NCBI GenBank assembly: GCA_016934825.1
Contig: JAFGSB010000018.1
Coordinates: forward strand, 62,001-126,000
Length of the DNA: 64,000 nt
Source of the DNA: Candidatus Zhuqueibacterota bacterium
Lineage (GTDB): Bacteria; Zhuqueibacterota; Zhuqueibacteria; Residuimicrobiales; Krinioviventaceae
Direction of reading: 5' to 3'
Under the pieces are notes generated by a model. The model was not told the origin of the DNA and did no database searches. It worked only from the letters and a program-made list of their open reading frames with translations. How positions within the stretch are numbered: the first letter of the stretch is position 1; each line of letters starts with the position of its first letter. Made by a program: the position numbers and the translations under genes. Positions 1-64,000 of this stretch are shown here, piece by piece.

Positions 1-54
1 TGGGTCATGAGAAAGTCCTTTTACTATGTAGTTCCTGATTGTCGGGTATCCGAT

Positions 55-1242
55 CTATTTATTCACGGCGTTCAATACCGCCTGTTCTATTCTTCGCAGC
101 GCCTTTTTTAGTAACGGACGCGGACAGCCGAAATTCAATCGTAAAAATCCCGGCGCGCCGAACTCTTTACCATCCGACAGACCGACGCCGAATCTCTCAA
201 AGTGGGCGGCAGGATCATCGAGTCCGGTTGCCGTTAAATCCAGCCATGCCAGGTATGTCGCTTCAACATGATTCACGTTTATACCGGGCAGTTTATTGAT
301 CCGGTCTGCCATCAGATCACGATTGTCAGCCAAATAAGTCAATAAATTCCTGTGCCACTCCTCGCCGTTCCGATAGGCAGCCAACGCCGCGGTATAACCA
401 AACACATTGACGAACGGTACGATGCCCTGCATAGCCCGGTGGAATTGGGCTCGCAAATCCGGATTAGATATAATCGCAAACGAACATCCCAGACCGGGGA
501 GATTAAAAGTCTTGCTCGGCGCCATAAATGTGATGGTGCGCCGCGCGATTTCCGGTCCCAGTGCGGCGGTCGGAATATGATGTTTGTCGGCTTCCAGGAT
601 TAAATCGTTATGGATCTCATCGGAGCAGATGAAAATGTTATGTTTATCACATATTCCTGCCAGGGTTAATATTTCATCCCTGCTGTATACCCGGCCTGTC
701 GGATTATGGGGATTACATAACATAAACAGTACGGTATTTTGTGTAATGGCTTTTTCAAATTCCTCAAAATCAAATATCCACCGGTTATTACTTTTAACCA
801 GCGGAACCGTGAGTAAATTCCGGCCGGAATTCCCGGGTGCCGACAAAAAAGGCGGGTAAATAGGTACCACTGTCAGGACATCGTCCCGTTCCTTTCCGAC
901 AGCCCGGCAGGCAATATTCAAACCGGTAACCAGCCCGGGCAGCCAGATTATCCACTCACTTTCTACGGTCCAGTTGTACTTTTGCGCCAGTCTGGTCATA
1001 ATTTGCTCCGTCAATTCTTCGGGAGCGTGGGTATATCCGAAAACCCCGTGTTCCGCACGTCTTTTTAAAGCGTCTACCACACATTGCGGGGATTTAAAGT
1101 CCATATCAGCTACCCAGAGAGGTATTATATCCCTGTTTTTGTACCTGTCCCATTTTAAACTGGCGGTATTGACGCGGTTGATGATCCTGTCAAAGCCATG
1201 TTTATGCTCCGCTCTTTTCACTGTTCTTTTCCTGTTATCCAT
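55..1242 (-). CDS. PatB/MalY-type PLP-dependent C-S lyase (cystathionine beta-lyase family)
   Basis: A fold-type I aminotransferase-family enzyme of the MalY/PatB branch. Family members cleave cystathionine or other cysteine conjugates to thiol, pyruvate and ammonia in the cytoplasm. The N-terminal signature WVADMDF is typical of this branch. SDEIHNDLIL supplies the cofactor-contacting Asp, and APSKTFNLPGL carries the PLP-binding lysine. The frame stays open upstream to 1347, but that extension is hydrophobic and unlike the family, so I start at the ATG at 1242, which gives about 395 residues, the usual family length. No strong Shine-Dalgarno is visible. It stands alone, divergent from the next gene. 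The exact substrate cannot be told from sequence. A true aminotransferase is possible but less likely. Confidence 0.9.
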   Translation of the reverse strand: MDNRKRTVKRAEHKHGFDRIINRVNTASLKWDRYKNRDIIPLWVADMDFKSPQCVVDALKRRAEHGVFGYTHAPEELTEQIMTRLAQKYNWTVESEWIIWLPGLVTGLNIACRAVGKERDDVLTVVPIYPPFLSAPGNSGRNLLTVPLVKSNNRWIFDFEEFEKAITQNTVLFMLCNPHNPTGRVYSRDEILTLAGICDKHNIFICSDEIHNDLILEADKHHIPTAALGPEIARRTITFMAPSKTFNLPGLGCSFAIISNPDLRAQFHRAMQGIVPFVNVFGYTAALAAYRNGEEWHRNLLTYLADNRDLMADRINKLPGINVNHVEATYLAWLDLTATGLDDPAAHFERFGVGLSDGKEFGAPGFLRLNFGCPRPLLKKALRRIEQAVLNAVNK

Positions 1243-1543
1243 TTTATTTAAACGGCTGTTTCGAGTCAATAGGGTAAATAAATATAAGAATATAAAACAA
1301 AATCTCAAACTGTTCAACAAATCAATCGTTGTATCGTAATCAAACACTTGTTACGGTATCTGTTTGATGATCCGTTAAACAAACACAAAGCATGAAAATT
1401 AAATTTCATAAAAACAACAACTTAATTCATCAATTCATTTTTGTAAAAATAATTATAGCAGGTGTGGTATTTGCAACATTTGTTTTAAAAATTTTCCTTT
1501 AATAAATCGAGTTACAACAACAATAAAACAGGGTAAGGTAAAC
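1243..1543. other. AT-rich divergent intergenic region
   Basis: About 300 bases separate the divergent C-S lyase and the secreted propeller/PKD protein, so promoters for both should lie here. The sequence is very AT-rich. I could not assign a convincing -35/-10 pair, and I see no RNA gene or repeat in it. Confidence 0.6.
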
Positions 1544-4500
1544 ATGATTTTAAGAAAAAAAATATTAAAAAATCCTTTGCTGCTTTTCTGCATTTCATTT
1601 CTTCTTTCAATTACAACTGCTTTCGCTGTTGATGTGGACGACCTGCAAATCATTCCCAAATATGTACTGGATACGGACGGCTACAATGCCGATGTCGCTC
1701 TCAATCCGGTTGACAAATCCGTTCACGTCTGCTGGGTTAAGGACGGGGACCTGTATTATGCTTATAGAACAACAAACGGTTCGTGGAGTTTTACCGAGAA
1801 AATCCCGGATGGCGGGATAACATTATTTGGAGTAGAAGACAGATATAGTGACGGCACAACCATACAGGGCACATGCGCGGCAATGACCGTGACGGAAAAC
1901 GGCGAGGTTTGTTTTGCCTACACGGAGGAAGCCGGCAATGTCTATTTTGTTAAAGGCTCGTCCGGGAACTGGAGTGCTCCGGTTAAAATCTCCACGTCAT
2001 CCTCGGTAAAAACAAATTTTGACATGATTGAAGCGAACGGCAGTATTTATGTTACTTACGAAGAAGGCGCGGCAGACTATCAATATATGTGTTCTTATAT
2101 TAACGGAAGCTGGGGTACGCCAAAAAATCTCGGCAGAGGTGAAACGACATACCTGACGAAAAACAATACCGGCACAATTTATTTTCTCGGTCGTTCACGT
2201 GATGCCGTTCGTAACGCGCGGTTCGGTTATTTTCAGGCCGGAGAAAGCACCGTAAATTTTGTTTCCGGCGCTACCGACGCCGTTACAAGGATGGGACACG
2301 GTCCGAATCTGGCCGTCGGCAACGGTAATCTGTATCTGGCCTGGAGTGATGTCCTCGAACTGGATAATACCCACAAAACCGCCCTGTACTGTGCAACCGC
2401 AGCAGAACCGGGACTGAGCTGGAACACTAAACTCGGCGGCGACGAACCTTTATACTGGGAAAACACGGGCGCTCCATTTTCCTATGTTGAAGTATTCAAA
2501 GACGGAACGGTGTTGTACCTGAACGGAAGGAGAGCAAGCCGCCGTTTTATGATCTGGGACGGTAAAAACTGGAGTAAAACCCGTCAGGCGCCATGGGAAA
2601 GCGGTCAACCGAATGTGGCCAGCGACGGTACAACGATATGGGTCGCCGTTGCCGAGCTCCCGGGGACTGAAGTTTCCGTGACCGGCATCAGTTTGCCCGG
2701 CACCGAAGACCTGGGATCGTTTGATATCCTGAATAAAAACGTATTTGATAGCGGCGGATTCAGCGGCGACATTGCCCTGAATCCGGTAAACGGCGCTCTG
2801 CACGCGGCCTGGGTTCACAATGGCGATCTCCGTTTCCGTGTTAAAAACACGGACGGAGACTGGGGCGCTGCTGAGACTATTCCCGATAACAATATAAAAG
2901 TATATGGCGAGGACCAGTACGGCTACCCGCAAAAATGTATATCACTTGATGTTGATGAAAGCGGTTTGACGCATATTGTTTTTACGGACGATAACGGGGA
3001 TGTATACTATATCAAAGGCAATCCGGAAAGCTGGGACGCGCCGGTCCTGATTGAGGATTCCGGCCCCCTGACCCTGTATCCCGATATTATTACCTGCGAC
3101 GAAAATGTCACTATCGCTTACCAGGACGTAACGAACAGTGAGATCAAAACGGCCGAATATAAAAATAACGCCTGGCAGCCGGCCGGGCTTCTTGAACAGG
3201 GCACGTTCCCGTCATTATACCGGGGGGAAAACGGCATGATCTATATTTTATACCAGGAACATGGCGGTAACCGAAACGCCAAATTCGCCTGGAAAGTGCC
3301 CGGCTTTACAGAGTGGAATTATAGAACAAATGTGACCGACGCCGCGGATGAGGTTGGCGATTCCCCCGCCCTCTCGGTGGGTAACGGCAGGATATATCTC
3401 GCCTGGAACAACAATACGGAGACATCCGGGGATTATAAATCGCAAATTTACTGCGCCGCCGCGGATGAACCGGGGCTGACCTGGACCGGTAAATTAGGTC
3501 AAACCGAGCCGATATATTACGAAAACACCTCTGCGCCGCTGCTGCGTACGGCCGTTTATTCGGACGGCAAGGTCATCCTCCTAAACGGACGGAGGCGGAG
3601 TCCGCGTTTCACCATATGGGACGGCAGCGCCTGGAGTCTCGCCTTCAGTGCTCCCTGGGATGAAGGGCACCCACAGGTCGTGTGCGACGGCAGAACAACC
3701 TGGGCCATCGTGTCCGATATTTCGACCGAATCGGGGCAGGTATCTGTAAGCGGCGTCAGAAACCTGGATGCGCAAAAAATTGACTTTGCCAATGCAAGCC
3801 CGGCTATAATTTCTGTGCCAGATACGAATACCGTTGCCAATTCACTCTGGTCCTATCAGTGTGTGGCCACCGATGACGGCATCAACCCGCCGGTCTATTC
3901 CCTCATTCTTTTCCCTGAAGGCATGACCATTAATGCCGCTTCCGGACTGATTGAATGGACGCCTGATACGGAGCAAATGGACGATAACAACTGGGGTAAA
4001 GGTAAAGGCGTTTTCCTTGTCGGCGTTAAAGCGGCCGATGAAAAAGGGGCATATGCCGCACAGTATTTCTGGCTGTATATAAGGGGTTCCAATCACGCCC
4101 CGCATATCACATCGACACCGGTCACGGAAGCTTTTATCGATTCGCTGTATTCCTACCAGGTTACCGCAGAAGATGAGGACGGCGACACGCTGAAATATTA
4201 TATAGACCAGGGACCGGCCGGGATGTCAATCGATTCTTTATCCGGGCTGGTAACCTGGACGCCGGTGGACGGACAGGCCGGCGATCACGATATTATTGTG
4301 TCCGTTAAGGACGGCAAAACCGGTACGGATTCACAGAACTTTACCGTTACGGTTATTAAGATATATACAGCCCCCGAAGCGTTGTTCAGCGCGGACACGA
4401 CATCGGGACTCGTACCGCTGACCGTGCAATTTACCGATCTGTCAACCGGGGATATCACAGAATGGGAATGGGATTTTGGGGACTCGACCTCAAGCACTTT

Positions 4501-5425
4501 GCAAAATCCCGTACACACATACACGCAGGCCGGCAGTTACACTGTAAAATTGACTGTTGCCGGGCCCGCCGGGCACTCTACACTGTCACGCGAAAATTAT
4601 ATTCAGGTTTACAGTGCGGATTTGGTTCCGGATTTTTCCGCTAACCCATTATCCGGTACAGTCCCGCTGACTGTACAATTTACGGACAGTTCGACAGGCG
4701 ATATCACAACCTGGACCTGGGATTTTGGCGATTCAACCACAAGCAATCTGCAAAATCCTGAACATATCTATACCAAAGCCGGAGTATACTCGGTCAATCT
4801 GACGATAACCGGACTGCCGGGCACCCGCTCACTCACAAAGGAAAATTATATTACCGTTTTACCGCCTGCGCCGGTGGCCGAGTTTACAGCGACCCCGCTT
4901 GCGGGAATTGTGCCGTTGACAGTCAAATTCACCGATGCTTCATCCGGGAATATCAATTCCTGGTTCTGGGATTTTGGCGACAGCACAACCAGCAACGAAC
5001 AAAATCCCGAACATGTCTTCCATGTGGCGGGAACCTATACCGTCTCTCTTGCCGTGACCGGCGACGGCGGCAGCGACACTTTAAAAATAACGGATTATAT
5101 CAAAGCGGAGAATCCGATGGGAATTGAATCGACCGAACTGCTGCCGACAGATTACAATTTAAACCAGAATTATCCCAATCCTTTTAACGCACAGACAACG
5201 ATAGAATATCAGTTACCCAAATATTCCAATGTGTTGGTATCAATTTATGATATAAACGGTAAACTGATCAACATATTGCATGAGGGCAGACAGGAGGCCG
5301 GTTCCTATAAACTCAACTGGGACGGCACGGACTATACGGGCAAGACAAGCGCGTCGGGATTATATATCATTCAAATGCGGGCCGGGCACTTTTCCGATAA
5401 TAAAAAAGTGATATTACTCAAATAA
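1544..5425 (+). CDS. secreted beta-propeller/PKD protein with Por-type C-terminal sorting domain
   Basis: A 1293-residue exported protein. Residues 1-28 form a signal peptide. Roughly 40-380 and 395-745 are two diverged copies of the same sialidase/BNR-like propeller unit; each ends in a GRR.S.RF.IWDG..W block followed by APW. Two cadherin-like putative Ig domains follow (about 750-850 and 850-938). Three PKD domains come next (about 943-1195, each with the WDFGD motif). The tail from about 1203 contains NQNYPNPFN and ends in VILLK, the type A sorting signal used by type IX secretion in the FCB group. The role is probably surface-attached or released binding or adhesion. I see no catalytic signature, so an enzymatic role is unproven. 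A GGGTAAGG-like ribosome site precedes the ATG. Confidence 0.88.
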   Translation: MILRKKILKNPLLLFCISFLLSITTAFAVDVDDLQIIPKYVLDTDGYNADVALNPVDKSVHVCWVKDGDLYYAYRTTNGSWSFTEKIPDGGITLFGVEDRYSDGTTIQGTCAAMTVTENGEVCFAYTEEAGNVYFVKGSSGNWSAPVKISTSSSVKTNFDMIEANGSIYVTYEEGAADYQYMCSYINGSWGTPKNLGRGETTYLTKNNTGTIYFLGRSRDAVRNARFGYFQAGESTVNFVSGATDAVTRMGHGPNLAVGNGNLYLAWSDVLELDNTHKTALYCATAAEPGLSWNTKLGGDEPLYWENTGAPFSYVEVFKDGTVLYLNGRRASRRFMIWDGKNWSKTRQAPWESGQPNVASDGTTIWVAVAELPGTEVSVTGISLPGTEDLGSFDILNKNVFDSGGFSGDIALNPVNGALHAAWVHNGDLRFRVKNTDGDWGAAETIPDNNIKVYGEDQYGYPQKCISLDVDESGLTHIVFTDDNGDVYYIKGNPESWDAPVLIEDSGPLTLYPDIITCDENVTIAYQDVTNSEIKTAEYKNNAWQPAGLLEQGTFPSLYRGENGMIYILYQEHGGNRNAKFAWKVPGFTEWNYRTNVTDAADEVGDSPALSVGNGRIYLAWNNNTETSGDYKSQIYCAAADEPGLTWTGKLGQTEPIYYENTSAPLLRTAVYSDGKVILLNGRRRSPRFTIWDGSAWSLAFSAPWDEGHPQVVCDGRTTWAIVSDISTESGQVSVSGVRNLDAQKIDFANASPAIISVPDTNTVANSLWSYQCVATDDGINPPVYSLILFPEGMTINAASGLIEWTPDTEQMDDNNWGKGKGVFLVGVKAADEKGAYAAQYFWLYIRGSNHAPHITSTPVTEAFIDSLYSYQVTAEDEDGDTLKYYIDQGPAGMSIDSLSGLVTWTPVDGQAGDHDIIVSVKDGKTGTDSQNFTVTVIKIYTAPEALFSADTTSGLVPLTVQFTDLSTGDITEWEWDFGDSTSSTLQNPVHTYTQAGSYTVKLTVAGPAGHSTLSRENYIQVYSADLVPDFSANPLSGTVPLTVQFTDSSTGDITTWTWDFGDSTTSNLQNPEHIYTKAGVYSVNLTITGLPGTRSLTKENYITVLPPAPVAEFTATPLAGIVPLTVKFTDASSGNINSWFWDFGDSTTSNEQNPEHVFHVAGTYTVSLAVTGDGGSDTLKITDYIKAENPMGIESTELLPTDYNLNQNYPNPFNAQTTIEYQLPKYSNVLVSIYDINGKLINILHEGRQEAGSYKLNWDGTDYTGKTSASGLYIIQMRAGHFSDNKKVILLK

Positions 5426-5487
5426 AAAAGATATTAATTTATAAGGAATTTTCCCTGTTAAACAAGCCGTTATAAAAATTACTACCC

Positions 5488-5529
5488 AATTATCACAATA
5501 AGGGGTTGTTACCCCTTGTTGTGATAATT
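5488..5529. terminator. bidirectional hairpin terminator between convergent genes
   Basis: Two 19-base arms (5488-5506 and 5511-5529) pair with a single G-T wobble around a TGTT loop. The hairpin sits exactly between the convergent ends of the secreted propeller protein and the DUF5723-like barrel. Short T-rich tracts follow in both directions, so it can serve both transcripts. Confidence 0.85.
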
Positions 5530-5550
5530 AATGATATTTTGAAATTTTTA

Positions 5551-6861
5551 TTATAACCCGAACTTAAGACTGCTTGCCAGGATCAATCCCTTGTATGTGT
5601 TGGCCGTAAATCCGCCTCTGCTGCCGATCCCGAAATCGATGAAAAAATATTTTCCTCCCAGTCCGATTGCCGCGTTGAAAAAATGATCGGACAAATAACT
5701 GTACGATGTGTACAAATGGAATACTGACCAGTTCATGCCGCCGCCCAGCGCGAACATGTACTTCCCTCTGTTGGTTCCGGTTTCCGTCGCGTACACAAAG
5801 CGTTTAATCTGTCTGCTTACGGCAATCCGGAAATCGAACGGGGCGCGGGTGCTAAAATGAGGGATGTCATACTCTTCATTTTGAAAAATCTCATCCGACT
5901 CCAGTTCCGAAAGCTGGTCATCGCCAAAAATAAATTTGGGAACGCCCGTGTCCAGCACTCCCACATATTCTTTGGTGCCGTTATTCCATTTCATGTTATG
6001 ATATACATTGCGCAGAACCAGCGAAATCGTGTAAAAATCATAAGTTTTGGCGGAGAACGCCAGATTGAGTCCCGCACCGGTTCCGGCGAGTTTGCCGTTT
6101 TCGATCATAGTGCCCCTGCCGTAATAGGAACCGCTGGCCGCCAGGCCCGCATCGTTTATAATGGTCGCGATTTCCGCCCGCTCGGTCTGGAACGCGCCAA
6201 AGCCCAATAAAACGGACATACTGGCTCCAACGGCAATCTCCGAAAAATCCAATATGGGCCGGTTAAATATATACAGCGTGCGGTTCTTAAAAATCGTTTG
6301 ACCGTACGCCAGGTTGATATATCCTATCGCTTCCGCATCTCCCCTGGGATTAAAGATATAGGTTTGCTGCGACAGCCCTTTCAGCGGGATTTCAAACATT
6401 TGTTTGGGAATGGCCGTATTAACATTGGCCTTCATGGAAAAACTGATGCCAAAGTTCTTAACGGCAATAGTTAATAAAGAAATATCCGTTAACGCGTCGA
6501 CACACAATCCGTCATCCGGCAGGCAATCCAGTAATCGATCAATATCTTCAGGTGTTAATACATTATTCTCGCCGGTAAAATAGTCCTCATACAATGCTTG
6601 ATTAAACGAATTGTTGCCGATCTCCATCCTGATGCCGTATAAACTCATTGACGTTCCAAAGCTGTTATCTTTATGGAACGCCAGATTGGCCGGATTCCAA
6701 AAAATCGCTTCGGAGCCTCTTGATAAAGCGGTATAGGCCTGCCCCAGTCCCAGACTTGTCCCGCTTTGTGCGAACGCGATCTGTATGGGAATAATTGCGA
6801 TAAATATCAATATGCAAAATTTTCTGTAATGACTCTCAGTCATTATCAAATGTTTCTTCAT
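5551..6861 (-). CDS. outer-membrane beta-barrel protein, DUF5723/PorV-like
   Basis: An exported protein of about 436 residues. A hydrophobic signal peptide ends near AFAQ. The mature N-terminus carries the pattern LGLGQAYTALSRGSEAIFWNPANLA, seen here in shortened form as A..RGSEA.FWNPANL. That glycine/alanine-rich 'WNPA' motif is shared by FadL-like, PorV-like and DUF5723 barrels of the FCB group. The rest alternates short strands and ends in SLKFGL, fitting a barrel terminus. Two starts are possible: the ATG at 6861, or the ATG at 6843, which overlaps the upstream stop by 8 bases and gives a normal 25-residue signal peptide. It is coupled to the upstream lipoprotein gene. The exact function is unknown; a role in outer-membrane assembly or transport is inference. 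Confidence 0.75.
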   Translation of the reverse strand: MKKHLIMTESHYRKFCILIFIAIIPIQIAFAQSGTSLGLGQAYTALSRGSEAIFWNPANLAFHKDNSFGTSMSLYGIRMEIGNNSFNQALYEDYFTGENNVLTPEDIDRLLDCLPDDGLCVDALTDISLLTIAVKNFGISFSMKANVNTAIPKQMFEIPLKGLSQQTYIFNPRGDAEAIGYINLAYGQTIFKNRTLYIFNRPILDFSEIAVGASMSVLLGFGAFQTERAEIATIINDAGLAASGSYYGRGTMIENGKLAGTGAGLNLAFSAKTYDFYTISLVLRNVYHNMKWNNGTKEYVGVLDTGVPKFIFGDDQLSELESDEIFQNEEYDIPHFSTRAPFDFRIAVSRQIKRFVYATETGTNRGKYMFALGGGMNWSVFHLYTSYSYLSDHFFNAAIGLGGKYFFIDFGIGSRGGFTANTYKGLILASSLKFGL

Positions 6862-8854
6862 TTATTTTCATTGTCCCGGTTATATAGGAATTTTTGAGAA
6901 TAATTTTATCTGTTGCTTTTAACCGGGCTTTTTTAAGGGCATCCAGTTTGACGGACCAGATTAAAAAATCAGAACCGGTCAGCAGTTTTATCTGCTCTTT
7001 GTTCAAGCTGACCGATAACATTTCATCTTTAATATTGATTACATTGCCGTCCGCATCACAACCCGCGGCATCGAAATGTACGGTTGTCAACATCGGCCAG
7101 TTCTCCCTGCACTGTGAAGCACATGTCAGGGAATCAGCAAGCCTGATCTCCAGATTTCCACCGATCGGCAATCCATTGGTTATCGTAAATTCCAATTTCA
7201 CATCCTGTAAATTATTGACTCTATCATTATCAGAGCCGTTAAAATCGAGTTTTGTCGTATCCCCTTCCAAAAGCGTATTTTCCTGTATGCTGAATACCAT
7301 CGGCACATCAATCGAATAATCGATTTTAATTGGTGTATCGCTCAATGTTGCATTATCATCCTGAAGCCGGGCAGAACCTGAAAAAGCCACCCGCTGAGGC
7401 AGAATATTGATCAAATCCACAAGACCATTTCCTGATCCTTCCGGTAATCCGTTGACATTCACTCCCTGTCTGGAAATTTCAATATGGTTTCGCGGATTAT
7501 CCTGCAATTGAAACGTATATTGCGCCGTGGCGTCATCATTTACGTTTTCTCCGTCAAGCTTAAGATTGACCAGCATATCCGATGGATTGTTCTCAAAATC
7601 AAGGGACATAATGACTTCCTGTAAATTGATTTTGGGCAGGTCCAGTTCCGTTTGTAAAATTTCTTCCTCAAAACTGGGAAACAACGTCGTTAAATCCAGT
7701 GCCGCAGTCAATTCGGAAAATTTAAGTTCGGATACCTGTGCCGATGCGATAAATTTATCACCCGCCGCTATTTTTATCATATCACCGGTTTGAGGCAATA
7801 ATGTCGTAAAAATTTCCAGATCGAGTTTCCCGTTTCCCATATTTATGGTTGTATTGGCAAGATATATAATTACTTTTTCAGATGATTTGCTTAACAGACT
7901 GAATATTTCCGTTTTGGGCTGCAGATGCTCATCCAGAATACCGGGAAAAAACAACCGGATCTGAACGGGCATGTAAAAATTGCTTTCAATAAAAAATGAA
8001 ATATCCCCCCCGGTAACTCTGGCCGAGTTGATAACCAGGGAATCGGTGCTCAAATCAAGCTTTGTTTTTACCGAAAACGATTGTGAGGGGATTTTGGCTT
8101 CGGCAGCGACCGCGATTAAATCACTCATGGATATTTCCACATCAAACCCCTGGTTATCCGAAAGATAAACAGATTCGAAGCCGGTTCCGATATTTGTTCC
8201 CGTTAAAATAACCTGGATATTATTGGAAATTGTCTTTCCGGCCAGATCTAAAAACGCCTGAGCTTCTCCGCCAAACGGCTGGATCAGTTTATCATATAGC
8301 ATTACACTGACCGTATCCTTCATCACCCGGTCATAAAGCGCGATTCTGACCGGCTTGCCAAGCGGGAAAGCCAGATTATTTATTATTTTTATATAAATCG
8401 TCCCGGATTCAAACGTAACGGAATAAAAATTATCCAGTTGCAGGCTTTTGGAAATATTATAACTTGAACCAGGTATAGGGACACGGGCGCCGTTATATAA
8501 CTGTAACTGTGGAAAAACTTCATATATATTAAAATGAATTCTCTGACCCTGGTTACCTTCGATTTTAAAAGCGCCGACCTCGCCGTTTATAGAGTCCGGC
8601 TGAATACTTTCGAGCCGCATTTGTTCCGATAAATCCATCTCCTTTTGACCGCTTAAAAAGATATGGAACAAGTCATCATCATCGGTCATAAAATTGGAAT
8701 CGGGTAATTCTTCTCCAAGAATAAGAGTATCGGCCGCCATCAACGGTATTCTTGTCAGGGATATTTCCCATTCGGGCATCTGGGGTTCTTTAGGGAAGGA
8801 ACAGGAGAGGAATAACAATAATACAAATAACAAATTTTTTTTAACGCTGTACAT
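6836..8854 (-). CDS. large lipoprotein of unknown function
   Basis: The product begins MYSVKKNLLFVLLLFLSC, a clear type II (lipoprotein) signal peptide with a FLSC lipobox, so it should be lipid-anchored. I start at this ATG (8854), not at upstream in-frame codons, because it places the positive charges and hydrophobic core correctly. The remaining roughly 650 residues are rich in beta-prone segments of about 90 residues, with a long series of 'integral plus Leu/Ile' strands, and contain no motif I recognise. Its 3' end overlaps the start of the DUF5723-like barrel gene, which implies translational coupling. The pair may form one envelope assembly, with the lipoprotein as the periplasmic or surface partner. 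Confidence 0.75.
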   Translation of the reverse strand: MYSVKKNLLFVLLLFLSCSFPKEPQMPEWEISLTRIPLMAADTLILGEELPDSNFMTDDDDLFHIFLSGQKEMDLSEQMRLESIQPDSINGEVGAFKIEGNQGQRIHFNIYEVFPQLQLYNGARVPIPGSSYNISKSLQLDNFYSVTFESGTIYIKIINNLAFPLGKPVRIALYDRVMKDTVSVMLYDKLIQPFGGEAQAFLDLAGKTISNNIQVILTGTNIGTGFESVYLSDNQGFDVEISMSDLIAVAAEAKIPSQSFSVKTKLDLSTDSLVINSARVTGGDISFFIESNFYMPVQIRLFFPGILDEHLQPKTEIFSLLSKSSEKVIIYLANTTINMGNGKLDLEIFTTLLPQTGDMIKIAAGDKFIASAQVSELKFSELTAALDLTTLFPSFEEEILQTELDLPKINLQEVIMSLDFENNPSDMLVNLKLDGENVNDDATAQYTFQLQDNPRNHIEISRQGVNVNGLPEGSGNGLVDLINILPQRVAFSGSARLQDDNATLSDTPIKIDYSIDVPMVFSIQENTLLEGDTTKLDFNGSDNDRVNNLQDVKLEFTITNGLPIGGNLEIRLADSLTCASQCRENWPMLTTVHFDAAGCDADGNVINIKDEMLSVSLNKEQIKLLTGSDFLIWSVKLDALKKARLKATDKIILKNSYITGTMKINEETFDND

Positions 8855-9553
8855 ATAAACCACAATATTTACTAATACGGTATTTTTGAACATAGACGTT
8901 GATATTACATAAAATCCCTTCCAGAGAAAAATTTGAGGCTTTTATAGGACAAAATGACTATAATAAAGGGAACAAAAGTACCCACTTTACTCATAAAAAT
9001 TAAATTGTATAAAGTGTCCATTACTATTTCATAAACATATAACTATAATCACTTGTTATTAAAGGCATTACAAAAAACCAATCCGAAGCATCTTTTATGC
9101 AGAAATAATCAGTTTTTGTGTCTTCCTACACCTGCAAGTACTTTGCCACAATTTTTTAAAAACCCCGGATTGTGGTTACTTAAACTTTTTTAATGCATTT
9201 TTCAAAATAATTGATTACTTTAATAATTCGTATCCGGTGGTATCCGGGTACACCACCTTAAACATTCTCTATATCTATATTCGGATGTTTTTTTGTTTAC
9301 TAAAGTTTTTATCGATACAATTTTTCGAAATTCTAAAACCAATTATATTGGACATACAAATCAGGAAAGGTTAAAGTGCATACTAATCGTGGGCAGTTGG
9401 AATAAAGTAAATTGATTCAAAAACAGTCTACCCTGAATTTTCGTATAGTTATTGATTGTTCCCGTTTTTTGCTGTGTTGAATATTCGTTTTTTTGTGTCC
9501 GAATTCTTGTTTATAAAAATAAATATGTAAATCATTAATATTTTTTTATTCAA
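8855..9553. other. long non-coding stretch, AT-rich, with small inverted repeats
   Basis: Nearly 700 bases lie between the divergent lipoprotein and MFS genes without a credible coding frame. At 9231-9257 a direct repeat TATCCGG-TGG-TATCCGG overlaps a hairpin with GGTGGT/ACCACC arms. It shares GGTATCCGG with the palindrome at 16899. A weak inverted repeat CCACAAT...ATTGTGG lies at 9146-9175. Half-site-like GTGTCC strings occur near 9013 and 9496. It should contain divergent promoters, but I cannot place them with confidence. Confidence 0.5.
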
Positions 9554-10711
9554 ATGGAAAATTCGAAAAAATTCCAGACAGGCAATGTTCTTATCATATC
9601 ATTCGCCCACCTGATTCACGACATCTATTCATCATTTTTATCCCCATTGCTGCCGTTACTGATCGAAAAAATGGGTATCAGCTATGCTCTTGTCGGATTA
9701 CTAACTGTATTTCAAAGACTGCCGTCGCTGTTAAATCCCGTGGTCGGTATATTAGCGGAAAAAATATCCCTGCGCTACCTGGTCATCATCGCGCCGGCAC
9801 TTACTACAATATGTATGAGTTTGCTTGGGAGTGCTCCCCAATACATTATTCTGGTAATACTTTTAATAATGATGGGCATCAGTTCGACATTATTCCATGT
9901 GCCCGCGCCGGTTATGATAAAACAGGTTGCGGGAGAGCAGACGGGCAAGGGTATGAGCTTTTTTATGCTTGGAGGAGAACTGGCCCGCACACTGGGTCCG
10001 ATAACGGTACTTGGCGCGGTTTCACTTTGGGGATTGGAGGGTACGTACAAATTGATCCCCGTGGGTTTGATGGCATCATTCCTGCTTTATTTCAAGTTCA
10101 AGAATATCCGTTTTCATTCAACGCATTCGGGAAAAGGACATAACAATTTTATGTTAACATTTCGAGAGCACCTGAAACTGTTTGTGCTGGTCTCGGGTAT
10201 TATATTTTTCCGGGGTATGATCAAAAATTCATTAACGATATTTCTACCCACGTACCTGGTTCAAAAAGGTCAAAGTTTATGGTTCGGAGGTATTGCGTTA
10301 TCCATATTACAGTTTGCCGGGGCCGGTGGCACCTTGTTTTCCGGGATTATATCCGACAAAATCGGTCGAAAAACAACTTTAAAAATCGCGGCAGTACTGT
10401 TACCCGTTTTAACAGGGATATTCCTTTACTCAAAAGGTGTATTCCTGTTCGCGGCGCTCATCTGTCTGGGATTTATTCTGTTTTCTTTTGGTCCCATTGT
10501 GCTAGCTCTTTTTCAGGACCTGGACTCCGAATATCCCGCGTTCGTCAACAGTATTTATATGACACTCAACTTTACTATAAATTCACTGGTAACATTAATC
10601 ATTGGTATCCTGGCGGACATCATTACCCTGGATAATACTTTTCGCTTGTCCATGTTTTTATCACTTTTCAGTATTCCGTTAATCTTTCTTCTGCCCAAAC
10701 TCAAAAAATAA
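9554..10711 (+). CDS. MFS transporter, fosmidomycin-resistance (Fsr)-like
   Basis: A 385-residue polytopic inner-membrane protein with about 12 hydrophobic segments. It begins with the Fsr-type stretch HLIHDIYSSFLSPLLPLLIE. A typical MFS loop-2/3 motif (GILAEKISLR) appears after the second segment, and GIISDKIGRK after the eighth. Characterised Fsr proteins are proton-driven drug exporters, and related members export small metabolites or lipids. The substrate here is unknown. It is monocistronic by spacing, with no strong ribosome site before the ATG. A sugar or organic-acid carrier cannot be excluded, but the N-terminal signature favours the Fsr group. Confidence 0.85.
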   Translation: MENSKKFQTGNVLIISFAHLIHDIYSSFLSPLLPLLIEKMGISYALVGLLTVFQRLPSLLNPVVGILAEKISLRYLVIIAPALTTICMSLLGSAPQYIILVILLIMMGISSTLFHVPAPVMIKQVAGEQTGKGMSFFMLGGELARTLGPITVLGAVSLWGLEGTYKLIPVGLMASFLLYFKFKNIRFHSTHSGKGHNNFMLTFREHLKLFVLVSGIIFFRGMIKNSLTIFLPTYLVQKGQSLWFGGIALSILQFAGAGGTLFSGIISDKIGRKTTLKIAAVLLPVLTGIFLYSKGVFLFAALICLGFILFSFGPIVLALFQDLDSEYPAFVNSIYMTLNFTINSLVTLIIGILADIITLDNTFRLSMFLSLFSIPLIFLLPKLKK

Positions 10712-10865
10712 CCTCGTTTCGGCCGGTATATTCAATTTATTGTCCGGCTGGTACAAACAGCAAAAGTGTTTGTTTTTTAATGCTTTTTCTGTATATTATT
10801 CTGAAAAAGAATCCGGTTACAGGTGGAAGAAGAACCCCACTGTTTATTGATATAATATTTTATTA

Positions 10866-12269
10866 ATGGAAAAAGAATTATTTCACAACGAATTATTTAA
10901 AACGATCAGTAAAGTCGCAAATGAGAACGCCGTCAGAATTTACACGGTCGGCGGTTTTGTAAGAGATTATATTCTGGGACATACGTCCAAAGACATTGAT
11001 TTTGTGCTGGAAGGGGACGGTCCAAAATATGCCAAAAAACTGGCAAAAGCACTGGGAGTAAAAAACCTGACGGTTTACAAAAAATTCGGCACGGCTATGA
11101 TCAAATACCAGGACAGGGTGCTCGAATTTGTCGGCGCCAGAAAAGAAAGCTACCGGGAAAACTCCCGTAAACCGGAAGTAACAAGTACGGATATACTGAC
11201 CGACCTGGCCCGTCGTGATTTTACCGTTAACGCAATAGCCATATCGTTAAATGAGGATTCCCCCGGTAAAGTCATCGATCCATATCAGGGTCAAAAAGAC
11301 ATTAAACGAAAAATAATCCGGACACCGCTTGATCCCGAAAAAACATTTTTTGATGATCCCCTCAGAATTATGCGTGCCGTTCGTTTTGCCTGTCAATTGG
11401 ACTTTAAAATTGATGATAAGACCATGCAGGGTTTAAACAGCGAAAGAGAACGGTTAAAGATCATATCCCAGGAAAGAATAACGGATGAGCTTCTGAAAAT
11501 TCTGGCATCGGACAAACCTTCACTTGGATTTCAAATAATGGATAAATGCGGTATTTTACCGATCATCCTGCCTGAAATCGCGGCGCTAAAAGGCATTGAC
11601 CAGATCGGCAAACACAGTCACAAGGATGTATTTTATCATACGATCCAGGTTATTGACAACGTCGCGCAGGTTTCCCGGGATATCAATTTACGCCTGGTGG
11701 CATTATTTCACGATGTCGCAAAACCGGCCACAAAACAATACAAGCCCAAAATCGGCTGGACTTTCCATGGTCATGACGATCTTGGCGCCAGAATGCTGCC
11801 CGAAATCTTTAAAAGATTAAAATTATCCAATGATATGCTCAAATATACGGAAAAACTTGTCCGCTTACACCTGCGGCCGATTCACCTTGCCGAAGAAGGC
11901 GTCACCGATTCCGCGATCAGAAGGCTGATCTTTGACGCCGGACAGAAGGTTGACGATCTTTTAATGTTTTGCCGGGCCGACATAACATCCGCTAATCCCA
12001 AACGAGTAAAACAGCATTTGAGTAATTTTGATTATGTCGTAGAAAGAATTAAACAAGTTGAAGAAAAGGACAGATTAAGAGAATTCCAGCCCCCCGTGGA
12101 CGGGAATGAAATAATGGACACATTCAATTTACAACCGGGACCGGCTGTCGGGAAATTAAAAAAAGCAATTGAAGAGGCGATATTAAACGGCGAAATCCCC
12201 AATGAACATGACGCGGCTTTTCAATATCTGTTATCGATTAAGGACTCTGTTTTGGGTCCTTCTTCCTGA
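10866..12269 (+). CDS. cca: CCA tRNA nucleotidyltransferase / poly(A) polymerase family, with HD domain
   Basis: A class II nucleotidyltransferase of 467 residues that adds or repairs the 3' CCA end of tRNA. The head domain shows VGGFVRDYILG (about 28-38) and the metal-binding DIDFVLEGD. RRDFTVNAIAI follows in the neck. The C-terminal half carries an HD domain with LFHDVAKP (about 278-285) and H-H motifs nearby, as in HD-containing bacterial CCA enzymes. The HD part suggests phosphohydrolase activity on the 2',3' end, as in the E. coli enzyme. A split-function CC- or A-adding enzyme is possible, and no second paralogue is visible here to decide. The gene ends inside a terminator-like hairpin. 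Confidence 0.9.
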   Translation: MEKELFHNELFKTISKVANENAVRIYTVGGFVRDYILGHTSKDIDFVLEGDGPKYAKKLAKALGVKNLTVYKKFGTAMIKYQDRVLEFVGARKESYRENSRKPEVTSTDILTDLARRDFTVNAIAISLNEDSPGKVIDPYQGQKDIKRKIIRTPLDPEKTFFDDPLRIMRAVRFACQLDFKIDDKTMQGLNSERERLKIISQERITDELLKILASDKPSLGFQIMDKCGILPIILPEIAALKGIDQIGKHSHKDVFYHTIQVIDNVAQVSRDINLRLVALFHDVAKPATKQYKPKIGWTFHGHDDLGARMLPEIFKRLKLSNDMLKYTEKLVRLHLRPIHLAEEGVTDSAIRRLIFDAGQKVDDLLMFCRADITSANPKRVKQHLSNFDYVVERIKQVEEKDRLREFQPPVDGNEIMDTFNLQPGPAVGKLKKAIEEAILNGEIPNEHDAAFQYLLSIKDSVLGPSS

Positions 12270-12281
12270 TTTATTTTTTTT
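12240..12281 (+). terminator. intrinsic terminator overlapping the end of cca
   Basis: Arms AAGGACTC (12240-12247) and GGGTCCTT (12254-12261) pair with one G-T wobble. A near-continuous T run follows at about 12270-12281. The stem lies in the last codons of the CCA gene, so coding and termination signals overlap. Confidence 0.6.
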
Positions 12282-12344
12282 GTCCAGATTCTTTTTAGAT
12301 AAAAAATTGTTTTGCAGGGGATGTATTGCATTTGTTAATACTGC

Positions 12345-13028
12345 TCATTCTTCAATAGTTCTATAATTTACAATCCGGCGGCAAAAAACCTGCTGAAAAT
12401 GCTGTAGATAAATTGATATGACCTCTTTAAAAGGGTACATTTTGCCGGTTAATTCGGCTGCGGTTGTGAGCTTTACGTTTTCCAATCCGCAGGGACGAAT
12501 AAATTCGGAAGTTCCAACATCGCCGCTCACATTTAATGCTATACCGTAACTCGTTACCCATTTTGTGATTCGAATGCCGATCGAAGCGATCTTTTCATTT
12601 CCAACCCACAAACCGATTTGGGCCGTTTTTTCTCTTTTACGGTTTGCTTTTATACCAAGGTCTTTTAAGGTTCTTAAACCTGTTTCCTCAAGCTTATACA
12701 TATATCGGGGAATGTTGCGTTCTGATTCTGTCAACTTGATTACCGGGTAACAGACAAGCTGACCGGGCCAATGATAGGTCAGTCCGCCGCCGCGTACACT
12801 TTGATATAAATTAATTCCCTGTTCTGTAAAAAATTCAAGCGGTTTTAACAAATCATTTTTGTCGAGTTGTTTTGCGCCTACAGCAAGGCAGGCATGATAA
12901 GAAAACAATAACAGTACATCCTGGATCTGATCTTTAATTCGGGCGTCGACCAGTTTTAAAAGAATTTGATCGATAAGGGGAAATGTTTGTTTCCCGGATT
13001 CGATTAAAATACATTCATCGTTTTGCAT
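12345..13028 (-). CDS. lipB: octanoyltransferase LipB, divergent
   Basis: Transfers octanoyl from acyl-carrier protein to lipoyl domains, the first step of lipoate synthesis. Family motifs are visible: VRGGGLTYHWPGQLVCYP, then NEKIASIGIRI with the conserved lysine, YGIALNV, and IRPCGL carrying the catalytic cysteine. Length (227 aa) is normal. Two positions look unusual. The histidine that normally precedes G(L/F)ALNV is tyrosine (TSYGIALNV), and the TYHGPGQ glycine is tryptophan. The N-terminal substrate motif (HxPxYTLG-like) is also eroded to SYHACLAVGAK. Key Lys and Cys are kept, so activity is likely. CAGGAA precedes the ATG. No lipA is nearby. Confidence 0.85.
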   Translation of the reverse strand: MQNDECILIESGKQTFPLIDQILLKLVDARIKDQIQDVLLLFSYHACLAVGAKQLDKNDLLKPLEFFTEQGINLYQSVRGGGLTYHWPGQLVCYPVIKLTESERNIPRYMYKLEETGLRTLKDLGIKANRKREKTAQIGLWVGNEKIASIGIRITKWVTSYGIALNVSGDVGTSEFIRPCGLENVKLTTAAELTGKMYPFKEVISIYLQHFQQVFCRRIVNYRTIEE

Positions 13029-13112
13029 GAAATTCCTGTAAAGGATACAATATTTTTTAACAGATAAAATGATCTGAAAGGTCGGTTTATTCCTTTAAAA
13101 TTGGGGAAAAGT

Positions 13113-16100
13113 CTATTTATTAATGACACCCGATTGGATTAAAGGATCATCTTTTAAACTTTTTTCACCCGTTTTGGATTCTTTCATCGGAATGAAACCC
13201 AATTCATCCAGGATAAAAGACGCCTCATGGACCGACAGCGCTGATAATACTTCTTTAATGCCCGGGGACAGTTGTCCAGCATTTACATAAGGATTTAATG
13301 TATAGGCAATTTCCCGTGAAATAGCATGCCAGGGAATCTGGTTGTTCGTTTCCAGATAATATAATATGTTATTTTGTTTGTCTAAATAAGCATAAACCTT
13401 ACTGGGTTGACTTTTAACCAGTTTATTTCCTAATTTCAAATCAAACTCTATTTTCAACGAAGATGTTTTAAATATCTGTAAATTATCCAACAACTTTAAA
13501 CCGTTCCCGGAACCGACTGTGTATTGTATCGAATTAAACACCCTTAATATTAAATTCATTCTTTGTTTAATCTTTTCCTGTAAATCTTTATCACTCGTTT
13601 TGTTGTCATAATCAACAAGTTTAAATTCGACTGCTTCACTTAATAACCGAACCCCTGTTGCATTCATTGCTTTATAAGTGGAATGATTTAAGGGTATAAA
13701 ATTATTTTGTACGGTAAGGTCAAATGTCGTGGACAAACCCGGCCTGTCGTCGAAAAAAACATGCTCGGGTTTGGTTAATATATTCCTTTTGTCGGGAATT
13801 ATTCTTTTCCCCTTTAATTTATCCAAGGCATCAAATGGACCGTTATTTAAAAATTGGAAACAGTGAACAAGTATTTTCAACGTTTCATTACTTAATGGTT
13901 TTGCCTGGTTGTGCTCCCGGATGCTGATTTCCGTTATGACATCTATCGCATCCGTTTTCTCAGGGTCCTCGCGAACTCCCATTTTTTTCAAAAAATCAAC
14001 ATAATTGTACCATTTCGAATCGAGCTGAATTCTATAACTTCCAAAACCATGCTTGCCCAAAAATACCTGATTGGTTTTCAAATAACCCTTTTTAGGTACA
14101 TATATAAAGGATTTGTCCGTTAACAAGTCAATTGCGGGATCGTCAGCAAACTTGTTGAGATAGCGGTAAATCAGAATATTCACTTTATCATTATTTTTTA
14201 TACAATTCAATAAATGTAATACCACCTTTTCACACTCTGGCTTTGAGGGTATACCCAGAAAACGGATAAATGCCCCATAGGATTTCTGCTTTTCTATATC
14301 TAAAAATTTGGCCTGACTTTTAAACAAATAGGCATTAAACGTGGTATACAATTGAGAGGGAGAATACCATTTTTCAAAATCATTTTTAGCCGGCAGCCAA
14401 TCTTCAGTTTGTAAAATTTTGTATTCTTTTTTATCGGATTCGTTCATTTCTTTCCAGTTCATTCCTAAAAAAATGAATACTTTTTGAGAAACCTCCCTGT
14501 TTTCAAAATCCGGTTCCTGTTTAATAACCTCAAGTACCCTGTTTATAATATCACCTGGGCGTGGAGTGGAAGCAATATTAAGCCACTTGTAAAATTCATA
14601 AAGGGCTTTCCTTTTCTCAACTGATTGTTTTACCTGGTGAATTGAATTTCCGAATATAGTACAGACATCCTGGTTATAAAAATAAACCTCCGCAGCTTTT
14701 CTGCATATACCGTCATCGCACTCTACTATTGGAAGGTTTTGATATATCTGTTTTATTTCGTCTTCGCCATAAAATTCCCCAAGATTACGAGATAAAAACA
14801 TAACCAGTTCGTGAGTTCTTGCCAGTGATAATTTCTTATGATGCTTGAAATATTCCGGCACAAAATTCTTTACATAATTTACAACATTTAATTTTTCGAT
14901 ATTTAATATTGTTAACAGATCCCGGTAATTATTTAAAATTGAACTGTCAATGATGGAAGTAATATTTAACGGCTCATCAAAATTTCCCGGGCTGTACAAT
15001 TGTTCAAGGGCATATAATTTATTCCCGGACGGCCAAATCGGCAGCGCCCGTAAACTCTTTACAAGCTCGTAATTATTTTTAATAATATTCTTTTTTTGAT
15101 CAAACCAGTCGATCAGGTTAATAATACTGGAAGGATTTTCGTTCCAAAATTCTTCCAGTTTGTTTTTATTCGAGGTGTCAAACAGATCGCGGATTCCAAG
15201 ATTAATAACATCAATGGCGGCGTATACGTCAAAATCATGGATTAAATTGGCAATCCCCGGCGGATTTTTATCGGATGTGAATACATAAGCCAGATTAAGA
15301 GCTCCAAAAATTTCAATTTCCTGTTTCGACGCCTTCCACAAACTTTTCGGTGCATTTAATTTATTGACATACGAAATGGCAATACAGCAGGTTTGTAATT
15401 CCTCCCTGACCGAATCCAGTTCTTCGGGCTTTTGCCTATGCAATAATCGTTCGATTTCTTTTGATAATTTTTCACGGCCCTCTTCTCTTTGAAACCATTC
15501 CGGGGCTTCTTCGAAATTTCGGGGTTGAGCGAAATGGTTTGCCATTAACGCTTTGGCAAGATCAAGGGGACCCAATAATGCAATATTTATCGAATCGTGC
15601 CGCATTATTTGAAATTTATCATGGATATCCTCATGCACTAACTTTATACCCAACTCCTCAAAAATATAAGAAAGTTCATATTCCTGTTGATCCTGCAGCA
15701 GGTAAACATCTTTTGCAAGGGCCCATTCGTTCGAATTGGTGTATACGATTTCTATTTGTGTTAATTTTGTTTGTAATATTTCCCATACTTTTCTTATAAT
15801 CGGGGTATTATGACCTTCCATCGATTCGATATAAGCGCCATATATCCTCTCGAGAAATTCCCAGAATCCTTTTGCTCCCAGAAATTTGGCAATATTTTCA
15901 AGGTTATCCACCAGCACATGAGATGCGGCAATTATTGCGGCTTCATTCCATAATGCCTGGTAATCATTTTCAAACAGTACTCGTTTTCTGTCCGATGAAG
16001 TAAAGAAATCAGCATTTATGTGAAATGGTAAACTTGTAATATGGGAAGTGGGTAAAAAAGCATAAAACTTGCCCTGAAACCCAAAAATATGTTCCGGGAA

Positions 16101-16859
16101 AGCGATTTCAACTATGGATTCTTTCTTTTCCTCAATATGGAAACTGAATTTTTGCCTCAATTCCACGGCCGTTTTATTAAAATCTGTCTTTATTCTGAAC
16201 CAGGTAATCGGCTTGTCGTTAATTAATAATTTTTGTCTCAGATCTTCAACCGGATTTTTGATGATCGTCTGGATTATTTTCCCTTTGTCCTTGACCATGA
16301 TATTTTCAATTTTTCTGAGAAATAAAATGCTTCCCGGCAATGTGGTTTGCAGATCATGTGAAAGGTTTTCAATGGACTTTTCCGTTATATGCTCAAGTTT
16401 CAGAGCAGTACGAACCGCCCCGTTAGGATCTCTCGCCCAGGGAAATCCAAAGTATGTTTTACCATAATCTTTACAATCGATTTCGATTATTCTTTGATTT
16501 TCTTCAGCTTCAGGATAAAAAGTCCACTTTTTCCCAGCGGAGACGATTATAGGATTATCCGTTATCTGGTACACCGACAAGAACCCGATACCAAAAATAC
16601 CGATTGTATTCAATTCCAGACTTTTGGCCCCTGCGGCAATATTCCGTAAACGTTCGAAATCTTTTTCCCTGAAGGAGCCGTTATTCTCCACAAATAACGC
16701 CATTTCATTTATATCAAAAGTTACCGTTGTTACATCCGGGGCATCATCGGCATTTTGTAATATTTCATTTGCAAGTGTGGAATACCCCTTTAAATCTCGC
16801 AGTTTGGCGCCGAGAAATCCCAAAAAGTCAACTGTTTGATCAAGGTACCTTTTTTCCAT
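13113..16859 (-). CDS. giant sacsin/Hsp90-like GHKL ATPase protein
   Basis: A 1248-residue protein whose first 200 residues form a GHKL ATP-binding fold of the sacsin (SIRPT/HATPase_c_3) type. The N-box is LANEILQNADDA (29-40). FVENNGSF (57-64) stands in place of the usual DxGxG motif, and GIFGIGFLSVYQITDNP (87-103) is the lid/G2 motif. The remaining ~1000 residues are helical, with no recognised nuclease or protease motif and no membrane segment, so it should be cytosolic. Related bacterial proteins are scattered and sometimes lie near defence or stress genes; function is unknown. By eye it is clearly AT-richer than lipB and glpK on either side, suggesting acquisition. TTAGGGAT precedes the ATG. 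Two palindromes lie upstream. Confidence 0.8.
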   Translation of the reverse strand: MEKRYLDQTVDFLGFLGAKLRDLKGYSTLANEILQNADDAPDVTTVTFDINEMALFVENNGSFREKDFERLRNIAAGAKSLELNTIGIFGIGFLSVYQITDNPIIVSAGKKWTFYPEAEENQRIIEIDCKDYGKTYFGFPWARDPNGAVRTALKLEHITEKSIENLSHDLQTTLPGSILFLRKIENIMVKDKGKIIQTIIKNPVEDLRQKLLINDKPITWFRIKTDFNKTAVELRQKFSFHIEEKKESIVEIAFPEHIFGFQGKFYAFLPTSHITSLPFHINADFFTSSDRKRVLFENDYQALWNEAAIIAASHVLVDNLENIAKFLGAKGFWEFLERIYGAYIESMEGHNTPIIRKVWEILQTKLTQIEIVYTNSNEWALAKDVYLLQDQQEYELSYIFEELGIKLVHEDIHDKFQIMRHDSINIALLGPLDLAKALMANHFAQPRNFEEAPEWFQREEGREKLSKEIERLLHRQKPEELDSVREELQTCCIAISYVNKLNAPKSLWKASKQEIEIFGALNLAYVFTSDKNPPGIANLIHDFDVYAAIDVINLGIRDLFDTSNKNKLEEFWNENPSSIINLIDWFDQKKNIIKNNYELVKSLRALPIWPSGNKLYALEQLYSPGNFDEPLNITSIIDSSILNNYRDLLTILNIEKLNVVNYVKNFVPEYFKHHKKLSLARTHELVMFLSRNLGEFYGEDEIKQIYQNLPIVECDDGICRKAAEVYFYNQDVCTIFGNSIHQVKQSVEKRKALYEFYKWLNIASTPRPGDIINRVLEVIKQEPDFENREVSQKVFIFLGMNWKEMNESDKKEYKILQTEDWLPAKNDFEKWYSPSQLYTTFNAYLFKSQAKFLDIEKQKSYGAFIRFLGIPSKPECEKVVLHLLNCIKNNDKVNILIYRYLNKFADDPAIDLLTDKSFIYVPKKGYLKTNQVFLGKHGFGSYRIQLDSKWYNYVDFLKKMGVREDPEKTDAIDVITEISIREHNQAKPLSNETLKILVHCFQFLNNGPFDALDKLKGKRIIPDKRNILTKPEHVFFDDRPGLSTTFDLTVQNNFIPLNHSTYKAMNATGVRLLSEAVEFKLVDYDNKTSDKDLQEKIKQRMNLILRVFNSIQYTVGSGNGLKLLDNLQIFKTSSLKIEFDLKLGNKLVKSQPSKVYAYLDKQNNILYYLETNNQIPWHAISREIAYTLNPYVNAGQLSPGIKEVLSALSVHEASFILDELGFIPMKESKTGEKSLKDDPLIQSGVINK

Positions 16860-16898
16860 GTTTTTATCCCTAATAAGAGCAATAAATATTAAATCACA

Positions 16899-16919
16899 GG
16901 TATCCGGTTATCGGACACC
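16899..16919. repeat. palindrome A of the GTGTCCG...CGGACAC family
   Basis: The 21-base sequence begins GGTATCCGG and ends CGGACACC. It pairs with itself except at one A-C mismatch and one wobble. Read on the other strand, it matches the pattern GTGTCCG-AT-rich-CCGGATAC. It lies 40 bases upstream of the sacsin-like ATPase start and is a candidate operator or RNA hairpin in its leader. Confidence 0.6.
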
Positions 16920-17042
16920 AATACCTTTTCCGGTTTACAAATTTAATAAAATCAAGTTAAATAACTTGAAATTTTTCCCAAAACGTATCAAACAAGGATT
17001 TCATTTTCAAAAATCTTAATAACCATTGATGTTTAGGGCATT

Positions 17043-17064
17043 GTGTCCGTTATTAACCGGACAC
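17043..17064. repeat. palindrome B of the GTGTCCG...CGGACAC family
   Basis: Arms GTGTCCG (17043-17049) and CGGACAC (17058-17064) surround TTATTAAC. TGG follows, as it does after palindrome C near 47.5 kb. It sits upstream of the sacsin-like ATPase, with an AT-only tract of about 25 bases directly adjacent. Confidence 0.65.
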
Positions 17065-17308
17065 TGGTAGTATAATATAATAAAAAATAATATTTATGTC
17101 TTAACAGTACTGAATGATTATCTATTTCTTAAAAAATTTATACCCGCCTTTGATATAACGCCGGCATCGTATTAAACCGGATAACAGGCTATATAATAAT
17201 AATTTAGTTTCAAAATCAAGCTTTTGCGGAACAATGATTCTTTTATCGCTTATAATTACCATTTTAAAAAAGTAAATTAAAAGAACTTGAGTGAAATCAG
17301 TTAAACAA

Positions 17309-18814
17309 TCAATCCAGCCAGTCAAAGGTTCGTTTTACGGCTTTAAGCCAGTTATTATACCCGCTGATTTTTGCAGATGAATTTAAATCCGGCTGCCATT
17401 CTTTACCCGGGTTCCAGTTATTTCTCAAATCATTATAATCCCGCCAAAAACCCACAGCCAGACCGGCCGCATAAGCAGCGCCCAGTGCCGTTGTTTCATT
17501 GACAGTCGGCCGGACAACCGGAACGCCCAGCACATCCGCCTGAAATTGCATCAACAGTTCATTGACGACCATGCCGCCGTCTACCTTAAGTCTAATTAAT
17601 TTAACACCGGAATCTTTATTCATGGCATCCAGTATTTCCCGTGTTTGATAAGCCGTTGCCTCCAGTACGGCTCTGGCGATATGTCCTTTATTAATATACC
17701 GGGTTAATCCAATAATAATGCCGCGCGCTTTTGATTCCCAGTAGGGAGCGTACAATCCTGAAAATGCCGGAACAAAATATATACCGCCGTTATCCTTAAC
17801 GGTCTGCGCGAGGTCTTCAATTTCGGCAGAGGAATCAATCAGGCCAAGATTATCCCGCAGCCACTGAACCAGCGCCCCGGCAATGGCAACGGAGCCTTCC
17901 AGGGCGTACACCGGTTTATTGTCTCCAAACTTGTATCCCACGGTGGTTATTAATCCGTTTTTGCTCAGTACCGGCGCCTCACCGGTGTTTAAAAGCATAA
18001 AACATCCGGTGCCATAAGTATTTTTCGCTTCGCCGACTTCAAAACAGGTCTGACCCACCAGCGCAGCCTGTTGATCACCCAGGATGCCGGCAATGGGAAT
18101 CTTTGTTTTTAATAATCCCTTTTCACTGGTTGCACCATATACTTCTGATGAAGCCTGAATTTGAGGCAGCAGTGCTTTTGGTACGCCTATCACACCGAGT
18201 ATATCTTCATCCCAGTCCAGTGTTTGTAAATTCATCAACAGGGTACGGCTTGCGTTTGTCACATCCGTCAAATGCAAACCGCCCTGAACTCCGCCGGTCA
18301 AATTCCATAATACCCATGTATCCATATTACCGAATAATGCCGTTCCCCTGTTCACGGCCCCGTTGACGGCGGGAACATTATTTATCATCCATTTAATCTT
18401 TGGGCCGGAAAAATATGTCGCCAGGGGTAAACCTGTCTGAGAGCGAAACCGCTCCGGTCCCCCTTTTTTCGCGAGTTGATTACAGATATCATCCGTTCGC
18501 GTATCCTGCCAGACAATTGCATTATATAACGGTTCCCCGGTCGTCTTATCCCAAATAACCGAGGTTTCGCGCTGGTTGGTTATCCCGATGGCCGCCAGGT
18601 CGCCGCCCGTCAGGTTCTTTTGTTTCAGGGCGTCCAGAATAACACTTTCAGTATTCTTCCAGATTTGTTTCGCATCGTGTTCGACCCAGCCGGGATGGGG
18701 AAAAATCTGTTCATGTTCCTTTTGACTGACCGATACGACATGTCCTCCATGATCGAAAATCATAAATCGTGTACTTGTCGTACCCTGGTCTATTGCGCCT
18801 ATATATTTCGACAT
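17309..18814 (-). CDS. glpK: glycerol kinase
   Basis: Phosphorylates glycerol to sn-glycerol 3-phosphate with ATP. It is a full-length (501 aa) FGGY-family kinase. It shows the N-terminal phosphate-binding loop [10 protein letters not shown], the substrate motif NQRETS with the preceding ITN, WQDTRT, and [10 protein letters not shown] with KNTYGTGCF in the middle. The C-terminal signature is [14 protein letters not shown]. The ldh-like gene ends only 32 bases upstream of the ATG, so both are probably cotranscribed. No glycerol facilitator or GlpD lies nearby. Confidence 0.97.
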
Positions 18815-18846
18815 ATTATGACCCGCATTAAATATCAGCTATAAAT

Positions 18847-19944
18847 TTAAAAAGGTAACTCAATATCCAGTTCATATTCGTTTTTGATTTCAAGCATGGT
18901 TTTCTGCATGGCGTCATTAATCGGCACTCCCTCTTTGAGAATACGTTTTTGCCGCGCAAATCCTTTTTCTCCGGCGACATATATCCGCTCCTGTCCCGGG
19001 AACAGGTTTGCATTTCTCATGGTCCGGACGATATTGCCGGCAATACTTTTAAACTCTTCCAGGTCAATGAAATTGGAAACATTAATTGCCAGGAAAAAAT
19101 GTCCCAGTTTATTTGGGATCTTGTTGCCGTCTTTATCAAAGCCGGACAGGGCATTGGAAAATGGACCACCGCTCAGGGCTGAAGACAGTATTTCAACCAT
19201 CAAACCCAGGCCATATCCTTTGTGACCGCCCGTTTTTTCACCAATTCCACCCAGCGGTAGTAAAGCGGCCTGCTTGCTTCGGAATAGCTGCAATATTTTC
19301 CCTGGATCGGTATGGGAATTCCCCTCTTTATCGATGACCAGACCGGCCGCAACCGGTTTTTTCTCCCTTTCCAAAATTTCGACTTTGCCTTTTTGTATAA
19401 TTGACGTTGCCATATCAAGGATAAACGGGTGCTCCTCATCGGTAGGAGCCGAAAAGGCAATCGGATTCGTCCCGTACATGGGCTCGTTGCTAAAAGTCGG
19501 CGCGACGGTCGGGCGGGCGTTCGTTACCGCCAAACCGATCATTCCTTCCTCCGCCGCCATGAGCGGATAATACCCGCAAATGCCGAAATGGGTACTGTTT
19601 TTAACTGCTACGGCACCGACGCCAAGCATTTTCGCTTTTTCAATGGCAAGGGACATCGCCCTGTAAGATATAACGTGACCCATGCCGTAATTTCCATCGA
19701 TCAGGGCGGTACCCGGTGTATCCTTTACAATTTCCACATTGGTAACCGGATTTTGTACTTTGTCTTTAATAAAATCCAGATACATTTTTAACCGGCCGAT
19801 CCCGTGTGATTCAATACCGCGTATATCCGAACGGATTAAAACATCCACTACAATTGCGACATCATCTTTAGGAACTCCGCATTTTAAAAAAGATTTTTCC
19901 ATAAATTCCTTGACTTTTTCGACAGGCAAACGTATAACAGACAT
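18847..19944 (-). CDS. malate/L-lactate/ureidoglycolate dehydrogenase family (Ldh2) NAD(P)-dependent oxidoreductase
   Basis: A 365-residue member of the Ldh2 family, unrelated to classical LDH/MDH. Family motifs are clear: DIRGIESHGIGRL near residues 50-62 (substrate/catalytic His), NSTHFGICGYY near 116-127, GTNPIAFSAP, ILDMATS, and GGHKGYGLGLMVEILS near the end. Family members oxidise 2-hydroxyacids such as malate, lactate, sulfolactate or ureidoglycolate. Which one is used here cannot be told. A GGAGAA ribosome site lies before the ATG. It is followed closely by glpK, suggesting joint expression in three-carbon metabolism. Confidence 0.92.
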   Translation of the reverse strand: MSVIRLPVEKVKEFMEKSFLKCGVPKDDVAIVVDVLIRSDIRGIESHGIGRLKMYLDFIKDKVQNPVTNVEIVKDTPGTALIDGNYGMGHVISYRAMSLAIEKAKMLGVGAVAVKNSTHFGICGYYPLMAAEEGMIGLAVTNARPTVAPTFSNEPMYGTNPIAFSAPTDEEHPFILDMATSIIQKGKVEILEREKKPVAAGLVIDKEGNSHTDPGKILQLFRSKQAALLPLGGIGEKTGGHKGYGLGLMVEILSSALSGGPFSNALSGFDKDGNKIPNKLGHFFLAINVSNFIDLEEFKSIAGNIVRTMRNANLFPGQERIYVAGEKGFARQKRILKEGVPINDAMQKTMLEIKNEYELDIELPF

Positions 19945-20005
19945 GATTTTCTCCGAAAATTGATTACGTGTGTTTATGTGGTTTATACAAAAAAAAAGGG
20001 GAACT

Positions 20006-20809
20006 CTAATTTATATCCAAACGGCTTTTTAACTGATCCAGGTACACGTCATGTTCTTCCGCGGTTTCATGTTCCAAAAGTTCCTTGACTTCCTGAATAA
20101 TTTCCTTTTTATTTTTTTCAAACTCCGGGTCAGCCAACACTATTTCTTCATAATCATCTGCAATCTCCATAATAAAATTTTCCTGAAAAGGCTGTATGAG
20201 TTGATCCTGGTCGATCAGCGCCAAAATTCTGTTCAAAACTTCAAAGATTAATATCCGGGCGTGCTGCCATTTACTTTCATGCCGAAGGTACCTGGCGCGA
20301 ACAAATAAAATTTTACAGGGCTCGACAACTTCAAGAGGATTTATCTTTTCCGTGTGAGGAAAATCAAAAATATCGGCTACATCCTCCCGAATTGATCTTA
20401 ATTCATCCTCCGATGAATCATGTAAAAAGAAACCGCTCAATTCCGGAAAGATTTCCGATAAATTCACAAGTACCTCCACAAGCGTACTTTTATCCTTATC
20501 CCGAATGGCTTTGCGTAAATTCTGATAACTTGTGAACGATGATGGTTGGTTTTGCCAGGCAAGAAGGATGGCAACTTTATGTTCACAGGGAGTCGTACCG
20601 GCAGGACAGGTACACCTGCCGAATAATTGTTCATCTTCAACTATCATTTCGACATGATAATTACCCTTGCCCCGGACAGAGGCTCTCAGTCCGTAGTCGG
20701 TCTGAAAACGATTTTTTACAAGTTCATTTTCAAATATTTTTTCCCCTAATCGATAAAGTTCTGCGTTTGTATAAGACTTTACATCAAGCGGAGTAATCCT
20801 GGTCGGCAT
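20006..20809 (-). CDS. SWIM zinc-finger protein
   Basis: The N-terminal half carries a SWIM finger, CTCPAGTTPCEH (CxC...CxH), which binds zinc and often contacts DNA or protein. The C-terminal two thirds are acidic and helical with no known motif. I start at the ATG at 20809, because AGGAG stands at the right distance before it. The open frame further upstream (to 20893) overlaps the preceding gene and lacks that site. The full product is 267 residues, a common layout for uncharacterised bacterial SWIM proteins. It follows the bPH-like membrane protein gene by 40 bases and is probably in one operon with it. Function unknown. Confidence 0.8.
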   Translation of the reverse strand: MPTRITPLDVKSYTNAELYRLGEKIFENELVKNRFQTDYGLRASVRGKGNYHVEMIVEDEQLFGRCTCPAGTTPCEHKVAILLAWQNQPSSFTSYQNLRKAIRDKDKSTLVEVLVNLSEIFPELSGFFLHDSSEDELRSIREDVADIFDFPHTEKINPLEVVEPCKILFVRARYLRHESKWQHARILIFEVLNRILALIDQDQLIQPFQENFIMEIADDYEEIVLADPEFEKNKKEIIQEVKELLEHETAEEHDVYLDQLKSRLDIN

Positions 20810-20849
20810 AATGATACTCCTTTGATTTTTTATGATTACTTTTTTTATT

Positions 20850-21464
20850 TTATTCAGCCTTTGTTTTCCTGACGTCCCTGGCTTTTTGCACAATCTGTTT
20901 TAAGACTGTTTTATTCGCCTTTTCATCCGAGGCAAACAGCTTTGGGAAATACACCGGGGCCGCATTTTCACCAACGTTACAATAACTTGCAACCGGGGCA
21001 ACACCTATAACGGCCGCTTCCTCCCTGTCCTTTAATATCATCATAAAGGTATCATTTTCATCCTTTATTTCCTTTGCCCGTTCCCAGGAAATATATTCAA
21101 ATTGCTGACCGAAAGGTTTTTCTGCAGAGCCTAATATTCTGCCGATTGACTCTATTCCGCACATTGGCTTGACATGCACAAGGGCATTTTCCGTAATCCG
21201 GTATTCAAGTCCGTTGTAAACATTTCGGAAAAAGGCGCTGATCACACCAATAAGAAACACCGCAAAAAAAACGATCCTGGCAGCCGTGAGCGAAACATCC
21301 GGCAATCCGACGGCAAGAAAAAATATAGATGTCAATATCCCGGAGACAAATCCCCCCAATAACCAGGTAAAAATTTTTGTGAAAAAACGGCTGATTGCCC
21401 TGTGTCGCCAAATAAAAAGCGATTTCCCAAAATCTTTATCTTTAACTTTTTGCCAGGTCTTCAT
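20850..21464 (-). CDS. small membrane protein with bacterial PH-like domain
   Basis: A 204-residue protein with two adjacent transmembrane segments (about 31-55 and 60-80), followed by a soluble part starting YRITENALVHV. That phrase is typical of bacterial PH-like (bPH/YcxB-type) domains. The soluble part probably faces the cytoplasm. AGGAG lies 12 bases before the ATG. The function is not recognised. It precedes the SWIM protein gene in the same direction. It may equally be an unrelated two-helix anchor protein; the PH assignment is from pattern only. Confidence 0.6.
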   Translation of the reverse strand: MKTWQKVKDKDFGKSLFIWRHRAISRFFTKIFTWLLGGFVSGILTSIFFLAVGLPDVSLTAARIVFFAVFLIGVISAFFRNVYNGLEYRITENALVHVKPMCGIESIGRILGSAEKPFGQQFEYISWERAKEIKDENDTFMMILKDREEAAVIGVAPVASYCNVGENAAPVYFPKLFASDEKANKTVLKQIVQKARDVRKTKAE

Positions 21465-21622
21465 TTAAAAAATTTCTCCTTTCAATACGGATAACTGGAT
21501 TAAATTTACTGGTTAGTGGAACAACATAACTGTGATACTGTTTTTATAATATACGTTACAGAAATTCAATATAAAATACAAAAATTAAATTACACAAAAT
21601 TCCGGTAATATATAATCCAAAT

Positions 21623-22894
21623 TCACCATTCGATATTGTGACGGGTTTGCCCGTCTCCCGTTACTACAAATTTTCGGGTAGTCAGCGCTTCCAGTCCCAT
21701 CGGGCCGAACGCGTGCAATTTTGTCGTCGATATACCTATCTCCGCACCGAGTCCAAGTTCTCCGCCGTCGGAAAAACGGGAGGAGGCGTTCACCGCGACA
21801 ACGGAAGAATTGACATCCCTGATAAATGCCTGTGACGTTTTCAGGCTGTCGGTTACAATAACATCCGTATGTTCCGAGCCATATTTTTCAATATGGGCAA
21901 CCGCCTCTTCATAATTTTTCACCACCCGGATGGCAATAATAAGCGCCAGGTATTCGGCGTAATAATCCTCTTCCGATGCCTGTGCGATCTCCGGCAGAAT
22001 ATTTCTCGTCGCGGAACATCCGCGCATTTCCACGCCCTTTTTCTTTAAAACAGCCGCCGCTCTGGGCAAAAAACTCTCCGCCGCGTCCTGATGCACCAGC
22101 ATGGTCTCCAGCGCGTTGCACACTCCCGGCCGGGACGTTTTACCGTCAACCAATAAATTTATGGCCATATCCTCATTTGCATCTTTATCCACATATAAAT
22201 GACATACTCCTTTGTAATGTTTGATAACGGGTATCCGGCTGTTTTCCGCGACAAAACGGATCAATCCTTCCCCGCCGCGCGGTATAACCAGGTCGATACA
22301 TGTATCACATTTCAACAGATCGGTCAATACACTCCGGTCGGTAGTCGGGACAAAGGATATCGCTTCCGGGGGCGCCCCGCTTGCCTGCAGGGCTTTATGC
22401 AGGGAATCGACGATCGCTTTGTTGGAGTGAAACGCTTCCGAGCCGCCGCGAAGCAGTACGGCGTTGCCGGCTTTTAAACACAAACCCGCTGCGTCAGAAG
22501 TTACGTTGGGCCGGGACTCGTAAATAATACAGACAACACCCAGCGGGATCCGTCTCATGCCCACCTGAATGCCGTTCGGACGGGTCCGGATGTCGCTCAT
22601 CTCCCCGACGGGGTCATTAAAAGAGGCCACATCACGCAAGGCCTGCGCCATTGCCGAGATACGCTGTTCATTCAATATCAGGCGGTCGATCATCGCCGGA
22701 GACAGATTTTTCTCTTTGCCGTTTTTCACGTCGATGGCATTTGCCGCAAAAACTTGTTCCCGGTCTTTTTCCAACTGCGCCGCCATTGCTTTCAAAGCCT
22801 CATTCTTCACAGCCGTGCTTAACCTGGCAACCTGACGGGATGCCTGCTTGCATTTTTGCGCGATCTCAAGCAGCTCTTTATTTATCTGCAACAT
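21623..22894 (-). CDS. proA: gamma-glutamyl phosphate reductase
   Basis: Second step of proline synthesis: NADPH reduction of gamma-glutamyl phosphate to glutamate semialdehyde. At 423 aa it matches the family. Visible motifs are RIPLGVVCIIYESRPNV, CLKAGNAVLLRGGSEA, VIKHYKGVCHLYVD and SRPGVCNALET with the catalytic cysteine; FSDGGELGLGAEIGIST lies near the end. It starts 11 bases after proB with its own AGAGGAAA ribosome site, forming a proB-proA operon. Confidence 0.97.
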   Translation of the reverse strand: MLQINKELLEIAQKCKQASRQVARLSTAVKNEALKAMAAQLEKDREQVFAANAIDVKNGKEKNLSPAMIDRLILNEQRISAMAQALRDVASFNDPVGEMSDIRTRPNGIQVGMRRIPLGVVCIIYESRPNVTSDAAGLCLKAGNAVLLRGGSEAFHSNKAIVDSLHKALQASGAPPEAISFVPTTDRSVLTDLLKCDTCIDLVIPRGGEGLIRFVAENSRIPVIKHYKGVCHLYVDKDANEDMAINLLVDGKTSRPGVCNALETMLVHQDAAESFLPRAAAVLKKKGVEMRGCSATRNILPEIAQASEEDYYAEYLALIIAIRVVKNYEEAVAHIEKYGSEHTDVIVTDSLKTSQAFIRDVNSSVVAVNASSRFSDGGELGLGAEIGISTTKLHAFGPMGLEALTTRKFVVTGDGQTRHNIEW

Positions 22895-22905
22895 TCAGTT
22901 TCCTC

Positions 22906-24087
22906 TCATTTTTTCAATACCATCTCATCCCGGCTGACGACAACATCCGAATAAAAACCGTTCAGCACACTCTCAATCTCTTTGCTCTTTTTACCGATTA
23001 TCTTTTTCAAATCATCGCTGCCATACTGGCTTATCCCTTTAGCGACAAGAAGTGTTTGCCCCTCACAAACATGGATAATATTAACCGCATCACCGGCAGC
23101 AAAACGGCCTTTTATATTTTGAATGCCGGAGGGTAATAATGATGCCCCTTTGGTGCTGATCGCGTTGACCGCCCCCTGGTCTATAAAAATATCACCGAGG
23201 CTCGGTTTTGCGTGCAGCATCCAGTGCTTTTTCCCTTTGACCGGCTTGTCGGATTTGATAAAAATAGTGCCGCAAATAATATCGTTGAGCAGCAATTCGA
23301 AAAATCCGCGTTTTGTTCCGTTCATGATGATCGTATTGATGCCGCCGGAGGTAGCTTTTTCCGCCGCCTGGATTTTAGTCAGCATACCGCCGGTCGCGAT
23401 GGTGTTTTGCGTGCCGCCGGCAAGTTTATAGATTTTATCGTCTATTTTTTCAACTTTATTTAAAAGCTGCGCACCGGCATTTTTTCGCGGGTCCGCATCA
23501 AATAAACCGTCCACGTCGGAACAGATCAAAAACAAATCGGCCCCCGCCAATACTGCGACATACGCGGCCAGATTATCGTTGTCGCCGACTTTGAGTTCAT
23601 CTACCGCTACGGTATCGTTTTCATTGATAATCGGCAGGGTTTTAAGGTTTAACAGTTCCATAAGCGTGTTTTTAGCGTTGACAAACCGCTTGCGATTATA
23701 AATATCATCATAAGTGAGCAGTAGCTGCGCGCAGGGAAAATCAAACAACCTGCTCCATATTGCCATCAGCAGGGACTGCCCGATCGCGGCAAGCGCCTGT
23801 TTTTCCGGAATAGACCTCTGCGTTTTACCAATTAACTGAGTCTGGGTCGACAAACCCGCCGCTACGGCCCCTGAGGAAACCAGGATGATCTCTTTACCCC
23901 GGTTACGGCATTCAATGATAAAGCTTGCAATATCCAGCAAATATTTGGTGCTGCATTTATTACCACCGGCCGTGACCAGACCGCTGCCGACTTTGATCAC
24001 CGCACGTTTCCACGGCGGCAGTTTTATACCGTCTTTGGGTATTATTTGTATAAATCTGTCCGTCTTATTTCTCCCGCTATCATTCAT
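22906..24087 (-). CDS. proB: glutamate 5-kinase with PUA domain
   Basis: First step of proline synthesis: ATP-dependent phosphorylation of glutamate. The amino-acid kinase domain shows RAVIKVGSGLVT, ILVSSGAVAAGL, NENDTVAVDELKVGDND and GGMLTKIQAA. A C-terminal PUA domain (about 300-385) is present, as in the feedback-regulated E. coli form. The N-terminus carries some 25 extra residues before the kinase core; an internal start is possible but no better ribosome site is visible. It is directly followed by proA. Confidence 0.95.
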   Translation of the reverse strand: MNDSGRNKTDRFIQIIPKDGIKLPPWKRAVIKVGSGLVTAGGNKCSTKYLLDIASFIIECRNRGKEIILVSSGAVAAGLSTQTQLIGKTQRSIPEKQALAAIGQSLLMAIWSRLFDFPCAQLLLTYDDIYNRKRFVNAKNTLMELLNLKTLPIINENDTVAVDELKVGDNDNLAAYVAVLAGADLFLICSDVDGLFDADPRKNAGAQLLNKVEKIDDKIYKLAGGTQNTIATGGMLTKIQAAEKATSGGINTIIMNGTKRGFFELLLNDIICGTIFIKSDKPVKGKKHWMLHAKPSLGDIFIDQGAVNAISTKGASLLPSGIQNIKGRFAAGDAVNIIHVCEGQTLLVAKGISQYGSDDLKKIIGKKSKEIESVLNGFYSDVVVSRDEMVLKK

Positions 24088-24315
24088 TATTTTAAACTTT
24101 TTTATCCGTGTACGGCCCGGACCGGATACGGATGTATCAATATAGAAAATTAAAATACAAATTTCAAGATTGAAGGTGGCCGGTTAAGTCCGCTTATCTT
24201 AAATATAAACGGGACAACTCATATCATCCGGCATGATGATGGGGATGACCGATAAAACACATTTAACTGCCGCAGGTTCCCCGGGAGATCCTGAGAAACC
24301 TGTTAAACGAATCAA

Positions 24316-25677
24316 TCAGTCTCCGGCAGCAAGGGCGTAACATATCAATCTTTGTTTGAATCTAAGGTACAGAAATCCGTTTGCGACGACCGGTTTTGTC
24401 CAGACAGGACCCCTGACATCGCCCAGGGCTTTATTTAATTTTGTCGCCAGAATAAATTTATCCGGGTGCGGTTTCATCAGGAAAATATTTCCCTTGATGT
24501 CACAACACAGCAGGTGGTCGTCTACAAAAACACAGGTACCCCACCCCATCTCACCGGTGGACCATTTTTCGACGCCGTCCTGCAAAGTAACACATTTAAA
24601 AACGCCCCTGTTCTGGTAACTTTGCCCGGAATAACCGTACAAAAAACCGTCTATAACGTATGGATCGGAATGCATGGACTCGATTGTATTGTTTCGCCAG
24701 AGAATTTCCGCCCCGGAACCGTCAGCCTTTAACAACTGGCAGCCGGTTTTATAACCGGAAGTGATAAAAACAAAATCCCCGGTGACAACCGGAGTTGTCG
24801 CATGGGCGTCATACTGGGTTTCCCACGGTACATTCCAGAGCACCTCGCCGTTACGGGCATCAATTGCGGCAAGACCTTTTCCGTGAAAAGAAAGGACGGC
24901 GGGAAATTCCGGTTTGGGCCATCCCGTTATCGCGGCGTAACCGGCTATATTCTGACCGCTCTTCCAGGCAACAGTCCCTGAATGTTTATCATATGCTATC
25001 GTCCCGGCGGCGCCCCCGGCCTGAACGATAACAAGATCGTTAAGGATCAGCGGCGATGAAGAGTGACCCCAGGTAGGTTCCTTGCCGCCCTCATCCGTGA
25101 TGTTCCTGCGCCAGATTTCATCTCCGTCGGACAGGTTCCAGCACGCCAGATCACCGCTGCGGCCAAACGTGTAAACCCGGTCGTTATCTATAAATGATGT
25201 CGCACGAGGACCGGCACCGTGGCTTGAGACAGCCTTTGATTTGTATGATGAATGCCAGAGCAACCGGCCGTCCCGGGGATCCAGGCAAAAAATCAGGTCG
25301 CTCTCATCATTTCGTCCGCATACAATCAACCGGTTGCCCTGAATAACCGGAGCAGACCAGGCTGCGCTTGTATTCCCCTGGCACAGATAATCGACCTGCC
25401 AGACCTTTCTCAATCCACCTGACCAATCCTTTATGATCCCGGAAACAAGGCTGCGGTTGTCACCATTTTCACCCTGCCAGGAAATCCAGTCTGCATCACC
25501 TTTTACTATCGGCTCCGGTTCAGAGGAAACGCTCTCCGGGATCGGCACCTGATCCCCGCTCAGTTCCCTGCTGGTTTTCAGGATCGTGTACGTTGTCCAT
25601 TTCCGCGCCGCAATGACTATAATCACGATCATCAAAATAACAAAAATACCTGATAACCATATTTTCCATTTTTTCAT
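24316..25677 (-). CDS. membrane-anchored PQQ-like beta-propeller protein
   Basis: A 453-residue protein. Residues 6-24 are a single hydrophobic anchor or uncleaved signal, so the rest lies outside the cytoplasm. The remainder shows repeated propeller blades of the PQQ/quinoprotein type: phrases such as D.RDGRLLWH, NLSDGDEIWRR, DKHSGTVAWK and DARNGEVLWN recur about every 45-50 residues. No lipobox and no dehydrogenase catalytic set are visible, so it is more like BamB or a binding scaffold than an enzyme. AAGGAAGGG precedes the ATG. It lies 50 bases after a lipoprotein gene and is probably cotranscribed with it. Confidence 0.85.
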   Translation of the reverse strand: MKKWKIWLSGIFVILMIVIIVIAARKWTTYTILKTSRELSGDQVPIPESVSSEPEPIVKGDADWISWQGENGDNRSLVSGIIKDWSGGLRKVWQVDYLCQGNTSAAWSAPVIQGNRLIVCGRNDESDLIFCLDPRDGRLLWHSSYKSKAVSSHGAGPRATSFIDNDRVYTFGRSGDLACWNLSDGDEIWRRNITDEGGKEPTWGHSSSPLILNDLVIVQAGGAAGTIAYDKHSGTVAWKSGQNIAGYAAITGWPKPEFPAVLSFHGKGLAAIDARNGEVLWNVPWETQYDAHATTPVVTGDFVFITSGYKTGCQLLKADGSGAEILWRNNTIESMHSDPYVIDGFLYGYSGQSYQNRGVFKCVTLQDGVEKWSTGEMGWGTCVFVDDHLLCCDIKGNIFLMKPHPDKFILATKLNKALGDVRGPVWTKPVVANGFLYLRFKQRLICYALAAGD

Positions 25678-25727
25678 ATTTCCCTTCCTTTACAGCATTT
25701 ATTTGTTCCACCCATTTAATAATCGGG

Positions 25728-26618
25728 TCATTTTACCTGCTGTACAATCATATTATCCCGTCCCAGCAGCTGTCCCGTCAGATTTTGCACGGCGGCTTCC
25801 CATTTCAGGGGTGTTCCCGGCAGGTCCTCGCGCCGGTCGTTATTCAACAGATTGGCAATCTCTTCGTTGGAGATCAACTCCTGTAAATCGATAAGTGATT
25901 TTAAAAACCCGGTCTTTTTGGCGATAATTCCTTCCGCTCCGCAGCGCAAAATTTTGCCGTTTTTATCCAGCAAAGCGCCGGTAACATGAAGCACTTCTGC
26001 GGGCGTATCCAGATCAGTCAGCCATTCGGAAGGAATACTGTAACCGGTGCCGAGTGAAAGTTCCTTGCTGCCAAGTAAATTCTTCATGCGCAGGAAATAT
26101 TCGCTGAAACCCACCGTGATGAATAAAAAATAATCGACCTGATTCTGTCCGGCTCGCGCCAGCAAACTGTCCTTCCAGGCCGATGACGGGCTGTAACGAT
26201 ACAACACCATTTGATTATCCTCATCATTTTCATCGGTGCCCGTATGAGTTGCCGGAGAATTGAATGACTCTACGTTTCCCATGTAAATGTCCGGGGCCTG
26301 TTCCGGCGGCAAATCGATAAAATCCAACGGGTCAATTTTCTCAAAACCGCATACAGCTTTGTCAATTGCTTCGATTAACGGTTCGAGAGCATGTTTCCTG
26401 TCATTTTCAAAATAAGCGCGATATAACCGAATATCCATTTCAACGGGCAGCAATCCGACGTTGCCGTTTACAGTTATTTTTTTCCCATCGTAATAAGGCG
26501 CTTTTTTCACAACTTTGCTGCTGCTGGATCGAAATCCTTTAAAAGTCCCGGCGCATCCGGCAAGCAAAAAAAGACCTGTAAGCAAAATAATCGCAAAACA
26601 CTTTTGAGACTTTATCAT
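25728..26618 (-). CDS. lipoprotein of unknown function
   Basis: The N-terminus MIKSQKCFAIILLTGLFLLAGC is a textbook lipoprotein signal with an LAGC lipobox. I start at 26618, because GGAGGGAG stands immediately before it; an ATG at 26636 lies inside that ribosome site. The mature part (about 280 aa) has no motif I recognise. It contains an acidic segment and a YRYSPSSAWKDSLL stretch. Probable periplasmic or surface partner of the downstream PQQ-propeller protein. Confidence 0.8.
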   Translation of the reverse strand: MIKSQKCFAIILLTGLFLLAGCAGTFKGFRSSSSKVVKKAPYYDGKKITVNGNVGLLPVEMDIRLYRAYFENDRKHALEPLIEAIDKAVCGFEKIDPLDFIDLPPEQAPDIYMGNVESFNSPATHTGTDENDEDNQMVLYRYSPSSAWKDSLLARAGQNQVDYFLFITVGFSEYFLRMKNLLGSKELSLGTGYSIPSEWLTDLDTPAEVLHVTGALLDKNGKILRCGAEGIIAKKTGFLKSLIDLQELISNEEIANLLNNDRREDLPGTPLKWEAAVQNLTGQLLGRDNMIVQQVK

Positions 26619-26823
26619 TGTTCTCCCTCCATTCAAGAGTCCTTACTATTTTGTCAATTTTACTTAACCTTAAATTATCTTCTAACCAATAAAGAATAAA
26701 ATAACACTAAATAAAAAAAAGTCAACGTTAAATTTAAAATTATTTTTTTAAGTTTTGGCGAGCATAGAAACTGACGGCCACGTACGACGTCCATAAAATA
26801 ATTAACCATAATAAGGAAAATTC

Positions 26824-27267
26824 ATGAAAACCGGAACTGTTGCTTTATCCATTACATTATTATTTTTAACAAACCAGATAACCGTCGCGCAGGGGCTGTG
26901 GCGTTGCATAAGGATCAGCCTGAATACCGGCCTGACAGAAAACGCTGAAGCGTATGTGATAATAAGCCCCAAAGTTGTCACCGATTCTGCATGGCGGCGG
27001 TGTGTTCGGATCGTTGTCCATTTGCGCCCTTATTGATGAAGTATTGTGAGGTAATTTCGGTATGGAATTACAGGGGCAGCCGGCGGAAATAAAAACAGCG
27101 TTTACAGGTATAGTCGCAAATCATATCGTCTGATTATTACCGGTAATAGCTTCGTTCGATATTACCTGTTCCATGATATGGATACCGGTTTCCAGCCGTT
27201 CATTTTCGAATCCGGGGATTCGATAATCGGTTTGGAACCAGCTTGTTTTTGTAAAAATAATAGAAAA
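26824..27267 (+). pseudogene. probable remnant of a small exported protein gene
   Basis: An ATG at 26824 with a good AAGGAAA ribosome site opens a signal peptide ending VAQ, then a frame that stops at 27036 (70 aa in all). Beyond that, the stretch 26966-27050 reads protein-like in the +1 frame (APKLSPILHGGGVFG). The first frame reopens at about 27055 and reads protein-like again (SYRLIITGNSFVRYYLF) up to the neighbouring gene. This pattern suits an exported protein broken by two frameshifts. The alternative is a genuine 70-residue protein plus non-coding sequence. I do not recognise the family. Confidence 0.35.
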
Positions 27268-27777
27268 TCAGACATCACGGCCGGACAATATATCTTTAAT
27301 CTTATTAATACACTGGGCCGGTGTTTCCACTTTAATTAATATACCTTCCCGTATGTATTCCGCGAAAATATTACCGGGATCAAAATTTAATAAAATCACC
27401 GGTTTGAGATTTTTCAACGCCAAAGCGATTTCCGAGACCGTTCCCACCGAACCCGGACAGGCTACCACAACATCGCTGCTGAGCACATTGATCAAATTAC
27501 GCGCGTCGGCCATATTGGTCACAATCGGGATATCAATAAAAGGATTTGCCTCGGATTTCGAGCTTCCGGGCAATATACCGATCGTTAAACCGCCCCCGCT
27601 TTTCGCGCCTTTGGCGGATGCCCGCATAATCCCGGCGTTACGACCGCCGTTTAAAAGTATCCAGCCGTTTTCCGCGATCAAAACACCCAGTTCACAGGCG
27701 GTTTTTTCCGCATCACGGTTCACTGATGCGCCGCCCATGACGCCGATGATGGGCTTATGATTTTCGATTAAATTCAT
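27268..27777 (-). CDS. LOG/SLOG-like Rossmann protein (TIGR00725 type)
   Basis: A 169-residue member of the lysine-decarboxylase-like/LOG superfamily. It begins IGVMGGASVN, followed by LNGGRNAGIMRASAKGA and ACPGSVGTVSEIALAL. The last is a variant of the PGGxGTxxE motif of cytokinin-type nucleoside 5'-monophosphate phosphoribohydrolases, with serine in the second glycine position. Nucleotide binding is likely; whether it has the hydrolase activity is uncertain. The start overlaps the rlmN stop as ATGA, so it is translationally coupled to rlmN. Confidence 0.8.
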   Translation of the reverse strand: MNLIENHKPIIGVMGGASVNRDAEKTACELGVLIAENGWILLNGGRNAGIMRASAKGAKSGGGLTIGILPGSSKSEANPFIDIPIVTNMADARNLINVLSSDVVVACPGSVGTVSEIALALKNLKPVILLNFDPGNIFAEYIREGILIKVETPAQCINKIKDILSGRDV

Positions 27778-28832
27778 TCATCACCCGTTTTGATTGACAT
27801 TCCTTTTTTTTCATATTTCCCCGCCAGTTGGCCGCAGGCGGCGTCGATATCATCGCCTTTGCTCCAGCGCACCGATACCGGCGCGTTCAGGGGCAAAAGC
27901 CATTGTATGAATTGATCCACCTTCTCCGGTTCAGGCCGTTTAAATCCGGGTATCGATGTATTATAAGGAATGATATTGATCTTGGCGGGAATTTTCGAAA
28001 GTAGTCTTTTCAATTCCAGTGCATCTTTATGGTTGTCATTTATGCCGTCAAATAAAACATATTCGATAGTGGGCAATTGTTTTGATTTATTGGCATAATA
28101 TTTTATCGCCGTCATTAATGATTCCAGATCCCATTTTTTCGTAACCGGCATCAACTTTTCCCTTTTAATATTAAAAGGTGAATTCAGGGACACCGCCAGG
28201 CGGAATTTATGTCCCTCATCGGAAAACCGGTAAATTTTATCGGCGACACCCGCCGTCGAGATCACGATCCGCCGCGCGCCGACCGCGATACCATCCGGAT
28301 GATTAATCAACTGCGCCGCTTTGATGACCTGATCATAATTTTTGAACGGTTCGCCCATGCCCATAAAAACGATATTCGTCAACTCTTCTCCGATATCGCT
28401 CTCGACAAATAATACCTGGTCAACTATTTCCCCGGCGGACAGATTTCTTTTAAACCCGATTTTTGCCGTCGCGCAAAATGAGCAGTTTAACGCACACCCC
28501 ACCTGCGAGGATATACATAAAGTTCTTCGTTTATCCTCCGGGATATATACGCTTTCTATAAAATTATTGTCATATAACGAAAATAAATACTTGACCGCGC
28601 CGCTGGCGGGAGAAATATTTTTTGTATAAAGATCAAGCTGACCCACCCTGGCGATGTGCCGTAATTTTTGACTGAAGCTTTTGGATATATTTGTCATTTT
28701 TTCAAAAGAACGCATGTTCTTTTCATATATCCAACTGAATAACTGGCGGCCGCGGAATTCCTTTTCACCGTGTTCAACAGCAAAAGCTTCCAGTTCCTCT
28801 AAAGTCAATCCTGTTAAATTTTTTAATAGCAT
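27774..28832 (-). CDS. rlmN: 23S rRNA (adenine-2503-C2)-methyltransferase RlmN
   Basis: A radical SAM enzyme that methylates A2503 of 23S rRNA (and in some species A37 of tRNA). The cluster motif CALNCSFC (Cys 113, 117, 120) follows CISSQVG. MGMGEPFKNYDQV is the SAM/GEP motif. The second catalytic cysteine appears in DDIDAACGQL near the C-terminus. At 352 aa it is standard. It has no strong ribosome site. A Cfr-type C8 methylase is less likely given length and context. It is followed by the coupled LOG-like gene. Confidence 0.95.
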   Translation of the reverse strand: MLLKNLTGLTLEELEAFAVEHGEKEFRGRQLFSWIYEKNMRSFEKMTNISKSFSQKLRHIARVGQLDLYTKNISPASGAVKYLFSLYDNNFIESVYIPEDKRRTLCISSQVGCALNCSFCATAKIGFKRNLSAGEIVDQVLFVESDIGEELTNIVFMGMGEPFKNYDQVIKAAQLINHPDGIAVGARRIVISTAGVADKIYRFSDEGHKFRLAVSLNSPFNIKREKLMPVTKKWDLESLMTAIKYYANKSKQLPTIEYVLFDGINDNHKDALELKRLLSKIPAKINIIPYNTSIPGFKRPEPEKVDQFIQWLLPLNAPVSVRWSKGDDIDAACGQLAGKYEKKGMSIKTGDE

Positions 28833-29120
28833 AATTTTCTAAATCGGCACCGTTAAATGTTATTATATTTTTCTGCTTGTTTCCCACGATTACACAAAAC
28901 ACATTTACACATTGCAGAATTTCAAACAAAAAGTTGATAAATCAATTTAAGGAATTAAAAATTCCCCTCCAAATAAAACAATTCTGGGTCTGATATCTAC
29001 CCCTATTCCGTCATTGACTTTTGCCGCAAAATTCCCTAAGTTTGTCGGAACCGAAAGTAAATAAAAAAGTTACATATGAATAAAAATTTGAATTTTATAT
29101 ACATGGTCTACGGAGGCTAA

Positions 29121-30128
29121 ATGAGTTTACCAGACGAAAAAACGGGTAACGATATAGAAATTGTCAAACAATTAAATCAATCACATCAGGATATAGTCAA
29201 AGAAATCAGTAAAGTAATCATTGGCCAGCAGCAGGTGATAGATGAATTACTGATATCGTTGCTGGCAAGGGGCCATTGTCTTTTAATCGGTGTTCCCGGT
29301 CTGGCAAAAACCCTGCTTATCAGTACACTGGCAAAAGTACTTGACCTGAAATTCAACAGGATACAATTTACACCCGACTTGATGCCCTCGGATATAACCG
29401 GTACGGAAGTGATTGAAGATGACAAAACAACAGGACACAAAACGTTTAAATACGTCAAAGGGCCGGTGTTTGCTAACATCGTGCTGGCGGACGAAATCAA
29501 CCGGACACCCCCGAAAACACAATCCGCTTTATTGCAGGCCATGCAGGAACATGAAGTCAGCGCCGCCGGTACAACATATAAACTCGACGAACCGTTTTTT
29601 GTACTGGCAACACAAAATCCCATTGAACAGGAAGGTACGTATCCTCTGCCGGAGGCGCAGCTTGACCGTTTTATGTTCAATATCTGGGTCAATTACCCGG
29701 CAAAAGATGAAGAGGAACAGATCGTTCACTCCACAACCAGCGCCTATTCTCCCGATCTGAAAACAATCCTGAACGCCGGGGATATTATCAGATTGCAGGA
29801 CCTGGTGAGGCGGGTACCGATTGCAGATAATGTGGTCAGTTTTGCCGTTAAGCTGGTGCGCCATACGCGACCCAAAAATGAAGATTCGCCAAAATTCGTC
29901 AGGGAATGGATCAACTGGGGCGCCGGACCGCGTGCATCCCAATACCTGGTGCTTGGCGCGAAAACAAGGGCCGTACTCGACGGAAGACCCACGCCAGATA
30001 TTGAGGACATAAAAATCATGGCCAAACCCGTACTCAGACACCGCCTTGTTACAAATTTTAACGCGGAAGCCGAGGGGGTCAGCACAACGGATGTCATTGA
30101 AAAAATATTAGATGAATTGAATAAATAA
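29121..30128 (+). CDS. MoxR-family AAA+ ATPase
   Basis: A cytoplasmic chaperone-like AAA+ ATPase of 335 residues. Walker A is GVPGLAKT (57-64), Walker B is VLADE (121-125) followed by INRTPPKTQSALLQAM, and sensor 1 is ATQNPIEQEGTYPLPEAQLDRF in part. MoxR proteins typically work with the DUF58/VWA proteins encoded beside them to mature or activate partners. That arrangement is present here, 3 bases downstream. GGAGG precedes the ATG. This is the first gene of a four-gene run. Confidence 0.95.
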   Translation: MSLPDEKTGNDIEIVKQLNQSHQDIVKEISKVIIGQQQVIDELLISLLARGHCLLIGVPGLAKTLLISTLAKVLDLKFNRIQFTPDLMPSDITGTEVIEDDKTTGHKTFKYVKGPVFANIVLADEINRTPPKTQSALLQAMQEHEVSAAGTTYKLDEPFFVLATQNPIEQEGTYPLPEAQLDRFMFNIWVNYPAKDEEEQIVHSTTSAYSPDLKTILNAGDIIRLQDLVRRVPIADNVVSFAVKLVRHTRPKNEDSPKFVREWINWGAGPRASQYLVLGAKTRAVLDGRPTPDIEDIKIMAKPVLRHRLVTNFNAEAEGVSTTDVIEKILDELNK

Positions 30129-30131
30129 AAT

Positions 30132-31040
30132 ATGGCAACAGAACTTCAGGACTTTAAAAAATTCTTAAAACCGGAAGCCGTTTCCAGGCTCGGCAATATG
30201 AACCTGGTGGCAAGGCTGGTTGTGGAAGGTTTTATCACGGGACTGCACCGCAGTCCATATCATGGGTTCAGCGTCGAGTTTGCCGAGTATCGTCAATATA
30301 TGCCCGGTGACGATATCCGGCATATCGACTGGAAAGTTTACGGCAAAACCGACCGGTTTTATGTTAAACAGTTTGAAGAGGAAACAAATCTTAAATCATA
30401 TATATTACTCGATTCTTCGGCATCCATGTCCTATTCTTCTCATCAGATTACAAAATTTCAGTACGCCACCTACATGGCCGCCGCCCTGACATATTTAATG
30501 CTCAAACAGCGCGATTCGGTGGGTTTGGTCACCTTTGCCCAAAAAATTAAAAAATATCTGCCGCCGCGTTCCGTGAATACTTATTTGTCCGTTATTCTTC
30601 AGCAATTACAAAAAACACGGGTCAGTTCAACGACGAACATCGCAGAAACATTTCACCAGATGGCGGAGCGGATCAACAGACGGGGGTTGATTATCGTATT
30701 ATCGGATTTGATGGACAATCCGGAAAAAGTGATTTCGGGGTTGAAGCATTTTCGCCATAAAAAACATGAGATCATTGTATTTCATATTCTGGACCCGTTA
30801 GAAAGAACTTTTGACTTTAAACACGACTCTACCTTCATAGACCTGGAATCGGGAGAAAAGTTAGCCACTCAGCCCTGGCATATCCGTACCGAATACCGTA
30901 AACTGGTCAACAATTTTATTGAAACTTATAAAAGTCAATGTCTGGCTAACAGAATAGATTATGTTCTTATTGATACCATGCAGGATTTTGATCGGGTTTT
31001 ACTGCAATATTTAATTAAACGAAAACGTATCGGCGGATAA
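30132..31040 (+). CDS. DUF58 (VWA-like) protein, MoxR partner
   Basis: Starts 3 bases after the MoxR stop. The characteristic DUF58 stretch EFAEYRQYMPGDDIRHIDW lies near residues 57-75. A VWA-like MIDAS, LLDSSASMS, appears near 95-105, with a later SDLMDN. The product is soluble, without membrane segments, at 302 aa. Family members partner MoxR ATPases in stress response or metal-chelatase-like assembly. The client here is unknown. The neighbouring BatA/BatB genes common in other genomes are missing. Confidence 0.93.
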   Translation: MATELQDFKKFLKPEAVSRLGNMNLVARLVVEGFITGLHRSPYHGFSVEFAEYRQYMPGDDIRHIDWKVYGKTDRFYVKQFEEETNLKSYILLDSSASMSYSSHQITKFQYATYMAAALTYLMLKQRDSVGLVTFAQKIKKYLPPRSVNTYLSVILQQLQKTRVSSTTNIAETFHQMAERINRRGLIIVLSDLMDNPEKVISGLKHFRHKKHEIIVFHILDPLERTFDFKHDSTFIDLESGEKLATQPWHIRTEYRKLVNNFIETYKSQCLANRIDYVLIDTMQDFDRVLLQYLIKRKRIGG

Positions 31041-31073
31041 AACATAATTTTTTAATCAATTTATTTTAGCAAA

Positions 31074-32627
31074 ATGAATCCTTATTTCGTTTGGCTGGGG
31101 ATTGTAACATTCGCTTTTATTGCTTATTGTATAACAGTCTGGTACAGGTCCCGGAAAAGATCAAAATTTCAAGCGCGTCTTTCGATACTGTTTTTCTTTT
31201 TTGTGCTGGTACCCACGGTGACCCTCGTGCTTGTCTCGAGTTATCTGTTTACCAGGAGTTCCGATATACTCACCCCGCCTGAAGTTGAAAACGCCCTTTC
31301 CCGCTCGCTGGATATATTACGCAACCAGTTTAACAAAAAAGGACAAACATTTATTGACCTGAATCCTGATTTTCCCGCCTTGAACAAAACGATCATAGAA
31401 AATAACGGTATTAGTTATGCCGGTATGTTAGAAATGAGACAAAAACAGGCATTTTACACCTTTTTTTCAAGTATCGAACCGGACATCGACCGGCCAATAT
31501 TTGAATTTACAGGCTCTAACTATCATTCCATTCAATCGCAAAAATTTCTGTCCCTGAATGTACCATACAACAATAAAAATTACTTTGAATATTATTGTTT
31601 ATTTCCCGATTCCACGATTAAATTTGTCGGTTTTGAAATACCGGGAAACCAGTTAAATACCCAAAGAGAGATCTCCCGGATTTTAAAAAATTATACCTCC
31701 CTCAGTCTGTTTCTTGAAACGATCATTGAAAAAAAAATAATATGGGCTTTTGCGATCGGATTGCTGGTATTACTGGGATTGATATCTTTCCAGTTGACCA
31801 AAATAATTTCAAAAGGATTGAGTGAACCCATCAAACAATTGACGGATGGTATGAAACGGGTAGGTTCGGGCGATCTATCCCACCGGATTGATATAAAAGC
31901 GAAAGATGAAATCGGGTTTCTGGTGGACTCTTTCAATCAAATGGCAGAAGAACTGATGACAAGCCGGGAAAACCTGAAACGTGCGGAAAGAGCCGCCGCC
32001 TGGCGTGACGTTGCCAGACAGATTTCCCATGAAATAAAAAATCCGCTGACGCCGATCGAACTCTCCCTTTACCGCCTGAAAACGAGCTTGCCGCAGGAAA
32101 TCAAAACCGGTACCGATTTTTCCGAATCCATAAAAATAATCGAGGAAGAAATAGCGTCCATGCGGAAACTGGCCAGCGAGTTTTCCGAATTTGCGCGTAT
32201 GCCAAAACTGGAGAAAACGGACCAGGACATTACGGAGATCATAAACAATTCGGCGAAATTGTACGCCTCTCACCCGATAAAATTGTTTTTCGATCATAAT
32301 ATACCGCCAATTCCCCTGGACCGTGAACAGATGCGGCGCGTTTTTAATAATTTGATCAAAAATGCCATCGAAGCGTCCCAGGAGAATGAGCCGATTGAAA
32401 TTCATGTCGCAAAAAAAGAACGGAAACTTGAGATCAAAATTATTGATTCCGGCTGTGGTATCGACGAAAAGGACATGCAAAAAATCCTGGACCCATATTT
32501 TACCACCAAAAAAGAAGGTACGGGGTTGGGTTTGTTTATTGTGCACCGCATTATTACCGAACATGGCGGTGAATTAATCATACAAAGTCAAAAAAACAAA
32601 GGCACAACGATTTTCATCTATTTATAG
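31074..32627 (+). CDS. NtrY-like membrane sensor histidine kinase
   Basis: A 517-residue kinase with N-terminal membrane segments (about 4-24 and 36-60), an extracytoplasmic sensor region to ~220, and another segment (223-243). HAMP follows (244-296). The dimerisation/H-box is ISHEIKNPLTPIELS with His319; the catalytic part shows NNLIKNAIEAS, DSGCGID and GTGLGLFIV. This layout matches the NtrY group, which usually pairs with an NtrX-type regulator. None is adjacent; the next gene is rmuC. It starts 34 bases after the DUF58 gene and is probably cotranscribed. Confidence 0.93.
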   Translation: MNPYFVWLGIVTFAFIAYCITVWYRSRKRSKFQARLSILFFFFVLVPTVTLVLVSSYLFTRSSDILTPPEVENALSRSLDILRNQFNKKGQTFIDLNPDFPALNKTIIENNGISYAGMLEMRQKQAFYTFFSSIEPDIDRPIFEFTGSNYHSIQSQKFLSLNVPYNNKNYFEYYCLFPDSTIKFVGFEIPGNQLNTQREISRILKNYTSLSLFLETIIEKKIIWAFAIGLLVLLGLISFQLTKIISKGLSEPIKQLTDGMKRVGSGDLSHRIDIKAKDEIGFLVDSFNQMAEELMTSRENLKRAERAAAWRDVARQISHEIKNPLTPIELSLYRLKTSLPQEIKTGTDFSESIKIIEEEIASMRKLASEFSEFARMPKLEKTDQDITEIINNSAKLYASHPIKLFFDHNIPPIPLDREQMRRVFNNLIKNAIEASQENEPIEIHVAKKERKLEIKIIDSGCGIDEKDMQKILDPYFTTKKEGTGLGLFIVHRIITEHGGELIIQSQKNKGTTIFIYL

Positions 32628-32635
32628 CAGGTTTT

Positions 32636-33640
32636 ATGCCGGTAAACGATCTTTTTTATTTTATAACCTTTACATTGATCATCATTTGCTTTTTTGTTTT
32701 CGCTCTTTACTGGCAAAACAGAAAAATGACGCGGTTATTCCATGATCCGGATAAAGAACAATCCTGGCAAATCCTGGGTCAATGGTTACAGGAAATCAGG
32801 ACGGGATTGAACCAGACCTCGGATATGATCAACAGACAGTTACATTCTACAAATCAGGCCATCAATACCCGCCTTGATAATACCACTCAACTGCTGCGCC
32901 TGTTGAACCATGATCTCGGCAAGGTCCATGAGATTGGCCGGCAAATGAGGGACTTTCAACAACTGTTCAAAACACCAAAGTTACGAGGAAAAATCGGCGA
33001 GCAAATATTAAGCGACCTTTTATACCAAATATTGCCACGGTCTAATGTGAAATTGCAATACTCGTTTCCGAATGGTTACATTGTGGATGCAGTCGTTATC
33101 ACTGATAAAGGATTGATCCCGATTGACGCCAAATTTCCGATGGAAAATTTCCTCAAAGCCGAAAACGAGAATAATATAGACACAAGAAAGCTAATGAAAC
33201 GGGATTTTTACCGCGATGTGCGCCGACATATCGAAACAGTCGGCAAAAAATATATACAACCACAGGAAGGAACCCTTGATTTCGCCGTGATGTATATCCC
33301 CTCCGAATCGATTTATTACCAGATTATCAATAAAGAGGAGATCATATTACTTTCCCAACAGAAAAAAATATTAATCACTTCACCCAATATTTTCTTTTAC
33401 TTTTTAAAAGTGATCCTGATCGGAATGGAAGGGAAACGTTTGGAAACAGCAACCCGGCGAATAATTCAAACACTTTATTCTCTGCAGCAGGATTCACAAA
33501 ATATAAGCGGGGAATTAAAAGTATTAACAACACATTTAAATAACGCTAAAAATGCGTCCGATCGTGTTAATAATCAATTTGAACGGTTTACGGAAAAATT
33601 AAAAGAAGTAAAATATTTTGACAATGAGGAGGAATTTTAA
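32636..33640 (+). CDS. rmuC: DNA recombination protein RmuC
   Basis: A 334-residue RmuC homologue: one N-terminal membrane segment (about 6-25), a coiled-coil region (about 45-105), then a PD-(D/E)XK-like nuclease fold with LRGKIGEQILSDLL, YIVDAVVITDKGLIPIDAKFP (shown in part) and MYIPSE. Family members limit inversions at short repeats and have recently been linked to DNA-protein and stalled-fork processing. It is the last gene of the MoxR run, starting 9 bases after the kinase stop. Confidence 0.92.
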   Translation: MPVNDLFYFITFTLIIICFFVFALYWQNRKMTRLFHDPDKEQSWQILGQWLQEIRTGLNQTSDMINRQLHSTNQAINTRLDNTTQLLRLLNHDLGKVHEIGRQMRDFQQLFKTPKLRGKIGEQILSDLLYQILPRSNVKLQYSFPNGYIVDAVVITDKGLIPIDAKFPMENFLKAENENNIDTRKLMKRDFYRDVRRHIETVGKKYIQPQEGTLDFAVMYIPSESIYYQIINKEEIILLSQQKKILITSPNIFFYFLKVILIGMEGKRLETATRRIIQTLYSLQQDSQNISGELKVLTTHLNNAKNASDRVNNQFERFTEKLKEVKYFDNEEEF

Positions 33641-33652
33641 ACGATGATTCAA

Positions 33653-34072
33653 CTAACGGAACATGGCTTTAATACTGCCCCATGTATGACGGGCTGAAGA
33701 GATTTCGGGCGATGTTTCGACAACTTTTTCATACTCTGTTTTTGAATCGTTAATATTTACAAACTCTATTTTATAGTAAAAAGTCCTGCCATCGGGTTTG
33801 AACACGGAACGATCGATATATTTATAGGTTTTTTCACCGGACCCTGCTTTTACCGGAATATAATTAGAATTCAGTTTAACGAAATTGACGCCGTCAAAAC
33901 TGCGGTAGACATTATACCCTTTCAGATTGGATTCGGAACTGACAACCCATTTTAATTCAACCTGATTTAAACCGGCATCTGCGCGAAATTCAGTAATTAC
34001 AGCGCCCGCAAAAATATAAACAGTTGAAAACAAAAAGAAGGCGAATAAAATAACTTGTTTTTTAAAATTCAT
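33653..34072 (-). CDS. small exported fibronectin III-like protein
   Basis: A 139-residue exported protein with a signal peptide (1-22) and a single fibronectin III-type fold. LNQVELKWVVSSESNLKGYNVYRS is the usual first half of such domains (shown here in part, KGYNVYRS), and FYYKIEFVN the second. Such one-domain secreted FN3 proteins are common in the FCB group. It stands alone between two convergent or divergent genes, has GGGAGAAT before the ATG, and has no C-terminal sorting signal. Confidence 0.8.
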   Translation of the reverse strand: MNFKKQVILFAFFLFSTVYIFAGAVITEFRADAGLNQVELKWVVSSESNLKGYNVYRSFDGVNFVKLNSNYIPVKAGSGEKTYKYIDRSVFKPDGRTFYYKIEFVNINDSKTEYEKVVETSPEISSARHTWGSIKAMFR

Positions 34073-34303
34073 ATTCTCCCGCCAGATAAATATAATAATA
34101 CATTATAAATATCAAAATATTATTTTAAAAAATCAAGTATTTTTTTTAAAAATAACCGTTACCGCAAAATTTACTCAAGGTACAATAATAAAAATTCTTC
34201 TATTGACTTTTTTACATTTTTTTCTAAATTCATATATCAATTGGAATAGTCTTTTATAAAATAAGCACGTTCCAAAGACCTGGCGAATGGCGGAGAGCTA
34301 TAC

Positions 34304-35161
34304 TTGGCAATAAGAAGTCCATCATCCAATAATTTTTCCGAAGATTCGTTGGATAAATATCTTCGTGAAATAAGTAATGTAAAATTACTTACCCCTGAAG
34401 AAGAAATTGATTATGCCAAGAGAATTAAAAAAGGCGATCATGACGCTCTAGAAAAACTTACGAAAGCAAATCTTCGGTTTGTAGTCAGTGTAGCCAAACA
34501 GTATCAAAACCAGGGATTATCATTAGGCGATTTGATAAATGCAGGCAATTTGGGTTTGATCAAAGCCGCCAGCAGGTTCGATGAAACCCGTGGTTTTAAA
34601 TTTATTTCCTATGCCGTTTGGTGGATACGTCAATCGATTTTGCAGTCCCTGGCGGAACAGGCCAGGATAGTCAGATTACCTCTGAATCGAATTGGTGTTC
34701 TTAACAAAATTGAAAAAATATTTACCTCCCTGGAACAGGAATTTGAAAGGGAGCCTTCGCCAACAGAGATCGCCAATGAACTCAATATTAATCTGAGAGA
34801 AGTCTTTGAGGCCTTAAATTCTCCGGGCACTTATTTATCCCTGGATGCTCCTTATAACAGGGAAGATGAGAACAGGCTCGTTGATATGTTGGAGAATACG
34901 GAGTTACCGCCTCCGGACAAATCATTATTATCTGAATCATTATTAATCGAAATTGAGAGAGCGCTATCCACATTAAACAAGCGTGAAGCTGAGGTCATAA
35001 AACTCTATTTTGGATTAGGCATCGAACATTCGCTTACTCTTGAAGAAATTGGTGAAAAATTTCATTTAACAAGAGAAAGAGTGCGCCAAATCAAAGAAAA
35101 AGCACTGAGAAGGCTTCGTCACGCCTCAAGAAGCAAATTATTACGAAAATTTCTCGAATGA
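34304..35161 (+). CDS. rpoD: primary RNA polymerase sigma factor, short RpoD/SigA form
   Basis: A 285-residue sigma-70 of the Bacteroidota-like form without region 1.1. Region 1.2 (SLDKYLREI), region 2 ([18 protein letters not shown], then [15 protein letters not shown]) and region 4.2 ([16 protein letters not shown]) are intact. The start codon is TTG at 34304, with GGAGAG 6 bases upstream. This is the only start that places region 1.2 normally. It is probably the main housekeeping sigma, and this lineage-typical length supports an FCB affiliation. It is not grouped with dnaG or rpsU, as it is in many other bacteria. Confidence 0.95.
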
Positions 35162-35200
35162 ATTATATAAAATTATTTTGTGATATTTATATTTTTTTAC

Positions 35201-35229
35201 TTGACAAAACATTATTAAGTTATTATATT
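35201..35229 (+). promoter_or_regulatory. sigma-70 type promoter upstream of the M23 peptidase gene
   Basis: TTGACA at 35201-35206, a 17-base spacer, and TATATT at 35224-35229. All six -35 bases and five of six -10 bases match the classical consensus. Transcription would start near 35236, leaving a leader of about 93 bases. This is unlike the TTTG/TANNTTTG promoters typical of classical Bacteroidota. Confidence 0.6.
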
Positions 35230-35328
35230 TATATAACTTTAGTATCTACCTCCCATAATTCCTGCCAGATACAAAAGTAAAGTACGTTTTTCATTTGGGT
35301 TAACGGAATTACAAGTCAAAGGTAAATT

Positions 35329-36252
35329 ATGCAAGATAAACGAATCAAATTGATATACTTTTCAATGGGGGGGTCGGAAGTTAAACAATTGAGCCTGGGG
35401 TGGAAAAAAATAATCGGTTTAAGCTCGCTAAGTTTTTTATTTTTATTACTGTTCGTCTTTCTAATATTGCAGATATTTACTGATTTTTTTCATAACTGGC
35501 AAGTTAGCCGTTTATCAAAATCCAACTCCCAGCTTGAAGAATTGCTGACGGAAATGGGGCAAAAAATCAATAAAATTGAAACGAAAGTAAAATACCTGGA
35601 AAAAGAAGATGACGATCTCCGTGTTTTTGTTGATTTACCCGTAATCGACAGCGATACCAGGGAACTCGGTATCGGCGGTCATTCCGAAGATACTTATGCA
35701 AATTATACTTCTATTGAGGACGATGCGATCAACCAGGCGATCAAAATTCAACGTATGATTGAAAATATGGAACAACGTGTTTCGTTGGCTTCCGAGAGCC
35801 GAAATGATATAATGAAAAAATATAACGAGGATCTAAAGCAGTTAAAATGTACACCCTCCATCAGACCCATCCTTGGCGGCCGGATAACCGCCAGTTACGG
35901 TTTGCGCCTGGATCCGTTTGTTGATAAATACAGGACTCATGAAGGTCTTGATATTTCCGCCCCACGGGGAACCGATATACACGCTACAGCCGATGGCAGA
36001 GTTGTTGAAGTTCAAAGCAAATATGAACCCAATAAAGATTTTGGAAAATATATTGTCATTGATCACGGTTACGGATATAAAACAAGATATGCTCATCTGC
36101 ACAAAATTCTGGTAACCCGCGGGCAAAAAGTAAAACGTTATGATGTGATAGGTAAAGTAGGGGATACGGGCAGGTCTACCGGGCCGCATCTTCATTACGA
36201 AGTTATTGTAAATAACAAGAAAAAAGATCCAGGCAAATATATCATAGATTAA
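35329..36252 (+). CDS. M23 family metallopeptidase, membrane-anchored
   Basis: A 307-residue envelope protein. Residues 24-46 form a membrane anchor, and 55-165 are coiled-coil-rich. A LytM/M23 domain covers about 180-300: HEGLDISAPRGT supplies the first zinc ligands (HxxxD), and GPHLHYEV the second HxH pair. With its full HxxxD/HLH set it is probably an active peptidoglycan endopeptidase, not an EnvC/NlpD-type degenerate activator. It has its own promoter upstream and a strong terminator downstream. Confidence 0.9.
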   Translation: MQDKRIKLIYFSMGGSEVKQLSLGWKKIIGLSSLSFLFLLLFVFLILQIFTDFFHNWQVSRLSKSNSQLEELLTEMGQKINKIETKVKYLEKEDDDLRVFVDLPVIDSDTRELGIGGHSEDTYANYTSIEDDAINQAIKIQRMIENMEQRVSLASESRNDIMKKYNEDLKQLKCTPSIRPILGGRITASYGLRLDPFVDKYRTHEGLDISAPRGTDIHATADGRVVEVQSKYEPNKDFGKYIVIDHGYGYKTRYAHLHKILVTRGQKVKRYDVIGKVGDTGRSTGPHLHYEVIVNNKKKDPGKYIID

Positions 36253-36260
36253 TAATTTTC

Positions 36261-36290
36261 AAGCCTGCCCGTTCACGGCAGGCTTTTTTT
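36261..36290 (+). terminator. strong intrinsic terminator after the M23 peptidase gene
   Basis: A perfect 9-base stem (AAGCCTGCC / GGCAGGCTT) with a 7-base loop, followed by seven T's, 8 bases after the stop codon. Confidence 0.92.
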
Positions 36291-36328
36291 ATGTTTCCGG
36301 ATAAACACTTCACAAATAGTAAATCAAT

Positions 36329-37357
36329 ATGAAATTTCGTTTTTGTTTTTTCCTTCTGTTGTTTGGCACCGCTTTTCCCCTGTTTTGTAAAAATTCCGAT
36401 CGGTTGTCGATCATTGACGAAATCCAGCCGGCTATCGAATTGAGTATTCAGGAACAATACGATTCCGCGGTTGACTTTATTCACAACATCGTAAAAAAAT
36501 ATCCCGAAGAGCCGGCCGGGTATTTTTTTTTAGCGGCTGTTTGGCAGTCACGAATGATGGATTTTGAAACTTTACGATGGAAACAGGAATTTTATGATCA
36601 TATCGATCGAACAATATCTCTTTCAAAAGATCAAATCGCCGTTGACCCGGACAATAAATATGCTCATTTTTATTTAGGCGCGGCCTATTCCTATAAAAGC
36701 TTCCAGTTGGCACGCGATAAAAAATATTTTTCCGCTGTTCGCATCGCGCTGAAATCGATCGGCGAATTGAACAAAACAATACAACTGGACAGCTCATTCT
36801 GTGATCCGTATCTTGGCATCGGCAGCTATTTATACTGGAGAAGCAATATTACCAAAAAATTCTCCTGGCTCCCTTTTTTTTCGGATCGACGGGAAGAAGG
36901 AATTGAACATTTACTGTATGTTACAAAATGCGGTAATTTCACCCGGTGGGCGGCATTATCAAACCTTGCATGGATCTATATTGAAGAAAAAAAGTATGCT
37001 TTGGCAATCGACACCGCCAACCAGGGTTTAGCACACTTTCCGAACAGCAGGTTTTATCTCTGGCCGCTGGCTGACGCGCAATTTCTTAACAAACAATATG
37101 AATCCGCCATTCAGACGTATACCGCCCTGTTACAATCTGTGTCTTTGGAAAAAGTGAACAACCATTATAATGAAATTGTACTCTATCTGAAACTGGGTAA
37201 ATGCTATTATCAGCTTGAGGACTATGAAAAAGCTTTTAATGCGTGCATGCAGGTGTTAAATATCGAACCTGACGAGGAGGTCAGAGACCGGGCAAAAGAA
37301 AAAAAACAACAGGCGATAAAATTACTGGCCCAAATAAATAATTCCGGGAAAAATTAA
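36329..37357 (+). CDS. exported tetratricopeptide-repeat protein
   Basis: A 342-residue exported protein with a signal peptide (1-20). TPR-like repeats are visible at several points: YAHFYLGAAYSYKS, AALSNLAWIYIEEKKYALAI and YLKLGKCYYQLEDYEKAFN. It is probably periplasmic and probably a scaffold; no enzymatic motif is present. Its stop codon overlaps that of the convergent YdjM-like gene on the opposite strand. Confidence 0.85.
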   Translation: MKFRFCFFLLLFGTAFPLFCKNSDRLSIIDEIQPAIELSIQEQYDSAVDFIHNIVKKYPEEPAGYFFLAAVWQSRMMDFETLRWKQEFYDHIDRTISLSKDQIAVDPDNKYAHFYLGAAYSYKSFQLARDKKYFSAVRIALKSIGELNKTIQLDSSFCDPYLGIGSYLYWRSNITKKFSWLPFFSDRREEGIEHLLYVTKCGNFTRWAALSNLAWIYIEEKKYALAIDTANQGLAHFPNSRFYLWPLADAQFLNKQYESAIQTYTALLQSVSLEKVNNHYNEIVLYLKLGKCYYQLEDYEKAFNACMQVLNIEPDEEVRDRAKEKKQQAIKLLAQINNSGKN

Positions 37358-37812
37358 ACTCCCTTTCTCTTTTTCATATAATAAATACCTTCCGTCATCA
37401 ATATAAGGGAAATCCAGACAGGGGTTAATTGAAGCGGTGTGTCCGGCCAAAACAAGCCGATCTCAAAGGTTTTCCATGAAAAAGGGAAAAACCAAAAATA
37501 ACCGCCGACATGATGTTTTTGCAGCAGATCGAGGATCAAATGTAATAACACACCCATGAACAAATAATTTCTGACGTTTTCTTTAATTTCCTTATGGAAC
37601 AATTCCGTCAGGAACAAACAGAGGATAAAAAGAAATACGGGCGTATGCATGGCAACGGTGTAGACCGCCAGCTTTGGAAAAAGTATATAGACGGGTCTCG
37701 ATATTATATCCGGCAATATAGTGCCAAAGTAAAAGACGGCGCGGAAGCGTAAAAAGGCGGAAGACCTGGTTAAAAAATATGCGGCGGTATAATGTGTCAG
37801 CAGATCGGGCAT
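37354..37812 (-). CDS. YdjM-like membrane-bound metal-dependent hydrolase family protein
   Basis: A 152-residue polytopic membrane protein opening with MPDLLTHYTAAYFL, then ILPDIISRP, MHTPVF and HLILDLLQKHH. These His/Asp pairs in and beside the membrane segments are typical of the YdjM/LexA-regulated (DUF457-like) family, relatives of zinc-dependent phospholipase C. Activity is unproven. It starts on the stop of the upstream gene (TAATG) and is the last gene of the rpsU-yqeY-cvpA-mutS2 run. Confidence 0.75.
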   Translation of the reverse strand: MPDLLTHYTAAYFLTRSSAFLRFRAVFYFGTILPDIISRPVYILFPKLAVYTVAMHTPVFLFILCLFLTELFHKEIKENVRNYLFMGVLLHLILDLLQKHHVGGYFWFFPFSWKTFEIGLFWPDTPLQLTPVWISLILMTEGIYYMKKRKGV

Positions 37813-38279
37813 TAATGACGCTCCTCAAATACAAAACGTTTAAAATCAAAAGAGAATGATTTTAGCAACAAATAAATAACCAGTAATGCGGGAAAAATTG
37901 ACACGGCAATTTTAAATCTTCGTTTCTTTGCGATATGATAAGACTTTAATTCCAGCCAGCCATCTTTATGAAATACGACGGACAGGGTGATAAAATCACC
38001 CGGTTCCATATTTTCAGCCCGTCCTTTCACCTTAACGATATGACCAAACTGTTTTATCGTAAAACCGTCCTGATAAATTTTATCCACGGTAATTTCCGTG
38101 CCGATATCGATCTGACTGCCGTCATACCTTTCCGGCTGGTTTAAACACATTTCCAGTGTAATGGCGGGGTAAAAATTTTTGCCATAAAAAATCAACAAAA
38201 GCATGGCAATAAAATACGTCAGTAAAACAACAATCCGAAACTGTCTTCCGTTATTTATCAATCGTACCCGCAAAGACAT
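37812..38279 (-). CDS. small membrane protein with OB-fold-like loop
   Basis: A protein of about 155 residues with a transmembrane segment near the N-terminus and another near the C-terminus. Between them lies a beta-rich domain (ITVDKIYQDGFTIKQFGHIVKVKG) resembling a compact OB-fold. The function is not recognised. I start at the ATG at 38279; an in-frame TTG at 38288 is also possible. Either start overlaps the end of the inositol monophosphatase gene. The stop overlaps the YdjM-like start. Confidence 0.6.
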   Translation of the reverse strand: MSLRVRLINNGRQFRIVVLLTYFIAMLLLIFYGKNFYPAITLEMCLNQPERYDGSQIDIGTEITVDKIYQDGFTIKQFGHIVKVKGRAENMEPGDFITLSVVFHKDGWLELKSYHIAKKRRFKIAVSIFPALLVIYLLLKSFSFDFKRFVFEERH

Positions 38280-39039
38280 CCTTAACAACCCTGATTATGG
38301 CTTCATGTAAATGGCCGTTTGAAGCAACGACATTCCCGGTCCACACCGGACAATCTTCACCGGCAAAATCGGTCATCAGTCCTCCCGCTTCCCGAATTAT
38401 AAGATAACCTGCTGCGATGTCCCAGGGAGACAGGCCGATTTCCCAGAATCCCTCACACCGTCCGCACGCCAGGTAACTAAAATCCAGGGCCACCGAACCG
38501 ATTCTGCGGATGCCGCTCATTTTCAGGAACAACTGTCTGAAAGATTCCTGATACAGTTCCAGATAATTTTTTGCCCTGAACGGAAAGCCCGTCGTCAACA
38601 AACTCAATGCCGGATCTGCAATATCCGACACCCGAATGGTTTTATCATTCAATGTTGCGCCTTTGCCCTTTTCGGCAACGAACAACTCTTCCCGCATGGG
38701 ATCGTAAATCACCCCAAGTATAATTTCTTTATTATATTCCAGTGCAATCGATATGGAAAATGCCGGAAAACCATGAATATAATTTGTCGTCCCGTCGAGG
38801 GGATCGATTATCCACCGGTATCCCCCCGATTCATCTTTGTCCGATTCTTCCGCATAGAATTTGTGGTCCGGATATTGTTCCCTGATGATCCGGATAATTT
38901 CCTGTTCCGAACTTTTATCCACAAAAGTAACAAAATCAAACTGCCGTTTTAAATCAATTTGTGTGCTGGTAATCCTGCCGAAATTTTCTTTTAATATCTT
39001 ACTCGCCGCCAGAGCGGCCTTGATCGCAATATTCTTCAT
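38251..39039 (-). CDS. inositol monophosphatase family protein
   Basis: A 262-residue Mg-dependent sugar/inositol phosphatase (SuhB/IMPase fold). Metal-binding motifs are complete: EESDKDESG, WIIDPLDGTTNYIHG and SPWDIAAGYLIIREAGG in part. Substrates in the family include inositol 1-phosphate, fructose-1,6-bisphosphate and histidinol phosphate; which one applies here cannot be read. GGAGA before the ATG. It lies 26 bases after mutS2 and probably in the same operon. Confidence 0.93.
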   Translation of the reverse strand: MKNIAIKAALAASKILKENFGRITSTQIDLKRQFDFVTFVDKSSEQEIIRIIREQYPDHKFYAEESDKDESGGYRWIIDPLDGTTNYIHGFPAFSISIALEYNKEIILGVIYDPMREELFVAEKGKGATLNDKTIRVSDIADPALSLLTTGFPFRAKNYLELYQESFRQLFLKMSGIRRIGSVALDFSYLACGRCEGFWEIGLSPWDIAAGYLIIREAGGLMTDFAGEDCPVWTGNVVASNGHLHEAIIRVVKDVFAGTIDK

Positions 39040-39065
39040 CCGTTGCTGCTTTCTCCAACTTTCTG

Positions 39066-41447
39066 TTAACTTTTTAATTCAACCACCGTAACCCCGGAAT
39101 CCCCTTCGTTCCAGTAACCGAGCCGGAATTGTAAAACCTGGCGATGACTTTTTAAAAACTCGCTTATGTCTTTACGCAGTTTACCTGTTCCCTTGCCATG
39201 TATTATTCTGATCTCCTTTAATCCCGTCAACAACGCTTCATCAATAAACCTGTCAACGACTTCCCGGGCCTCTTCCGCGTTCAGTCCCCGCAGATCAACC
39301 TCATTGGTAATGATCTGTTTTTCTTCAACATTCAATTTAAACAAAGATTTCCTTTTTCGGGTGTCCTGAGATTTTTCCAGTTCCGACACCGGTACTTTCA
39401 TTTTCACTCCATTGAGTTGAATATAGACCCTGCCTTTTTTATCGACGCGCGATATAATCTTCCCTGTTGTATTGCTGTTTTTCCATTTCACAAATTCCCC
39501 GGGTTCCACGGAAATCAGAGGGATTTTTTCTTTTTGTTCATCGGTTTGCTTCTTTAAAATTTTGATCTTTGTTTTTTGCTCGTTTATAATTGTTTTCGCT
39601 TTTACAATGGCTTCGCGCCTGGCGTTTTGCTCTTTAATTTCCTTGATGGTCTTTTCAATAAGCGAATTGGTCTGACTGATAATTTCTTCCGCCTCTTTTA
39701 CGGCCTGTCCTTTAATTTTTTTCTCATCCCGTTTAAGGGCTTCACTGCGTTCGGTATATAACTTTTGTATACTTTTTAATCCGGTCTCTTTCAACTTTAA
39801 CTCGGAAGTTAATTTTTTATGTTCCCGAACTTTATCCTCCAAATCTAAAATCAATCCTTCCAGTTTATCCTTATGAGTTCCGATCAGTTCCCTGGATTTT
39901 TTAATTAAATCTGCCGGATAACCCATTCTCTGGGCGATATCAAAGGCATAACTGGAACCGGGAATCCCCACCCTAAAAATATATGTGGCCTGTAACGTTT
40001 CGGCGTCAAATTCAAGCGACGCGTTTTCGATTCCTTCGGTCCGAAATGCAAAAGCCTTTAACGCGCCAAGATGTGTCGTTACGACGGACAAACATTTGCG
40101 GCTGGTTAAATCCTCCAATAAAGACATGGCGATTGCCGTTCCTTCCTCCGGGTCTGTGCCTGTACCGATTTCATCCACCAGCACAAGGCTGTTGGAGTCT
40201 GCATGTTCGGCAATATCACCGAGCACATTGATGTGAGACGAAAAGGTGGACAGATCATTTTCAATCGACTGCTGGTCGCCTATACATGAAAAAATATGAG
40301 TAATATTGCCGATCTTTGAATGAGGTAATGCCGGAATATGCAAACCGCACCTGGCCATGAGTGTCAACAGGCCGACAGTTTTCAGGGCAACTGTTTTTCC
40401 GCCAGCATTGGGTCCGCTGATAATCAGCGTGTAAAACTTTTCCCCCAATTCCAGGTCCAGCGGAACGACCTGTTTCTCTCCCATCCGTAAAACCAAAAGA
40501 GGGTGCCGGCCCTGGGCAATGGATATTATTTTTTCATCTACCAGCTCGGGTTGATTGCCGTTTATCTGTTTCGAAAACACCGCTTTGGCAAAAACGAGGT
40601 CCAGTTCACCCAGGACATAAATATTACTTTCCAGGAAATTTATCTCTTCACGTAACAGGTTTGTAAGTAAAAAAAGAATTTTTTCGATTTCCCGGGTCTC
40701 CTGAGTTTGCAGCTCGCGGATATAGTTATTGTCCTCAAAAACATCCATGGGTTCAATAAAATAACTGGATCCGCTTGCGGACTGCCCGTGAACCAGACCT
40801 TTAACCTTGCGCTTGTATTCTTCTTTCACAACCAGCACGAACCGGACGTCCCGGATACTGATGACATTTTCCTGCAGAATTCCCTGTTCGCTGAATTGTT
40901 TTAATTTAACCGCTATTTTACTGCGAACGGCATTTTGCGTCCGTGTAATTTTCCTGCGTATACCGGCAAGCGCCGGTGACGCCCCGTCTTTTACCGTATT
41001 GTTTGTGATATCTATACAACGGTCAATTTCTTTTTCCGCCGCCGCCGACGGTTTTAATAGGGATGTGATTTCTTTCAAATTCGGGATACGATCCACTCTG
41101 GCGGAAAAAAACTTTTCCAGTTTTCTGACAATAATTAAATTCTGCAATATCTGTCCTAATTCATGTGGACTCAGCATACTGCCGACTAATCTGACTTTTT
41201 TTAAAAGGGATCTGATATCGGAAATGCCGTCTATGGGGGGGTACTGATCATAATCGAGTATATCCCGTAATTCGGTAACCTGATTATGCTTTTTTAAAAG
41301 TTGATCTAAATTATTTTCCGGCTTTATTGCAAAGGCCAATTCGTTACCAAGGTCCGAAGAAGCACATGAAGCAATTTTTTCACATATCTTGTTAAATTCT
41401 AAAGTTTCAAACCCGGTTTCCAAGAAACTATCTCCGTAATTCCTCAT
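39066..41447 (-). CDS. mutS2: MutS2 ATPase/endonuclease with Smr domain
   Basis: A 793-residue MutS2 protein, acting in recombination suppression or ribosome rescue rather than mismatch repair. Walker A GPNAGGKTVALKTVG (near 341-348) and VLVDEIGTGTDPEEG are present. A long coiled coil (about 510-630) follows, then a C-terminal Smr nuclease domain (about 715-793) with VDLRGLNAEEA and IIHGKGTGKLR. The start at 41447 overlaps cvpA by 20 bases. A TTG eight codons later has a GGAG box in front and is an alternative. Confidence 0.95.
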   Translation of the reverse strand: MRNYGDSFLETGFETLEFNKICEKIASCASSDLGNELAFAIKPENNLDQLLKKHNQVTELRDILDYDQYPPIDGISDIRSLLKKVRLVGSMLSPHELGQILQNLIIVRKLEKFFSARVDRIPNLKEITSLLKPSAAAEKEIDRCIDITNNTVKDGASPALAGIRRKITRTQNAVRSKIAVKLKQFSEQGILQENVISIRDVRFVLVVKEEYKRKVKGLVHGQSASGSSYFIEPMDVFEDNNYIRELQTQETREIEKILFLLTNLLREEINFLESNIYVLGELDLVFAKAVFSKQINGNQPELVDEKIISIAQGRHPLLVLRMGEKQVVPLDLELGEKFYTLIISGPNAGGKTVALKTVGLLTLMARCGLHIPALPHSKIGNITHIFSCIGDQQSIENDLSTFSSHINVLGDIAEHADSNSLVLVDEIGTGTDPEEGTAIAMSLLEDLTSRKCLSVVTTHLGALKAFAFRTEGIENASLEFDAETLQATYIFRVGIPGSSYAFDIAQRMGYPADLIKKSRELIGTHKDKLEGLILDLEDKVREHKKLTSELKLKETGLKSIQKLYTERSEALKRDEKKIKGQAVKEAEEIISQTNSLIEKTIKEIKEQNARREAIVKAKTIINEQKTKIKILKKQTDEQKEKIPLISVEPGEFVKWKNSNTTGKIISRVDKKGRVYIQLNGVKMKVPVSELEKSQDTRKRKSLFKLNVEEKQIITNEVDLRGLNAEEAREVVDRFIDEALLTGLKEIRIIHGKGTGKLRKDISEFLKSHRQVLQFRLGYWNEGDSGVTVVELKS

Positions 41448-42126
41448 TCAGCTCTTTGACCTTTTTTTCCATTTTTCGCACGTCTTCCTTTTTTGGAACT
41501 TCCATTGGAAGTTTGTCCCCCGCTTCATCCATTCCTTTATCTATTTTTTCCCGAACTTTTTTTAAATCATCGGGATCGACTCCATTTTTTTCATCCATGT
41601 CTTCATCAATTTTTTCCAAAAGTCCTGAAAGCGGTTTTTGGGCCTGTGGAATAAAATTGGCAACCGTGTTTACCATAAAAACCGATACTTTTTTCATATG
41701 TGGGAACAACACGGAATTTTTGGGACTGTCTTTTATATTCCTCCCGAACGGGATAAGTAAAAAAATTAAAACCAGAATACCGACGATAAAAACACCCTGT
41801 AGAAATCCCAAAAATGCTCCGGCAACTTTGTTTGTATTATTTTCCGTTATTTGTGGGGCACTGCTTTTTAATATTTTGATAAAAAATAAAAAGGCAAATC
41901 GAATTCCAAATAATATAATCAGGGCGGCAAGTACGGAACTGATCATCTGTAAATTCGGTGCCTTTTCGGAAATTATAGCAGCCAGTGAACCGCCAAATTT
42001 AATCGCGCAAACAACGGCAATAATCCAGCCGGTTAAACCTAAAATTTCATCAATCAAACCGCGCCGGGCCCCTAAATATACAAATACAGTTAAAAAGACC
42101 AGAATGACTATATCAACGGTGTTCAT
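41428..42126 (-). CDS. CvpA family membrane protein
   Basis: A 232-residue inner-membrane protein with four hydrophobic segments. It begins MNTVDIVILVFLTVFVYLGA followed by RRGLIDEI, the CvpA signature, and ends in an 80-residue charged, helical tail (EKIDEDMDEK...). CvpA proteins were first linked to colicin V production; in most bacteria their role is envelope homeostasis. The cvpA-mutS2 neighbourhood is conserved across many phyla. The tail is longer than usual. The stop lies inside the mutS2 start region. Confidence 0.9.
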   Translation of the reverse strand: MNTVDIVILVFLTVFVYLGARRGLIDEILGLTGWIIAVVCAIKFGGSLAAIISEKAPNLQMISSVLAALIILFGIRFAFLFFIKILKSSAPQITENNTNKVAGAFLGFLQGVFIVGILVLIFLLIPFGRNIKDSPKNSVLFPHMKKVSVFMVNTVANFIPQAQKPLSGLLEKIDEDMDEKNGVDPDDLKKVREKIDKGMDEAGDKLPMEVPKKEDVRKMEKKVKELNEELRR

Positions 42127-42239
42127 ATTAATTGCCCATTATTTTAATGGTTGCACTTTAAATGAAAAAAGTGAATAAAGAACAGGTCAATCCGAACCCA
42201 ACTCTATCCACTTGTAAAATTAATTGGTAAAACAAGTTA

Positions 42240-42686
42240 TTACAAGCTTAATTTATTTTTTACCATTTGACTGACAACTTTTCCGTCCGCTCTGCCTTTA
42301 ACTTTTGCCATAACCAGCGGCATAACTTTACCCAGATCTTTTATTGTTTGCGCTCCGGCCTCTTTAATGGCGATTTCAACAATTTTCTCGATCTCTTCGG
42401 AACCAAGTTGTTCGGGTAAATACTCTTGAATGACCCCTAATTCATTGCTCTCTTTTTCTACCAGATCGTTACGGCCGGCGTTCTGAAATGCAAGAATGGA
42501 TTCTCGCCTTTTTTTGGCCGCATTTGCCAAAACAGCGATCTCTTCTTCTTCATCAAGTTCCTTTTGCTGATTTATTGCGGCATCTTTTATTTGACCGCGC
42601 AATAAACGTATGGTATTCAGGCGCTCTTTATCACCTGTTTTCATGGCGGACTTCATATCTTCGGTTAAACGAGATAATAAACTCAT
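42240..42686 (-). CDS. yqeY: GatB/YqeY domain-containing protein
   Basis: A 148-residue protein containing the YqeY/GatB C-terminal fold. It begins MSLLSRLTEDMKSAMKTGDK and contains IRLLRGQIKDAAINQ, EYLPEQLGSEEIEKI and LGKVMPLVMAKVKGRADG. The domain is known for tRNA binding in GatB; free YqeY has no fixed role. GGAG precedes the ATG. It follows rpsU by 46 bases, an arrangement common in many bacteria. Confidence 0.93.
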   Translation of the reverse strand: MSLLSRLTEDMKSAMKTGDKERLNTIRLLRGQIKDAAINQQKELDEEEEIAVLANAAKKRRESILAFQNAGRNDLVEKESNELGVIQEYLPEQLGSEEIEKIVEIAIKEAGAQTIKDLGKVMPLVMAKVKGRADGKVVSQMVKNKLSL

Positions 42687-42732
42687 TTTGGCTCCAAATA
42701 TATTTCCTGCGAAAAAAAAACAAACTGGAAAT

Positions 42733-42927
42733 TTATCTTTCCATTATCTGAATTTTACGTAACTTTCTTCTTGCAACGTTCGCTTTACGTCTTTTTAATT
42801 CACTGGGTTTTTCATATTGCTGATGTTTTTTAATATCAGACATTAAACCGGCTTTTTCACAGGATTTTGTAAATCTTTTTAGCGCTCTTTCGAAAGGTTC
42901 ACCTTCACGAACCCTGATTCCAGGCAT
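42733..42927 (-). CDS. rpsU: 30S ribosomal protein S21
   Basis: A 64-residue basic protein: MPGIRVREGEPFERALKRF, CEKAGLMSDIKKH and the arginine/lysine-rich end match bS21. AAGGAGGTTAGG before the ATG is a very strong ribosome site. In Bacteroidota, S21 is associated with unusual anti-SD control; here the site is perfect. It heads the yqeY-cvpA-mutS2 run. Confidence 0.96.
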   Translation of the reverse strand: MPGIRVREGEPFERALKRFTKSCEKAGLMSDIKKHQQYEKPSELKRRKANVARRKLRKIQIMER

Positions 42928-43136
42928 CTACTACCTAACCTCCTTCCATATTGTTTTTGAACGTTAAATATAATCTAAAATTTATATAATAAAACACAAA
43001 AAATCAAGTTGTTTTTACTTGATTAAGCTTCAATATTTCTTATATATGAATTCAGGTGTGAATAAAATCAACATTCCGTTTTGTATAATTAACAGGAATA
43101 TTTAATTTAAAACAAAAAGTTTGTAATTTTTTTCAA

Positions 43137-43478
43137 TCAACCCGGAGGCCAGTGCATGGCCCGTCCGCCAAGTAAATGACAGTGAATATGAAAAACGGTT
43201 TGCCCGGCATCTTTGTTACAGTTCAAAACCAGCCTGTACCCCCCTTCCGCGTGTCCGTTCTCCCCGGCAATATTCTTAGCCGTCAAAATAACTTTGCCGA
43301 TCAATTCGGCATCCGCAGGCTGCAAATCATTAAGGGTCGAGATGTGTTTTTTCGGAATGACGAGTATATGCGTTGGCGCCTGCGGGTTAAGGTCCTTAAA
43401 AGCAACAACATCCTCATCCTCATAAACAACAGTTGCGGGAATTTTCTTTTGCGCGATATTACAAAAAAGACAGCTCAT
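43137..43478 (-). CDS. HIT (histidine triad) family nucleotide hydrolase
   Basis: A 113-residue HinT-like protein. MSCLFCNIAQKKIPATVVYED opens the standard HIT layout, shown here only as the IAQKKIPA...YEDEDVVAF pattern. The catalytic triad is HIHCHLLGGRAMHWPPG. It hydrolyses nucleoside phosphoramidates or adenylates. AAAGGAG stands before the ATG. It lies 36 bases downstream of rsmE and is probably in the same operon. Confidence 0.95.
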   Translation of the reverse strand: MSCLFCNIAQKKIPATVVYEDEDVVAFKDLNPQAPTHILVIPKKHISTLNDLQPADAELIGKVILTAKNIAGENGHAEGGYRLVLNCNKDAGQTVFHIHCHLLGGRAMHWPPG

Positions 43479-43514
43479 TGATATACTCCTTTCCTCGATT
43501 GTAAGTACGGGTTA

Positions 43515-44246
43515 TTATAATTCTCCGGCAGCATCCAGAATTTTAATTGCACCCACCAGCCCGGCCGTATCACTGCGAAGCCGGCGGGGACCAAGAGTCA
43601 TCGGTTTTGCTCCGTTATTCAACGCCAGTTTAAATTCCTGCTCCGTAAATCCCCCCTCCGGGCCGATAAGAAGGGCAATACGTTTGGCTTGGCTAATTTT
43701 TACAGTATAATCCGCCTGATCGTTTGTATAACTTTCATGGGCAATCATCAATAGGTCTTGCCGATATCTTGACAGCGCCTCTTTAAATTCAATCGGGGCA
43801 TAAACATCCGGGCAGCGGGAACGTCCGCATTGTTTCATCGCCGTCAATGCTTTTTTCTTCCACCTGTCAATCCGGTTGCCGGGTTCGATGATTGATCGCT
43901 CGGTTATGACCGGCTGGAAAGCCGACAAACCGATTTCGGTCCCTTTTTCTATAACATAATCAAATCCGGCGCCTTTGGGAACCGCCTGAACGAGCGTTAA
44001 AAACAAATTCGGTTCACCGGCATTCAGCTTTTTACTTAAAATCTCTACCTTTAAAAGTCCGGACTCAATTGATTGAATGACCCCCTCGAACAAATGCCCG
44101 CAGCCGTCAACAGCCGATATGGCATCGCCTTTATTTTTTCTCAATACTTTAACGGCGTGGCTGAATTCCCCGCCACTCAGAACAAAATAATTTCCGTGCA
44201 CATGGTCCGGCTCAACATAAAACTGCTGAAAATGGGCCCTTGTCAA
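43515..44246 (-). CDS. rsmE: 16S rRNA m3U1498 methyltransferase RsmE
   Basis: A SPOUT-fold enzyme of 243 residues that N3-methylates U1498 of 16S rRNA. The N-terminal PUA-like part is followed by PKGAGFDYVIEKGTEIG and ALLIGPEGGFTEQE, with LGPRRLRSDTAGL as the C-terminal knot; the usual LGxRILRtETA motif is slightly altered. The start codon is TTG at 44246 and overlaps the stop of the Omp85-like gene as TTGA. No in-frame ATG further in would keep the N-terminal domain. Confidence 0.93.
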   Translation of the reverse strand: MTRAHFQQFYVEPDHVHGNYFVLSGGEFSHAVKVLRKNKGDAISAVDGCGHLFEGVIQSIESGLLKVEILSKKLNAGEPNLFLTLVQAVPKGAGFDYVIEKGTEIGLSAFQPVITERSIIEPGNRIDRWKKKALTAMKQCGRSRCPDVYAPIEFKEALSRYRQDLLMIAHESYTNDQADYTVKISQAKRIALLIGPEGGFTEQEFKLALNNGAKPMTLGPRRLRSDTAGLVGAIKILDAAGEL

Positions 44247-45565
44247 AACGCAACTCCCACATCAAAAATCACCTGCGGATTATAATTCGTATCGAAAGCA
44301 TATTCCAGTCGCAATAAATCGAAATAAGGCACATGGAAATGCAATCCGAACCCGAAACCGCTCAATAATTTTTGGTCGTTTAACTTTTCATCATGAAACC
44401 AAACCGTACCGGTATCAAAAAAAATACCGCCGCTTAAACCCAATGGCAAATTGTTGCTGTATTCTCCCAGCATGTCAGCGTTTGATTCCAAATTAAAATA
44501 ACGGATTTTAATTATCGGGAACCGTAACTCGACATTGCCGATTAACCGGTTTTCTCCCTCAAGCCGGGTGTTGAATTCACCGCGGATACGATCAAGATAA
44601 CCAATATATATGTGGTTGTACGCTGGAATTGCGCTTGTTGTCAAATCCATGGCAGCGCGGATAGCCAGTGAAATATTTTGATATATTGGTTGATAACGCC
44701 TCAGATCGACGCCGTAACGGTAATAATCAAGCTGCGATTTGTACTTTGTCTTATTGATATATAAATCAACCAGCAAACCTTTTTTGGGGTACTCGTACAA
44801 ATCCCGTTTATCATAGCGGAAGGACAGGCCAACGGATGGGAGATGATCGGTAACATTGCCGGAATATGTAATACCTTTGTATTTTTCCGGGACATGAATA
44901 TTTCTGTAAGCGACTGCTGCGGTCAGATATAAATGATATCCCCACCTTTTCCCGAAACTTAAATAAAATCCTTTATGGTTTTCATCAAACCGGTCATAAT
45001 ACAGGCTTTTATTTCGTACCTTGTATGAATATACTTTAAAATTATAACTCAACTGTTTTTTCCCCCCAAGCCAGGGATTGGAATAATAAAAATCCATACC
45101 TGGATTATAGCCGAACCAAAAAGATGAGATAATATTATGATTGAGACCCCGGAAATTTTGATGGATTATTCCCGCCCCATAAGAAAGTTTTTTCCAGTCC
45201 TTTTCATTGCGGTAGAGTATGGGATAAGGGAAAATATACCAGCGTTCCGCAACAGTAATATTCAATATAACGCCGTTCTCTTTAAAATCGGGAGCTATTT
45301 CAACACGGGTAAACAAATGCAAGTTCTGTATTCTTTTCCGGTCTTCTTCCATTAAAGCGAGATCAAAAAAATCACCTGTTTTGGTTTTCATTTCTCTTAA
45401 AATGACAATATCTTTGGTTTTTGTATTGCCCATAATGACTATATTCATTACAATCAGCGAGGAATCTTCTTCCGCATCAAAATAATCCTGACTGAATACA
45501 ATATCACGGAAACCAACTAAAAGCAGAGTCATGAGACACAACATAATTTTTTGCAAAGAATTCAT
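44243..45565 (-). CDS. Omp85/BamA-like outer-membrane protein with one POTRA domain
   Basis: About 440 residues. A signal peptide is followed by one POTRA-like domain (VMNIVIMGNTKTKDIVILRE, in part) at about 30-105. A 16-strand barrel region matching the bacterial surface antigen/Omp85 family follows, ending YNPQVIFDVGVAF. It starts at the ATG at 45565, 7 bases after the stop of the preceding barrel gene; the frame continues upstream but inside that gene. Omp85 proteins insert or secrete proteins at the outer membrane. This short form is closer to TamA/patatin-barrel-type members than to BamA, which has five POTRAs. Confidence 0.85.
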   Translation of the reverse strand: MNSLQKIMLCLMTLLLVGFRDIVFSQDYFDAEEDSSLIVMNIVIMGNTKTKDIVILREMKTKTGDFFDLALMEEDRKRIQNLHLFTRVEIAPDFKENGVILNITVAERWYIFPYPILYRNEKDWKKLSYGAGIIHQNFRGLNHNIISSFWFGYNPGMDFYYSNPWLGGKKQLSYNFKVYSYKVRNKSLYYDRFDENHKGFYLSFGKRWGYHLYLTAAVAYRNIHVPEKYKGITYSGNVTDHLPSVGLSFRYDKRDLYEYPKKGLLVDLYINKTKYKSQLDYYRYGVDLRRYQPIYQNISLAIRAAMDLTTSAIPAYNHIYIGYLDRIRGEFNTRLEGENRLIGNVELRFPIIKIRYFNLESNADMLGEYSNNLPLGLSGGIFFDTGTVWFHDEKLNDQKLLSGFGFGLHFHVPYFDLLRLEYAFDTNYNPQVIFDVGVAF

Positions 45566-45572
45566 ATACTCA

Positions 45573-46757
45573 CTATAATTTGTTGAACAATCTAAACGTA
45601 ATGCGCCAGTTATGATAACCCTTAAAAATCTGCCGGGCGAAATCAAGCCGAAAAATACCATCCGCCAATAACAGGGATAATCCGGCGTCGTAATTCATGT
45701 CCGCTTTTGTGATACCATCATGCAACGATTTTTTATTCTGTAGATTCCATGCGTCGCCGCACTCAAAAAACAAAGCCAGGGAAGTGGCATCAATGGTCGG
45801 AACCTTTTTTAACGGCAATAATTTGATAATATTACCGCCAAAATGATACATAACACGGGCGAACAAAAAATTCTGGCCCTGGCGGTAATAATCCGGGTAA
45901 GCCCGTAAACTGCCGATACCGCCAATTGATATCAAATGCTGCGGGGCCGTGCTGCCGGATCGCAAGCCCAGCATTCCGGTTATAATGAATTTATTTTCAT
46001 GAATAACCGGTAAAAAGAAACAGGTTTTTAAAAATAGCCCGTTTGTGCTAAAATCTGCAAAAGTCTTTTCCAGGATTCCTTCCAGATAAATTCCTTCAGT
46101 CGGGAAAAAAAGATTATTACGGCTGTCGAGCAAAAATATTAATTTTACGCTGTTTTCATAACCTTCAGGTATTTCCGGGTTGACCCGGAAGTTTTTATGA
46201 CCGCCAAACAGTGTTCCAGCAAAATTCGTATTAACCGGCATACTGATGTAATCATAACCGGAGAACTCGATACGGACAATGTTATGCTTTATAATACTCT
46301 GATCGGCCATGATCCGCCACCCTCTACGGGTAAAATGATTGTAAAAATCTTCCCGTAACAGTAATCCTGCATACGAGTTTTCCACTTTTCCTATCTTCCA
46401 GTCATCGTTCGTAACGGTCTGGCGAAAATAATTCACATTCAACAGCAAGCGCCTGGAAGCGCTGAATAACCAGCGCTGCAGACCAATGTCATACTGCACG
46501 TTCCGGTATTTCGTGCCAACAGCACCCTGCAAACAGGTAATGAACGGCCAGAAACTGGCTTTATTTAAAAAAATCCCTCCGTGTAAAACGATTCCTTCAA
46601 CCCGGTTATAATAGGAACTGCTGTAAAAATCGATTACCTGGTATTCCATTATCGGGTCATCATCAACTTCCTTATATCCAAATTGAGCAAAAACAACTTC
46701 CGTGAAACATATTATTAAAATAAAAGGAATAAACCATTTTTGTCGATAACTTTTCAT
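45573..46757 (-). CDS. Omp85-like outer-membrane barrel without POTRA
   Basis: A 394-residue exported protein (signal peptide to about VFAQ). The C-terminal half contains SIGGIGSLRAYPDYYRQGQN, the conserved Omp85/surface-antigen loop, and ends in strand-like RITFRLFNKL. There is no visible POTRA; the N-terminal part (about 35-150) reads as extra barrel strands (VEGIVLHGGIFL). It stands directly before a second, POTRA-carrying Omp85-like gene (7 bases apart). The pair may form one outer-membrane unit. Specific function unknown. Confidence 0.78.
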   Translation of the reverse strand: MKSYRQKWFIPFILIICFTEVVFAQFGYKEVDDDPIMEYQVIDFYSSSYYNRVEGIVLHGGIFLNKASFWPFITCLQGAVGTKYRNVQYDIGLQRWLFSASRRLLLNVNYFRQTVTNDDWKIGKVENSYAGLLLREDFYNHFTRRGWRIMADQSIIKHNIVRIEFSGYDYISMPVNTNFAGTLFGGHKNFRVNPEIPEGYENSVKLIFLLDSRNNLFFPTEGIYLEGILEKTFADFSTNGLFLKTCFFLPVIHENKFIITGMLGLRSGSTAPQHLISIGGIGSLRAYPDYYRQGQNFLFARVMYHFGGNIIKLLPLKKVPTIDATSLALFFECGDAWNLQNKKSLHDGITKADMNYDAGLSLLLADGIFRLDFARQIFKGYHNWRITFRLFNKL

Positions 46758-46804
46758 TTATATATTCGGTGATTTATAAAGCCCTTGATTTACAATTGCC
46801 GGCG

Positions 46805-47224
46805 TTAAAATTTTTTTATTAAAATAATTTCACTACCGTTTCGATCAAACAAATATTTAACATCATCCATGAGAGTGTTGACAATAAAAATTCCCCGTCC
46901 GCTTTCTTTATATATATTTTCAGGCTCCAGAGGGTTGGCAATATTTTCCGGTTTGAATCCTCTACCTTCGTCCCGTATATGAATTTTTAAAACCTTGTCG
47001 GAAAATACATATTTAATATATACTTTTTTGGTTTTATCTTTTTTATTTCCGTGTGTTATGGCATTTGCAACAACTTCGGTAACCGCTATACCTAAATTAT
47101 CACAAGTATCTTCATCAAAACCCAACTTTTTTGCCAGTTTTTCCGTTTCCGCTTCCACATAGTGGATTTTGTCGGGTTCACTGGGAATTGCAATTTCAAT
47201 TATTTTTTCTTTTCCTTTAGCCAA
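46805..47224 (-). CDS. RsbW/SpoIIAB-like serine kinase/anti-sigma ATP-binding protein
   Basis: A 139-residue GHKL-fold protein with N-box LGIAVTEVVANAITHGNK, G1 IRDEGRGFKPE and G2 SGRGIFIV. This is the anti-sigma-factor kinase type (RsbW, SpoIIAB, BtrW). It usually pairs with a SpoIIAA-like antagonist and sometimes a PP2C phosphatase. None lies next to it. The start codon is TTG at 47224, preceded by AGAGGTG. A GTGTCCG palindrome (47536) lies about 310 bases upstream. Confidence 0.88.
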   Translation of the reverse strand: MAKGKEKIIEIAIPSEPDKIHYVEAETEKLAKKLGFDEDTCDNLGIAVTEVVANAITHGNKKDKTKKVYIKYVFSDKVLKIHIRDEGRGFKPENIANPLEPENIYKESGRGIFIVNTLMDDVKYLFDRNGSEIILIKKF

Positions 47225-47637
47225 AAAACACCTCTTTTATATATCATGGATTTATCAGCCTGAAAACCTGCAGTTATCGCATCATATTATATGAATTTTA
47301 AAGAGTAGAAGCCAACACTAATTTATTGAATAGATCCGGTTTATATTTACACCTCTTTATTCCGTGAGTATGTGGCAATAATCCTGTTATATGTTTTCTT
47401 TACATTAATTTGGATCCAAATTTCTTTATTATCTTCTGTCTTAAAAAACTGCAATTACAATACCAGAAAATTAAAAATTCATTTTTTAACCGGTATATTT
47501 TATAATAAAAAATAATCATTATAAATAACACACCGGTGTCCGGTTAACGGACACTGGAGTAAATTATAAATAAACTTTATAAAATAATCAAAATCTGCCA
47601 ATAATCAAAATCAGATATTTCTTGTATAACGATCAGG
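47225..47637. other. intergenic region with a GTGTCCG palindrome
   Basis: About 410 bases, AT-rich, upstream of the RsbW-like gene and downstream of the large orphan barrel. Besides the palindrome at 47536-47554, I see nothing recognisable in it. Confidence 0.6.
47536..47554. repeat. palindrome C of the GTGTCCG...CGGACAC family
   Basis: GTGTCCGGTTAACGGACAC, 7-base perfect arms about a GTTAA centre, followed by TGG as at palindrome B (17043). It is flanked by AT-only tracts. Because it recurs 30 kb away in similar intergenic settings, it is a dispersed element, either an operator or a small repeat. Confidence 0.7.
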
Positions 47638-49527
47638 CTAAAACGTCCAGTTTAATATCAACTGTATATTATTAATAAAATATTCCCCCTGATCGGGAGG
47701 ATTTACTTTATATCGAATAGCATCAAAAATAATTTTAACTTTTTTTGATGGAACATAATACAATCGCAGAACCGGGCCCTGACTGGTATATGAACCCGTT
47801 TTTTCTTTTTTCTCAATACCGGTCTGATTGGTGTTGTGATGCCACTCCTCACGAATATAATAGGAGTACCCCGGTGCTACACGAAAATATTGATAGGGCT
47901 GATAATTCACAAATAAATGCAGCCATTGATTACGTCGGGAAAGCAGTACTTTTTCCGTCCAATTCTCCCATGAAAGCTGTCCGTTTTCTTCAAGCTGCAG
48001 TCGATAATCAAATAATAAAGTGGTCCTTGGTGTAATGCCGTATTGCAGTGAATCATCAACGGAAAACTTGCGAAACACAAAACTTTTGGTCAATACGGAT
48101 TTATCTTCAAAATCATAATCCACATAATTTGCCAATACTTCAAAAGATTGTTTCAATTTAAATTGCTCAACCGGGTAATAATGAATGATCGGCCTGAGCA
48201 GAAATATACGATTCCAATTATTATCGGCGCTTCGTTCACCAAAGATATAAACCATATGATAAAAATTAACACTGGCCTGAACTTCAAAATTCAGGGCGGG
48301 ACTGAATTTATGAAAGGCAATTAACCGTGAATTGATCCGTAATTCATCCCTGTCATCAAAATTATTTGTGTCCGGAGTGTCATATTGAAATTTACTGATC
48401 GAGAAATAACTGTATAACGAGTCGTTGTTCGTTATATTTGCGCTGAGACCGGAAACGAACATGAGCCGGTTACTTTCGTTATTCGGGGTTACAAAGGCTG
48501 TTCTTTGTGAAAAGGGCAGATTGGATTTTTCCAATTCGATGTCATAAACCTGCTTTTGACTCCAATATGATAACTGCATTTGCCCTTTTACTTTCTTTTG
48601 TTTCAGCACCAGCAGCAAATCATGACTGAATCTCTGGTCATTACGCTTGCGTCTTTTTTGCTCAACATCCTGAAATGAAGATAATATTTCCACGTTCTTA
48701 AAATACATACCGTTTTTAAGCCGCATATCTATATTTTTTGACAGCGTGTACAAAAGGACATTATTCACACCTTTGATATTCTCCCTCAGGCTTTCAATAT
48801 CTCCGGTGTTGGAGGTATAATTGTCCCGCCGCTGACTGGATGTTACGACTTGTAATGAATCCGTTGTTCCGGGAACAAATTCACGGGATACATTATATAA
48901 CAAATTCAGATCATGGTTCTGTCGCTGCGAGAATTGATCCTTGCCCAGCATAAAGTCCAGGCTGTTTTCATATTTTTCCCACTGAAAATCTTTGGCCGTA
49001 ATTTCAAAACTATAATTATAACCCTGATCATTCTGGCTAAAACGATTGTCCCATTTGGGGCCAATTTGAGTAAAAATACGGGTATTGGCGAAAGGAGTAT
49101 ATTCGATCCCGACATTCCCCTGATGTGTACGAATATCATTATTAAAACCGGACTGCTTATCCAAAAAAACAACAGAGGCTAACCGGGATTGAATTGTCAG
49201 CGTTGGAAACAAAAAATAATCCAGGTTGACGTTTAAATTTTGATCATCTTTCCATTTGTCATTATCTTTGCTTAAATTGAGCAGTGATGATCTGAATTTT
49301 TCCGCAAACCCAAAACGCCAGCGATTTCGAACAATTTTATATGTATTTAAATTATAATTCCAGATGTACGTATTGAATTCCTGTTTAAACCCGATTTGAC
49401 TACCATTTATACCGCTGACAAACTGGTTTTCAGGTTCTTGTGCGTACAGGATACTCAAACCACAAAAAAGGAAATACAGGGAAAGCAATCCTGATAAAGA
49501 GAAAAAATTTTTTCTATAGCCGTCCAA
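47638..49527 (-). CDS. large outer-membrane beta-barrel protein of unknown family
   Basis: A 629-residue exported protein with a signal peptide (to about ILYAQ) and no visible soluble domain. The remainder alternates charged and aromatic residues about every second position over its whole length, the mark of a large barrel. It ends in LILNWTF with terminal Phe, as outer-membrane barrels do. The start is TTG at 49527 without a good ribosome site; no other start fits the signal peptide. The function is unrecognised; a TonB plug or POTRA is not seen. Confidence 0.7.
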   Translation of the reverse strand: MDGYRKNFFSLSGLLSLYFLFCGLSILYAQEPENQFVSGINGSQIGFKQEFNTYIWNYNLNTYKIVRNRWRFGFAEKFRSSLLNLSKDNDKWKDDQNLNVNLDYFLFPTLTIQSRLASVVFLDKQSGFNNDIRTHQGNVGIEYTPFANTRIFTQIGPKWDNRFSQNDQGYNYSFEITAKDFQWEKYENSLDFMLGKDQFSQRQNHDLNLLYNVSREFVPGTTDSLQVVTSSQRRDNYTSNTGDIESLRENIKGVNNVLLYTLSKNIDMRLKNGMYFKNVEILSSFQDVEQKRRKRNDQRFSHDLLLVLKQKKVKGQMQLSYWSQKQVYDIELEKSNLPFSQRTAFVTPNNESNRLMFVSGLSANITNNDSLYSYFSISKFQYDTPDTNNFDDRDELRINSRLIAFHKFSPALNFEVQASVNFYHMVYIFGERSADNNWNRIFLLRPIIHYYPVEQFKLKQSFEVLANYVDYDFEDKSVLTKSFVFRKFSVDDSLQYGITPRTTLLFDYRLQLEENGQLSWENWTEKVLLSRRNQWLHLFVNYQPYQYFRVAPGYSYYIREEWHHNTNQTGIEKKEKTGSYTSQGPVLRLYYVPSKKVKIIFDAIRYKVNPPDQGEYFINNIQLILNWTF

Positions 49528-49610
49528 TATTTAATAATTATTTATTTACCCTGGTGCCGGGTTTAAGACTCCCGTTCCTGACCTGGATTACAAGTTTAAA
49601 AATAATGAAC

Positions 49611-49677
49611 TACCTCGCAGCAAGCTGCGAGGTATCTAATGGTCGCTTTTATTAATATTCCGAAGCAAGCTTCGGAG
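49611..49677. repeat. REP-like hairpin doublet
   Basis: Two GC-rich hairpins in an AT-rich setting: perfect 11-base arms TACCTCGCAGC/GCTGCGAGGTA (49611-49634, AA loop), and 8-base arms TCCGAAGC/GCTTCGGA (49659-49676, AA loop). Both share the ...GCAAGC... core, and both are followed by (T/A)AT- or AACTAAA-like tails. Such paired palindromes resemble the REP sequences spread by RAYT/IS200-type transposases. No transposase lies in the window. Confidence 0.6.
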
Positions 49678-49741
49678 AACTAAACCAAAAAAGATTAAAT
49701 CATTATACCATCGCCGGCAATTAACGATTGATATTGGGAAA

Positions 49742-49786
49742 TAAAAAAAATGCCGATTGCATATAAAGCAATGGCATAGTTTTTTT
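49742..49786 (-). terminator. terminator downstream of the divIC-like gene
   Basis: The arms ATGCCGATTGC and GCAATGGCAT pair with a single bulge. On the minus strand the hairpin is followed by an eight-T run, and on the plus strand by seven T's. It lies about 100 bases after the stop of the DivIC gene. Confidence 0.8.
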
Positions 49787-49885
49787 GCCGGTTAATGATT
49801 AACAGCAATAATTATTCGATTTAACTTGTTTTCACCTGTCTTACGGTTTTACATATTCACATCGGGAAATCATATTATCCGTAAC

Positions 49886-50194
49886 TTAACGAACCCTGAT
49901 AACAATTTCATCCGGGGCGGCCATACCGTTTTTCCTCGCTTCCAGTTCAAGTCTGGATAAATTGATGGGGTCCGACAAGCTGTCCACTTCGTTTTTCAAA
50001 AATTCATTATATTCTCTCTCTAACGCAATGTTTTTTTCCAGTTGCCTGCCTTCCTGCCAGAGATCATATAATTTAATAAAACCGGTTTCACTAAAGATGA
50101 ACGAATATAGAATTAGAATAACACTCCCCCAAAACAGGCATTTCGGATTGAGAATGAATTTGAGATATTTTATGAAATTAAAATGTATTCTCAT
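49886..50194 (-). CDS. septum formation initiator, FtsB/DivIC family
   Basis: A 102-residue bitopic protein: a membrane segment (about 20-38), then a coiled coil (LEKNIALEREYNEFLKNEVD) and a short C-terminal tail ending ELEARKNGMAAPDEIVIRV, the DivIC pattern. It takes part in divisome assembly with FtsL/FtsQ. It follows enolase, as the ftsB-eno pair does in many Proteobacteria. Confidence 0.88.
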   Translation of the reverse strand: MRIHFNFIKYLKFILNPKCLFWGSVILILYSFIFSETGFIKLYDLWQEGRQLEKNIALEREYNEFLKNEVDSLSDPINLSRLELEARKNGMAAPDEIVIRVR

Positions 50195-50225
50195 ACATTA
50201 ATGCCCTTATTCCGATTCAATTCAT

Positions 50226-50264
50226 AAATACCTCAAAGCCGGTAAATTCAGCTTTGAGGTATTT
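50226..50264 (-). terminator. hairpin after enolase
   Basis: Perfect 14-base arms (50226-50239 and 50251-50264) with an 11-base loop, beginning 9 bases after the enolase stop. The trailing T tract is short, so it may attenuate and not fully terminate, allowing some read-through into the DivIC gene. Confidence 0.65.
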
Positions 50265-50272
50265 AAAAATAT

Positions 50273-51559
<1,287 letters not shown>

Positions 51560-51681
51560 TTACTCCTTGTTCATTTTTTATATTATAACGCTTAAAAAAA
51601 TTTCGTTAATCGGGTTGCTGTTCCTTATATCTTAAAATATACTATGATTTTTTGAAAAGAAAAAGATAAAAATTTTTATCC

Positions 51682-53184
51682 TTAATGCCAAATTAACCAA
51701 AAAATATATACAAACAATATTCCGCTTAAAGCGCAGAAAAAATTTACCACATCGTTATTTATCCATCGATAACCGCATGTCAAAATTGTTTCACGGCCGC
51801 AGTGTATTCGATTTTCAGTTGATTTATTACAGACGTGACATGTATATTTTGCCTGCACGGTTGCCCCTAACAGGCTGTCGACCAGACTGGCCAACAGGCC
51901 CGATACGAGTAAAATAATAAATTCCGACATACCAATAATTGGCAACGATGAATGCGGACTGAACCCAAAACCCGTAACGACCAAAATAAAAGCGCCAAAC
52001 AAAGAGCCCGCTGTTCCCAAAAAAGTGATACCGCCCGATGCACCTTTTGCCACGGGTTTGAATGTTAATATGGACACGGGTTTTATTTTCGACAACACAC
52101 CGATTTCAGTACCCCATGTATCCGCCATAACCGCCGCAAGTGCGCCTATAAACAATAAATAAAAAATATCGAACGGGAAATAATTCCAGGCCAAAACCAA
52201 AATCCCGGCCAGGCCCCCATTGGCAAGGACCTGCCAAATATCTCTTTTCCCGCTTTTTTCAATTTCGGATGTAAACTTTAGCTTGCTTTTTTGTCCAATT
52301 TTGGAAAGGAAACTCGATAAAACAAAAAAAGTCAATATCGGAACAGTAAACGGCCACCGGCCCACCCCGAACACCAGCGTCCCCAGTAAAAAAGCGCCGA
52401 TCGCGCCGCCGGTATCCAGAAATTTTAATTTAAAGGATAATATGACAACGAAAAAAGACAAAATTAATCCCAGGGTAAAAAACAAACCGTCATTTATTGA
52501 ATGATACAATAAATATTGCATAACAAATGCGGAACCGAGGGGAACCGTTAAATTATCGGATCCTTTAAGTGAAATAACCTCACATGCTGTGGCAAAAACC
52601 GCAACAATGGCGGCTATCCAGAAAATTTGCACAGTGGTATACTGCGAATTAGAAAGCTGCGGGAATAACAGTAAAGTACAGACCACAATACAAAAAGAGG
52701 CCAAAAACATAGTCGCCGAACCCTGAACAGTTTTATCCTCAAATCCGATATTGATATGCAGGGGTTTTACCGCTTTTTCCCCCACCACCGCAGCCAGCGC
52801 ATCCGCTATGGCCATAATTAACATAGAAGTAACCAAAACCAATTTGTCCTGTTCCCAAAGTAAAAGGACCAAAATCACAAATGAGGCGGGGTAAAAAACC
52901 GTACCATAAGTTTTACGTTTGGTATTGTGCATTCCGCGCATAAAATTTTTCTGAATTGCAAAAAAATCAAAAACAGCAAACAGGGTACCCAAAATCACCA
53001 TAGGCCACATGGAAAGCAAAACAAACGGTGTGATGGAAACTAAAATGCCGGTAAAAACATGCACAAACTTACGGGACGATTCGGGGGGCCATTTCAACCA
53101 GATTCGCAGTACTTCGGAAACCAAAACCAGGCTGAGAAGAGCGATAAAAAAAAATCCTAAAAAAATCCAGTCTGAAGAAATCAT
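51682..53184 (-). CDS. fusion of VTE5-like polyprenol/phytol kinase and DUF92 (VTE6-like) domains
   Basis: A 500-residue, wholly membrane-embedded protein with two parts. Residues 1-215 match the dolichol/phytol kinase family (VTE5, SEC59, Dgk1), with ESSRKFVHV, KRKTYGTVFYPASFV and MAIADALAAVVGEK. Residues 250-500 match DUF92/TMEM19, the family of the plant phytyl-phosphate kinase VTE6, with DTGGAIGAFLLG, AAVMADTWGTEIG and KGASGGITFLGTAGSL. A cysteine pair set (CHVCNKSTENR) precedes GYRWINNDVVN at the end. Family knowledge suggests two successive phosphorylations of an isoprenoid alcohol, free alcohol to monophosphate to diphosphate. That is inference for this protein. Confidence 0.82.
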   Translation of the reverse strand: MISSDWIFLGFFFIALLSLVLVSEVLRIWLKWPPESSRKFVHVFTGILVSITPFVLLSMWPMVILGTLFAVFDFFAIQKNFMRGMHNTKRKTYGTVFYPASFVILVLLLWEQDKLVLVTSMLIMAIADALAAVVGEKAVKPLHINIGFEDKTVQGSATMFLASFCIVVCTLLLFPQLSNSQYTTVQIFWIAAIVAVFATACEVISLKGSDNLTVPLGSAFVMQYLLYHSINDGLFFTLGLILSFFVVILSFKLKFLDTGGAIGAFLLGTLVFGVGRWPFTVPILTFFVLSSFLSKIGQKSKLKFTSEIEKSGKRDIWQVLANGGLAGILVLAWNYFPFDIFYLLFIGALAAVMADTWGTEIGVLSKIKPVSILTFKPVAKGASGGITFLGTAGSLFGAFILVVTGFGFSPHSSLPIIGMSEFIILLVSGLLASLVDSLLGATVQAKYTCHVCNKSTENRIHCGRETILTCGYRWINNDVVNFFCALSGILFVYIFWLIWH

Positions 53185-53350
53185 AAAGTCGTTTCCTAAT
53201 CAGTTTTCACCTATTCATAACCTAAAAATATATAACAAAATAAATTAATCAAAACAATTATTTTTAAATAATCCTGTGGTTCACGATTCAGGAATGAATG
53301 AAAACCTATTCCCTCCCTGAAAAAACAGTCATTAATTAACAAATCAAATC

Positions 53351-53370
53351 TTATCCCCAAGTTATCCACA
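53351..53370 (+). promoter_or_regulatory. tandem DnaA-box-like pair
   Basis: TTATCCCCA (53351-53359) and TTATCCACA (53362-53370), same orientation, starts 11 bases apart. The second matches the classical DnaA box exactly. Confidence 0.45.
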
Positions 53371-53656
53371 TTTTTAATAAACTAACAGAAACTTTTTCTC
53401 CGATCATGGCGATGAATAATATCAATTATGTGTTTAAAAAATTGAACTTATATCCATTTTTATAAAACAAATCTTTTTACATGCTAAAGAAAAATGTTTG
53501 CAAATATATATTTTTAAGAAACTTATAGACAATTACACAGACAGCTTAAGTTGCTTATTTTTTATACATTTACTGTTCATCACACAAATTACAGCATCGG
53601 GAAACAGAGAAATAAAAGAATTCAACCTGAACAAAAACTGGTTTGCTTTTAACAAC

Positions 53657-53665
53657 TTATCCACA
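53657..53665 (+). promoter_or_regulatory. DnaA-box-like 9-mer
   Basis: A second perfect TTATCCACA, 287 bases from the first exact copy and in the same orientation, close to the epimerase gene end. Confidence 0.4.
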
Positions 53666-53717
53666 TTATATTAATGGGCATATACACTGAAAATAAACAG
53701 AAAACTCTAAATTAATT

Positions 53718-54689
53718 TTACTCTTCTTTTTGATCCTTAAAATATTCAATTACCCGTCGCAGTATTTCATCTAATTGAATTTCTGGACGATAGCCGATGA
53801 GTTTTGCCGCTTTTGACAAATCCGGTTTCCGGACCCTCATATCTTCGAAACCCTCTTCATACGCTTCATCATATGGAATAAAGACAATTTCCGATGACGA
53901 TTGTGTCATGGAAACAATTTTTTCCGCGAGATCTTTTATGGTAATACCCCGATCATTACCAATATTAACAACCTGACCTAAGGCATTTGGCGATGCCATC
54001 AGCTTAATTGCGGCGCCAACGACATCATCAACAAAAGTAAAACAGCGGAACTGGTTTCCGTCGCCATAAACGGTGATGGGTTTACCGGCCAATGCCTGTT
54101 GAACAAACCTGGGGATAACCATGCCATATCGGCCTGTTTGTCTGGGACCGACCGTATTAAATAAACGCATAATTACCGATTCAAGATTTTTTTCTTTAAA
54201 ATATGCGAGCGCCAGGAATTCATCAATCGCTTTGGAACTGGAGTAGCTCCAGCGGCTTTTGGTGGTTGGCCCAAGTACCCGGTCGGCGTCTTCCTTGAAC
54301 GGTACGGCTTCACTTTTTCCATAAATTTCAGATGTGGACGTAATCAACACCTTTCGTAAATAACGATTGGCAAGCCGTAATACAACATCGGTGCCCAAAA
54401 TATTCCGTTCAATGGTAGCCACAGGACTTTTAACGATTAATTCCACACCAACTGCCGCGGCAAGATGATATATCTCATCGCATTCGCTAACGAGTCTGTC
54501 CATGACTGTTTCATTCAAGACTGTTTCTATAACCAGGCTGAAATCGGGATTACTCCTGAGATGGTTTACATTTTCAAGTCTTCCAGTTGAAAGATCATCA
54601 ATTACACATACCTTGTTTCCGCGTTTTAGCAATTCTTCCGCCAAATGCGAACCGATAAAACCAGCGCCTCCCGTAATTAGAGCTCTCAT
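53718..54689 (-). CDS. NAD-dependent sugar-nucleotide epimerase/dehydratase (extended SDR)
   Basis: A 323-residue extended SDR with the N-terminal Rossmann motif ITGGAGFIGSHLAEEL, the catalytic YSSSKAIDE (YxxxK), TSTSEIYG upstream of it, and RLFNTVGPRQTGRYGMVIPRF. The layout resembles UDP-glucose 4-epimerases and UDP-glucuronate decarboxylases; RLFNTVGPRQ favours the latter group but does not decide. GGAGG precedes the ATG. It is the last gene of a polysaccharide cluster. Confidence 0.92.
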   Translation of the reverse strand: MRALITGGAGFIGSHLAEELLKRGNKVCVIDDLSTGRLENVNHLRSNPDFSLVIETVLNETVMDRLVSECDEIYHLAAAVGVELIVKSPVATIERNILGTDVVLRLANRYLRKVLITSTSEIYGKSEAVPFKEDADRVLGPTTKSRWSYSSSKAIDEFLALAYFKEKNLESVIMRLFNTVGPRQTGRYGMVIPRFVQQALAGKPITVYGDGNQFRCFTFVDDVVGAAIKLMASPNALGQVVNIGNDRGITIKDLAEKIVSMTQSSSEIVFIPYDEAYEEGFEDMRVRKPDLSKAAKLIGYRPEIQLDEILRRVIEYFKDQKEE

Positions 54690-54731
54690 TTAAACCTCCG
54701 TAAAACATTGTATCGATCATTAATAACTTAA

Positions 54732-55835
54732 TTATTTACCATTATTTGTGTTTCTTGTACCGATCATAATCAAAAATGTAATTAAAACGTAAATGATAAC
54801 TGCCTGGATTAGTATAACAATACTACCCGCAATGGACACATATGGCAGAAGGGTTGCCGTCATTCCCACACAAAAGCAAACAAGATAAATGAAAATAACG
54901 ACGGAGCGGTGTCCCATTCCCAGGTCAAGCAGACGATGGGAAAAATGGCATTTATCGCCAAGGAACAGGGAGCGGCCTTCCCGCCACCTGATAAACATGA
55001 CAGAAAATGTATCGTAAAGCGGGATACTCAAAATCAATAAAGGCATTACAATCGGAATAAGTGAAGCGCTTGACTGCACGACATAAGATCCCATAACCGT
55101 CAATGTTCCGAACATATACCCCAGAAACAGGCTGCCGCTGTCTCCCATGAACAGTTTTGACGGATAAAAATTGAAAATTAAAAATCCCAGGGATGCACCG
55201 GCAAGCGCCGCCAGCATTAAAGCAAAAAAGATCTGACCCTGTAACACCGCAACAACAAACAATATCAACGAAGCAATAATAGAAACCCCTGCCGTTAAGC
55301 CGTCCAGGTTGTCCAACAGGTTAAATCCGTTTGTAATTCCAACGATCCAGATACTGGTGATGATAATATCCGGTATCTGACCGGGCATAAAATGAGTACG
55401 AATACCATACACCGCAACAAAAGCTGCAATCACAAACTGGGCGATAAACTTGGGCTGATAAGAAATTTTTTCTTTAAAAATATCATCGATAATCCCCAAC
55501 AGATGAATTAAAAATCCTCCGCCTAATATGATGATCAGTTTGGGCAAAACAGAATGCAGTTGGGGAAAAACTTTAACAACAGATTGTAAATGGGTCTGGA
55601 CAAAGTTGGAATAAAATAATAAATAAAAACCGACAATATTTGCCACAACCGTAATAAAAAAACCGGAAAAAATACCGATCCCGCCCATCAGCGGTTTGGG
55701 GGTTTTATGTACTTTGCGTTCACCGGGATTGTCCACGATTCCCCATTTAAGGGCGAATTTTTTAATAAACGGAATAATGGCAACGGACAACAGTAACGCC
55801 TCACAAAAAACAACAAGATAAAGTATATTTCTCAA
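54732..55835 (-). CDS. undecaprenyl-phosphate GlcNAc-1-phosphate transferase-like (WecA/TagO/MraY family)
   Basis: A 367-residue polytopic protein that would transfer a sugar 1-phosphate to undecaprenyl phosphate. Diagnostic motifs are KVHKTPKPLMGG, GIIDDIF, NGFNLLDNLDGLTAG, FMGDSGSLFLGY and HFSHRLLDLGMGHR. The last, with its His cluster, matches the WecA/TagO subgroup. The start codon is TTG at 55835 with a GGAGAA site. It probably initiates the repeat unit that the GT4 enzyme extends and the flippase exports. Confidence 0.92.
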   Translation of the reverse strand: MRNILYLVVFCEALLLSVAIIPFIKKFALKWGIVDNPGERKVHKTPKPLMGGIGIFSGFFITVVANIVGFYLLFYSNFVQTHLQSVVKVFPQLHSVLPKLIIILGGGFLIHLLGIIDDIFKEKISYQPKFIAQFVIAAFVAVYGIRTHFMPGQIPDIIITSIWIVGITNGFNLLDNLDGLTAGVSIIASLILFVVAVLQGQIFFALMLAALAGASLGFLIFNFYPSKLFMGDSGSLFLGYMFGTLTVMGSYVVQSSASLIPIVMPLLILSIPLYDTFSVMFIRWREGRSLFLGDKCHFSHRLLDLGMGHRSVVIFIYLVCFCVGMTATLLPYVSIAGSIVILIQAVIIYVLITFLIMIGTRNTNNGK

Positions 55836-55858
55836 TTAAACTTCTCCGCTTTGTCAAT

Positions 55859-57076
55859 TTATTTGTTCGTTAAATCAATTAATACCTGTTCCAGTTCCAG
55901 CGCTTTTTGCCGCCTTGAATAATTCTGCTCCACATACTTCCGGCCCGCTTTTCCCATCTGCCGGCGCAATGCGGGATTATTTTGCAGCTTTTGTATTGCC
56001 GACATCATTTGTTCACTATTTTCAGGCTCGACAAAAATTCCGGCTTTCGCGTCCTCAAGTACGGTCCGGGCCTCGCCGTCAACGCTTAAAATAACGGGCC
56101 GCTCGCAGGCCATGACATCGAACATTTTGGACGGCAGGGCGCCAAGGAACAACCTGTTCTTTTTCAGCGGAACAATACAGCAATCCGCCGCTGAAATATA
56201 GTCCGGGATTATTTCCCGGGGCACCTCATCCAATAAAGTAAGATTATTTAACGACTTTTCCTGCTTAATTTTATGTACGGTAGATTTAACCGGACCTTCG
56301 CCGATGAATACAAAATGCACATTTTTGTTGGATTTCATAGTATTAACAACATCGCAAAGCTGTTCCATTCCCTGTGCGATACCGATTATCCCGGCGTACA
56401 ATACGACAAACTTTTCATTCAAACCCAGCCGTGTTTTTATTGCCTGTCCCTTATTTTCAAAAAGGTCGGTATTTGTGCCGTTCAAAACAACCTTTACCTT
56501 GTGCTTATATCCCCGATCCTCAAGCTTCTGCCTGATACCTCCGGTAACCGCAATAATGGCGTCCGCTTTTCTATAGTAATAATTTTCCAGCTTTTCCGCC
56601 CATTTAATAAAGCGCCGATTGGAAAGTTCACCCAGTTCCACCGCCGATTCCGGCCACAGGTCCCTCACTTCAAACACGAATTTTGTATTTTTTAACCGGC
56701 TTAGCCACAATCCGCTCACACCGACAAAAAAAGGGGGAGATGTCGCGTACACCACATCGTATGAACCTTTTAAAAATGAACCCGTCGCGGCGCAAGTCAA
56801 CATGTAACTGAGATAAAATCCCATTCGGGTATAAAAATTTTTTTCCGGTCTGGCATAAACCCAGGAACGGTAAACGTGAATTCCTTTTAACAGTTCGTGT
56901 TCGATAAATCTGTTTTTATATTCCGGAGGGATTATTCCTTTGGGGTGGTTGGGAAATTCCGTCAGTACCGTCACAAGATGACCTCGCTTGACCAGGTTTG
57001 AAGCCATTTCAATCGCGCGGGTTTGCGTGGCGCCGACTTCCGGCGGAAAATATTGAGTAAGGTACAGTATTCTCAT
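55859..57076 (-). CDS. GT4 glycosyltransferase, WbuB-like
   Basis: Two-domain GT-B enzyme of about 405 residues. MRILYLTQYFPPEVGA opens the acceptor half; FEVRDLWPESAVELGEL and DAIIAVTGGIRQKL are WbuB marks. The donor half shows VFIGEGPVK and SAADCCIVPLKK. I start at the ATG at 57076; it overlaps the stop of the flippase gene as ATGA. The frame runs on upstream to 57148 within the flippase gene but lacks a ribosome site. WbuB-type enzymes add fucosamine- or GalNAc-like residues; the sugar here is not known. Confidence 0.92.
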   Translation of the reverse strand: MRILYLTQYFPPEVGATQTRAIEMASNLVKRGHLVTVLTEFPNHPKGIIPPEYKNRFIEHELLKGIHVYRSWVYARPEKNFYTRMGFYLSYMLTCAATGSFLKGSYDVVYATSPPFFVGVSGLWLSRLKNTKFVFEVRDLWPESAVELGELSNRRFIKWAEKLENYYYRKADAIIAVTGGIRQKLEDRGYKHKVKVVLNGTNTDLFENKGQAIKTRLGLNEKFVVLYAGIIGIAQGMEQLCDVVNTMKSNKNVHFVFIGEGPVKSTVHKIKQEKSLNNLTLLDEVPREIIPDYISAADCCIVPLKKNRLFLGALPSKMFDVMACERPVILSVDGEARTVLEDAKAGIFVEPENSEQMMSAIQKLQNNPALRRQMGKAGRKYVEQNYSRRQKALELEQVLIDLTNK

Positions 57077-58299
57077 TTCGCGATGATCCTTCCGCCGGTG
57101 CCAAAATAGTGAGTCGCCAATATAATACTGTAAATAATAAACGAACAACTGGTTGCAATGGACGAGCCGTTTATACCCAGCCGCGGGATCAGCAGAATAT
57201 TCAGGACTATATTAAAAATCAGGGCGACAAGCGGAGCAATCACGGTTACTCTTGGAAAACCGCGGCCCCATAACGCAAAATTTAATATTTTCGCACCCGA
57301 CATCATAACCGCACCGGGCAACAACCAGTAAAGCGCGGTTGCCGAAGCGGCAAAATCTTTTTTAAACAATAATATGATAATATTTTTACCCAAAAAAATG
57401 ACAAAAAGTGAAAATAAAGCACTGATAACCATAACAAAGAACATGACCTTGTTTGTCAGGGCTCTGTGTTTTTCGTTATTATCAGCCGATATTTTGGGGA
57501 ATATAACATTACCGGCGGTATTGGCCAGCTTTTGCAGCAATTCCGCCAAAAGTACGGCAATGGAATAAAGACCCGCGGCTCCTACACCCAAAAATAAATT
57601 GATTAAAATGATATCGATCCGGAACAGTAAAAAAAGTGAAATATGCGACACCATTGCCTTTGAACCGGCATTCCAGCTTTGCCGGGCGATGACCTGATCG
57701 GGATAAATTCCCTTTTCCTGCTTTATAAATATATAAAAAATGAAACCAAATGCAAGGCCTATGGCTAAAGTATAATTAAACATAACTTTAAACGGCGTAA
57801 CATTTGTTACGAATAATGTTACCAGGTTCGCGGCAAGGTACAGCACAAACGGAAAGGCCAGAAAAAAATTATACCGGTTATAATCCTGTTTACCCAGAAA
57901 AATAGCGATCATGCCACGTTCGGATATTAACAGGGGTACAACAATAAACGCAACCAGAACCAGAGAAAAAGATAATCCCGGAAAAGCAATGCTGATCAAT
58001 GGGTAACCGCTCAATCCCAGGAAAAGTAGAAAAATAGCGGTGATGACGGTAAATATCATAGAGTTGCCGAACAGCGCTTTTGTATTTTTAGCATCTCGGC
58101 TCGTCAGATAGGTATTTGCACGGGCCAATCCATCCCCGAATACAAGACTTAAAACGGAGACGATGGTCATTGTCAGTGAATACTGCCCTCGTCCTTCCAC
58201 ACCCAGGGCGCGGGTAATTATTATGCTGTTCACAAAACCGACAAATGTTACCACACCTTCTGCCAAAAAACTTGTGGAAAATATTCGTAATAATGTCAT
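57073..58299 (-). CDS. polysaccharide flippase (Wzx/MATE-like)
   Basis: A 408-residue polytopic protein with about 12 membrane segments and the N-terminal ALGVEGRGQYSL signature of Wzx-type oligosaccharide flippases. It would move lipid-linked repeat units across the inner membrane. It overlaps the GT4 gene by 4 bases. Together with the WecA-like and epimerase genes it makes a short exo- or O-polysaccharide operon; a polymerase is not visible in the window. Confidence 0.88.
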   Translation of the reverse strand: MTLLRIFSTSFLAEGVVTFVGFVNSIIITRALGVEGRGQYSLTMTIVSVLSLVFGDGLARANTYLTSRDAKNTKALFGNSMIFTVITAIFLLFLGLSGYPLISIAFPGLSFSLVLVAFIVVPLLISERGMIAIFLGKQDYNRYNFFLAFPFVLYLAANLVTLFVTNVTPFKVMFNYTLAIGLAFGFIFYIFIKQEKGIYPDQVIARQSWNAGSKAMVSHISLFLLFRIDIILINLFLGVGAAGLYSIAVLLAELLQKLANTAGNVIFPKISADNNEKHRALTNKVMFFVMVISALFSLFVIFLGKNIIILLFKKDFAASATALYWLLPGAVMMSGAKILNFALWGRGFPRVTVIAPLVALIFNIVLNILLIPRLGINGSSIATSCSFIIYSIILATHYFGTGGRIIAK

Positions 58300-58559
58300 G
58301 GATGTTGTTCTGATTGAATTCTAAATTATTCAATTTACATGATTTTCGTTATAATTCAAAACGATTAAATGAATTAACCGGTTTAACGCTCACAACGAAA
58401 AATAACGACACTAAAAAAACAAAATTTTATACGATTTTATACGGATAGTAAAAAACGAAATATATATTATGTTAAAAAACCTTTGTATAAAGATTTTTTG
58501 TTTAACGGTCAACCACTTTCTGCTGTGATAAAAGACGGTATTATTCACATATCAAGGAA

Positions 58560-61500
58560 TTAACGCATGACAATGATTTTACTCAATTGTTCTGCTTTTT
58601 CATCGCCGTTTGAGGCAAAAATTTTATACAAATAAACGCCGTTTGCCAGTTCATCCCCGTCTGCATCCCGGCCGTCCCAGGGGATCATATTAAATCCGGC
58701 GCTGACCCACCCGGAATCAATATCCTGTATTAATCTCCCCGCCACGGTATAAATCTTTATTCTAATTTGTGCGGGCTGGGATATTTCAAAAGTAAACTTT
58801 GTATCGCTTTTAAATGGATTGGGATAATTCAGTACATTGTCCAACTTTAATTCTTTAACAACCTGAAATTCCCCGCGGTATTCAACTGAATTGCCACTCG
58901 CATCCGCGGCAATTATATGCAGGGAATGGTCGCCCTCAGGTAATACAGGCGTGTATTCCAAAGCGCCCCGGACCCCTTCCTCTGACAGAGTTTTGAATTT
59001 AAGATTTGATGTCCCTCCCCCGTATGCGACACGTTTATCATCCAGGAACAGAGTGACATTCAGTGTGTCCTCAAACGATAGCGGACTGTTATCGTATAAC
59101 CTGGCCAGAATAAGCGGTTTATAAGAAATCATATCACCGTACAAAACCTCCTTGCCGTCAAATGTCACTCTGATTTCCGGTTTTATCGTATCCTTAAGTA
59201 CGTAAACAAAAGTAGAAATATTGTTATTAAAAGCGCTCAGTTCGGGTATTTTATCGTCAGGATCAAGCGAAATATATAACTGCCGCAGACCTGTCCTGCC
59301 TGCGGATGACCATTCCTGCCCGATTGTAATAAAACTGTCAACCGGTACGGATTGGGTAATATTTTTAACCGCGAATGTCCGCCTTCCCAGTGCCGCATCC
59401 GATTCCTGAAAAAGTATCTTTAAACTGTCCGCCGTTAATGTGACCGGGCCGATATTGTAAATATTGATACTCAAATTTACTGTTTCCCCGGTCAGGACCG
59501 AATCGGCGCTCTGAGAAAAAGTATCGAACCCAATAGCCGGATCCGGAACCGGGTCATATATCACCTGCAACCAGTCCAGCAGGGGAGTGAAATTGCCGTC
59601 AACGGTACGGAAATCAGTCAGCAGTGATATATAATGATATTTCTTTACGCTGATACCCGTCAAATCCACATAGGGATTCTTTAATCCCGTGAGCAATGTA
59701 TCAGCGAGACCGCCGTTAAAATGACCCAGCACACTGAAACTCAAATCGGTAGAATCAGGGATATCGGCGTGAAAAGAGAATTCCTTCCAGCCTGCGGCCG
59801 GACCGATTTTGGCAGCCAGCATGGTTCCCTGTTTCATAAAAAGAATTAAGGAATCCTCCAGGGATACAGTTCCCTCACCGGACAATTTGTGTGCTTCCGG
59901 CACGCTGCCCGGATCCGCGCCCTTGATTCCAATGATCGCCCAGGAGTCGCGGATGCCCACATTACGGCAAAAGTCACTGCCGATGGATTCAAGCGCCAAA
60001 TACCCGTTTTCGGTCATGCTCGCGCTGCCTTCGTCTTTAATAGCGCATAGGACAAAACTGCCGTCCGGCAGATTGTTTATATGCTCGGCCAACGCCTCGG
60101 AATTTTGGGGGTCGGCATACGTATCAAACGTATGGGTGAATAAAATTTCCCCGGTCGTTCCGCTTATCGCGGCAACATTGATCCCCCGTCCTACGATGAA
60201 CGGAGATTCCGAATTGATCAATATTCTGGCATAATTACCGTCATTATACCCGGCAGATTCCACATATAGTTTGATTTCCCGGTCATCCAGGCTCGCCTGA
60301 TTATTTATTATTTTTGTATCGACGAACTGATTTTTGGAGAACTGACTTTCAATTCCCTGACGCCACCCGTACATATTGGAACCGACAGCATAAAAAGATC
60401 CGATAACCCAGGCGACATCGGAAGTATCGGAAGAAATTTTACTGCGCCAAAAGTACAGGCCGGGATCGATAGGATGCGGTTTCCATTTGGTAATTAATAC
60501 CTGATTCTGCACAGGACCGGATGATTGTAACAGGGGGGTGTTAAAAGACCGGGATGTGTCTAACTGAAATTCCACAAAATAATTCAAGTTGGTCTTTTGC
60601 TGGGGATTCAAAACTTTTAAAACCACTTCACCGGCAGGACATATACTATTCGCAACCGGATAAACCGGTTGTATAAGATTTGAAATAACGTTGACCTGTG
60701 TTGACCGGGTATTATTGTTCTCATCAATTTCATCGATAAAATTGTCCGGGTCGACTACCGCCTCGATGTTAACCGGGCCCGCCATATCTTTCAGCTTCCA
60801 GTTAAAAAACAGGGAATCAATTAGTTTGACAGGCGGTAAACTTTTTATCGCATCTACCATGTTTTTGCCGTCTTGTAAATGTTCGGCAAAAACCTGAACA
60901 GATACACTGTCCCGGGGTACAAGCCCGAAATTTTGTATTTTGACATGAATCGACGCGACGGAATCCGCTTCACTCGGAACCTGGGGATCTACTCGTATAT
61001 CTGCCGGTTGAATCGTTAAATCCGGTTTTTCGGCCAGAGCCAGATCAACCGCCGGGTCGCCCATTAAATTATATTGCAATATCAAATTCCGTACGTGCTG
61101 GCCTGGTCCTAAATTGTTCCACAACCCGAATTTTGCCAATGTAATCGCGTCGCCCAAACGATGGACCGTATCCTGTAACGCCACCGAATATAATTCACGC
61201 AAATACTGGTAATCTTCATAAGTATAACCCCATCCGGAAGTACCCCAGAAGCCGATCGCCCCTTTATTGGATACCAGTAAAAAACGTTCCCCGAAACTGT
61301 CCTGGTTGGGTTCGGCAAACCGCCCGGTATGGCAGGTCATGCTGGTTATGAACGGAAATTTAAGGTCATTGGACAGAACGTCAATATCAGGATTATGAAA
61401 CATGAGGTCCCAGGTACTGCTTCCGGCATGGCCGATAAAATTACTCCACACCACACCGTTGTTTATTACATTCAGTATATCATCACGGTGTTCACCTTCG

Positions 61501-64000
61501 TTCAGGCCCTCGGTTTCTTTTTTTATCGATATATCTCTCCCGCCGACGGGCCCCGGATTGACAAAATCCTGCGCCAATAATTCGGACTGGTGATTAAAAA
61601 CAATCTGTTCATACTTATCAAATCCCCCGCTGATAAACATAAAATTCTTTTTCCACGCCCCGGAAGGTGTGCTTTCATAACTTATAATCTTATCAACAAT
61701 GACTTCGGCCTGGGCGGCGTTTTCGACTGGCAGCCGGCCTACACTCATTTCCGGCAATATATCCTCCGGACCGTCAAAACACACGAACCATGTGTCGCTG
61801 ACGGGATTCCCATAGGACGGCACAAAGTCATATTTATAAGCCGAGGATAAATTCTTTTTCGGGTCCCAGCTTGCGTCTCCGAATAACAACACATAAGCGG
61901 GCGCCGGCTTTTGCCAGCGCTGATAAGCGTTATACAAAAAATCACGAATGGCAGTCGGATCTGAAAGACCGTAATTAAATTCATTGAAAATGTCTTCAAC
62001 AAACACGATTATGGTTCGGAAATCATTGAAATCCCGTCGGTAAGCGGCAAGCCGCTCCGCCTGTTCTTTAAAAGCCGGGTGTGTAATGATGATATAATCA
62101 GCCCCATTTTGGCCTGAAAACAGGTCACCGGGTGTAACACGGGACAGCCGGGTGGGCATTTTCAAGCTGTCCTGCCCGAAAACAACAAAATTATTTCCCG
62201 TAAATTCCTCGGGGGTAAAAATCACTCCAAAAGAAGATGCCCCGGCCGGAAAAAACAAAGCCTGCTCTATCTGTACAGGGTCGGAACCGGATGGCGAAAG
62301 CGCTTCCGGCACACTGCCTTTTTCGGCCCCCTTGGTACCGATCATAGCCCAGGAATCCCTGAGCCCAAGATCACGTATTTTATCGCTGCCGAGGCTTTCC
62401 AGTGCGAGATATTGGGCTTCCCGGAGTAAATTGCTCCCTTCATCTTTTACAGCCGCTAAAACTATGGTGCTATCCGGTAATTTGCTGATAAAAGTTACCA
62501 GGCTGTCTGTCTGTTCGGATGACTCCCAGGTATCGAAAGCGGCCGTCTTTAACACCCGGCCGCTGTGCTGATCGATTGTGACGATATTGATTCCCCGGTG
62601 GCCATTATACAGATTCTGATTATTGATCCAAAAAGACGCATAGTTTCCATCAAAGATTCCGGCCGACATAACGCGGATATTCGCCAGCCAGCTTTTATCC
62701 GCTCCCCGGTGAATGATCTCCCTAAATTTATTCAAATCCCATATTCGGATCGTATCCATCGAAAATCCGTTAACAAAATAAGATTGTTCAATGCCGCCGT
62801 CCGCCGGTGCGAAACGCAGCCAGCCGTTCGCTGTTGTCAACCTCTTCTTATACACGAATTCAAACCAGTCCAGATAAAACTGGGAAATCTCCACATTGGT
62901 ATCATTCACGGACTGTATATCCATTTGGTTGCCGTATTCCTTAAAAAATGCCGCAGGTACCTCGGCAATCGCTATCAATTCCTCACGATCGTCAAAGTAG
63001 GAATCGAATATTAAATTATTATTGATATATAACCGGACATGGTGATCGTTTTCTTCATTCGAATAAGTGGTCCCCCGTAACCGAACACGCACATCAATCG
63101 AATCCCCCCCGCCAAAAAGGCCCGGCAGATCAAAAGGGAAATTATAAATAGTGCCGGAATAAAACGTCTTGGTCCAGACCCATCCTTCACCCGATGCCTG
63201 CTCCGTTTCATGTATATCCACATTGGTATCGCCGTGATAATATTCGCTGTCCTCTTCAAGATGCAGCGCACATGGGTAAAAATCGATTTTTTCATTTGTT
63301 ACGGATGAAGAAACACTTTTTACGTACCTTTTACCATCCTCGCCGCCCCATGTTAGCCAGTAGACATTCGTATCGCTGTAAGCATTAAAATAACTGCTGT
63401 CACCGGATAATCGGGATGCAAAAAAAATTATTTGATCTTCGGGATTCAAAACGCTGTCCTGCCCCCCGGTTATGTCACAGGCCTGTTCAATACCCCGGTT
63501 AAAAATTCTTATTTGCTCCGGATTGATAGCGTATATATTCAATCCAAGCTGCTGCAACATTCGGCCGGATATCTTATATACGCCCTCGTCAACGGTTAAA
63601 ATTTTTAAAAGTTCACGGCCCATATTAAATTCCCACCAGGGCCCGGTTTCCGCAGATGAAACATACGGCGCCACTGCGTGATTGAGCTTCCCGGCCACAT
63701 TTTTGTCCACAATCCGGTTGATTTTGTCTATCGAAACCTTTTTTATTGTTGAGCCGCTTCCGGTCAGTTGTACTTTGATATATCGCAAATACCGGATCGT
63801 ACCGGTAACCGGATTATATTGAACGGGATGAATGGTGATTTGGAAAAGCTGTCTGCCCTGAAACCCGCCGTTTTCGCCAGTCAGAAACCTTCCCGGGTAA
63901 AATTTATTTACGGAATAGACATCCGGGTCTTCTTTATAATACTCTTCAACCGATTGCCCTGACGGGTTAAACTGAGTTGTCGGAGCCGGACAAATCCGTC
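58560..64000 (-). CDS. giant C25 (gingipain-like) peptidase with two ILEI/GG domains and Por sorting tail; 5' end outside the window
   Basis: The frame stays open without a stop from 58560 to the window edge, so the N-terminus (signal and part of the propeptide) lies beyond 64000; a TTG at 63788 is internal. Counted from there: about 367-493 is a FAM3/ILEI-like GG domain (RGINIV, FDTW, LGLRDSWAMIGTKGA). About 560-917 is the C25 core with His787 (IGHAGSS) and Cys819 (MTCHTGRF). A CARDB domain follows, then a second ILEI domain (about 1167-1297: RGINVA, FDTY, VGIRDSWAIIGIKGAD) and a second CARDB. The end carries NYPNPFKSDTKF, the type IX sorting tail. It is an exported surface cysteine protease with probable sugar- or protein-binding modules. 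Confidence 0.88.
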   Translation of the reverse strand, partial: RICPAPTTQFNPSGQSVEEYYKEDPDVYSVNKFYPGRFLTGENGGFQGRQLFQITIHPVQYNPVTGTIRYLRYIKVQLTGSGSTIKKVSIDKINRIVDKNVAGKLNHAVAPYVSSAETGPWWEFNMGRELLKILTVDEGVYKISGRMLQQLGLNIYAINPEQIRIFNRGIEQACDITGGQDSVLNPEDQIIFFASRLSGDSSYFNAYSDTNVYWLTWGGEDGKRYVKSVSSSVTNEKIDFYPCALHLEEDSEYYHGDTNVDIHETEQASGEGWVWTKTFYSGTIYNFPFDLPGLFGGGDSIDVRVRLRGTTYSNEENDHHVRLYINNNLIFDSYFDDREELIAIAEVPAAFFKEYGNQMDIQSVNDTNVEISQFYLDWFEFVYKKRLTTANGWLRFAPADGGIEQSYFVNGFSMDTIRIWDLNKFREIIHRGADKSWLANIRVMSAGIFDGNYASFWINNQNLYNGHRGINIVTIDQHSGRVLKTAAFDTWESSEQTDSLVTFISKLPDSTIVLAAVKDEGSNLLREAQYLALESLGSDKIRDLGLRDSWAMIGTKGAEKGSVPEALSPSGSDPVQIEQALFFPAGASSFGVIFTPEEFTGNNFVVFGQDSLKMPTRLSRVTPGDLFSGQNGADYIIITHPAFKEQAERLAAYRRDFNDFRTIIVFVEDIFNEFNYGLSDPTAIRDFLYNAYQRWQKPAPAYVLLFGDASWDPKKNLSSAYKYDFVPSYGNPVSDTWFVCFDGPEDILPEMSVGRLPVENAAQAEVIVDKIISYESTPSGAWKKNFMFISGGFDKYEQIVFNHQSELLAQDFVNPGPVGGRDISIKKETEGLNEGEHRDDILNVINNGVVWSNFIGHAGSSTWDLMFHNPDIDVLSNDLKFPFITSMTCHTGRFAEPNQDSFGERFLLVSNKGAIGFWGTSGWGYTYEDYQYLRELYSVALQDTVHRLGDAITLAKFGLWNNLGPGQHVRNLILQYNLMGDPAVDLALAEKPDLTIQPADIRVDPQVPSEADSVASIHVKIQNFGLVPRDSVSVQVFAEHLQDGKNMVDAIKSLPPVKLIDSLFFNWKLKDMAGPVNIEAVVDPDNFIDEIDENNNTRSTQVNVISNLIQPVYPVANSICPAGEVVLKVLNPQQKTNLNYFVEFQLDTSRSFNTPLLQSSGPVQNQVLITKWKPHPIDPGLYFWRSKISSDTSDVAWVIGSFYAVGSNMYGWRQGIESQFSKNQFVDTKIINNQASLDDREIKLYVESAGYNDGNYARILINSESPFIVGRGINVAAISGTTGEILFTHTFDTYADPQNSEALAEHINNLPDGSFVLCAIKDEGSASMTENGYLALESIGSDFCRNVGIRDSWAIIGIKGADPGSVPEAHKLSGEGTVSLEDSLILFMKQGTMLAAKIGPAAGWKEFSFHADIPDSTDLSFSVLGHFNGGLADTLLTGLKNPYVDLTGISVKKYHYISLLTDFRTVDGNFTPLLDWLQVIYDPVPDPAIGFDTFSQSADSVLTGETVNLSINIYNIGPVTLTADSLKILFQESDAALGRRTFAVKNITQSVPVDSFITIGQEWSSAGRTGLRQLYISLDPDDKIPELSAFNNNISTFVYVLKDTIKPEIRVTFDGKEVLYGDMISYKPLILARLYDNSPLSFEDTLNVTLFLDDKRVAYGGGTSNLKFKTLSEEGVRGALEYTPVLPEGDHSLHIIAADASGNSVEYRGEFQVVKELKLDNVLNYPNPFKSDTKFTFEISQPAQIRIKIYTVAGRLIQDIDSGWVSAGFNMIPWDGRDADGDELANGVYLYKIFASNGDEKAEQLSKIIVMR

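Follow-up and report, generated by a model that had tools for sequence, protein, structure and literature searches.

A protein of 1919 amino acids from a bacterium of KSB1, an uncultured phylum, encoded at the edge of the window (the whole stretch of 64,000 nucleotides analysed here), carries a Peptidase_C25 core flanked by two ILEI domains, the fold known from FAM3 proteins and POMGnT1. Judged by its sequence, it is a PorU-like paralogue and a close relative of the NCBIfam family PorU2, although it is not filed as a member of that family. The domain-level finding is real and well supported, and it has in part already been named by NCBIfam; the link that ties a PorU paralogue to a glycan-binding fold and to polysaccharide operons is testable and was not met in the literature that was searched. 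We hypothesize, with a probability of a little under one half, that this protein is a second sortase-like enzyme of the type IX secretion system (T9SS) with built-in glycan-binding domains, one that joins or trims cargo at the polysaccharide made by the neighbouring operon.

Domain layout and the ILEI fold

The open reading frame lies on the minus strand at window positions 58560-64319 (contig C29:120560-126319) and crosses the window edge, with its ATG (window-equivalent 64319; contig C29:126319) 319 bases past that edge. An earlier note, made from the letters of the window, had given the gene as 58560-64000; the reading frame is as described there, but its start lies beyond the window. From N to C terminus, the protein comprises a signal peptide (a signal-peptide-like start, MKNIRLLLFVLLLTLGF, encoded outside the window), a C25 propeptide, a PorU-like N-terminal region, ILEI-1, the C25 core, CARDB, ILEI-2 and a T9SS sorting tail (Table 1). 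Pfam finds the C25 propeptide, Peptidase_C25, two ILEI domains (179 bits together), two CARDB domains and FlgD_ig, and the protein belongs to peptidase family C25 by its score (296 bits), its fold and its invariant Cys/His dyad.

Table 1. Features of the ILEI-C25-ILEI gene and of its neighbours, in window positions.
Feature	Position	Strand	Basis
ILEI-C25-ILEI protein gene, 1919 aa	58560..64000 inside window	-	ORF, start outside window
C25 propeptide region (PF08126), residues 109-188	63756..63995	-	Pfam
PorU/PorU2-like N-terminal region, about residues 231-532	62724..63629	-	PorU2 model, runs on into C25 core without ILEI-1
ILEI-1 (PF15711), between PorU-like N-terminal region and C25 core; Arg575, Asp626, Arg654	62325..62597	-	Pfam, alignment and model
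Peptidase_C25 core (PF01364)	61041..62096	-	Pfam, 296 bits
Catalytic His964 codon (GHAGS)	61428..61430	-	Invariant in 83/83 C25 rows
Catalytic Cys996 codon (MTCHTG)	61332..61334	-	Invariant in 83/83 C25 rows
CARDB Ig-like domain, C-terminal to core	60702..61028	-	Pfam
ILEI-2 (PF15711); Arg1378, Asp1429, Arg1457	59916..60188	-	Pfam and alignment
C-terminal stretch, colinear with final 224 residues of P. gingivalis PorU (6za2)	58566..59201	-	Sequence match
T9SS type A sorting domain (TIGR04183; also FlgD_ig)	58602..58814	-	30.2 bits, cut-off 23
Wzx-like polysaccharide flippase (PF01943)	57073..58299	-	Neighbour
GT4 glycosyltransferase	55859..57148	-	In one BLAST cluster with Pfam-typed GT4 genes
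Second WecA/MraY-like sugar-1-phosphate transferase	54732..55835	-	Neighbour
NAD-dependent sugar epimerase/dehydratase	53718..54689	-	Neighbour

The earlier note had recognized two ILEI-like segments (about 62690-62310 and 60290-59900) on either side of a C25 core with its His and Cys in place, and this reading holds: Pfam places an ILEI domain inside each segment, the core with His964 and Cys996 lies between them, and the pattern RGIN..FDT..GSD..R..G.RDSWA.IG.KGA is found by alignment in both copies. Against PF15711 (cut-off 27 bits), ILEI-1 scores 97.6 bits (E 2e-27) and ILEI-2 92.3 bits (E 1e-25). An AlphaFold model of ILEI-1, for which the input alignment consisted of 67 bacterial ILEI sequences, has a mean pLDDT of 97 and the beta-beta-alpha fold of FAM3 and POMGnT1; all 21 of its PDB matches with E < 0.001 are FAM3A/B/C, POMGnT1 or TMEM2, as the earlier note had expected, and the next match has E = 0.47. 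The E-values, this confident model with its family-pure matches and the retention of the double arrangement across the phylum together rule out a chance match. A structural model of 941 residues that includes both ILEI copies has a pLDDT of 88 and a pTM of 0.58; at this pTM the placement of domains is unreliable, and the model therefore does not fix the position of the ILEI domains relative to the active site. A recent internal duplication is not supported as the origin of the pair, the N and C copies being mostly separate across families in an ILEI tree that is poorly resolved.

What might these domains bind? In POMGnT1, Arg129, Asp179 and Arg207 contact beta-GlcNAc (PMC9802357). The same Arg/Asp/Arg set is kept in FAM3 proteins and in a nematode FAM3-like domain; FAM3C, FAM3A and the nematode domain bound GlcNAc, and a sister domain without two of the three contact residues did not (PMC9802357). 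By sequence alignment, the three POMGnT1 residues correspond, in that order, to the Arg/Asp/Arg residues of ILEI-1 and ILEI-2 listed in Table 1, such that the triad is intact in both copies. Among relatives, the whole triad is present in 26/27 N copies, 21/27 C copies and 8/10 single copies, and the three sugar-site columns fall within the 14 most conserved of about 131 ILEI columns (p about 0.001). The earlier note had proposed that the domains target glycans. Glycan binding is plausible, given that the three contact residues are kept and that polysaccharide genes are linked to this one, and on this comparison the most likely ligand of the ILEI domains is beta-linked GlcNAc or a sugar like it. 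It is improbable that ILEI is instead a plain structural or protein-binding module that contacts cargo or T9SS partners and no sugar, with the operon linkage reflecting envelope co-regulation. The triad is indeed missing from some copies, chiefly C copies, and secreted signalling is another known role of FAM3 proteins, but the conservation of the sugar-site columns argues against such a module, as do the two proteins without an intact site (L096 and L097), which are also without a glycan operon; these two come from a single genus and so count as one event.

A PorU-like paralogue in genomes with a canonical PorU

The best sequence match of the protein in the PDB is PorU of Porphyromonas gingivalis (6za2; E 8e-40, in two colinear stretches), compared with 4e-6 for Kgp, and the C25 core alone scores 98 bits with PorU, 34 with Kgp and 25 with RgpB. 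By Foldseek on the modelled C25 fold, PorU ranks slightly below RgpB and Kgp. We also built a tree from 83 C25 cores by a quick method, with a midpoint root and with P. gingivalis PorU on a long branch; in it, ILEI proteins from KSB1 and from Bacteroidota group into a single clade (SH-aLRT 100), apart from the canonical PorU clade (SH-aLRT 96), into which P. gingivalis PorU falls. Sequence, tree and family models thus reject a gingipain identity, and 'gingipain-like', the description first given to this protein, should be replaced by one that points to PorU and toward NCBIfam PorU2.

The protein is not the canonical PorU, either. It passes the PorU model NF033707 by a narrow margin (428, cut-off 420); however, a full PorU is encoded elsewhere in the genome, and the two fall apart in the tree. 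That canonical PorU (893 bits) is among seven more C25 matches in six other open reading frames, which also include a second at 673 bits; canonical PorU is about 1340 aa long here. Five Bacteroidota genomes tested also hold a canonical PorU near 1000 bits, so the ILEI-C25 enzyme and canonical PorU coexist there as well.

The relationship to PorU2 (NF052324, cut-off 450) is closer. Among ILEI proteins, the KSB1 relative L098, which has a single ILEI, scores 475, followed by L100 (409), L129 (403), L092 (372) and the protein studied here (367); of the other C25 proteins in its genome, two large ones score 272 and 257 and the canonical PorU 178. With ILEI-1 removed, the model aligns in one unbroken stretch (26-879 of 879), and ILEI-1 is therefore an insertion in a PorU2-like frame. 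This insertion is not the sole cause of the score below the cut-off, since its removal lifts 367 only to 373. When the PorU2 and ILEI searches of the Bacteroidota class of L129 are read together, 28/31 of the matches that reach about 276 bits with the PorU2 model fall in ILEI-bearing reading frames. The His and Cys of the core are never lost in 42 ILEI-C25 proteins, L096 and L097 included.

ILEI occurs in 54/82 KSB1 genomes, mostly as a pair of copies that lie about 2.4 kb from each other within a single reading frame of about 1900 aa; several KSB1 families have one copy, C-terminal to the core. Named relatives come chiefly from KSB1 and Bacteroidota metagenome bins, and in one Bacteroidota class ILEI is found in 87/149 genomes, mostly in reading frames of 1600-2000 aa. 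Since ILEI proteins of like length are so common in that class, and since the existing PorU2 model already spans this clade's N-terminal and C25 part, 'undescribed surface system', as the earlier note had put it, is too strong. Literature searches, which covered the literature in part only, returned no paper with the term PorU2 and none pairing ILEI with C25, and a search on the ILEI domain in bacteria found nothing.

ILEI is also put to use in other arrangements. A Bacteroidota relative of 2387 aa (L134:4532-11695) has two ILEI domains that both follow the C25 core, which puts its second ILEI at a different place. A second type of ILEI protein, of about 970 aa with intact Arg/Asp/Arg, is found in three KSB1 genomes (L102:4296-7178, L103:4260-7136 and L104:6634-9585); of the three, the L102 protein was scanned with Pfam, and in it lamin-tail and CotH kinase domains are combined with a T9SS sorting tail. 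An Omnitrophota reading frame of 3347 aa (L131:5243-15286) has one ILEI and a weak Peptidase_C39 match, with no C25.

Linkage to T9SS and to polysaccharide genes

Type IX export, assumed from the start, is borne out by the type A sorting domain (30.2 bits, cut-off 23) and by SprA, PorU and PorZ in the genome; SprA is matched in 82/82 KSB1 genomes, and this genome encodes at least 150 sorting tails. PorZ scores 287 bits (cut-off 260), and the idea that ILEI stands in for a missing PorZ is accordingly rejected. Another PorU-like C25 paralogue of this genome (1613 aa; G000:C13:104933-116418, locus L160) has SprA about 6 kb away, with like closeness in other KSB1 genomes.

The ILEI-C25 gene sits in a polysaccharide operon. 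In transcription order on a single strand, its contig reads GT-C (PMT_2), GT2, GT4, GT4, WecA, the ILEI-C25 gene, Wzx, GT4, a second WecA and an epimerase. The two WecA/MraY-like transferases (window 54732-55835 and contig C29:126395-127390) hint at two glycans or two initiating sugars. Across the phylum, at least two glycan genes lie within 4.5 kb of the ILEI-C25 gene at 28/37 KSB1 loci, compared with 0/20 canonical PorU loci and 0/12 loci of other C25 paralogues. The Fisher p of 1e-8 against the canonical PorU controls is overstated, because common descent ties the loci to one another and because the glycan-gene queries were drawn mostly from ILEI loci, which favours matches there. The ILEI-C25 gene is co-directional with the preceding gene in 34/36 loci, with a median gap of 50 bases, and at most double-ILEI loci it directly follows wecA. 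In three Bacteroidota relatives, the preceding genes are WecG with GT2, GT4 or capsule-synthesis genes (the L134 WecG was identified by phmmer).

There are exceptions. L098 has an intact ILEI, yet is without glycan neighbours; in L096 and L097, whose sole ILEI is without all three sugar residues, no glycan operon adjoins the gene. At the latter two loci (L096:12117-14683 and L097:471-3022), the usual WecA and glycosyltransferases give way to a DegT sugar aminotransferase together with a 402-aa protein; the 402-aa protein beside the L096 gene has no Pfam match at E 1e-5.

Such a setting could also suit an accessory of polysaccharide assembly, in which the two ILEI domains hold, space or check the polysaccharide and the C25 core processes only itself or one partner. 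The position inside the operon, directly after wecA, fits this idea, as does the observation that one ILEI copy is sometimes degenerate with the other kept. We nevertheless consider an accessory of this kind very unlikely, since the catalytic residues are kept in 42/42 ILEI-C25 proteins, even in the two that are without the sugar triad.

Proposed role and relation to known systems

PorU cuts the sorting tail from cargo of the T9SS and couples the C terminus thus exposed to an amine that the linking sugar of A-LPS carries; the A-LPS is brought by PorZ (PMC10202324; PMC7468200). With canonical PorU and PorZ both present, the cell described here already has one attachment route. As the genes of relatives usually lie beside surface-polysaccharide genes, the ILEI-C25 enzyme probably acts where secreted proteins meet surface polysaccharide. 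Its signal peptide and sorting tail mark the protein for export through Sec and then through the T9SS, and it carries an active-type Cys/His core on a PorU2-like frame. We propose that the two flanking ILEI domains would bind a sugar, most likely beta-linked GlcNAc or one like it, in the surface polysaccharide that WecA initiates in the surrounding operon, and that the enzyme would cleave the sorting tail from a subset of T9SS cargo and join that cargo to the bound glycan. In other words, its own ILEI domains may play for this enzyme the part that PorZ plays for PorU. The intact dyad, the sorting tail, the ILEI domains and the linkage to WecA/WecG operons fit an additional attachment enzyme, one that serves a second polysaccharide. 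Transpeptidation (rather than plain cleavage), the sugar bound and the cargo used are what we infer from this fit, and so is the step from being bound near a glycan to joining protein to it.

Several observations weigh against this reading, the existing PorU/PorZ route among them. The protein falls under the PorU2 cut-off, L098 has an intact ILEI with no adjoining glycan operon, and the operon has no recognizable Vim/Wbp-type gene for a linking sugar that bears an amine, a VimA-like model matching weakly and elsewhere. Additionally, gingipains share the fold, and given the slight Foldseek preference for RgpB and Kgp, sequence alone cannot show transpeptidation. The chief rival is a surface endopeptidase without transpeptidation: anchored by ILEI to the polysaccharide layer of its own cell, a genuine C25 protease would trim surface proteins, bring them to maturity or break down protein from outside. 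By sequence, this rival is inseparable from the sortase reading. Carbohydrate-binding domains often anchor enzymes to surfaces, and the invariant dyad, a fold equally close to RgpB and Kgp and the protein's own sorting tail would all suit a protease. We regard this rival as rather unlikely, because the sequence is much closer to PorU than to gingipains, the protein is the closest to the PorU2 sortase model among the large non-canonical C25 proteins of its genome, and a general protease would have no obvious need for linkage to WecA/WecG operons in two phyla.

A broader proposal may be entertained, although we put it forward tentatively: KSB1 and one Bacteroidota class might possess a second T9SS route of protein-to-polysaccharide conjugation, apart from PorU/PorZ/A-LPS, in which ILEI domains serve enzymes of the PorU2 type as inbuilt presenters of a WecA- or WecG-dependent surface polysaccharide, to which cargo is attached. 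In this clade a PorU-like paralogue, a polysaccharide operon and a fold that binds glycans through known contact residues come together, and sugar and enzyme are thus both open to point-mutation tests. The FAM3/POMGnT1 fold, in turn, gains a concrete bacterial setting with an enzyme partner.

How does this protein compare with known systems? NCBIfam PorU2, described as a 'putative T9SS sortase', is the nearest: without ILEI-1, the N-terminal region, the C25 core and the next domain match end to end, the single-ILEI KSB1 relative passes the cut-off, and the strongest matches in one Bacteroidota class bear ILEI. The protein itself differs in scoring below the cut-off and in having an extra ILEI before the core, and the model ends ahead of the C-terminal ILEI. 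With PorU (NF033707; 6za2), it shares the C25 core, the N-terminal region and the C-terminal Ig and sorting domain; however, the ILEI-C25 proteins are a separate clade, and the shorter canonical PorU of these genomes is encoded outside glycan operons. The gingipains RgpB and Kgp have the same C25 fold and Cys/His dyad, but their sequence match is much weaker and their substrate pocket may differ. The stem of POMGnT1, FAM3A/B/C and TMEM2 share the ILEI fold (TM mostly 0.8-0.87 by query length, 25-32% identity) and the same Arg/Asp/Arg site, whereas the KSB1 ILEI domains are bacterial, stand in duplicate on a C25 enzyme and have a sugar site predicted by alignment. Lastly, the POMGnT1-stem fold is found in a bacterial virus, in the Tal adhesion proteins of streptococcal phages (CBM_1), with the Arg and Asp kept (PMC9437275); there it is part of a phage adhesion device, whereas in KSB1 it is part of a C25 enzyme.
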